Source of the DNA: Nitrospirota bacterium
GTDB lineage: Bacteria; Nitrospirota; Thermodesulfovibrionia; Thermodesulfovibrionales; UBA9159
Direction: 5' to 3'
NCBI GenBank assembly: GCA_023382175.1
Contig: JAMCQB010000089.1
Coordinates: 1-33,111 of the forward strand
DNA length: 33,111 bases
Positions 1 through 33,111 of the stretch are shown piece by piece. The translations under genes and the position numbers were made by a program. The notes beneath the pieces were generated by a model. That model ran no database searches, was not told where the DNA came from, and saw only the letters and a program-made list of their open reading frames with translations. Numbering within the stretch: position 1 is the stretch's first letter; every line of letters begins with the position of its first letter.

Positions 1-230
1 ATGAGCATCGTCTTTTTTCTTCCGATTATATCTGAGAGCGCCCCTGCAGGAAGCTTGAAGAATATTCCCGTTACGGTGGATATTCCGACAGCGAATCCTA
101 TGGCCTCAGGTCCTGCCCCGAGATAGAGGGCAAACAAGGGGAGGACAGGGCTCCTGGCAAGGGCATAGGAAAGCCGTGCAAAGAAGCCCACAGAACAAAG
201 GGCGGTGAAGGGGGAAAGAACACTTGTCAT
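1..230 (-). CDS. MFS transporter, N-terminal fragment cut by the window edge
   Basis: The reverse strand from 230 reads an uninterrupted frame of 76 codons to the left edge, so only the N-terminus is visible. It starts with a hydrophobic helix, followed by a second helix and the major facilitator motif A region, GALSDIIGRKK (G, S-D, G-R-K-K at the TM2-TM3 loop). That motif is the reason for the family call. Substrate cannot be inferred from this fragment. It lies downstream of chrB on the same strand, so a role in efflux or metal stress is possible but is context only. The gene is not broken; it continues outside the window. Confidence 0.8.
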   Translation of the reverse strand, partial: MTSVLSPFTALCSVGFFARLSYALARSPVLPLFALYLGAGPEAIGFAVGISTVTGIFFKLPAGALSDIIGRKKTML

Positions 231-251
231 TTTGTTCTCGAAATACCCTCT

Positions 252-338
252 CCCTCAAGGGGGGAAAGATAACACCCCCATTCCCCTCTTAGTCTAAGAG
301 GGGGCGAAGGAGGAGTTAAGTTCCCCTTCCTTTGAGGG
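252..338. repeat. Nested palindromic intergenic repeat
   Basis: Outer arms CCCTCAAGG (252-260) and the matching TTCCCCTTCCTTTGAGGG end (321-338) enclose a perfect inner hairpin, CCCCTCTTA (283-291), loop GTC, TAAGAGGGG (295-303). The structure fills the gap between the DUF2148-like gene and the MFS gene. There is no T-run after either side of the hairpin, so it is not a standard intrinsic terminator. It looks like a small non-autonomous palindromic repeat; copy number in the genome is unknown. Confidence 0.6.
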
Positions 339-362
339 CCAATGCTCATGATGGTTGACCCT

Positions 363-737
363 TCAGTGCTTTACCGGCGTCTGCCTGTCGAAGTAGATGC
401 TCTTGCCGGTTATGCTCACCGGGATACCCATGACAACTTCGCCTTTTATATACCCCAATGCCTTTGCTGCTGCTCCTACCCGCTGCTGAACCCGGTTGTC
501 CACATTGAGAAAGCTTGCGGTCTTTGCAGCAGAGGAGAGGGCCACGCCGATATCCATCATCCTCATCACACAGTGGGGTCCTGTATATCCCATCTCCTTC
601 ATCCCGTCAGCAATCTTTTTCAGATCTCCTTCTTCCGTTATCACCACGATCTCAAGAAAGTCCTTTCCTCCTGCTTTTGGCGCTGTCCTTGCCGATGCCG
701 CCATTAACTTTGCTGCCATTTCAGTCACTTCTTTCAT
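363..737 (-). CDS. DUF2148-like protein without the Fe-S cysteines
   Basis: 124-residue protein. The N-terminal part (ASARTAPKAGGKDFLEI) and the C-terminal part (MGIPVSITGKSIYFDR) resemble the two ends of the DUF2148 family, whose members are usually about 180 residues and described as containing a ferredoxin-like cysteine cluster. This protein is shorter and has a single cysteine in the middle, so it should not bind an Fe-S cluster in the usual way. An ATG at 752 is in frame, but the ribosome binding site (AAAGGAGG, 741-749) is placed for the ATG at 737, which I chose. It lies between chrB and the MFS gene on the same strand. Function unknown. Confidence 0.65.
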   Translation of the reverse strand: MKEVTEMAAKLMAASARTAPKAGGKDFLEIVVITEEGDLKKIADGMKEMGYTGPHCVMRMMDIGVALSSAAKTASFLNVDNRVQQRVGAAAKALGYIKGEVVMGIPVSITGKSIYFDRQTPVKH

Positions 738-760
738 CACGCCTCCTTTCACTGCGGCTC

Positions 761-1768
761 TTACGCGAGCCTTGAAACATAGAGCATTTCAAAGACAGCC
801 ATTCCTTTTTCGAGGGCATCCCTGTCATCCTTTGCCGTCTTTCGTATCCCTGCAAGGATATCTTCCAGGCCCTTTGCCTCAGCTGCTTTGTACTTCTCGT
901 CCTTCAAATCAAGGTCATGGACGATCTCAGACATCTTTTTAAGTATTTTATCCTTGAGCCCGAAGGATTTGACAAACACCTCGAAGGTGCACATGTCGCC
1001 GGCATGGGTGAAATCCCCTCCACGCATGTCAAAGACAACAGAATCCCTACCCATAGCGTCCAGATCTTTTTCATCAATGAAAGCAAAAGACGCACTCTTA
1101 TCTATGAATCTCCTGATGAGCCAGGCAGATGCCATCCTGTCTATGAACGGTTTTTTTCTGGTTACCCATATTTTCCCCTGATAGGCGGTAACCGATTTGG
1201 TGGATATTGTCATGGGGCTTTCCTTCTTCATCTCTGTGCCTGAAAGGTTCTTAAGGTCGGCATCAACGCGTTTAATCCTTTTGTTTAAGGCTTCGCCCTT
1301 TCCTGAGGAGAAGAAATCGACCCTTTTCACTTCTTCGAACTCTTTCCGTAGTCTGTTGAACTGTTCTGATAATCCTCTGATGTTCTGGGCTGTTGTGCCT
1401 TTCTGGATGCTGCTCAACCTTCTTTCAAGGTCATACAGGGCCTTCTCTATAGTCTTATAGTCATCTGCCCTCTGCTGATCGAAGAGGGCGATGATTTCTG
1501 AATCCTTCATGGTATCGATCTTTTCAATTCGGGTAAAAGCACCTTCCCCCTTCATCTCTGCAATCTCAGACACAAGCCACTGAAGGAACTCATAATGTTC
1601 ATCATTAAAAGGCAGGATGTATACTGCCCCTTTCAGCTGCACCGCCCCTGCCTTGATGAGCTTCCTCCAGACCTTCATCCTGTTGCTTACCGGTTTTGAG
1701 GGAACGCTGTAAAAGAAGAGAATCCAGCCGTGACCCTTCAGAACGCCCCTCTTTGAAGCATGCTTCAT
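761..1768 (-). CDS. chrB: Chromate resistance protein ChrB
   Basis: 335 residues, full length for ChrB. The N-terminal domain (about 12-150) carries the typical FFYSVPSKPVSNRMK and LKGAVYILP stretches; the C-terminal ChrB domain (about 198-330) starts with WVTRKKPFIDRMASAWLIRR and contains a conserved acidic, Cys-containing stretch around 243-262. A helical linker joins them. ChrB is a chromate-responsive regulator and resistance factor in studied proteobacteria, usually paired with the ChrA transporter. No chrA is visible; an MFS gene lies downstream instead. The nearest Shine-Dalgarno (AGGAGG) is 15 nt from the ATG, which is long, but no better start exists and the N-terminus fits the family. 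Promoter at 1828-1856. Confidence 0.88.
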   Translation of the reverse strand: MKHASKRGVLKGHGWILFFYSVPSKPVSNRMKVWRKLIKAGAVQLKGAVYILPFNDEHYEFLQWLVSEIAEMKGEGAFTRIEKIDTMKDSEIIALFDQQRADDYKTIEKALYDLERRLSSIQKGTTAQNIRGLSEQFNRLRKEFEEVKRVDFFSSGKGEALNKRIKRVDADLKNLSGTEMKKESPMTISTKSVTAYQGKIWVTRKKPFIDRMASAWLIRRFIDKSASFAFIDEKDLDAMGRDSVVFDMRGGDFTHAGDMCTFEVFVKSFGLKDKILKKMSEIVHDLDLKDEKYKAAEAKGLEDILAGIRKTAKDDRDALEKGMAVFEMLYVSRLA

Positions 1769-1827
1769 GATCGTTAAGCCCTGCCTCCTTTTGGGTTATC
1801 GCCTCTGCTCATGTGACGCATGTTAAT

Positions 1828-1856
1828 AATGTAGCAGGTGTTACACTCATTGTCAA
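1828..1856 (-). promoter_or_regulatory. Promoter of chrB with palindrome in the spacer
   Basis: On the minus strand TTGACA (1851-1856) and TACATT (1828-1833) are separated by exactly 17 bp. The spacer contains the small palindrome GTGTAACAC (1838-1846), a possible operator. Autoregulation by ChrB is an inference from the family. Confidence 0.7.
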
Positions 1857-1977
1857 GTCTTTTTTGCTATCCCCTCTCACCCTCATTTTTCTGCAATGGT
1901 GGCAGGAATCCCGGGTCATGTATCGTGTGGCAACTGTGTGATTTAGGAGCACAAATCAGGTGGCCTAAAGCTGTAGC

Positions 1978-2007
1978 TTGACATTTATATTTATCCATGT
2001 TCATACT
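1978..2007 (+). promoter_or_regulatory. Promoter of the secreted CxxC protein
   Basis: TTGACA (1978-1983), 18-bp spacer, CATACT (2002-2007). A 7-3-7 inverted repeat, GTTCATA-CTT-TATGAAC (1999-2015), overlaps the -10 box and could be a repressor site. Confidence 0.5.
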
Positions 2008-2065
2008 TTATGAACTGTTTAACTACTATCTTTGCATCTGCAGGGGAGATTACACGGAGGAATGC

Positions 2066-2365
2066 ATGGGTAGAAAACGGATGTTCATGATGGGAATGCT
2101 TCTTTTCACCGCCGTGTTCCTGGTGCATTCATTGGGAGCGGGGGAAACTCAAAAACCAAAGATCGCGCCGCCATGTAAACAGTGTTACGCACCTGACGAG
2201 AAGATTCTCAGGGGAGCCCTTGGAGGCGTCCCGGGTAAGGCGGGAACGATCCAGGTGCAGATCGTGGCTTATCTTATACTCAAAGAGGCAGGGTATAAAG
2301 TGCGATTCCTTAACGCAGATATCAAGATCGACAAGGACGGAAAGTACGAGATAAGCAAGGAATAG
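2066..2365 (+). CDS. Small secreted protein with a CxxC motif, unknown function
   Basis: 99 residues. An N-terminal signal peptide (hydrophobic stretch about 7-23, after a basic start) is followed by PPCKQCYAPDE with a CxxC pair, then a short beta-rich or alpha/beta segment. The frame opens at 1997, but GGAGG lies 5 nt before the ATG at 2066, which also gives a proper signal peptide. The C-terminal third (ILKEAGYKVRFLN) faintly resembles the end of a rhodanese-like domain; this is a guess. The CxxC may be a redox pair or a metal/heme site; a full CxxCH heme motif is absent. Its own promoter and palindrome suggest independent regulation. I do not recognise the family. Confidence 0.6.
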   Translation: MGRKRMFMMGMLLFTAVFLVHSLGAGETQKPKIAPPCKQCYAPDEKILRGALGGVPGKAGTIQVQIVAYLILKEAGYKVRFLNADIKIDKDGKYEISKE

Positions 2366-2395
2366 CAGAAGAAAAACTCCTGCAGTGCCGATCAC

Positions 2396-2436
2396 GACAA
2401 GACCCTTTCCGGTCAACCGCCGGCAAGGGTCTTGTC
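2396..2436. terminator. Bidirectional stem-loop between convergent genes
   Basis: Perfect 12-bp arms GACAAGACCCTT (2396-2407) and AAGGGTCTTGTC (2425-2436), with an inner CCGG/CCGG pairing in the loop. It sits between the stop codons of two converging genes. T-runs are weak on both sides, so termination efficiency is uncertain. Confidence 0.65.
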
Positions 2437-2437
2437 A

Positions 2438-2785
2438 TTATCGCCTCCTTTCGAGTCTCTTTATCCTTCTTTCTTCTACACTCATCCCGATTTCAGAGAG
2501 CTTATCGATAACTTCGTAAAACTGTCTTACCTTTTCTTCCTCACGGCATTGCTTTAGCTCTGCTTCGGTCTTCGCCCGCTCCAGGCAACCCCTCGTTACT
2601 TCCAGACGCCGCTCAAGGGTTTCGATGTCCTTCAGTAGTTCGCTTCTTTCCTTTTCAATGGATGAATGCGGGGATGCTTCTTCCGAGAATGAAGAGTGAA
2701 GGAAAAAGGCCCAGGAAAAAACAAGGGCTACCAATACAACACAGATAAAATAGAGAGAGCTCTTTTTATTCATTCGCCGCCTCAT
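2438..2785 (-). CDS. Membrane-anchored coiled-coil protein, unknown function
   Basis: 115 residues from the ATG at 2785, which has AAAGGAG 7 nt upstream; an in-frame ATG at 2806 lies before that site and is less likely. A very basic N-terminus (MRRRMNKK) precedes one transmembrane helix or uncleaved signal anchor (about 9-29), then a long charged helix rich in Glu, Arg and Leu heptads (about 42-110), predicted to form a coiled coil in the periplasm. Two cysteines (in GCLERA and QCREEE) lie in that helix. No family recognised. It converges with the secreted CxxC gene and shares its terminator. Confidence 0.6.
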   Translation of the reverse strand: MRRRMNKKSSLYFICVVLVALVFSWAFFLHSSFSEEASPHSSIEKERSELLKDIETLERRLEVTRGCLERAKTEAELKQCREEEKVRQFYEVIDKLSEIGMSVEERRIKRLERRR

Positions 2786-2865
2786 AAAAATACTCCTTTC
2801 ATTCATATTATAAATGAAAAGGCACAGGTTGAGAAGGCCTCGAGAGGAGTGAGACGGGATACGGG

Positions 2866-3339
2866 TTAGGAACCGACGGACGAAGTCTCCTGTTCGAGGC
2901 CGAAAGAGTCGCGTGCGACTATCTCTTTGATCATCATTGACGAAGATTTGTCGAGCTTCCTCAGTTTCCGGAGGGACCAGGCTGCTGATGACAGAAGGGA
3001 CGCAAAACCCGTGATCACCTCAAGGGAGGGGATCGAATACTCTTTGCCTATGACATATCCAAGGAGCGAGCCGCCAAAGAAACAGATGATCGGGATGCCA
3101 TAGGCAAGGAGAAAGCCCCTCCTCTGAATACCTCTATCCAGGGCTACGGTCACCGTGTCTCCCGGAATTGCATGTTTAGTGTTCCTCACGGTGAGAGTTG
3201 CCGTCATGCCCGATGATTTGCAGAGGCCGATGGCCGCGGCGCCGCACCCCTTGCAGGATTCCCCGCCCTGAAGCAGTACCACCGCCATATCCCTGTCAAG
3301 CTTTATTACCATGCCTGTTTCAGGCACCGTCGGCTTCAT
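2866..3339 (-). CDS. RseC/MucC-family membrane protein
   Basis: 157 residues. The N-terminal half has the SoxR-reducing/RseC layout: a small beta domain with clustered cysteines (C29, C32, C40 in CKGCGAAAIGLC) and an ending AIPGDTVTVAL, followed by two transmembrane helices (about 74-97 and 104-122) and a charged tail. In E. coli RseC acts with the sigma-E pathway and the Rsx/Rnf-type SoxR-reducing complex; no rse or rnf genes are present here, so the role is unknown. The cysteines suggest redox or Fe-S chemistry. Start at 3339 fits the family N-terminus, with no clear Shine-Dalgarno; Met10 is an alternative. Confidence 0.75.
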   Translation of the reverse strand: MKPTVPETGMVIKLDRDMAVVLLQGGESCKGCGAAAIGLCKSSGMTATLTVRNTKHAIPGDTVTVALDRGIQRRGFLLAYGIPIICFFGGSLLGYVIGKEYSIPSLEVITGFASLLSSAAWSLRKLRKLDKSSSMMIKEIVARDSFGLEQETSSVGS

Positions 3340-3439
3340 AGAACTACTTTATTCGATTCAGCGAGGGAAGAATATGTCCTAAATCATATGCCGGTGAAGC
3401 GCTCTCCGAGCATTTTGAATATCCGCCCGCTTCTACAGA

Positions 3440-3469
3440 TTGACATGCATTTGCAGTTTCGGCTATTAT
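3440..3469 (+). promoter_or_regulatory. Strong sigma-70 type promoter of the htpX operon
   Basis: Consensus TTGACA (3440-3445), 18-bp spacer and TATTAT (3464-3469). The expected transcript start, near 3476, coincides with the 5' end of the riboswitch. Confidence 0.75.
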
Positions 3470-3473
3470 TTAA

Positions 3474-3577
3474 ACAGTAATGGGGAGTAGCTGAATCAGC
3501 GGCTATCGTCAGCACGTCTGCCTCAGGTAGGCCGGTACCACTGGTTAGGTAAAACTAACAAGCCAGACCTTTACCGC
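3474..3577 (+). promoter_or_regulatory. yybP-ykoY manganese riboswitch
   Basis: The leader contains the hallmark GGGGAGTAG (3482-3490), then a first hairpin (TAGC...GCTA), a GTCA element, and the downstream partner AACAAGCCAGACCTTTACC. A hairpin GTTAG-GTAAAA-CTAAC sits between them. The two conserved internal loops, GGGGAGUAG and AAGxxAGACC, form the Mn2+ site in characterised members of this class. The 3' strand GACCTTTACC can pair either with GTAATGG at the 5' end (closed aptamer) or with the terminator arm, giving the expected switch: Mn2+ stabilises the aptamer and allows read-through. Mechanism is inferred from the class. Confidence 0.85.
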
Positions 3578-3608
3578 GCAAGTAATTTCTGCGGTAAAGG
3601 TCTTTTTT
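3565..3608 (+). terminator. Riboswitch expression-platform terminator
   Basis: Perfect 13-bp stem AGACCTTTACCGC (3565-3577) / GCGGTAAAGGTCT (3591-3603) followed by six T. The left arm overlaps the conserved 3' strand of the aptamer, so terminator and ligand-bound aptamer are mutually exclusive. Confidence 0.85.
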
Positions 3609-3634
3609 GTAGGAACAAAGATAGGAGGTATAAA

Positions 3635-4483
3635 ATGAACGGAATTAAGACAATGATTCTCATGGTAACGCTGACACTGATGCTCGTGTTTATCGGCGGA
3701 CTCCTGGGAGGGAAGACAGGGATGACCTTTGCCCTTGTCATGGCATTCGGCATGAACTTCATCACATATTGGTTCAGCGATAAGATCGTTCTCAAGATGT
3801 ATGGCGCAAAACAGGTAACCGAGGCAGAAGCCCAGGAGCTTTACAGTATGGTCAGAAGACTTTCTCAAAGGGCTGAACTTCCCATGCCGAAGGTTTATAT
3901 AATGGAGCAGGACCAGCCGAATGCCTTTGCGACAGGGAGGAATCCCCAGCACGGAGCTGTTGCCGTTACCACAGGCATTATGAGAATTCTTTCGAGGGAA
4001 GAGCTTGGAGGTGTTATAGCCCACGAGCTCGCCCATATCAGACACAGGGATATCCTTGTAAGCACTGTCGCGGCAACAATTGCGGGAGCTATAAGTTATC
4101 TCGCTCAGATGGCGCAGTGGGCGATGATATTCGGCGGAAGAAATAGTGACGACGAGAGAGGCGGCAATCCGGTAGCAGCGCTTGTGATGATGATAGTCGG
4201 CCCGATTGCAGCCATGATGATTCAAATGGCAATATCCCGCTCGAGGGAATACGGAGCTGATGCAGGAGGGGCCAAGATTGCAGGCAATCCGCTGCATCTT
4301 GCAAATGCTCTGAAAAAACTGCACATGGCCTCTCAAAGAATACCCATGAATGCTAGCCCTGCAACATCCCATATGTTCATTGTCAATCCACTGTCAGGCG
4401 GTGGTCTTCTCAAGCTCTTCAGCACCCACCCTCCGATAGAGGAGAGGGTCGCAAGACTCGAATCCATGAGATCAAGCGTATAA
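3635..4483 (+). CDS. htpX: HtpX-like M48 family membrane zinc protease
   Basis: 282 residues, typical for HtpX. Two N-terminal transmembrane helices (about 5-25 and 28-47) precede the protease domain. The zinc site is intact: HELAH with H130, E131 and H134, and the third ligand E205 in SRSREYGAD. Two further hydrophobic stretches (about 141-165 and 180-200) lie between them, as in the family. HtpX degrades damaged or misassembled membrane proteins at the cytoplasmic face. AGGAGGT lies 5-6 nt before the ATG. It is the first gene behind the manganese riboswitch, followed by two small genes at short spacing, so the three probably form one operon induced by Mn2+. Confidence 0.92.
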
Positions 4484-4494
4484 CTGAACAGGTC

Positions 4495-4737
4495 ATGACG
4501 GCGCTTATCCTTAAAGGTATTCAACAGGCAAAGAAACTGGTAATTGCCGTTATAGGCTTCACAATTCTTATAGTCGGCATTGCTATGATTGTTTTGCCTG
4601 GGCCTGCTATAATTGTTATACCTGTCGGACTGGGAATCCTTGGTACCGAACTTATGTGGGCAAAACGTTTGCTGAATAAAGCAAAAAACAAATTCCAGAA
4701 AACAACAAAAGGAGGCGCCGTCAATGAAGCCGAGTGA
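4495..4737 (+). CDS. PGPGW-family small membrane protein
   Basis: 80 residues with two transmembrane stretches (about 14-34 and 37-52) and the conserved LPGPAIIVIPVGLGILGTE loop that defines the PGPGW-type family, followed by WAKRLL and a basic C-terminal tail. The loop here reads PGPAI rather than PGPGW. Function of the family is unknown. It starts 11 nt after htpX and its 3' end overlaps the next gene by 14 nt, which supports one operon and translational coupling. Confidence 0.75.
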   Translation: MTALILKGIQQAKKLVIAVIGFTILIVGIAMIVLPGPAIIVIPVGLGILGTELMWAKRLLNKAKNKFQKTTKGGAVNEAE

Positions 4738-5023
4738 AAGGGAAGCTGAGTATATCGCAAGAATGGAGTTTGAAAAAAAGAAGAAGACTGAGGAAGAAAA
4801 ACACAGACTGCTTAAAGCAGAAGAAAAGAAAAGACTGAGAGATCTTCACCATATGAGATGCCCCAAGTGCGGGATGGAGTTGATAGAGATAGATTACAAA
4901 GAAATAAAAGTGGACAAATGCTCTGAATGTGAAGGGATATGGCTTGATGCAGGAGAGCTTGAAGCTGTGTCAAAGCTTGAAAAAGGCGGACTGGACAAGC
5001 TGTTCGGTGTGTTCAGGAAGTAG
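4724..5023 (+). CDS. TFIIB-type zinc ribbon protein
   Basis: 99 residues. The N-terminal half (1-45) is a charged Lys/Glu helix, probably a coiled coil. The C-terminal half is a zf-TFIIB domain (about 46-85) with two metal-binding knuckles, CPKCG and CSECEGIWLDAGELE, the latter strongly characteristic. Such proteins are common small cytosolic zinc proteins without a settled function. The ATG at 4724 has GGAGG 8 nt upstream and overlaps the preceding gene. Last gene before the terminator at 5046. Confidence 0.8.
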   Translation: MKPSEREAEYIARMEFEKKKKTEEEKHRLLKAEEKKRLRDLHHMRCPKCGMELIEIDYKEIKVDKCSECEGIWLDAGELEAVSKLEKGGLDKLFGVFRK

Positions 5024-5045
5024 AAGTTAGGCAGACCCGACAGGC

Positions 5046-5098
5046 AAGACCTTTACCTCAATAGACAAATTGATATGTTGGTGGTAAAGGTCTTTTTA
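5046..5098 (+). terminator. Terminator of the htpX operon
   Basis: Perfect 12-bp arms AAGACCTTTACC (5046-5057) and GGTAAAGGTCTT (5083-5094) followed by a T-run. The loop holds a second small hairpin (TCAAT...ATTGA). The arms nearly repeat those of the riboswitch terminator, and GCAAGACCTTTACC also matches the 3' strand of the yybP-ykoY class, but no full aptamer precedes it. Confidence 0.85.
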
Positions 5099-5127
5099 TT
5101 GGAACTGGTTACATTTTCCCCTATAAT
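5099..5127 (+). promoter_or_regulatory. Candidate promoter of the yqhA-ATPase operon
   Basis: TTGGAA (5099-5104), 17-bp spacer and a perfect TATAAT (5122-5127), directly after the terminator. Confidence 0.5.
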
Positions 5128-5214
5128 CTAAATTACAGATACTTTTAAAAGGTGATTTGAATGACACTCTGTCTTAGTTTCATAATCTGCACGTCCGAAA
5201 TGAGGTGAGTACAG

Positions 5215-5667
5215 ATGGAAAACCTGCTTGAAAAAAGTAAGTACCTGATTTTAATTGCTGTTATCTCCTCTCTGGTGGCGTCAGTTGCTGGATTTTTATG
5301 GGGCGCACTAAAGACGGTTGCAGTAATAGTGTAGATAAGCACAACTTATGGCAAGGATCCGCACGCTGCAATATCCCTGATAGGACTTATGGACACATTC
5401 CTCATCGCCACCGCCCTTTTTATCTTTGCAGTCGGCATGTATGAGCTTTTCATAAAGGACGTTTCCCTTCCCCAGTGGCTTGTGATACGGAACCTCCATG
5501 ACCTCAAAGTGAGGCTCAGCAGCGTCATTATCCTCGTAATGACTGTTATATTTCTCGAACATCTGGTGGAATGGAAAGACCCGCAGGCCACCCTCTTTTA
5601 TGGTATCGCTGTGGCAGTCGTTTCCGCGTCTCTTATAGCATTCAGTCATTTTGGCGGAAGGGACTAA
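5215..5667 (+). pseudogene. YqhA/UPF0114 membrane protein interrupted by an in-frame TAG
   Basis: From the ATG at 5215 (GAGGTGAG 5 nt upstream) one frame encodes 150 codons to 5667, interrupted only by TAG at 5332-5334 (codon 40). The sequence on both sides belongs to the same UPF0114 protein: the N-terminal helix (LLEKSKYLILIAVISSL) before the stop, and TTYGKDPHAAISLIGLMDTF with three more transmembrane helices after it. No frameshift or gap is needed. Either the gene is inactivated, the stop is read through, translation restarts at the ATG at 5389 (92 residues), or the TAG is a sequence error. The downstream P-type ATPase starts 6 nt after it. YqhA-type proteins have no established biochemical role. 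Confidence 0.8.
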
Positions 5668-5673
5668 GGAAAT

Positions 5674-8385
5674 ATGCGCTGGCATCAGAGAGAAATTAAC
5701 GACGTTATTCAGGAACTGAAGTCATTCCCCCACGGGCTTTCCCCGGAAGAGGCACGCAGAAGGCTTGCACAATACGGCCCCAATGAACTGAAGGAAAAAA
5801 AGAAGAAAACACTTTTCATGATGTTCCTTGACCAGTTCAAGGACTTCATGATCCTCGTCCTTATTGCCGCTGCCGTCATCTCAGGGTTGATAGGCGAGGT
5901 GTCGGACACCTTGGCAATAATTGTAATCGTTGTCCTCAATGCAGTCGTCGGCTTCATACAGGAATACAGGGCTGAAAAAGCGATGGCTGCTCTTAAGAAG
6001 ATGGCTGCGCCAACCGCGACTGTTATGAGGGGCGGAATGCCTGCAAATATCCCTGCATCGCAACTTGTTCCCGGGGATGTCGTGATTCTTGAGGCAGGAA
6101 AGGTTGTTCCTGCTGATATAAGATTTCTTGAGGCAGTTCAGTTGAAGATGGAAGAGGCAGCCCTTACCGGTGAATCCGTGCCTGTCGAGAAACATACAAG
6201 GCCACTGCATGACGAAATGCTGCCATTAGGTGACAGGAAGAATATGGCATACAAAGGAACATTTGTGACCTATGGACGGGGAACAGGTGTTGTTGTGGCA
6301 ACAGGAATGGATACAGAACTCGGCAAGATTGCCACCATGCTCCTGGAAGAAGAGGAGGTAAAAACGCCCCTCCAGAAAAGGCTCGCTTCCTTTGGTCAGA
6401 AACTTGCCATTGCCGTTCTTGCCATATGCGCCATTGTCTTTGGCATTGGCGTCATGAGAGGCGAACCAGCATTGCTGATGCTCCTTACCGCAATCTCCCT
6501 TGCGGTGGCTGCCATACCCGAGGCCCTCCCCGCAGTGGTGACGGTAGCTCTGGCCCTGGGTGCGCGGAAAATGGTGAGACAGAACGCCCTTATCAGAAGA
6601 CTCCCCGCAGTGGAAACACTGGGCTCAGTCACCTATATCTGCTCTGATAAGACAGGCACATTGACCTTAAACAAAATGACCGTGGAAGAGATCTATGTGG
6701 ACAAGAAAATAATCAGAAGTCAGAAGTCAGAAGACAGAGAACAGAGGACAGACTCACCTTTTCATTATCTTATGACTGCGCTGGCATTAAGCAATGACGC
6801 ACAGATGGATGCCTCTGGCAATATTATCGGCGATCCCACGGAAATAGCCTTATATAACATTGCGAGGGATAATGGTTTTGATAAAAAGGAACTCGAAGGG
6901 AAATTCCCGAGGGTTGCGGAGATACCCTTTGATTCTGACAGAAAATGCATGACAACTATCCACAAGTGGCCGGGCGGCCAAGGAGTCAAGGGGTCAGGTG
7001 CTGAAATAAGTCTTTCGCCAGAACCCTTGAATCCTGGAATCCTCGAATCCCCTCATTTTGTCTCCTTCACCAAGGGCGCAATAGATGTTTTGATCGATAA
7101 GACGACAGATATTCTTACATCTGACGGATTAAAGGCTATTGATTCAGAAGAGATTCGCAGAGTTAACGAAAGGATGTCTGCTGACGGGCTAAGGGTTCTT
7201 GGCGTTGCCATAAGAAAGTGGGATGAATTGCCCGTTGATTTATCTCCGGAACGTGTTGAGAGAGGACTCACTATTTTAGGTCTTGTGGGCATGATGGACC
7301 CGCCGAGGGAGGAGGCGAAAGAAGCGGTCTCACTCTGCAAAGAAGCCGGGATCAGGCCGGTGATGATAACGGGTGACCATCCTCTCACCGCAGAAGTGAT
7401 AGCGAAAAGGCTTGGCATCCTCGAAAATGACTCCGGGGCGATCATGACGGGAAAGGAACTTGAGGCATTGCCGCTCGAGGAGTTTGAAAAACAGGTCGAA
7501 AATATCAAGGTCTATGCCAGGGTCGCGCCGGAGCACAAATTAAAGATAGTAAAGGCCCTCCAGGATAGGGGACAATTCGTTGCCATGACCGGGGATGGCG
7601 TGAATGATGCCCCTGCGCTCAAAAGGGCGGATATAGGTATTGCCATGGGTATCACAGGGACGGATGTGGCAAAGGAAGCAGCCCACATGATACTCCTGGA
7701 TGATAACTTTGCCACCATCGTAAAGGCGGTGAAGGAGGGGAGGAAGATCTACGACAACATAAGGAAGTTTGTGAAATACCTTCTCACTACCAATTCGGGG
7801 GAAATATGGACGCTCTTTCTTGCGCCCCTCGTGGGCCTGCCCATTCCCCTTCTGCCCATCCATATTCTCTGGATAAACCTCATGACCGACGGTCTTCCTG
7901 CCCTTGCCCTTTCCATGGAGCCGTCGGAAGGTGACGTGATGAGAAGGCCGCCGCGGCATCCGCGGGAGAGCATATTTGCCCATGGCCTCTGGATCCATGC
8001 CGTCTGGGTAGGTCTGCTCATGGCAGGTATTGTCCTTTTCATGCAGGCATGGTCGATCAAGGCCGGTAACGTCCACTGGCAGACTATGGTATTCACTGTC
8101 CTCTGCCTTACCCAACTGGGAAACGTGCTGGCCATTCGGTCTGAAAGGGAGTCATTGTTCACCATAGGGCTTTTTTCCAACAAGCCCCTTCTCGGGGCTG
8201 TCGTGGTGAGTTTTTTGTTCCAGATTGCAGTGGTCTACATGCCCGCGCTGAATCCCGTCTTCAGGACCCAGCCCCTTTCCCCCGGGGAATTGACCCTGGC
8301 CCTTGCGGTATCGTCTCTCGTATTCTTTGCGGTGGAACTGGAGAAGGCATGGCGGAGGTCGAGAAGCGGATATGAATCCCCTTGA
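5674..8385 (+). CDS. Ca2+/Mn2+-type cation-transporting P-type ATPase
   Basis: 903 residues, a P2-type ATPase of the SERCA/PMR1-like bacterial group. Visible in order: N-terminal cation ATPase domain, M1-M2, actuator TGES (165-168), M3-M4 with IPEALPAVVT (E283, equivalent to SERCA E309), phosphorylation site CSDKTGTLT (D325), nucleotide domain, MITGDHP, hinge GDGVNDAP, M5 with NSGE, M6 with NLMTDGLPALAL, and four further C-terminal helices. The Asn, Glu and Asp ion ligands expected for Ca2+ or Mn2+ are all kept. Two repeat-like in-frame insertions (6714-6755 and 6980-7044) lie in the nucleotide domain. The neighbouring manganese riboswitch hints at Mn2+ export, but the ATPase has its own promoter region. 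Start preceded by AAGGAAAT. Confidence 0.92.
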   Translation: MRWHQREINDVIQELKSFPHGLSPEEARRRLAQYGPNELKEKKKKTLFMMFLDQFKDFMILVLIAAAVISGLIGEVSDTLAIIVIVVLNAVVGFIQEYRAEKAMAALKKMAAPTATVMRGGMPANIPASQLVPGDVVILEAGKVVPADIRFLEAVQLKMEEAALTGESVPVEKHTRPLHDEMLPLGDRKNMAYKGTFVTYGRGTGVVVATGMDTELGKIATMLLEEEEVKTPLQKRLASFGQKLAIAVLAICAIVFGIGVMRGEPALLMLLTAISLAVAAIPEALPAVVTVALALGARKMVRQNALIRRLPAVETLGSVTYICSDKTGTLTLNKMTVEEIYVDKKIIRSQKSEDREQRTDSPFHYLMTALALSNDAQMDASGNIIGDPTEIALYNIARDNGFDKKELEGKFPRVAEIPFDSDRKCMTTIHKWPGGQGVKGSGAEISLSPEPLNPGILESPHFVSFTKGAIDVLIDKTTDILTSDGLKAIDSEEIRRVNERMSADGLRVLGVAIRKWDELPVDLSPERVERGLTILGLVGMMDPPREEAKEAVSLCKEAGIRPVMITGDHPLTAEVIAKRLGILENDSGAIMTGKELEALPLEEFEKQVENIKVYARVAPEHKLKIVKALQDRGQFVAMTGDGVNDAPALKRADIGIAMGITGTDVAKEAAHMILLDDNFATIVKAVKEGRKIYDNIRKFVKYLLTTNSGEIWTLFLAPLVGLPIPLLPIHILWINLMTDGLPALALSMEPSEGDVMRRPPRHPRESIFAHGLWIHAVWVGLLMAGIVLFMQAWSIKAGNVHWQTMVFTVLCLTQLGNVLAIRSERESLFTIGLFSNKPLLGAVVVSFLFQIAVVYMPALNPVFRTQPLSPGELTLALAVSSLVFFAVELEKAWRRSRSGYESP
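6714..6755 (+). repeat. Degenerate 7-bp tandem repeat inside the ATPase gene
   Basis: Six consecutive heptamers beginning with CAGA: CAGAAGT, CAGAAGT, CAGAAGA, CAGAGAA, CAGAGGA, CAGACTC. The total of 42 bp is a multiple of three, so the reading frame survives and adds about 14 polar residues (SQKSEDREQRTDS) to the nucleotide domain just after the phosphorylation region. Confidence 0.75.
6980..7044 (+). repeat. Palindromic octamer-repeat insertion inside the ATPase gene
   Basis: Left arm AAGGAGTCAAGGGGTC (6980-6995) is complementary (12 of 14) to GAACCCTTGAATCC (7021-7034), which continues as CTGGAAT and CTCGAAT octamer-like units to 7044. It encodes a Gly/Pro/Ser-rich loop (about residues 436-457) in frame, again in the nucleotide domain. 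The sequence style is that of an intergenic repeat rather than of the gene. Confidence 0.6.
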
Positions 8386-8500
8386 AGTGATCCAAAAATA
8401 TTACGATCCAGGATCAAAGGTGAGGGAGATGATCGCAGCGTATGGAAGGGACAAGCTTGCGACCTTCGATGAATGGGTAATCCTATTTAACGTCTCCTGA
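8372..8500 (+). pseudogene. Short remnant resembling the start of an HD-domain protein
   Basis: 42 codons starting inside the last codons of the ATPase (14-nt overlap). The first part, MNPLEVIQKYYDPGSK, resembles the N-terminus of HDIG/HD-domain phosphohydrolases (P..I..YY.PGS), but the histidine and HD motifs that should follow are absent and the frame ends after an unrelated tail. A decayed or deleted HD gene is the simplest reading; a real small protein coupled to the ATPase is the alternative. No nearby Shine-Dalgarno within normal distance. Confidence 0.4.
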
Positions 8501-8524
8501 CCATGACATGCGTGGCAGAGTCCT

Positions 8525-9100
8525 CTACACCACTGTTTCGAGGAAGATGAACATTACATTTTCAAGAATGAAGAAGAAGACGGTCAGCACCCAGAACACC
8601 CGTTCCATGGTCTTGGCCCTTGCTTTTGAGACGCGGAGTATGCCGAAGACCATAAAAAACCAGATGACCGACACCCATTTCAGATGAAAGGGTGAGACCC
8701 AGAGGATAAGGAAGGATATGAAGATGCCGAGGATGAGGTAGGGCGCCAAGGCATACCACTTCCCGGCGTTCTTTTCTCCCAGTCTCCTCGCCCTCAGGGC
8801 GCCGATCATATGGACCTGCCACCATGAGCCCATAAAGAAGAACAGCACTGCATACCGGTCAAGTCTCGCAAGGCTCATGTCCTGCACGGGGAATGCCTTT
8901 GTTTCCACAGCCCATATGGTAAAGATAAAAATGGCGGGAATCAGCGCCATGAACAGGAAGCCGAAAAAATCGAGCATATATGAGCCCAGAGGAGTTTCTT
9001 CTTTTTCCTTCTTTTCATCCTTTGCGCTGATAAAAAACTCCAGTCCGAGCAACACAGGAATGATTAAATACGCGAGTTCCTGATACCTGTATGCATTCAT
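8525..9100 (-). CDS. Integral membrane protein, unknown function
   Basis: 191 residues from the ATG at 9100, preceded by GGGAGG 4 nt upstream (an in-frame ATG at 9151 has no such site). About six transmembrane stretches: near 8-24, 40-62, 77-98, 115-137, 140-156 and 168-188, with short charged loops such as a Lys/Glu-rich cytoplasmic segment after the first helix. Aromatic residues are frequent (MGSWWQVHMIGAL). No family recognised. It is the last gene of the gpsA-larB strand run, 70 nt after larB, and may be cotranscribed. Confidence 0.65.
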   Translation of the reverse strand: MNAYRYQELAYLIIPVLLGLEFFISAKDEKKEKEETPLGSYMLDFFGFLFMALIPAIFIFTIWAVETKAFPVQDMSLARLDRYAVLFFFMGSWWQVHMIGALRARRLGEKNAGKWYALAPYLILGIFISFLILWVSPFHLKWVSVIWFFMVFGILRVSKARAKTMERVFWVLTVFFFILENVMFIFLETVV

Positions 9101-9170
9101 GCTACCTCCCCCAACGCGCCTCTTTTTTGTCTTCTCTTTATTGAACGTCAAGTCCAGGACAAATGCGATG

Positions 9171-9908
9171 TCACAAGGTATTTATTTTATGCGCAAGACA
9201 CCCGCCGCCGAAACCATTATCAATGTTCATTACCGCTATGCCGGGTACGCACGAATTCAGCATGGCAAAGAGCGCGGTTAATCCGCCGAGACTCGTCCCA
9301 TACCCTGTGGACGTCGGAACAGCGACGATGGGCCTGTCCGTCAAGCCGCCGATAACCGAGGGGAGGGCACCCTCCATTCCTGCAACCACCACGATCACCC
9401 TTGCGGACGAGAGTTTTTCCCTGTTATCCAATGCCCTGTGAACGCCTGCGACGCCTATATCATAAACAGTCTCGACGTTACTGCCCAGGAATGACGCGGT
9501 CACCGCAGCCTCTTCCGCCACCGATATGTCGGAAGTTCCTGCGGAAAGGACAAGGACACGACCTTTTTCCTCCTTTTTCTTCCGGCCCACAACGATTACG
9601 CCTGATGAAGGATAAAAGAGCGCTTTTTTCAGTCTCAGTCTCCTGTATATATCTTGGGTGGCCTTTGTGATGAGGAACCTGCCGCTTTTCTTATACATGG
9701 CTGCTGAAATCGCCTTTATATCAGATATGGTCTTTCCCTTTGCATAGATCACCTCGGGTATCCCCTGCCTCAGATGTCTGTGGTGATCTACCTTGGCAAA
9801 GGAGAGGTCTTCATAGGGCAGATGCTTAAGTCTTTCCATGGCCTTATTGACAGAAAGTTTCCCCGCTTTCACTCCGGCAAGAATCTCGGTGATTCCCGAA
9901 CTATGCAT
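9171..9908 (-). CDS. larB: LarB, nickel-pincer cofactor biosynthesis carboxylase
   Basis: 245 residues. LarB carboxylates and hydrolyses nicotinic acid adenine dinucleotide to start synthesis of the nickel-pincer nucleotide cofactor of lactate racemase and relatives. The N-terminal part (GKLSVNKAMERL, then YEDLSFAKVDHHRHLRQG) is LarB-specific; the C-terminal part (about 113-240) is the PurE-like fold with GTSDISVAEEAA, GMEGALPSVIGGL and PTSTGYG. LarC and LarE are not in the window. It overlaps the end of gpsA by 8 nt, so the two are cotranscribed; the biochemical link is not obvious. Confidence 0.9.
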   Translation of the reverse strand: MHSSGITEILAGVKAGKLSVNKAMERLKHLPYEDLSFAKVDHHRHLRQGIPEVIYAKGKTISDIKAISAAMYKKSGRFLITKATQDIYRRLRLKKALFYPSSGVIVVGRKKKEEKGRVLVLSAGTSDISVAEEAAVTASFLGSNVETVYDIGVAGVHRALDNREKLSSARVIVVVAGMEGALPSVIGGLTDRPIVAVPTSTGYGTSLGGLTALFAMLNSCVPGIAVMNIDNGFGGGCLAHKINTL

Positions 9909-10896
9909 GGAATTCTGTCTTGAGCGCCCGGTTCATTAACTCTATGACGGCAACTCCCGGGTCTTTGTCTTCATAAAGGACCCTGTATACCTGTTCCACA
10001 AAGGGCATCTGGACATTGTATTTCTGCGAAAGCTCGTATGCAGACTCGGCAGTGGCCACACCCTCCACAACGCTCTTTGACTGAGAAAGGATATCATTCA
10101 ATTTCATGCCCTGGGCAAGCTTTGTCCCCAAAGTATAATTTCTCGAAAGGAATGCGGTGCATGTAAGGATGAGGTCTCCGAGGCCGCTCAGGCCTGAAAA
10201 CGTATGTTTTTGTGCGCCCATGGCGACCCCGAGCCTCTCCAATTCGGCCAGTCCCCTCGTGAGGAGGGCAGCTCTCGCATTGTGCCCAAGCTCAAGACCG
10301 TCAGAGATACCAGAGGCGATGGCGATGACGTTTTTTAATGCCCCTCCCAGTTCTACCCCCAGGATATCGTCATGGGTATAAACCCTGAAGGACGGGGTGT
10401 TGAAGATCTCCTGTAACAGCAACGATGTCCCCATATCTTCGCACGCAAGGGTGACAGCGGTGGGAAGCTTGCGACAGACCTCATGGGCAAAGCTCGGGCC
10501 CGAAATAACAGCAACCCTGTGGTTCGATACCTCCCTGATTATGGATGAGACCGTGAGGAGAGTCTTCTTCTCTATCCCCTTTGAAGCATTAATGATGACC
10601 GCGTCAGGACTGATATGAGGGAGAGCATTCTCCAAAACTGCCCGGGCGTACTGCGTTGGAACGACATTGAGTATGTATCTGGCCCTTTCGACCGCCTGTT
10701 CGATGTTGCTGCTGATAACCACATGATCAGGAATGGGGAATCCGGGGAGATAGAGGCTGTTGATTCTTGTGGTTTTCATCTCCTCGCAGAGGTCCTCTTC
10801 GTGAACCCAGAGGGAAACGTCGTACTCCTTTTCTGCAAGAAGACACGCCAGGGTGGTCCCCCAGCTTCCCGCCCCTATGACCGAAATGTAACCCAT
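9901..10896 (-). CDS. gpsA: NAD(P)-dependent glycerol-3-phosphate dehydrogenase
   Basis: 331 residues from the ATG at 10896. GpsA reduces dihydroxyacetone phosphate to sn-glycerol 3-phosphate for phospholipid synthesis. The Rossmann motif VIGAGSWGTTLA opens the protein; GPSFAHEV, the catalytic lysine in GGALKNVIAIASG, and GHNARAALLTRGL are present. An upstream in-frame start at 10968 would run through the 10960-11092 repeat and add residues not seen in the family, so I reject it. No Shine-Dalgarno precedes 10896; a TGGTATATT extended -10 lies 14 nt upstream, giving a very short leader. Confidence 0.93.
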   Translation of the reverse strand: MGYISVIGAGSWGTTLACLLAEKEYDVSLWVHEEDLCEEMKTTRINSLYLPGFPIPDHVVISSNIEQAVERARYILNVVPTQYARAVLENALPHISPDAVIINASKGIEKKTLLTVSSIIREVSNHRVAVISGPSFAHEVCRKLPTAVTLACEDMGTSLLLQEIFNTPSFRVYTHDDILGVELGGALKNVIAIASGISDGLELGHNARAALLTRGLAELERLGVAMGAQKHTFSGLSGLGDLILTCTAFLSRNYTLGTKLAQGMKLNDILSQSKSVVEGVATAESAYELSQKYNVQMPFVEQVYRVLYEDKDPGVAVIELMNRALKTEFHA

Positions 10897-10910
10897 ATGA
10901 GTGTATGTTG

Positions 10911-10919
10911 AATATACCA
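10911..10919 (-). promoter_or_regulatory. Candidate extended -10 element of gpsA
   Basis: TGGTATATT on the minus strand, 14 nt before the gpsA ATG. The -35 region (TTGCAT, 18-bp spacer) is weak, so this is tentative. Confidence 0.3.
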
Positions 10920-10959
10920 GATTCCCTGCGGGGGATGCAATGCGGAGCGTGGCCGTCCG

Positions 10960-11092
10960 GCAATTCACGGTGAAAATTGACGGGATTGCTTCGGAATAAA
11001 GACTCCTCGCAATGACACCTTGCGAAAATAGATTTTGTCATTGCGAACAAAGTGAAGCAATCTCAAGTCTTTGCGATTTCGCCGTGAATTGC
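10960..11092. repeat. Imperfect palindromic intergenic repeat, about 133 bp
   Basis: Terminal arms GCAATTCACGGTGAAAATTG (10960-10979) and, on the opposite strand, GCAATTCACGGCGAAATCGC (from 11092). Inside, GATTGCTTCGG...TCGCAATGACA faces TGTCATTGCGAACAAAG with GAAGCAATCTC. This inner pattern is of a type widely dispersed between genes in many bacterial genomes. It separates gpsA from the polyferredoxin gene. Confidence 0.7.
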
Positions 11093-11105
11093 TGGTGACC
11101 GTCAG

Positions 11106-12104
11106 CTATTTCTTGTAGATTTCCGGGATGATCCTTTTATATTCTTCGTAGGGGATCCGGGACTGCCATTTTCCCGCTGCCATTCCCGCCCCAATAACAA
11201 GATAGAAAAAGAGGATGAGGGCCACCGGATAGAGATAGGGCTTGAGAACCCTGCGGTTTTTCCCGGTCTTCAGCGAAACGTCAAGGGCTCCCGGGGAGGG
11301 ACATGAACTAACGCACGTGAGGCAGCCGATGCATTCAGGAGAATTCACCACCTCTTTCTGCTCCACGTCAAGGAGGGAAGGGCATGCCCTGGTGCAGGAA
11401 TGGCAGTGTATACACTTCTCTTCGTTCCGGGCAATCTTCACAAGCCCGAACCGGCTCAGAATTCCGAGGAGCGCACCGTAGGGACAGAGGTACCTGCACC
11501 AGAAATTCTTATAGAGGAGAGAAAAAACGCTTAGGAAAATGAGCACCCAGAAGGTAATGGCAGACATTTCAGCAAAGACATTCATCGTCCTGACATCAGC
11601 GGTCACGTAATAATCGGTCATGAAGAACAGTACCATCATGTTCGGCTTCATGGCCACTCCGATGAGCAGCAGAAAGAGAGCCATGAGGATATATTTCATG
11701 GATCTGAGCGCCGTATCTGCATAGTTTGCCATCTTGAAATTTCTGCCGAAAAGCTTCCTTCCCCCCATCCAGAAATACTGCGACAGGGTACTTATGGGGC
11801 AGATCCAGCCGCAGAATCCTTTTTTCATAAGCAACGATACAGCGAGAATGGCAACGAACATGACAAAGGCTGCAGGATGAATCGGTTCCACAATTCCGGT
11901 GGACAGGAAGTATTTCAATGACATCAGACCCGATATGGGAAGAAAGGCGTCCACAGAGGAAGGCCTCTCGACAAAGGGATGACCGGGACTCTTGAAGTGC
12001 AAAACGAATTGATAGAACTCATACCCGATATACAGGGTAAAGAGGAGGAAGGCGAGTTGAACCCCGTACCTTACTTTCCTGATATATGCCCTGCCGGTGA
12101 CCAT
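11106..12104 (-). CDS. NapH/CcoG-like membrane polyferredoxin
   Basis: 332 residues from the ATG at 12104; a TTG at 12134 is also possible, since AAAGGAG abuts the ATG directly and neither start is ideal. About five transmembrane helices. Two cytoplasmic CxxxCP motifs typical of NapH/NosR-type proteins (CGWICP and CRYLCPYG) are followed by two 4Fe-4S ferredoxin motifs, CIHCHSCTRACP and CIGCLTCVSSCP. Such proteins pass electrons between the quinone pool and periplasmic or cytoplasmic partners. No partner reductase is adjacent, so the electron acceptor is unknown. Confidence 0.82.
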   Translation of the reverse strand: MVTGRAYIRKVRYGVQLAFLLFTLYIGYEFYQFVLHFKSPGHPFVERPSSVDAFLPISGLMSLKYFLSTGIVEPIHPAAFVMFVAILAVSLLMKKGFCGWICPISTLSQYFWMGGRKLFGRNFKMANYADTALRSMKYILMALFLLLIGVAMKPNMMVLFFMTDYYVTADVRTMNVFAEMSAITFWVLIFLSVFSLLYKNFWCRYLCPYGALLGILSRFGLVKIARNEEKCIHCHSCTRACPSLLDVEQKEVVNSPECIGCLTCVSSCPSPGALDVSLKTGKNRRVLKPYLYPVALILFFYLVIGAGMAAGKWQSRIPYEEYKRIIPEIYKK

Positions 12105-12187
12105 CTCCTTTATTATTATCAGGGTGTAAGGCAATGGGTATGATATGAATCATGGTCGGCGTCATGCGTGCTTCAAGAAAAATCGGA

Positions 12188-12193
12188 TATACT
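12188..12193 (+). promoter_or_regulatory. Candidate -10 box of the flavoprotein gene
   Basis: TATACT ends 11 nt before the ATG at 12205, implying a leader of only a few nucleotides. No good -35 box is visible. Confidence 0.3.
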
Positions 12194-12204
12194 ATTTAAG
12201 AGTT

Positions 12205-13371
12205 ATGAAAAAGGACGTTATCATCATCGGCGCCGGCGCTGCAGGTCTTATGTGCGCGGCAGAAGCGGGAAAACGGGGCCGCTCGGTCCTGGTGCTGGAG
12301 CGCTCTGAAAAAATCGGGAAGAAGATACGCATTTCCGGGGGAGGACGGTGCAATTTTACCAACCTGAGCGTTCATCCCGACCATTACCTTTCTCATAATC
12401 CCCATTTCTGCAAATCGGCCCTTGCCCGCTTCACCCCACGGCATTTCATCTCCCTCTTGGATAAACACCATATCAGGTATCATGAGAAGGAAGCAGGACA
12501 ATTATTCTGCGAGAAGAGCTCTGCCGCGATCATACATATGCTTGAGAAGGAGTGCAAAGGGGCAGGAGTAGAGATATGGCTGAACTGCAGGATTGCGGGG
12601 ATAAGAAGAGAAAACGCTTTCCTCCTCTCAACCAGTTACGGGACAGCAGAGTCAGATTCATTGGTGGTTGCTACAGGGGGTCTCTCATATCCTGATCTGG
12701 GAGCGTCCGACATGGGATACCGTATTGCGAGGCAGTTTGGCCTCAAGGTCACTCCTCTGGAACCCGGCCTTGTCCCTCTCACCCTTTCCGCCGCAGATGC
12801 TGTTATTTTCCGGGAACTTAGCGGTATTTCACTGGATGCGGTAGTGAATTGCAACAGGAGGGACTTTCATGGGAGTATCCTTTTCACGCACCGGGGCCTG
12901 AGCGGCCCCGGCATCCTTCAGATCTCCTCTTATTGGAAAAAGGGCGAAGCCATCTCGATCGATCTCCTTCCCCAGCGTGACGCCTATGAGATATTAGCGG
13001 GGAAAAAACAGAGCCGCATCGAACTGCATAACCTTCTCTCAGCCTATCTGCCCCAGCGCTTTGCCCGGGTATGGTGCGAGAGATACGCACCGTCGAGACC
13101 GATGGTGCAGTATAGTGAAGGGAAACTGAAAATGATCGCTCATCAGCTCCACCACTGGGAAATCGTGCCGGAAGGAACCGAGGGATACAGGAAAGCGGAG
13201 GTTACCCTGGGCGGAGTCGACACGGAGGAGCTCTCATCAAAAACCATGGAGGCGAAAAAGGCGCCGGGGCTCTATTTCGTGGGGGAAGTGGTTGATGTTA
13301 CGGGTCAACTGGGAGGGTACAACCTGCAATGGGCATGGGCATCGGGTTTCGTTGCGGGGCAGTATGCATAG
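12205..13371 (+). CDS. YhiN/BaiN-family FAD-dependent oxidoreductase
   Basis: 388 residues from the ATG at 12205; an earlier in-frame ATG at 12145 adds a non-family extension. N-terminal FAD-binding motif IIGAGAAGLMCAAEAGKRG, then the family signature ISGGGRCNFTNL, ATGGLSYPDLGASDMGY, GGVDTEEL and a C-terminal YNLQWAWASGFVAG. This is the HI0933-like family (PF03486), whose members are flavoproteins of mostly unknown substrate; BaiN from clostridia was linked to bile acid reduction. Maf starts 1 nt after the stop codon, so both are probably cotranscribed. Confidence 0.85.
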   Translation: MKKDVIIIGAGAAGLMCAAEAGKRGRSVLVLERSEKIGKKIRISGGGRCNFTNLSVHPDHYLSHNPHFCKSALARFTPRHFISLLDKHHIRYHEKEAGQLFCEKSSAAIIHMLEKECKGAGVEIWLNCRIAGIRRENAFLLSTSYGTAESDSLVVATGGLSYPDLGASDMGYRIARQFGLKVTPLEPGLVPLTLSAADAVIFRELSGISLDAVVNCNRRDFHGSILFTHRGLSGPGILQISSYWKKGEAISIDLLPQRDAYEILAGKKQSRIELHNLLSAYLPQRFARVWCERYAPSRPMVQYSEGKLKMIAHQLHHWEIVPEGTEGYRKAEVTLGGVDTEELSSKTMEAKKAPGLYFVGEVVDVTGQLGGYNLQWAWASGFVAGQYA

Positions 13372-13372
13372 A

Positions 13373-13948
13373 ATGAAACCCATTGTCCTGGCATCTGCTT
13401 CACCCCGGAGAAAAGAGATCCTGGCAAAAACGGGTCTGCCCTTCAGAGTGGATGCAAGTGATCACGATGAGAAGATAGATCGCGGATTATCCCCCCGTGA
13501 CCTGGCAAGGCGTCTTTCATATCAGAAGGCAGCATCTGTCGCCCTAAGGCATAAGAATGCGATCATTATTGCAGCGGACACCTTTATCGTCTTCAAAGGA
13601 AGAATATTCGGCAAGCCGCACACAACTGCGGAAACGAGGAGAATGCTGAAAACGCTGAATGGGAAAAAACATTCGGTAATCACCGGCTTCACCATTATGG
13701 ATACCGCGACAAAGAAGAGATTGACCCGGTCTGTGGAGACGAAGGTATATTTCAGAAAGATGATCCCGGAGGAAATCGATGGGTACGTCCGTTCAAAGGA
13801 GCCCCTTGATAAAGCCGGGGCATACGCCATTCAGGGGTTGGGCGCGGCCCTTATCAGAAAGATCGAAGGAGATTATTATAATGTCGTGGGCCTTCCCCTG
13901 AGTGCGCTTGTAGACGGCCTGAAGAAATTCGGCATAAGGGTATTGTGA
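13373..13948 (+). CDS. maf: Maf family nucleotide pyrophosphatase
   Basis: 191 residues beginning MKPIVLASASPRR, the canonical Maf N-terminus with the substrate-binding S-x-S-P-R-R. The catalytic acidic residue lies in AADTF, followed by GKPHT, KHSVITGF, KAGAYAIQG and YYNVVGLPL. Maf proteins hydrolyse dTTP/UTP or modified nucleotides and are thought to clean the nucleotide pool or affect septation. The longer frame starting at 13292 overlaps the flavoprotein and is not needed. The gene ends 2 nt from the convergent dusB stop, leaving no room for a separate terminator. Confidence 0.9.
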   Translation: MKPIVLASASPRRKEILAKTGLPFRVDASDHDEKIDRGLSPRDLARRLSYQKAASVALRHKNAIIIAADTFIVFKGRIFGKPHTTAETRRMLKTLNGKKHSVITGFTIMDTATKKRLTRSVETKVYFRKMIPEEIDGYVRSKEPLDKAGAYAIQGLGAALIRKIEGDYYNVVGLPLSALVDGLKKFGIRVL

Positions 13949-13950
13949 GG

Positions 13951-14934
13951 TTACGAAGCCGCCCCTCTCCCGTTTCTGAGCCGCAGCTCTTCGATGGTGT
14001 CCAGCATCTTTTTTTTCGTTTCTGCATGGAAGGCCCTGTCTCTGAGGGTTTTCACGTCCGGGATTCCTTTAACGTACCAGCCGAAAAATTTCCGGAAGAG
14101 CACAGCGCCGGCCTTTTCTCCATGATAATCGCAGCAGAGATTCAAGTGCTTCATCATGATCTCCATGACTTCACTGATGCCGGGCTTCGGGAGGAGGATG
14201 CCTGATGCAAGGTATTCTGCGGCTTCTTTGAATATCCAGGGGTTTCCCAGGGCGCCCCGGGCAATGGTCACCCCGTCACATCCGGTCTCGTCGAACATCT
14301 TCTTTATGAGTTGTGCAGAAAAGGTATCGCCGCTTGCAATGACCGGTATCCGCAGAAGTCCCTTTACTTCTCTGATGACGCGGTAATCCACTCTTCCCCG
14401 GTATCCCTGCGCCCTGGTCCTTCCGTGGATGAAGAGGGCGCTTACTCCTGCGTCCTGGGCATGGAGCGCCACCTCGCCTGCATTGACAGAGTCTTCATCC
14501 CACCCGGAACGGATCTTTACCGTAACAGGGACCTGCGAATTCTCCACGAGCGCCCTGAGCACCTGCCCCAGTTTGCGAGGTTCCCTGAGCATGGCAGCGC
14601 CTTCGCCCTTTTTCGTCACCTTGTTCACCGGGCAGGCAGCATTAACGTCTATGAGGTCCAGGGGATGCTTCCTGATTATTTCCAGCGCCCTGAGTATCAC
14701 CCCGGGGTCATTCCCCAGCAGTTGGACACCCAACGGCTGGTCGTGCGGATTTGTGGTCAGCATCCTTTCGGTGTTTTTGCTCTGGTAAACAAGGGCCCGG
14801 GCGCTGATCATCTCGGCAAAGGCAAATTCACAGCCAAAGGCCCGGTTGATCATGCGGAAGGGCAGATCTGTTATCCCGGCCATGGGAGCAAGAATACACG
14901 GGGAAGAAAAAGTTAAAGAACCGATTCTGAGCAT
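13951..14934 (-). CDS. dusB: tRNA dihydrouridine synthase DusB
   Basis: 327 residues, full length. Reduces uridines in the D-loop of tRNA using FMN and NADPH. Visible: FMN-barrel start LAPMAGITDLPFR, QLLGNDP, the catalytic cysteine in DVNAACPVNKVTKKGEGAA, KIRSGWD, FIHGRTRAQGYRG and IASGD...GVTIARGALGNPWIF. The start at 14934 matches the family N-terminus (MLRIGSLTF). A perfect TATAAT ends only 5 nt before the ATG, and no Shine-Dalgarno is possible, so the mRNA is probably leaderless. Confidence 0.93.
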   Translation of the reverse strand: MLRIGSLTFSSPCILAPMAGITDLPFRMINRAFGCEFAFAEMISARALVYQSKNTERMLTTNPHDQPLGVQLLGNDPGVILRALEIIRKHPLDLIDVNAACPVNKVTKKGEGAAMLREPRKLGQVLRALVENSQVPVTVKIRSGWDEDSVNAGEVALHAQDAGVSALFIHGRTRAQGYRGRVDYRVIREVKGLLRIPVIASGDTFSAQLIKKMFDETGCDGVTIARGALGNPWIFKEAAEYLASGILLPKPGISEVMEIMMKHLNLCCDYHGEKAGAVLFRKFFGWYVKGIPDVKTLRDRAFHAETKKKMLDTIEELRLRNGRGAAS

Positions 14935-14939
14935 TAAAT

Positions 14940-14967
14940 ATTATACCCTTCTTGGAGGAACTTGCAA
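14940..14967 (-). promoter_or_regulatory. dusB promoter with -35 box in the adjacent repeat
   Basis: On the minus strand TTGCAA (14962-14967), 16-bp spacer, TATAAT (14940-14945), then 5 nt to the dusB ATG. The -35 hexamer is the terminal inverted-repeat sequence of the 14962-15102 repeat. Confidence 0.65.
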
Positions 14968-15102
14968 AACTCCTTAAACCACAGAGAACACAGAGTTTAA
15001 GAGAAATGAGCCCGCAGAGTAACTTATTGATTTTAAGAAATGTTTTTCTCTCCGTGTTTCTCATCTTTTTCTCTGTGACCTCTGTGGTTAATACTTTTGC
15101 AA
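14962..15102. repeat. Palindromic CACAGAG-type intergenic repeat, about 141 bp
   Basis: Arms TTGCAAAA (14962-14969) and TTTTGCAA (15095-15102) enclose, on the left, TTAAACCACAGAGAACACAG and, on the right in reverse complement, TTAACCACAGAGGTCACAGA. The CCACAGAGNNCACAGAG pattern is a known style of dispersed intergenic repeat in several bacterial groups. No coding sequence inside. Confidence 0.7.
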
Positions 15103-15104
15103 AA

Positions 15105-15141
15105 GCCTTCCTTGTCTTACATCTCTGGGAAACAGGAAGGC
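15105..15141 (-). terminator. Stem-loop downstream of the amidohydrolase gene
   Basis: 8-bp arms GCCTTCCT (15105-15112) and AGGAAGGC (15134-15141); on the minus strand the stem is followed by TTTTGC. Loop of 21 nt and short T-run make it a weak candidate. Confidence 0.4.
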
Positions 15142-15198
15142 TTGATGACTCTCTTAGAAAGTGGGCAGACAGATTCAGGTTCTTCCCTGCAAGTGGTT

Positions 15199-16152
15199 TC
15201 AGGGGTTCACCCTAACACAACCTCTGTAAACAGCCTCGATCTTTTCGGTGGAGAGAAAGTCTCTTCTTACCAGCATGTAATTCCCCTTTTCGATCTCTTC
15301 TTCGTGCATGCAGGCGGCAGAGAGAATCTGCTCAAGGGAAAGACCCGCCTTTTCCCATAGTCGTAATTCCTCGATAAAAGATGCCACATGCCTCACTCCC
15401 TTTGATCCGCTGTCTGTGCCTGCACGGAGTCTTACCCCAATGGAAGCAGCGTACTGTAATGACGACAGGTGGGTTTCCACAACCTTTTCTATATATCTTT
15501 TTTCCGATGGCTCGACAATGGACGCCAGAGTCCGCAGGGCAAATGCCGTGGGTGTCCATGCAGTTCCTGACTCTGCCATCATATGGAGGGTCTCCCTGGA
15601 GATAAAAAATCCATGTTCTATGGACGAGACGCCGGCTTCAACGGCATTTCTGATTGCGGTGTCAGAGTTGGCGTGGCATGCCAGCTCCAGATTTCTTTTC
15701 AGCGCCTCTTCATGGATTATCTTCAGGTCCTCGGGTGAGAAACAGCCTTCTGTTATCATCCCGGAGCCCTTCGTGGAGACGATTCCGGAATTTATCACCT
15801 TGATAAAGTCAGCTCCCGCATCAGCAATCTCCTGTATTGTTCTGATGATCTCTTCCTTCCCCCAAACCCCTTTACCGAGAAACGATCCATACCCTCCTTT
15901 TTTATATATGGCGTATCCGGCAGACCGTACCGACACTTCCTGACCGATTATCCCCCTGAATTCAAGACCGATGCCGGTTTTGTGACCCATATCCTTTAAT
16001 GCGAATATCCCGCAGCGCTTGCAGCTATCCATTATCCCTGACAGTTCTTCTCCGGATGCAGGCCTTCCCTCAATAGTAAAATGCATGTGTGAATCCTCAA
16101 AAGGCGGTATCCTGACTACATCTCCGTTTGAATCTTGGAAGAGATTTTGCAT
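15199..16152 (-). CDS. Metal-dependent amidohydrolase
   Basis: 317 residues. The TIM-barrel metal-binding motifs of the amidohydrolase superfamily are present in order: DSHMHF near residue 20, the lysine in FIKVINSG, the histidines in ACHANSD and SIEHGFF, and the aspartate in AGTDSG. The usual small N-terminal beta-sandwich subdomain (about 50 residues) is missing or reduced, since the barrel starts almost at residue 15. Substrate unknown; imidazolonepropionase-like or dipeptidase-like members are the closest in layout. TTGACA and a weak -10 (TAAAGC) lie just upstream and no Shine-Dalgarno is visible. Confidence 0.8.
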   Translation of the reverse strand: MQNLFQDSNGDVVRIPPFEDSHMHFTIEGRPASGEELSGIMDSCKRCGIFALKDMGHKTGIGLEFRGIIGQEVSVRSAGYAIYKKGGYGSFLGKGVWGKEEIIRTIQEIADAGADFIKVINSGIVSTKGSGMITEGCFSPEDLKIIHEEALKRNLELACHANSDTAIRNAVEAGVSSIEHGFFISRETLHMMAESGTAWTPTAFALRTLASIVEPSEKRYIEKVVETHLSSLQYAASIGVRLRAGTDSGSKGVRHVASFIEELRLWEKAGLSLEQILSAACMHEEEIEKGNYMLVRRDFLSTEKIEAVYRGCVRVNP

Positions 16153-16160
16153 GGGGATAT

Positions 16161-16188
16161 GCTTTACTTAATTTGCATTCTTTGTCAA
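16161..16188 (-). promoter_or_regulatory. Candidate promoter of the amidohydrolase gene
   Basis: Consensus TTGACA (16183-16188) with a 16-bp spacer to the weak TAAAGC (16161-16166), 8 nt before the ATG, so the leader would be nearly absent. Confidence 0.4.
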
Positions 16189-16255
16189 GTGTGAAAAGTA
16201 TGATGATTTGTGATAAGCTAACTTAAAATGAGAGATGTTTCATAAGGAGAAGCGT

Positions 16256-16741
16256 ATGAAAAAGGTGTTGCTCGTATTACTTGCGGGGGCCGTATCTCTG
16301 GCCTCTATTGGCTATCCTGCCAGGGCGAATGCGCGCGTGGAGGTAAATATCGTGTTGCCGCGTGTCGTGATTGCTGCGCCTCCTGAGGTGGTGGTGATAC
16401 CGGGGACATACGTCTACTTTGCTCCCGATGTCGAAGCAGACATCTTCTTTTATCACGGTTACTGGTATCGGCCCTACAGAGGTTATTGGTACAGAGCCGG
16501 GGGCTATAATGGTCCGTGGGTTCATATCGGTCCTTCGCGGGTGCCCCGGGTGTTACTGAACATCCCTCCGGATTTTCGCCATATCCCGCCCGGACATCAG
16601 CGTGTCCCTTATGGGCAGGTCAAAAAGCACTGGAGGACATGGGAACGGGAGAGATACTGGGACAGGCACGAGGAGAGGGAGCGTCATAGAGAGGAGAAAC
16701 GGGAGCATAGAGAAGAGAGGGGCAGGGGAAGGGAAAGATAG
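16256..16741 (+). CDS. Secreted Tyr/Trp/Gly-rich protein with charged C-terminal tail
   Basis: 161 residues from the ATG at 16256 (AAGGAG 6 nt upstream). A clear signal peptide (MKKVLLVLLAGAVSLASI...ARANA, cleavage near 25) precedes a valine/proline-rich region and an aromatic repeat region (YHGYWYRPYRGYWYRAGGY, about 69-87) similar in style to YXWGXW-repeat proteins of the cell envelope. The last 35 residues are almost only Arg, Glu, His and Lys. Probably periplasmic or envelope-associated; function unknown. Divergent from the amidohydrolase gene. Confidence 0.7.
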   Translation: MKKVLLVLLAGAVSLASIGYPARANARVEVNIVLPRVVIAAPPEVVVIPGTYVYFAPDVEADIFFYHGYWYRPYRGYWYRAGGYNGPWVHIGPSRVPRVLLNIPPDFRHIPPGHQRVPYGQVKKHWRTWERERYWDRHEERERHREEKREHREERGRGRER

Positions 16742-16796
16742 GGAAATGACTGAAGCGGATTTATCTGCAGCCCTTTGAGTCTTTGATGAGCCAAGC

Positions 16797-16813
16797 GGGG
16801 ACCCGGAGTCCCC
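16797..16813 (+). terminator. Small hairpin after the secreted protein gene
   Basis: GGGGAC-CCGGA-GTCCCC, 55 nt after the stop. The nearest T-run (CTTTTT) is about 12 nt further, so it is only a weak terminator candidate. Confidence 0.3.
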
Positions 16814-16865
16814 TCTGCTCCATCTTTTTCACTAACCTCTCTCTCACGGAGGGGTGAACTCCTCC

Positions 16866-16961
16866 TCAGAGAAGCTTCCGGTAGCCCATGCGCAAATTTA
16901 CCGCTGCATAAATATAGACGGCCACAATGACCAGAAGAATAAGAAAAATGATCTTCATCAT
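16866..16961 (-). CDS. 31-residue membrane peptide coupled to the pyrophosphatase gene
   Basis: The start ATG (16961) overlaps the TGA stop of the pyrophosphatase gene (ATGA arrangement), with GGGGGAG 8 nt upstream. The product is one hydrophobic helix (IIFLILLVIVAVYIYAAV) followed by a basic tail ending GYRKLL. Length, coupling and composition are those of a real single-pass small membrane protein. It is too short to be assigned to a family; a second ATG directly follows the first. Confidence 0.55.
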   Translation of the reverse strand: MMKIIFLILLVIVAVYIYAAVNLRMGYRKLL

Positions 16962-18619
16962 CCGCCCGTCTCCCCCATGCTCAGCACCTGGCCAATGGCC
17001 GGAATGAAATCCTTCTTCCGGGAAAGAACCTTGGGCAGAATGCAGGTGCCTCCTTCCACTTTCACATTGAACGCCTTCTCAACGATCCAGGTCTCCCCGC
17101 TCAAAAGAACTCGCTCGTGGGAGGCGCTGAGGGGATTGGTGACGAGCAGCGCCGTGAGATCGTATCCGCCGGATACCCTGATCCGTTCCAGTTCTGCAAG
17201 AAGTTCCTCTTCCCTGAGGTCGATATCCCTGCATTCCAGTACCATCATCTGGCTGATCCCCAGTTTTTTCCCGTTTATAAGGAACTCCTTGAAATCCGCC
17301 GCAATGAGGTCTGCAGCGGTCCTGTCCTTAATATGGATGCTCGCATGGAGAAGTTCCTTGCCGTATTCCTCCAGGGAGATCTGCGCTGCTTCTGCCAGCC
17401 TCTGTGCTGTATGACGGTCGCGTTCAGTGGTGGTAGAGAGAGTGAGCAAAAGAGTGTCGGAAAGAATTCCGGAAAGGAGCAGTCCCGCCACTTCCTCGGG
17501 GATATTGACCTGATAGAGAAACATCATGCCTGCCACGACTGTACAGGTACTCCCGATGGGGTCATTATAGACATAGATGGGCGCAACAGTGGAGATATCG
17601 CCCACACGGTGATGGTCGATGATCTCCAGGATCTCCGCATCCTCGATGTTGTCTACGGCCTGGGAGATCTCATTGTGGTCAACGAGGATGGCCTTCTTCC
17701 GCACCGGCCGGAGCAGGTCCGTCCTTGTAACCATCCCCATGAGTCTGTTGTCACTGTCCACAACAACAGCGCTGCGGTATTCCGATTCCAGTATCCTCTT
17801 TCTTAATTCCGATACCGGGGTATAGAGCCCCACGGTGGGGTGGTTCGTGCACATGATGGCAGACACCGGTTCCGACATCGTCATAAGCTGGACAGTTGCA
17901 AAGGCCGGATGAGGCGAAGAAAGGACGAGAGTACCATGTTCCTCCGCCGCAGCCACCACGTCGCTGCTGAGGGGCATGCCGTCAATAACGATGAGGGCCG
18001 AACATCCGGAGTGGATAAGGTCAAGCTGGATGTCATGCTGGTCACCGATGATGACAATGTCACCGGGACGGGTCCTGTTCAGCACGGTTCCCTTCTGCAT
18101 CGAGGCGATGAAAATCCTCCCTTTCAGCAAATCAAGCCTTTTTGCATTGCTGATGACGCGGCCATCCAGGGTCTTCAGGAAGATATTAAGACTCAGGGGC
18201 GCTTCGGTAAGGTCACTGAACCCCACGCTGTCCATGTAATGCCCGGCAATATCCTTCAGGCCGACGATCCCGACGAAACGTCCGCCTTCATCCACCACCG
18301 GCACCGAACGCACTCCTTTTTCACGCATAAGAAGGGCAAGGGCCTGGACCGAGTCCCGTTCATGGACGGCAATCGGTTTTTTCAGTTCAAGGTCAGCCAC
18401 CGTTGCCGCGAGACTCTCGACTTCCTGGGGTTCGGCGACGCCGAACTTGTGGAGGACAAATTCGGTTTCCTTGTTGATCTTCCCTGCCCGCGCAGGGGTG
18501 AAGAGGAATCTTTTGTCGGTCAGGTTCTTGAAATGGGCATAGCCTATGGCAGAACAGATGGAATCCGTATCCGGGTTCTTGTGTCCCAGCACATAAACGA
18601 TCTTTGCCTGTTCACTCAT
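16958..18619 (-). CDS. ppaC: Mn2+-dependent family II inorganic pyrophosphatase with CBS and DRTGG domains
   Basis: 553 residues, the long regulated form. DHH domain motifs GHKNPDTDSI (N-terminus) and EIIDHHR, and a C-terminal DHHA2 domain with SRKKDFIPAIGQ. Between them sit a CBS domain (about 75-130), a DRTGG domain (about 155-245) and a second CBS domain (about 250-305). CBS-containing family II pyrophosphatases are allosterically controlled by adenine nucleotides, and DRTGG forms also by diadenosine polyphosphates; family II enzymes prefer Mn2+ or Co2+. It hydrolyses pyrophosphate in the cytosol. AGGAG lies about 11 nt before the ATG. Confidence 0.92.
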   Translation of the reverse strand: MSEQAKIVYVLGHKNPDTDSICSAIGYAHFKNLTDKRFLFTPARAGKINKETEFVLHKFGVAEPQEVESLAATVADLELKKPIAVHERDSVQALALLMREKGVRSVPVVDEGGRFVGIVGLKDIAGHYMDSVGFSDLTEAPLSLNIFLKTLDGRVISNAKRLDLLKGRIFIASMQKGTVLNRTRPGDIVIIGDQHDIQLDLIHSGCSALIVIDGMPLSSDVVAAAEEHGTLVLSSPHPAFATVQLMTMSEPVSAIMCTNHPTVGLYTPVSELRKRILESEYRSAVVVDSDNRLMGMVTRTDLLRPVRKKAILVDHNEISQAVDNIEDAEILEIIDHHRVGDISTVAPIYVYNDPIGSTCTVVAGMMFLYQVNIPEEVAGLLLSGILSDTLLLTLSTTTERDRHTAQRLAEAAQISLEEYGKELLHASIHIKDRTAADLIAADFKEFLINGKKLGISQMMVLECRDIDLREEELLAELERIRVSGGYDLTALLVTNPLSASHERVLLSGETWIVEKAFNVKVEGGTCILPKVLSRKKDFIPAIGQVLSMGETGG

Positions 18620-18909
18620 TGTCGAAAATACTCCTCTTTCAGAAAAAGCTTGATTTATTATTTTACATCGGGCATTCAGTAAATGCCATCCATTGACCCT
18701 TTGGGGAGGTGCGTGACACTGTTGTCTGCATCTTAATCAATAACAAAAAATCTACTCTGGGTGAGGCAGAGAAAGATTATGGCGCTCCAGGGAAGTTTTG
18801 CCAAGAGTTGTTCCATACAAAAGTATACCACAGGGTCAATGTGGAGGAGGACGGAGGAAGGGATAAGAATCAGGGACTTCTGAATGGATGGTTACCGGTT
18901 CATTGAATC
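18620..18909. other. Intergenic region with a palindrome near the pyrophosphatase start
   Basis: No convincing gene. A 6-5-6 inverted repeat GGCATT-CAGTA-AATGCC (18671-18687) lies about 52 nt upstream of the pyrophosphatase ATG; TTTACT (18678-18683) and TAATAA (18655-18660) with 17-bp spacing could be a weak minus-strand promoter overlapping it. The rest of the region, up to the terminator at 18912, shows nothing I can name. Confidence 0.4.
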
Positions 18910-18911
18910 GA

Positions 18912-18939
18912 AAGGGGACAGGCCTTTGCCTGTCCCTTT
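18912..18939. terminator. Terminator after the 145-residue protein gene
   Basis: GGGACAGGC (18915-18923), loop CTTT, GCCTGTCCC (18928-18936), extended by A/T pairs on both flanks. It lies 35 nt downstream of the minus-strand gene ending at 18975. Confidence 0.6.
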
Positions 18940-18974
18940 CATCAAGTTACCTCAGACGACTGATTGATGCAGAG

Positions 18975-19412
18975 CTATTCGTCCATAACGTGCAAGATAG
19001 TGTAAAGCCTGCCTGCAAAACTGTCTGAAGGGACAACAATTACCTTCTTGCCGGCGATCTGGGTCGAGCAGCGCGCCTCACTCTCAGCTTCAGTGTAAGC
19101 AGTGCGCAATTTCTGCATTATGGCGTCCACTTTCTTCTGGGAGAGACCCTTCTTTGACATCAATTTCTTCAGATTGTGTTCTTCAGTATTCCCTTCCAGG
19201 AACCAGACTATCCCGAACATGCCCGGTGGATTACCGAGAAATACGTAAAGTGCATTATCCGCGGGCACGGCCTCGTGCTTGTCGTTGATTTTCTTCACCA
19301 GGGACTCAAGCTGGGGACGAAATTTCTCGATACGTTGAGCGCCTGCAGATGCAGAGTCAAGTGCGGGATATTCTGCCTCTTTACCTCCGAAAACCTTGCT
19401 GAGCAGACCCAT
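18975..19412 (-). CDS. Conserved-looking cytosolic protein, unknown function
   Basis: 145 residues from the ATG at 19412, preceded by AAGGAGG 6 nt upstream; an ATG at 19433 is in frame but lies before that site. Begins GLLSKVFGG, then an amphipathic helical part and an alpha/beta part (YVFLGNPPGMFGIVWFLEG), ending in HVMDE. No signal peptide or membrane helix. Two-thirds of the protein is helical and charged. I do not recognise a family. It has a downstream terminator and a TATAAT at 19542-19547 on its strand, about 130 nt upstream. Confidence 0.6.
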   Translation of the reverse strand: MGLLSKVFGGKEAEYPALDSASAGAQRIEKFRPQLESLVKKINDKHEAVPADNALYVFLGNPPGMFGIVWFLEGNTEEHNLKKLMSKKGLSQKKVDAIMQKLRTAYTEAESEARCSTQIAGKKVIVVPSDSFAGRLYTILHVMDE

Positions 19413-19702
19413 GATTTCCTCCTTTTTTTTCATGGTCGTGTCTTGAGCAAATCCTTAGGAAATGTCAGTGGGAGGAGATACTCCTGAGCGTAAGGGGAAA
19501 AACCACTGCAGATACTTGTCGTTCTTCTTCGGTTCTCCGGAATTATACTTGAGACTTGTCAGCAAATCGCGCCTCCCGTCAACCATCAAACCTGCCCTGC
19601 GTCATTGTAGCACAGTCAAAGCGAAACTGATAGGCCAAAATCAGGCAAAGGGAGCCTCTGGAGCCGGCGCCTTGCAAAAGTACCGACCACGCTGGGCGCA
19701 GG

Positions 19703-20008
19703 TCATATTTTTTCTCTCCTCAGCATTACAATCGTGGCTCCCCATCCTCCCTCATCTTCTCCGGCCAATCTAAAGGACTGAACCTCCGACAGTTTATTAA
19801 GGACCGAGTGAACCGTCTCGCGGAGAGCCCCGGTCCCTTTTCCGTGGATGATGCGAACTTCGAAGATCCCCTTTTCCCTGGAGAGTTCGAGGTAATCCGG
19901 AAGTAATTCCTTCACCTCCCGGGGATTAAAGGTATGAAGGTCCAGTATACCGTTGATGGGGAATGCCACGGTATGGTCTTCATCAGGGTGATTCAAATCG
20001 TCTCTCAT
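19703..20008 (-). CDS. Smr-domain protein
   Basis: 101 residues consisting almost only of a Smr domain: LDLHTFNPREV (about 22-32) and IIHGKGTGALRETV (about 53-66), with a C-terminal GGWGATIVML. These match the MutS2/Smr family, whose LDxH and HGxG motifs form an endonuclease site. Stand-alone Smr proteins act on DNA or RNA, for example in ribosome rescue in some bacteria; the target here is unknown. It follows lgt with a 7-nt gap and has its own GGTGAT site, so both are probably one operon. Confidence 0.8.
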   Translation of the reverse strand: MRDDLNHPDEDHTVAFPINGILDLHTFNPREVKELLPDYLELSREKGIFEVRIIHGKGTGALRETVHSVLNKLSEVQSFRLAGEDEGGWGATIVMLRREKI

Positions 20009-20015
20009 TCCTTTA

Positions 20016-20789
20016 TCACCTTTTCCTCCTGAGAAAGAAGAGGAGGATTCCGAGAAGGACCATTCCCGAACTCAGGAGTTGCCCCATGGTGAAGGGTCCA
20101 AAAATAAATCCAAGCTGAGCGTCAGGCTCCCTGAAAAACTCCGCAAAGAACCTGAAAATGCCGTAGAAGATCAGGAAGACAGAAGAGAGAACGCCTTTTC
20201 CCATGTGTCTGTCTTTAAGTGCCCAGACTACCCCAAAGAGCAAGACACCTTCAAGGAAAAACTCATAAAGCTGGGAAGGATGCCTGGGAAAAGGACCGCC
20301 TGAGGGAAAAACCATTGCCCACGGCACTGCTGAGACCCTGCCGTAAAGTTCGCCGTTGATAAAATTCCCGAGCCTTCCGAGGGCGAGTCCGATGGGTGCA
20401 GTTACCATCACCATGTCTGCCATCTGCCAGAAGTCCAGTCTGAACTTTCTGCAGAAAAATGTACCGGCAATAATGCTCCCTATGAGCCCGCCGTGGAATG
20501 ACATTCCTCCGTGCCAGACGGCGAATACCTCGAATGGATGTCTGATATACGTGGGGAGATCATAAAACAGCACATACCCAAGACGTGCACCTGCCATAAG
20601 GCCGAGGATGAGGTATGAGTAGAGGGACACTACAGTCTCTCTACTGATCTGCAGGCCCTTTTTCTTTATCTGGTAGTTCACCAGAAGGTATGACAAAGCA
20701 AAGCCGACGAGGTACATCACCCCGTACCACCGGACGGCAAATGGTCCTATTCTCACAATCTCAGGATCGATCTTCGGATAGGAAATCAT
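20016..20789 (-). CDS. lgt: Prolipoprotein diacylglyceryl transferase
   Basis: 257 residues from the ATG at 20789, with GAGGAGG 5 nt upstream; the in-frame ATG at 20819 is rejected for lack of one. Lgt transfers diacylglycerol to the lipobox cysteine of prolipoproteins in the inner membrane. Seven or so transmembrane helices and the signature RLGNFINGELYGR are present, plus HGGMSFHGG. A perfect TATAAT (20818-20823, minus strand) precedes the gene, without a clear -35. Confidence 0.93.
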   Translation of the reverse strand: MISYPKIDPEIVRIGPFAVRWYGVMYLVGFALSYLLVNYQIKKKGLQISRETVVSLYSYLILGLMAGARLGYVLFYDLPTYIRHPFEVFAVWHGGMSFHGGLIGSIIAGTFFCRKFRLDFWQMADMVMVTAPIGLALGRLGNFINGELYGRVSAVPWAMVFPSGGPFPRHPSQLYEFFLEGVLLFGVVWALKDRHMGKGVLSSVFLIFYGIFRFFAEFFREPDAQLGFIFGPFTMGQLLSSGMVLLGILLFFLRRKR

Positions 20790-20890
20790 CAGTGCCTCCT
20801 CATTTCCTTTCCCTTTCATTATACCTGACCCGGCAAAGGAGAAGCACTGAGTAGCTTTACATTTTTGTCCTGCTTCATTAAACTCTAACT

Positions 20891-22423
20891 ATGGCCCGGA
20901 ACTATGGCGAGAAGCTCGAAATTACTGCTCTCTATGAGATAAGCAAGCTTCTCGGTTCATCCCTGAACGTCAGGGCGAATCTGAGGGGGGTGATGAAAGT
21001 GCTGGCGGAATATCTCGACATGAAAAGGGGGACGGTGGCCTTGCGGAGCAACAACGAGGTCTCGATCATCGCTGCCCACGGCATGTCCGAAGAAGAGATC
21101 AAAAGGGGGCGGTACAAGCTGGGAGAGGGCATCATCGGGAGGGTTGCAAAGCACGGTTCACCCATCGTCATCCCGAATATAGGGGATGAGCCCCTTTTCC
21201 TCAACAAGACCGGCGCGAGAAAGACCATAAAGAAGGAGAACATCGCCTTCCTCTGCGTGCCGGTGAAATTCAAGGACCAGGTGCTGGGCGTATTGAGCGT
21301 GGACAGGCTTTTCGGCGCCAAGGGGGTATCCTTTGAGGAAGACTTGAGGCTGCTGAAGATCATTGCTTCATTGATCGCGCAGTCGGTAAAACTCCACATG
21401 GAAGTGGAGAAGGAGCGGGAGGCATTTCTCGAGGAAAAGGAGATCCTCACCCGTCAACTGAAGAACAAGTACAGCGTCGAAAACATCATAGGCCAGTCAG
21501 ACAGAATGCAGGAGGTCTTTGAGGCGATCCACAGGGTGGCGCCCTCAAGGGCGAATGTCCTCCTGAGGGGTGAGAGCGGAACAGGCAAGGAACTGGCGGC
21601 AAAGGCGATCCATTACATGAGCCAGAGGGCAAAGGGTCCTTTTATAAAATTCAACTGTGCATCCATCCCCGAAGGACTCCTGGAATCCGAACTCTTTGGC
21701 CATGAAAAGGGCGCATTTACCGGCGCCATGGCCATGAGAAAAGGCCGGTTCGAACTGGCCAATGGCGGCACCATATTCCTTGACGAGATCGGAGACCTGC
21801 CCCTGACCCTCCAGCCCAAAATATTGAGGGTCCTGCAGGAGAAGGAGTTTGAGCGGGTAGGGGGAGAACGGACGATAAAGGTTGATGTGAGGCTTGTTGC
21901 GGCAACGAGCAGGGACCTTGAGGATTTGGTTTCAGAGGGAAAGTTCAGGGAAGACCTCTATTACCGCCTGAATGTGGTCCCCATATTCCTTCCCCCTTTG
22001 CGTGAAAGGAGGGAGGATATGCCGGTGCTTATGGAGTATTTTCTGAAAAAATACAATGAAGAGAACCGGAAGTCGGTGAGGATCGCCCCCGATATCCTGA
22101 GCCTTTTCATGGAGTATGACTGGCCCGGGAATGTGAGGGAGCTTGAGAATACCATAGAGAGGCTTGTGGTCATGTCACGGGGGAAGATCGTTACCGCAGA
22201 GGACCTGCCGCTGAACATCAGGGACCGCTCCGTGAAAACCAGGTATACGGTCCACGGGAAGGATGCCCTGCCTTCCACCATCGAAGACATCGAAAGGACC
22301 AATATCTTTGAAGCCCTGAAGAGGACCGGATGGGTACAGGCAAAGGCGGCACGCCTCCTGGGGATCACCCCGAGGCAGATAGGGTATAAGATAAAAAAGT
22401 ATAACCTCCAGCAGACAGGATAA
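20891..22423 (+). CDS. NifA-like sigma-54-dependent transcriptional activator
   Basis: 510 residues. GAF domain (about 20-165), AAA+ sigma-54 interaction domain (about 195-425) with Walker A GESGTGKE, the sigma-54 contact loop GAFTGA and Walker [12 protein letters not shown], and a C-terminal Fis-type helix-turn-helix (about 470-508, [20 protein letters not shown]). The GAF and helix-turn-helix sequences are closest in style to NifA. The extra CxxxxC linker of oxygen-sensitive rhizobial NifA is absent. No nif genes are visible, so its targets are unknown. It is divergent from lgt. Confidence 0.85.
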
Positions 22424-22471
22424 AAATCGGAACTGACTTTAATCCCGGCCGGCTGCGAAGAGTTCGTGCTG

Positions 22472-22500
22472 TTGAAATCAAAGAAGGGAAATGATAAAAT
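22472..22500 (+). promoter_or_regulatory. Strong promoter of the nuoEFG operon
   Basis: TTGAAA (22472-22477), 17-bp spacer, TAAAAT (22495-22500); each box matches the consensus at five of six positions. I see no sigma-54 type GG-N10-GC box here, so control by the upstream NifA-like activator is not supported. Confidence 0.65.
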
Positions 22501-22519
22501 TAAAAAAAGATGAGCAACC

Positions 22520-22633
22520 ATGAAAACCATTGAAGCCGCAAAAGAAAGCTCCCGTCGGGTTAGAAAAGAGGCAAGGAAGAACCGGCGATTCTCACGAGTC
22601 TTGCGAAATAAATACAGTGATGAAGGATGGTAG
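22520..22633 (+). CDS. Small basic ORF overlapping the nuoE start
   Basis: 37 codons starting about 13 nt after the expected transcript start. The product is strongly basic (many Arg and Lys) and ends DEGW. Its TAG stop overlaps the nuoE ATG (ATGGTAG at 22627-22633), the arrangement expected for translational coupling or a regulatory leader. The Shine-Dalgarno is weak and the family unknown, so it may also be non-coding leader sequence. Confidence 0.35.
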   Translation: MKTIEAAKESSRRVRKEARKNRRFSRVLRNKYSDEGW

Positions 22634-23097
22634 TGTTGAATCAGAAGGTCCTGGAGGAAATTAATAGGATAAAGAGTAAATACCACGATTCACGCTCATG
22701 CCTTTTACCGGCCCTCTACATTTTTCAGAGGGAATACGGCTGGTTAAGTCCTGAAGCCCTGGAGGCTGTAGGGGAAATACTGAATATCCCGAAGGCCACG
22801 GTAAAAGGCGTCTCCACCTTTTATGCCATGTTCAGCCACAAGCCTACAGGGAGGCATCTCATCCAGTTATGCACGAATGTTGCCTGCATGCTTATGGGAG
22901 GAGAAAGACTCCTGGATGTCTTGAGGGAACAATACGGGCTCGAACCGAATATCACCACCCCTGACAACAGGTTTTCCCTTGTGATAATGGAATGTATAGG
23001 GGCATGCGACACCGCCCCGGCCATGCTCGTTGACACGGACTTCCATGGCAATCTTACGGGGGAAAAGGTAATAGACATCCTGGAGAAGTATAAATAA
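22627..23097 (+). CDS. nuoE: NuoE-type [2Fe-2S] subunit
   Basis: 156 residues, usual length. A helical N-terminal part (LLPALYIFQREYGWLSPEALE, shortened here) precedes the thioredoxin-like 2Fe-2S domain with the four ligand cysteines in CTNVAC and ECIGACDTAP. NuoE, with NuoF, forms the NADH-oxidising module of complex I and of NAD-linked hydrogenases and formate dehydrogenases. A GTG at 22633 is an alternative start. NuoF begins 1 nt after the stop. Confidence 0.88.
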   Translation: MVVLNQKVLEEINRIKSKYHDSRSCLLPALYIFQREYGWLSPEALEAVGEILNIPKATVKGVSTFYAMFSHKPTGRHLIQLCTNVACMLMGGERLLDVLREQYGLEPNITTPDNRFSLVIMECIGACDTAPAMLVDTDFHGNLTGEKVIDILEKYK

Positions 23098-23098
23098 C

Positions 23099-24343
23099 AT
23101 GGAGAGGGTTTTATTAAGAAATACAGAGAGCCCCCATTCAGCTGACATACACGAGTATATAAAAGGAGGTGGATACATATCTCTCCATAAGGCATTTGAG
23201 ATGAAGCCTTTCGATGTTATTGACGAGGTGAGGAGATCCGGATTACGGGGCAGAGGAGGCGCCGGTTTTCCGACCGGTATGAAGTGGTCGTTTGCTGTAG
23301 CAGACCCTCAAACGCCAAAGTACCTGATCTGTAATGCCGATGAAGGCGAACCCGGCACCTTTAAAGACAGGGGCATTCTCGAGAAAAATCCACATCTCCT
23401 GATAGAAGGGATGGTGATCTCTGCATATGCCATTGAAGCGGCATGGGGATATATCTACCTCAGGGGAGAATACCCCAGGGCAAAGGATGTCCTCTTAAGC
23501 GCCATCAAACAGGCATACGAAAAAAACTATCTTGGCGACAATATCCTTGGGAAAGGCGTCGGCTTTCATCTTCATGTTCATTGTGGCGCAGGCGCATATA
23601 TCTGTGGTGAAGAGACAGCCCTCATAGAGTCCCTTGAAGGCAAAAGGGGCCAACCGAGAATTAAACCGCCATTTCCTGTCAATGAGGGGTTCTCTTTAAA
23701 GCCCACAATTATAAATAATGTCGAGACTCTCGCCAATATTCCCTGCATTATAGAAATTGGAGGTGATGCATATTCGAAAATAGGAAGCCCTGAATGCCCC
23801 GGTCCGAAGCTCTATTCTGTAAGCGGTCATGTAAAAAGGCCTGGTGTATATGAACTTCCCATGGGGGTGACCTTAAGGGAGATTATTTATACACATTGCG
23901 GAGGAATCCTGGGTGATAAAAAGCTCAAGGCGGTAATCCCCGGCGGGATATCAACACCAGTACTTACCCCGGATAAAATTGATTGCCCCATGGATTTCCG
24001 TAATCTGCCCAGGGTCGGCAGTCTGCTTGGTTCAGGGGCTGTCATAGCCTTTGATGAAACAGTTGACATGGTGAACGTTTGCCTGAGGATAACGAAGTTC
24101 TTTGAACATGAGTCATGCGGTAAATGTACACCATGCCGGGAAGGGGTCGGCTGGATGAGGGCGATTATCGAAAGGATATGCGGCGGCGCCGGACGTAATG
24201 GCGACCTGGATCACTTGATGGAGGTCTCAAGCAATATCCTGGGTAAGACCTTCTGCCCCCTCGGAGACAGCGCTGCCACCGTGGTACAGAGCTACCTCGG
24301 GAATTTCAGGCATGAGTTTGAGGAAAAGATAAAGAACCGATGA
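23099..24343 (+). CDS. nuoF: NuoF-type NADH-binding flavoprotein subunit
   Basis: 414 residues. NADH and FMN binding: GRGGAGFPTGMKW (51-63) and NADEGEPGTFKDRG (79-92); HCGAGAYICGEETALIESLEG follows; the C-terminal 4Fe-4S cluster is formed by SCGKCTPCREG and FCPLGD. It lacks the extra N-terminal thioredoxin-like or C-terminal ferredoxin domains seen in some bifurcating NuoF/HydB homologues. It oxidises NADH (or reduces NAD+) through FMN. Its end overlaps nuoG by 4 nt (ATGA). Confidence 0.93.
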   Translation: MERVLLRNTESPHSADIHEYIKGGGYISLHKAFEMKPFDVIDEVRRSGLRGRGGAGFPTGMKWSFAVADPQTPKYLICNADEGEPGTFKDRGILEKNPHLLIEGMVISAYAIEAAWGYIYLRGEYPRAKDVLLSAIKQAYEKNYLGDNILGKGVGFHLHVHCGAGAYICGEETALIESLEGKRGQPRIKPPFPVNEGFSLKPTIINNVETLANIPCIIEIGGDAYSKIGSPECPGPKLYSVSGHVKRPGVYELPMGVTLREIIYTHCGGILGDKKLKAVIPGGISTPVLTPDKIDCPMDFRNLPRVGSLLGSGAVIAFDETVDMVNVCLRITKFFEHESCGKCTPCREGVGWMRAIIERICGGAGRNGDLDHLMEVSSNILGKTFCPLGDSAATVVQSYLGNFRHEFEEKIKNR

Positions 24344-26928
24344 TCACGATCACCATAAACGAAAAGAAGATAACACTGGAAAAACCGGTAACGATCCTTG
24401 AGGCAGCAAGATCCGCGGGAATACATATACCGACCCTTTGCCATGAGGATATCCTTGAGCCGTATGGAGGGTGCAGACTCTGTCTCGTTGAGGTAGAGAA
24501 AGTGCCGAGACTCCTTAGTGCATGCACCCAATATATAACTGAAGGCATGGTGGTCCGGACCGAGACAGAAAGAGTTATCGAGGCGAGAAGGGCTATTCTC
24601 GAGTTTCTCCTGATAAACCATCCCCTTGATTGCTCTTTCTGTGACAAGGCTGGGGAGTGCGATCTGCAGGACCTTGCTATGAAGTATGGCCCTGCAACAG
24701 GAAGATTTGCCGAAGGCAAAAGAAAACATCCTGAAAGCTATGATGATCCCCTCATTGTGAGAAACATGGAGCGCTGCGTCCTCTGCTCAAAATGTGTGAG
24801 GATGTGCGAGGATGTCCAGGGTGCATCTGCACTATGCATTACCAATCGGGGGAGCAAATCCTATGTCGAGCCCTTTTCCGGCGGCAGATACAACTGCGAG
24901 TATTGCGGAAACTGTCTGACCGTATGCCCTGTGGGCGCCATTATGTCGGGGCTGCACAGACATGACTATAGATCATGGCTCATAGAAAGGGAGGTGGAGA
25001 CCGTCTGTTCCTACTGCGGGGTCGGATGCTCCTTGCTCTTACAGATAAGAGGGAATTCCCTTATAAGAACCGTCCCAAAGATCGGGCGGGGACTGAACAG
25101 GGGGCTCCTCTGCAGTAAAGGGAGGTTCGGATATGACTATATCAGTAACAGTGAAAGATTAGATACCCCGTTAATACGGAGAAACGGAGAGCTGCAGCCG
25201 GCCGCATGGTCAGAGGCGATTACCCATATTGCCCGGAGACTGAAGGAGATTAAGGAAAATCATGGGAGCGACGCCATAGCAGGCATAGTATCCGGAAGGT
25301 GCACCAATGAAGACGCCTATGTGTTTCAGAAGTTTTTCAGGGGAGCCATCGGCACAAACAACATAGATTCGGTCGCAAGCCTGGCGTATGGACCTGCCCA
25401 GAGATTCTTCGAAAGGATCTTCGGTCAGGGCGTCACTGCAAACGATATACACGGCATATCCAATTCCGACGGCATTTTCGTGATTGGCGGGGATCCCACT
25501 GGGATAAATCCCGTGTTGGGTCTGCAAGTCAGGTCTGCCTGTAAAAAGGGAGCACCCGTCGTCGTGATGGGATATGCCGAAGGGCTAAAGAGATTTTCAA
25601 AACACGCATTCATTACGAATTCCACGACCGAAACAGTGCTCTTGGCTTCATTGGTTTCTGAGATAAAGAAAAAGAAATCCCTTCCGGGAGAGAGGCCTGT
25701 CTTCGAGGAAATAATCAGCGGACTCCAGCCTGTGCCGCTGAAAGACGCCTCCGAAATGAGCGGGTTCGGCCTGAATGATCTCGTTGATACGGTAGATACT
25801 CTGTCAAACATGATTAACCCTTCAATCATCGTAGGGAGAGACATTGTCCAGACAAGTACCGGACATATGAGTCTCCTGTTCCTTGCTGCCCTTGCATATT
25901 TACTGAACGGCAGGATTTATCTCCTTTCGGAACTCCCCAACGAACAGGGGCTTCTTGATATGGGATGCCAGCCAGACATGCTGCCGAGCGGAAGGCCGCT
26001 GACCATCGAGACCTTCAGGACGAGGTGCGAAGAAACTCTCGGAATTGCGATCCCTTCAACCCCGGGACTCAATTACGTCGAGATGATAGAAGCTGCTCAT
26101 GCAGGCAGGATAAAGGCGCTCTACGTAATGGGGGAAGATACGGTGCAGGGTCTGCCTGATAGAAACTATGTGAGTGATGCCCTCAGGAATGTTGAATTTC
26201 TTGTCGTTCAGGACATGTTTCTTACCGAAACGGCCCAGTATGCGGATGTGGTGCTGCCTTCCCTCTCGTGGGCCGAAAAAGAGGGTTCTTACACTAATCT
26301 TGAACGGAGGGTACAACTCACAAAAAAGGCTGTTGAGGGAGAGGGCATTGAGGAATGGAAGATTATTTCTGAGATGAGCAAGATACTCGGACTTGACATG
26401 GGTTATCGAAGTGTGACCGATATATTTACTGAGATAGTCAGGATTTCGCATATCTATAGAGAGATCACCTATAATGACATCACGAGCGGCAGGTGTATGT
26501 GGCCATACAAGGGCGGGCCGTTGCGCCATGATGTGCATATAGAAGGGATTGAGCTGCCTGACATCGTTTCCGTCATGAAAAATGCCGATGAGAGCGGGGT
26601 ACAGGTGCGCAGGGAAGCGCATCTATTTCATTCACAGAACGCAAGCAGGTATTCCCCTGCATTGCAGAGCATTTCTCCTGAACCTTACGTTAAGATGAGT
26701 GAAACTCTGGCGGGCAGATTATCCCTACGAGACGGTGAGCACGTAAAGGTTGTGACGGAAGCGGGGAGCATCACGCTGTCCGTGCATCGTGACCCATGCC
26801 TGCCGGAGAATGTTGTCCTTATTCCGCCCTTTGAAAAGGGAGGGATTTTTGAGATCACAAAATGGAAGGTGAACCCTGTAACAAAAGCCCCTGCATTGGA
26901 CGGCAACAGGGTAATTATTGAGACATGA
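24340..26928 (+). CDS. NuoG/formate-dehydrogenase-like large Fe-S subunit without the catalytic Cys/Sec
   Basis: 862 residues. In order: 2Fe-2S domain (C34, C45, C48, C62); His-Cys 4Fe-4S cluster (H94, C98, C101, C107); two further 4Fe-4S clusters (C146-C149-C152-C156 and C186-C189-C192-C196); then a molybdopterin oxidoreductase domain opening with another 4Fe-4S site (C223, C226, C230, C258) and a C-terminal molydopterin dinucleotide-binding domain. The GTNNID region aligns well with formate dehydrogenases, but the position of the catalytic Sec/Cys is A349 and the next His is Y350. It should therefore carry electrons rather than oxidise formate, as NuoG does. Whether it binds molybdopterin is open. 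Confidence 0.85.
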   Translation: MITITINEKKITLEKPVTILEAARSAGIHIPTLCHEDILEPYGGCRLCLVEVEKVPRLLSACTQYITEGMVVRTETERVIEARRAILEFLLINHPLDCSFCDKAGECDLQDLAMKYGPATGRFAEGKRKHPESYDDPLIVRNMERCVLCSKCVRMCEDVQGASALCITNRGSKSYVEPFSGGRYNCEYCGNCLTVCPVGAIMSGLHRHDYRSWLIEREVETVCSYCGVGCSLLLQIRGNSLIRTVPKIGRGLNRGLLCSKGRFGYDYISNSERLDTPLIRRNGELQPAAWSEAITHIARRLKEIKENHGSDAIAGIVSGRCTNEDAYVFQKFFRGAIGTNNIDSVASLAYGPAQRFFERIFGQGVTANDIHGISNSDGIFVIGGDPTGINPVLGLQVRSACKKGAPVVVMGYAEGLKRFSKHAFITNSTTETVLLASLVSEIKKKKSLPGERPVFEEIISGLQPVPLKDASEMSGFGLNDLVDTVDTLSNMINPSIIVGRDIVQTSTGHMSLLFLAALAYLLNGRIYLLSELPNEQGLLDMGCQPDMLPSGRPLTIETFRTRCEETLGIAIPSTPGLNYVEMIEAAHAGRIKALYVMGEDTVQGLPDRNYVSDALRNVEFLVVQDMFLTETAQYADVVLPSLSWAEKEGSYTNLERRVQLTKKAVEGEGIEEWKIISEMSKILGLDMGYRSVTDIFTEIVRISHIYREITYNDITSGRCMWPYKGGPLRHDVHIEGIELPDIVSVMKNADESGVQVRREAHLFHSQNASRYSPALQSISPEPYVKMSETLAGRLSLRDGEHVKVVTEAGSITLSVHRDPCLPENVVLIPPFEKGGIFEITKWKVNPVTKAPALDGNRVIIET

Positions 26929-26982
26929 AGGCGGAGATGGCTTTGTATAACAACCGGGCAGCCTCCCCGGTAGGGGGATAGC

Positions 26983-27744
26983 ATGGAGAAGCAGAGAATC
27001 TTGATCGTTGATGACGATCCGGTAATTGCGCTCAGCTGCAAGAAAATACTGGGAGTGGAGGGATATACCGTATTTACTGCAGAGGACGGCGAGAGTGCCA
27101 TTAAGAAGGTTTCTGACGAGACGTTTGATCTGGTAATAACCGATGTGCGACTGCCTGATATAAACGGGTTGACCATATTGAGAGAGTCAAGAATCGTACA
27201 ACCTTCGGCGGATATCATGGTGATCTCGGGGTATCCCTCCCTTGAAGACGCGCGTGAGGCAACACGCCTCGGAGCATTCGAGTATGTCGAAAAGCCCTTT
27301 ACCCCTGACTTCATGCTCAATGCCGTGAAAAAGGTATTTGATCGAAAAGGGTGGATACTGAGAAAGGCGTACATCAATGAGTTCAAAAAGTATATAGTTC
27401 CGACAGAAGAGATGGATGATTTTACTGTGTATTACAAGGACGGGATGTGGGCAAGACCCCTCATAAAGGAGGAGGTATGGGAAATAGGCATGGATGTCAG
27501 GCATTTCCTGGTGAGCGGGCAACTCATTTATGTCGAGATCATGAAACATATGAAGGCCCTTGCAGCAGGCGAGCCTTTTGCACGACTAACCTTAAGTGAC
27601 GGGAAGATCTCCGAAGTAACGTCTCCCATGACCGGTGTTGTGAAGATGTTCAACGAACGCGCAAACGACGCCATCTCTTCTCTTGTAAAGAACTATGCTT
27701 CAGAAGGCTGGCAGTTGTGGCTGGCGAGGATTACAAGCCTCTAA
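26983..27744 (+). CDS. Response regulator receiver domain fused to a GcvH-like domain
   Basis: 253 residues. REC domain (about 4-120) with all key residues: D10/D11, phospho-acceptor D54 in VITDVRLPD, S82 and K104 in EKPF. There is no DNA-binding or enzymatic output domain. Instead residues about 145-250 resemble the lipoyl-carrier H protein of glycine cleavage: AGEPFARL, TSPMTGVV, ending EGWQLWLARI. The canonical lipoyl lysine position appears to be occupied by G207 with K208 next to it, so lipoylation is doubtful. It follows nuoG by 54 nt, with GGGGG 5 nt before the ATG, and probably belongs to the same operon. No sensor kinase is nearby. Confidence 0.75.
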   Translation: MEKQRILIVDDDPVIALSCKKILGVEGYTVFTAEDGESAIKKVSDETFDLVITDVRLPDINGLTILRESRIVQPSADIMVISGYPSLEDAREATRLGAFEYVEKPFTPDFMLNAVKKVFDRKGWILRKAYINEFKKYIVPTEEMDDFTVYYKDGMWARPLIKEEVWEIGMDVRHFLVSGQLIYVEIMKHMKALAAGEPFARLTLSDGKISEVTSPMTGVVKMFNERANDAISSLVKNYASEGWQLWLARITSL

Positions 27745-27789
27745 TCCAGACGTTCAGAAACCATGCGCTGGACCGTATCCGCCATATTC

Positions 27790-28527
27790 TCAGCCCATAT
27801 CCCCAAAGAGAAACTGGGATAGGGCAATTACTGCAATGGCGGCTGTTTCGGCCCGCAGGATGCGACTCCCCAGGGAGGCAACGAGAAACCCATGGTCTTC
27901 TGCGACCTGCACTTCCCCTTCTGTGAAGCCTCCTTCGGGCCCCACAGCTACAATCAATGAGCGGCACCCTTCGAGACTCTCCATGCCTTTCTTCATCCTG
28001 ATTCCCTTTCTCTCCCAGAAGAGAAGCCCTTTGCACTTTCTGAAATAGGGGGCATAAGGTGAATCTCCGGAAAAGATGTCCCTGAAGGCAACTGGTTCAT
28101 GGATGATGGGGATGGCGGTTCTTCCGGATTGTCGCGAGGCATCTTCTGCGATCTTTCGCCACCGGCCGGTCTTTCCGGTGTTTCTCACCTGGCTTCTTTC
28201 AGTAACCACCGGGAGTATCTTGCTGACGCCAAGCTCTGTGGCCTTTTGTATCACCAGTTCCATCTTCTCGCCCTTGAGAAGACCCTGGATAAGAATGAGG
28301 TTGATTGGTGACTCCGTGCTGTGGGTAACTGCGCCAAGGACATCTGCAGTGATTTCCTTCTTGACGATGGAAGTGATCTTAGCCCTGTAGGAATGCCCTT
28401 TTCCGTCAAGGATCTCCAGTTCTTCCCCCTCTTTGCACCTTAAGACTGAGGCAAGATAGTGGGCCTTTTCTCCGGTAATATGGATCGTACGGGGATTTTC
28501 CTCTACTGGAAGGAATAAGCGGGGCAT
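27790..28527 (-). CDS. rsmE: 16S rRNA m3U1498 methyltransferase RsmE
   Basis: 245 residues. N-terminal PUA-like RNA-binding domain (about 1-70) and a SPOUT methyltransferase domain with IQGLLKGEKMELVIQKATEL, VVTERSQVR, the SAM-binding VAVGPEGGFTEGEV and LGSRILRAETAAI near the C-terminus. It methylates U1498 (E. coli numbering) of 16S rRNA. It is the last gene of the heat-shock strand run, 7 nt after dnaJ; rsmE next to dnaJ is a common arrangement. Confidence 0.94.
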   Translation of the reverse strand: MPRLFLPVEENPRTIHITGEKAHYLASVLRCKEGEELEILDGKGHSYRAKITSIVKKEITADVLGAVTHSTESPINLILIQGLLKGEKMELVIQKATELGVSKILPVVTERSQVRNTGKTGRWRKIAEDASRQSGRTAIPIIHEPVAFRDIFSGDSPYAPYFRKCKGLLFWERKGIRMKKGMESLEGCRSLIVAVGPEGGFTEGEVQVAEDHGFLVASLGSRILRAETAAIAVIALSQFLFGDMG

Positions 28528-28534
28528 GGAGGTT

Positions 28535-29632
28535 CTATTTCTCAGCGCCTGAGAAAATGTCCTTTAGTTTCTCCTTGAAAGTCCTGGATGCCTTCTCACC
28601 ATTGATCTGTGCAAACTCCTCAAGGAGTTCCCTCTGGCGGGGAGTGATGTGTTTCGGAACCTCGATGTTCACCACAACGACTTCATCTCCTTTCCCATGA
28701 CCGCCGAGGCGCGGAATTCCCTTCCCCTTCATGTGAAATGCCTTTCCTGACGGTGTGCCCGGCGGAATTTTGAGGTTCGCCGTTCCTTCAAGGGTAGGGA
28801 CCTCCATCTCCGCTCCCAGGACTGCCTGGGGGAAAGTAATGCTCATGGCGCAATAAATATCATTGCCCCTTCTCATAAAAACCACGTGCTCTTTAATGTC
28901 AATGATGATATAGAGATCCCCGGGCGGGCCGCCATGGGCGCCGGGTTCGCCCTCCCCGGACATCCTCAGGCGCGATCCTGAATCCACGCCGGCGGGGACT
29001 TTAACGAGGATGCTTCGGACATTCTTGACCTTCCCGTTCCCCTTGCATGCAGTGCAGGGATCGGTGATGATCTTTCCTGTACCGTGGCAGGCGCCGCACG
29101 ATCTGGATACACTGAAAAAGCCCTGCTGAAACCTCACATGACCTGTGCCCTTGCAGTGTGAGCAGGTGACAGGTCCCTTGCCCGGTTTTGATCCTGACCC
29201 ATTGCACATGGAACAGGTCTCCCACCTCGGCACCTCAATCTGCTTTTCGGCGCCGAAGGCAGACTCCTCAAGGGTTATCTCAAGATCATAGCGGAGGTCA
29301 TTGCCCCTGGCGGGTCTTGTGCGGCGCTGGCCCGAAAAGCCGAAGAAATCCCCGAAAATATCTTCAAAGATGTCCCCAAACCCTGCGCCGGTGAAGGCCC
29401 CGAATCCAGCTCCCGCGCCCTCTGCGGAACCGAACCGGTCGTAATGTGCTCTCTTCTCAGAATCGCTCAGGACAGAGTAGGCTTCATTGATCTCCTTGAA
29501 CTTCTCCTCTGACTCCTTACTGCCCGTGTTCCTGTCAGGATGGTACTTGAGGGCTAGGGTCCTGAAGGCTTTCTTGAGCTCGGCTTCAGTGGCATTTCTC
29601 GGGACGCCAAGTATCTCATAGTAGTCCCTCAT
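28535..29632 (-). CDS. dnaJ: Chaperone DnaJ
   Basis: 365 residues. J domain (1-70) with the HPD motif in KYHPDRN, a Gly/Phe-rich linker (about 71-105), four CxxCxGxG zinc repeats ([32 protein letters not shown]) and the C-terminal substrate-binding domain. It stimulates the DnaK ATPase and delivers substrates. Its start overlaps the end of dnaK by 4 nt. Confidence 0.96.
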
Positions 29633-31542
29633 TTCTCCTTCTTGTCCACATCTTCAAATTCCGCTTCCACCACTTCTTCTTCATTCCGGGGTTTTGGACC
29701 TGCGGTTTCCGTCTGTCCCGGCTGGGCGCCTGCGCCGGCAGCCTTGTAAAGATGCTCTGCTATCTTATAGGAAGCTTTCGTCAGTTTTTCCATGGCCCCC
29801 CTGATCTCTGAAGCGTCGGCGCTGGTGTCCTTCACCTTCCTGCACTGTTCCAGGGCTTCCTCTATCTCTCTCTTCTCGGCTTCCGTCACCTTGTCACCAT
29901 ATTCCCTGAGGGATTTCTCCACAGTATAGACAAGGGTGTCAGCCTCGTTTCTCGCCTCGGCAAGCTGTTTCTTTTTCCTGTCGTCCTCAGCGTGGGATTC
30001 CGCGTCCCGAGTCATATTCTTGATCTCATCTTCGGTAAGACCGCTGGAGGCCGTAATCCTGATGGACTGCTCCTTGCCGGTGCCGAGATCCTTTGCAGAA
30101 ACATGGAGTATGCCGTTGGCGTCGATATCAAAGGATACCTCAACCTGAGGCACACCACGGGGAGCCGGCGGTATCCCTACCAGCTCGAAAACGCCGAGGA
30201 GTTTATTGTCTGCAGCCATCTCCCTCTCGCCCTGGTGGATCTTGATGGTGACCGCGGGCTGGTTGTCGGATGCCGTCGAGAAAATCTGGCTCTTCTTGGT
30301 GGGAATCGTGGTGTTTCTCTCGATGATCTTTGTAAAGATGCCCCCGAGGGTCTCGATGCCCAGGGAAAGGGGAGTCACATCCAGGAGAAGCACCTCTTTC
30401 ACTTCACCCTTGAGAACTGCACCCTGAATCGCCGCGCCCACCGCAACCACCTCGTCGGGATTCACGGTCCGGTTCGGCTCCTTTCCGAAGAAAGACTGCA
30501 CCACTTGCTGAACCTTGGGTGTGCGGGTCTGGCCTCCCACGAGAATCACTTCGTCGATATCCTTGGGGGAAAGGTTTGCATCGGAAAGGGCAAGCTTACA
30601 GGGTTCAATGGTCTTGTCAATGAGGTCTCCTGTAAGCTGTTCAAGCTTTGCCCTGGAGAGCTTCATGAGGAGATGTTTCGGCCCGCTGGCATCTGCAGTG
30701 ACAAAGGGGAGGTTTATCTCTGTCTCTGTGGCGGTGGAGAGCTCGATCTTCGCCCTTTCCGCAGCCTCCTTCAGTCTCTGGAGGGCCATCTTGTCCTGTT
30801 TCAGGTCTATGCCCTGTTCCTTCTTGAATTCTTCCACCATCCAGTCGATGATCCTGAGGTCAAAGTCGTCCCCGCCCAGATAGGTGTCTCCGTTGGTGGA
30901 TTTGACTTCGATCACCCCTTCTCCTATCTCAAGGACCGAGATATCGAAGGTGCCTCCTCCCAGGTCATATACCGAGATCTTCTCCTCTTTTTTCTTATCC
31001 ATTCCGTATGCCAGAGATGCTGCGGTCGGCTCGTTGATGATCCTGAGGACGTTCAGTCCTGCGATCTTTCCTGCATCCTTTGTGGCCTGCCGCTGGCTGT
31101 CATCGAAATAGGCAGGAACAGTGATCACCGCGTCAGTAACCGACTCCCCGAGATAATCCTCGGCAGCCTGTTTCAGTTTCTGAAGTACCATTGCAGAAAT
31201 CTCAGGGGGAGAGTATTTTTTCCCCCGTATCTCCACGTGCGCGTCACCATTGGCCGCCTCCACGATCTTGTATGGCAAGCGTTTCTTTGCGTGATCCACC
31301 TGGGGGGAGTTGTATTTCCTCCCCATCAGTCTCTTTATGGAGAATATGGTATTTTCAGGGTTCGTAATGGACTGCCTCTTTGCGATCTGCCCTACCAGGC
31401 GTTCCCCCTTTTCTGTGAAGGCAACCACCGACGGCGTCGTCCTGCTCCCTTCCTGGTTCGGGATCACTACCGGTTCACCTCCCTGCACAACAGCAACAAC
31501 CGAGTTCGTGGTTCCCAAGTCTATTCCGATCGCTTTTCCCAT
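29629..31542 (-). CDS. dnaK: Chaperone DnaK (Hsp70)
   Basis: 637 residues, full length. Nucleotide-binding domain starting [14 protein letters not shown], with [19 protein letters not shown] and [13 protein letters not shown]; substrate-binding domain with [17 protein letters not shown] and [18 protein letters not shown]; helical lid and an acidic C-terminal tail. GGAGGAATAACC precedes the ATG. It follows grpE by 2 nt. Confidence 0.97.
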
Positions 31543-31544
31543 GG

Positions 31545-32141
31545 TTATTCCTCCTCTGATTCTTTATTAATTTCAATTTCCTGTGCTTCATCAGGTTTTT
31601 TTGAAACCGCCACCAAGGAAGGTCTCAGCACCTTTTCGCCGAACATATATCCTTTCCGGTATTCCTCAACAACGGTCTTGTCCTCCACGTCCGACCGTAC
31701 CACCTGCGACATGGCATGGTGAACTGACGGGTCAAAGGGTTCGCCCTTTGCCGAAATGGGAACAAGGCCGAACTTCTCCATCACCCTCTGAAATTCCCTG
31801 AGGGTTATCTCGACGCCCTTCACGAGTCCCCCGGACACATCATCAGTCGCATGGCTCAGGGCCATCTCGAGATTATCGATCACCGGGAGGATCTCGTAGA
31901 GGATCGATTCGTTGCAGTATTTGACCAGTTCCTCCTTATCCCTCTGCATGCGCTTCTTGTAGTTTTCGAACTCAGCGTAAAGCCTGAGGTACTTGTCCTT
32001 CATTTCTGCAAGCTCCACTTCAGGGCCTAGGCCTTCCCCGGTCGGCTCTTCTTCCTTCTCCGCAGGCTCAAGGCTCTCCATCTCTTTTTTTTCTAGCGCC
32101 TCTTCGTTTCCCACATCTTCCTCCTCATGAAGCCCCGCCAT
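31545..32141 (-). CDS. grpE: Nucleotide exchange factor GrpE
   Basis: 198 residues. Acidic, disordered N-terminus (about 1-45), long coiled-coil helix ([20 protein letters not shown]) and the C-terminal beta domain with [25 protein letters not shown] and [20 protein letters not shown]. It exchanges ADP on DnaK. Its first base overlaps the last base of hrcA (TAATG). Confidence 0.95.
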
Positions 32142-33111
32142 TATCTCCCCGAAAGAACCTTGGTTAAGAATTTCGCCGCTGTATCCACAATGGTGATGGC
32201 CTTCAGATAGTCCATGCGTGTCGGTCCGATGATCCCGATGGTCCCTACGGGCCTCTCACCTTCATTGTAGGTGGATACCACTATGCTCAGCTTCTTCATA
32301 TCCGAGGCAGAGTTCTCAGAACCGATCACCACCTTCACCCCTTCTGACTGGGAGAGGGTATCCAGGAGCCTTATGATGAGGTGCTTGTCCTCGATAGCCC
32401 TGGAGATCTCCTTTATCCTCTGGAGGTCTGAAAATTCAGGGAGTCCCAATACCTCAGAAAGCCCTGATATGAAGACGTCCCCGTAATCAAAATAAAGAGC
32501 CTCCCGGCAAATAGAGATCGCCCGGGAAATAAGGGTATCACAGAGCGCCGTGTCCCTCTGCATTTCCCTTACGATCCTCAACCTGATCTCATCAATGGCG
32601 AGCCCTGCGAACTCGGAATTGAGGTAATCAGAAATTCTGTTCAGATCCCTCTGGGTCAGATCCACAGCCAGTTGTACACATTTGTTTTTCACGATCCCCT
32701 CATCGGTAAGAAGCACGGTCATCACCTGCCCCTCCTTATACCTGAAGAGGTTAATACCTCTCAAAGTGGCCTTTTCAGGTCTGGGAGAAAGGGCAACGCC
32801 GAGGTAATGGGAGACCGTTGAGAGCGCCTTTGAGGTTTCCTTCAGCAGGGCATTGATATCATTCCTTATATTTTCCAGCCTCTGAACGATCTCTTCGGTG
32901 TGGCACTCAACCGGCGAAGATTCCCTTTTGGCAAGATAATCAACATAAAAACGGTATCCCTTGTCTGTGGGGATGCGGCCTGCCGAAGTATGGGGTTGAT
33001 GGAGGAACCCCATGTCCTCAAGATCAGCCATGATATTCCTGATGGTCGCTGGCGAAAGGTTGAAGGCATACTTCTTCGTCACGAACCGTGACCCCACGGG
33101 GTCTGGGTTCG
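32141..33111 (-). CDS. hrcA: Heat-inducible transcription repressor HrcA, N-terminus missing at the window edge
   Basis: About 322 residues visible. The winged-helix part (DPVGSRFVTKKY, then LSPATIRNIMADLEDMGFL) is at the edge, and the dimerisation and GAF-like C-terminal domains are complete (GIIGPTRMDYLKAI near the end). The frame remains open to position 33111; HrcA proteins normally have about 25 more residues before PVGSR, so the codon read as a start at 33097 (a GTG inside PVGSR) is not the real start. HrcA represses heat-shock genes through the CIRCE operator, which would lie upstream, outside the window. Confidence 0.94.
   Translation of the reverse strand, partial: NPDPVGSRFVTKKYAFNLSPATIRNIMADLEDMGFLHQPHTSAGRIPTDKGYRFYVDYLAKRESSPVECHTEEIVQRLENIRNDINALLKETSKALSTVSHYLGVALSPRPEKATLRGINLFRYKEGQVMTVLLTDEGIVKNKCVQLAVDLTQRDLNRISDYLNSEFAGLAIDEIRLRIVREMQRDTALCDTLISRAISICREALYFDYGDVFISGLSEVLGLPEFSDLQRIKEISRAIEDKHLIIRLLDTLSQSEGVKVVIGSENSASDMKKLSIVVSTYNEGERPVGTIGIIGPTRMDYLKAITIVDTAAKFLTKVLSGR

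Follow-up and report, generated by a model that had tools for sequence, protein, structure and literature searches.

What is the role of a receiver domain that is fused to a GcvH-like domain and encoded directly behind the genes of an NADH-oxidizing module? This question is raised by a gene at positions 26983 to 27744 (forward strand) of the window, by which we refer to the whole analyzed stretch of 33,111 nucleotides from a Nitrospirota bacterium. The gene, here termed REC-GcvH, is an intact open reading frame with the start codon ATG, coding for a protein of 253 amino acids with about 38 full-length homologs in Nitrospirota. For complex I as for bifurcating enzymes, post-translational control by two-component systems is hardly known. 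The sole example among the papers found is Rv3143, an orphan receiver protein of actinobacteria with its gene near nuo genes, which cross-links to NuoD and was proposed to be a modulator of complex I (PMC9274095).

Domain composition and distribution of REC-GcvH

The N-terminal part of the protein (residues 6-115, positions 26998-27327, forward strand) matches the Pfam receiver family PF00072 (Response_reg) with an E-value of 5e-27. It contains the residues by which receivers are recognized, i.e., the acidic pocket D10-D12, the acceptor D54, Ser/Thr at position 82, and K104. A set of 32 non-redundant full-length homologs shows no exchange at D10-D12, D54, and K104 and has either Ser or Thr at residue 82 throughout. 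The codon of the predicted phospho-acceptor Asp54 is located at positions 27142-27144 (forward strand). The receiver is a conserved switch with an intact phosphorylation pocket. A Pfam search of the protein returned no DNA-binding domain. A complete phosphorylation site and the lack of a DNA-binding output had both been claimed in the preliminary description of this locus, and both were confirmed.

Assignment of the C-terminal domain (residues 121-253, positions 27343-27741, forward strand) required several lines of evidence. The Pfam family GCV_H was matched over residues 162-243 with an E-value of 0.0014 (3.2e-4 for the C-terminus alone), at a score of 19-21 bits slightly below the Pfam cut-off of 22.2. 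A profile built from 15 homologous C-termini retrieved exclusively glycine-cleavage H proteins from the PDB (best E-value 2.9e-7), and given this search the weak match can be taken as genuine on the sequence level. In the full-length AlphaFold2 model, pLDDT values of 76-92 were reached over most of the C-terminal domain. Since receiver domains topped and swamped the Foldseek matches of this model, the C-terminal domain was modelled alone (pLDDT 87, pTM 0.79), resulting in 22 matches at E <= 0.001, all of them GcvH (TM 0.55-0.62). The structure prediction thereby supported the GcvH-like nature of the C-terminus that had been proposed earlier.

The preliminary description had also noted a lipoyl lysine displaced by one position, at G207/K208 (codons at positions 27601-27606, forward strand). 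The displacement as such was reproduced: G207 sits at the place of the lipoyl lysine of GcvH, eight residues N-terminal to the conserved Pro215. The idea of a functional lysine at K208 did not survive the comparison with the homologs. Gly occupies the lipoyl position in 31 of 32 sequences, and column 208 is not conserved (K8 Q8 R7 N6 H2 E1); consequently, the domain is a cofactor-less GcvH fold, i.e., one without carrier function. An ordinary GcvH with the lipoyl lysine present is encoded on another contig of the window genome, and no gcvP, gcvT, or hdr-type genes were found among the window open reading frames or the assigned conserved neighbors in relatives. REC-GcvH shares with GcvH (PF01597) and LbpA (PMC6067878) the fold and conserved GcvH-like positions of its C-terminus, but differs from both in the family-wide lack of the lipoyl lysine, in the fusion to a receiver, and in a genomic context without glycine-cleavage or hdr genes. 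Among 25 GcvH domains placed in a tree, those of Nitrospirota REC-GcvH proteins cluster together on a long branch (support 91/93).

Of 198 sampled Nitrospirota genomes, 31 contain full-length homologs, scoring 95-294 bits in the C-terminal search; all 31 belong to the order or class of the window, and homologs are present in further Nitrospirota MAGs. Two other phyla, sampled with 284 and 395 genomes, yielded no close member. One distant REC-GcvH was recovered from another phylum (L173/L177; 55 bits at L173), the GcvH domain of which likewise lacks the lipoyl lysine and falls outside the Nitrospirota group in a weakly supported tree. A lysine-less GcvH-like protein from Gemmatimonadota, used as query, mostly recovered ordinary GcvH.

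NADH-oxidizing modules next to REC-GcvH

The three genes upstream of REC-GcvH in the window code for NuoE-, NuoF-, and NuoG-type proteins, with nuoG ending at position 26928 and leaving a spacer of 54 nt, as had been described. According to Pfam and NCBIfam, nuoE (positions 22627-23097, forward strand) encodes a complex I type subunit of 156 amino acids without a receiver domain, sharing 60-63% identity with NuoE from the nuo operons of relatives. Its neighbor nuoF (positions 23099-24343, forward strand; 414 amino acids) scores above the cut-off of TIGR01959, is devoid of Bfu-type extensions, and is 71-77% identical to the operon-encoded NuoF of relatives. The product of nuoG (positions 24340-26928, forward strand; 862 amino acids; Pfam/NCBIfam) shares 51-70% identity with its operon counterparts and contains a formate dehydrogenase-like molybdopterin part without the Mo-ligand Cys-His, the FdsA-type motif ARVCH being aligned with ASLAY. 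Judged by these similarities, the window nuoEFG are orthologs of the NADH module (N-module) of complex I and not of the Bfu type.

The main complex I operon of the window genome (contig C9) consists of nuoABCD, a gene for a cNMP-binding protein, and nuoH to nuoN, and does not contain nuoEFG. The main nuo operon is likewise without nuoEFG in the genome hosting loci L039 and L040, and in both of these loci, as in the window, nuoEFG is followed by REC-GcvH. With nuoEFG missing from the operons of two genomes and present in nuoEFG-REC-GcvH sets, the complex I NADH module of the window lineage thus seems to have been relocated from the operon together with REC-GcvH. The five other NuoF-type matches in the window genome, which are complex I, Bfu-type, or RnfC-like proteins, are less closely related; as this genome is a draft of 86.8% completeness, a further copy of nuoEFG or of the REC-NuoE fusion described below could be missed.

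Several observations on these genomes are added here. L039 and L040 lie on different contigs of the MAG JAMCWJ01, with 67-81% identity to the window NuoE, and the presence of two sets could reflect paralogous modules or else a mixed bin. The stand-alone cyclic-nucleotide-binding domain protein encoded between nuoD and nuoH (L167:5266-5721 on contig C9 and L181:10053-10505) occupies the slot that nuoEFG takes in relatives. On contig C81 of the window genome (L170:702-5356), a Bfu-type NuoE/NuoF pair is located directly behind the gene of a 655-aa protein, which by sequence inspection resembles the catalytic subunit of CO dehydrogenase. A sigma-54 promoter, sought ahead of nuoE as a target of the upstream GAF/sigma-54 activator, gave no match in the gap at positions 22424-22626, and matches over the whole window were below chance.

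Clustering of the genes of 40 loci including the window (39 distinct ones, L046 and L103 being one contig) revealed a different kind of module in most relatives. The conserved order is REC-GcvH, a NuoE/BfuC subunit with an N-terminally fused receiver (REC-NuoE, about 289 aa), a HydB/BfuB-like protein (610-650 aa), and a NuoG/FdhA-like protein (about 820 aa), often with a small thioredoxin-like [2Fe-2S] protein between REC-NuoE and the HydB/BfuB-like gene. Among the 30 relatives surveyed, 23 have REC-NuoE directly after REC-GcvH and five more have it within five genes on the same strand, usually as part of a HydABC-type (Bfu) operon. The fusion occurs in 38 of the 198 Nitrospirota genomes (e.g., at L107, L116, and in most relatives), and its receiver domain retains the phosphorylation pocket. 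It was found in 29 of 31 genomes with REC-GcvH vs. nine of 167 without, a co-occurrence inflated by the shared ancestry of these related genomes. Five relatives (L097, L102, L114, L116, and L117) carry the REC-GcvH operon divergently from nuoA, and in L118 it lies between nuoD and nuoE.

The BfuB-like protein of the relatives aligns end to end with the HydB chains of bifurcating hydrogenases, on the basis of which the cluster resembles the Bfu family of HydABC-type enzymes (PMC9304861). It is HydB-like throughout and includes both Fe-S extensions, an N-terminal [2Fe-2S] and a C-terminal [4Fe-4S] one, whereas the window NuoF has neither. Further differences from the Bfu family are the receiver carried by the NuoE/BfuC subunit of the relatives and the lack of the formate dehydrogenase Mo-ligand in their BfuA-like subunit, which reads ARFGY at the position of ARVCH. 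Active formate dehydrogenase function was rejected for both this subunit and the window NuoG based on the absent Mo-ligand Cys-His.

Two relatives, G004 (L108) and G174 (L103), have a REC-GcvH gene without an adjacent NuoE-type gene. The genes hrcA-grpE-dnaK-dnaJ adjoin REC-GcvH both in the window (positions 27790-33097) and in G004 (L108:10356-15184), with different relative strands, and the window genome and G004 are the two REC-GcvH genomes without REC-NuoE. In summary of the neighborhood survey, relatives have kept the anticipated linkage to NuoE/F/G-type genes, which extends to a second receiver fused to NuoE. Neither of the two outcomes named beforehand as refuting, a C-terminus unlike GcvH in structure and a linkage lost in relatives, was thus observed. 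The preliminary description had named two possible targets of REC-GcvH: the electron-transfer module, which the linkage suggests as the most likely one, and a lipoyl/thiol carrier chain, which the Gly at the lipoyl position of 31 of 32 homologs speaks against.

Proposed mode of action

On balance, we consider it somewhat probable that REC-GcvH is a phosphorylation-controlled, cofactor-less adaptor, which docks on an NADH-oxidizing module and modulates its activity or assembly. This reading is drawn from the fold, the intact pocket, the lack of a DNA-binding domain, the conserved linkage, the splitting off of nuoEFG, and the precedent of Rv3143. REC-GcvH would act as a two-component response regulator on protein instead of DNA. 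Asp54 would be phosphorylated by a histidine kinase whose gene is not adjacent in the window genome, thereby altering the docking of the lysine-less GcvH-fold domain on the NADH-oxidizing module, with a predicted physical contact to NuoEFG. Conserved residues that might take part in such docking are W156/R158, W166-E167, and W243/W246. The docking target in the window would be NuoEFG, i.e., the N-module of complex I encoded outside the main nuo operon, and in relatives mainly the HydABC-like (Bfu-type) module, the NuoE of which bears its own receiver. Docking may promote or diminish either NADH oxidation or the joining of the module to the remaining complex. We infer these functional steps from gene linkage and domain content, and among independent hints of receivers acting directly on this enzyme, the strongest is that the same operons also contain REC-NuoE.

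The adaptor reading has its closest counterpart in Rv3143 and MSMEG_2064, likewise receivers without a DNA-binding domain, encoded in or near nuo genes, for which a modulation of complex I through protein contact has been proposed. Rv3143 consists of a receiver alone and contacts NuoD, whereas REC-GcvH is extended by a GcvH-fold domain and linked to NuoEFG or Bfu-type modules, for which contact is predicted. Because of this added domain, we would file REC-GcvH as working like Rv3143 and not as its ortholog. Receivers acting on complex I are known from a single case, and the GcvH fold is widespread. Among the open-licence papers searched, none dealt with a REC-GcvH or REC-NuoE fusion, and neither the lysine-less REC-GcvH tied to NuoEFG or Bfu modules nor REC-NuoE appears in them. 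A family combining a conserved pocket with a carrier fold put to new use and a receiver on NuoE would make phosphorylation gating of NADH oxidation or bifurcation directly testable with few purified proteins. A wider proposal can be put forward tentatively, as possible more than probable: anaerobic Nitrospirota might keep complex I and bifurcating enzymes under direct two-component control, with GcvH serving as phospho-switched dock, a receiver placed on the bifurcating subunit, and one lineage maintaining the NADH module as an exchangeable unit beside the switch.

Signal input and competing readings

No histidine kinase gene lies beside REC-GcvH in the window. In several relatives, REC-GcvH is preceded by the gene of a membrane sensor kinase with a HAMP domain and two haem-type motifs (CxxCH, CxxxxCH), sometimes accompanied by a single REC or an NtrC-type regulator. 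Such genes, often present in the clusters of relatives, would fit transcriptional control too, and they form the basis of the main rival explanation, which we regard as rather unlikely. In this view, REC-GcvH would serve as an arm for phosphate shuttling or sensing in a two-component network of transcriptional control, composed of the diheme kinase, the single REC, and the NtrC-type activator; the GcvH-like domain would bind the kinase or NtrC, and linkage to nuo or bfu genes would reflect shared expression control. The location of these genes directly upstream in several relatives agrees with this, as does the kinase of the same layout preceding the distant REC-GcvH of another phylum. However, REC-GcvH heads its operon in many relatives without an adjoining kinase or NtrC gene, REC-NuoE places a receiver on the enzyme itself, and in the window lineage REC-GcvH appears to have moved with nuoEFG and not with a kinase.

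Less probable still is a role as an assembly or structural factor, in which the GcvH-like scaffold aids the maturation of NuoE/F/G or their attachment to the rest of complex I and phosphorylation, if any, is secondary. The separation of nuoEFG from nuoABCD and nuoH to nuoN in two genomes, always together with REC-GcvH, would be expected if the module is attached separately. Yet a pure scaffold has no need for a pocket that is invariant in 32 homologs, and REC-GcvH is also present in most of the relatives that have ordinary nuo operons. A chance association or local hitchhiking, with REC-GcvH acting somewhere unrelated, is very improbable: other genes do follow REC-GcvH in G174 and G004, and the neighbors hrcA-grpE-dnaK-dnaJ recur next door in the window and L108, but 28 of the 30 relatives surveyed have a NuoE-type gene no more than five genes away, the association spans two different kinds of NADH module, and REC-GcvH co-occurs with REC-NuoE across genomes, all of which disfavors it. 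A phosphorylation-controlled lipoyl carrier, which the GcvH fold and the window lysine one position off the lipoyl site might suggest, is hardly credible and lipoylation at K208 was rejected: lysine is found there in only eight of 32 homologs, 31 of them have Gly at the lipoyl site itself, genes of the gcvP, gcvT, or hdr type are absent from the window, and an ordinary GcvH is available elsewhere in the genome.

Some further clusters were recorded in the course of the analysis. The nearest relative of the diheme kinase in the window genome (contig C152, L178:6437-8260) is divergent from apparent periplasmic nitrate reductase genes and hence no obvious partner of the window REC-GcvH. In the other phylum, the distant REC-GcvH follows its diheme kinase and faces genes of a cytochrome b and a multihaem cytochrome (L177:7339-16805). 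In a Gemmatimonadota genome (L147:5461-12177; all names by sequence inspection), an NtrC regulator, a kinase of the diheme type, and ferredoxin-type and NrfD-like subunits are encoded together with two lysine-less GcvH-like proteins. The placement of GcvH domains without cofactor next to two-component proteins and respiratory redox complexes, as seen in three clusters, may therefore represent a wider pattern.
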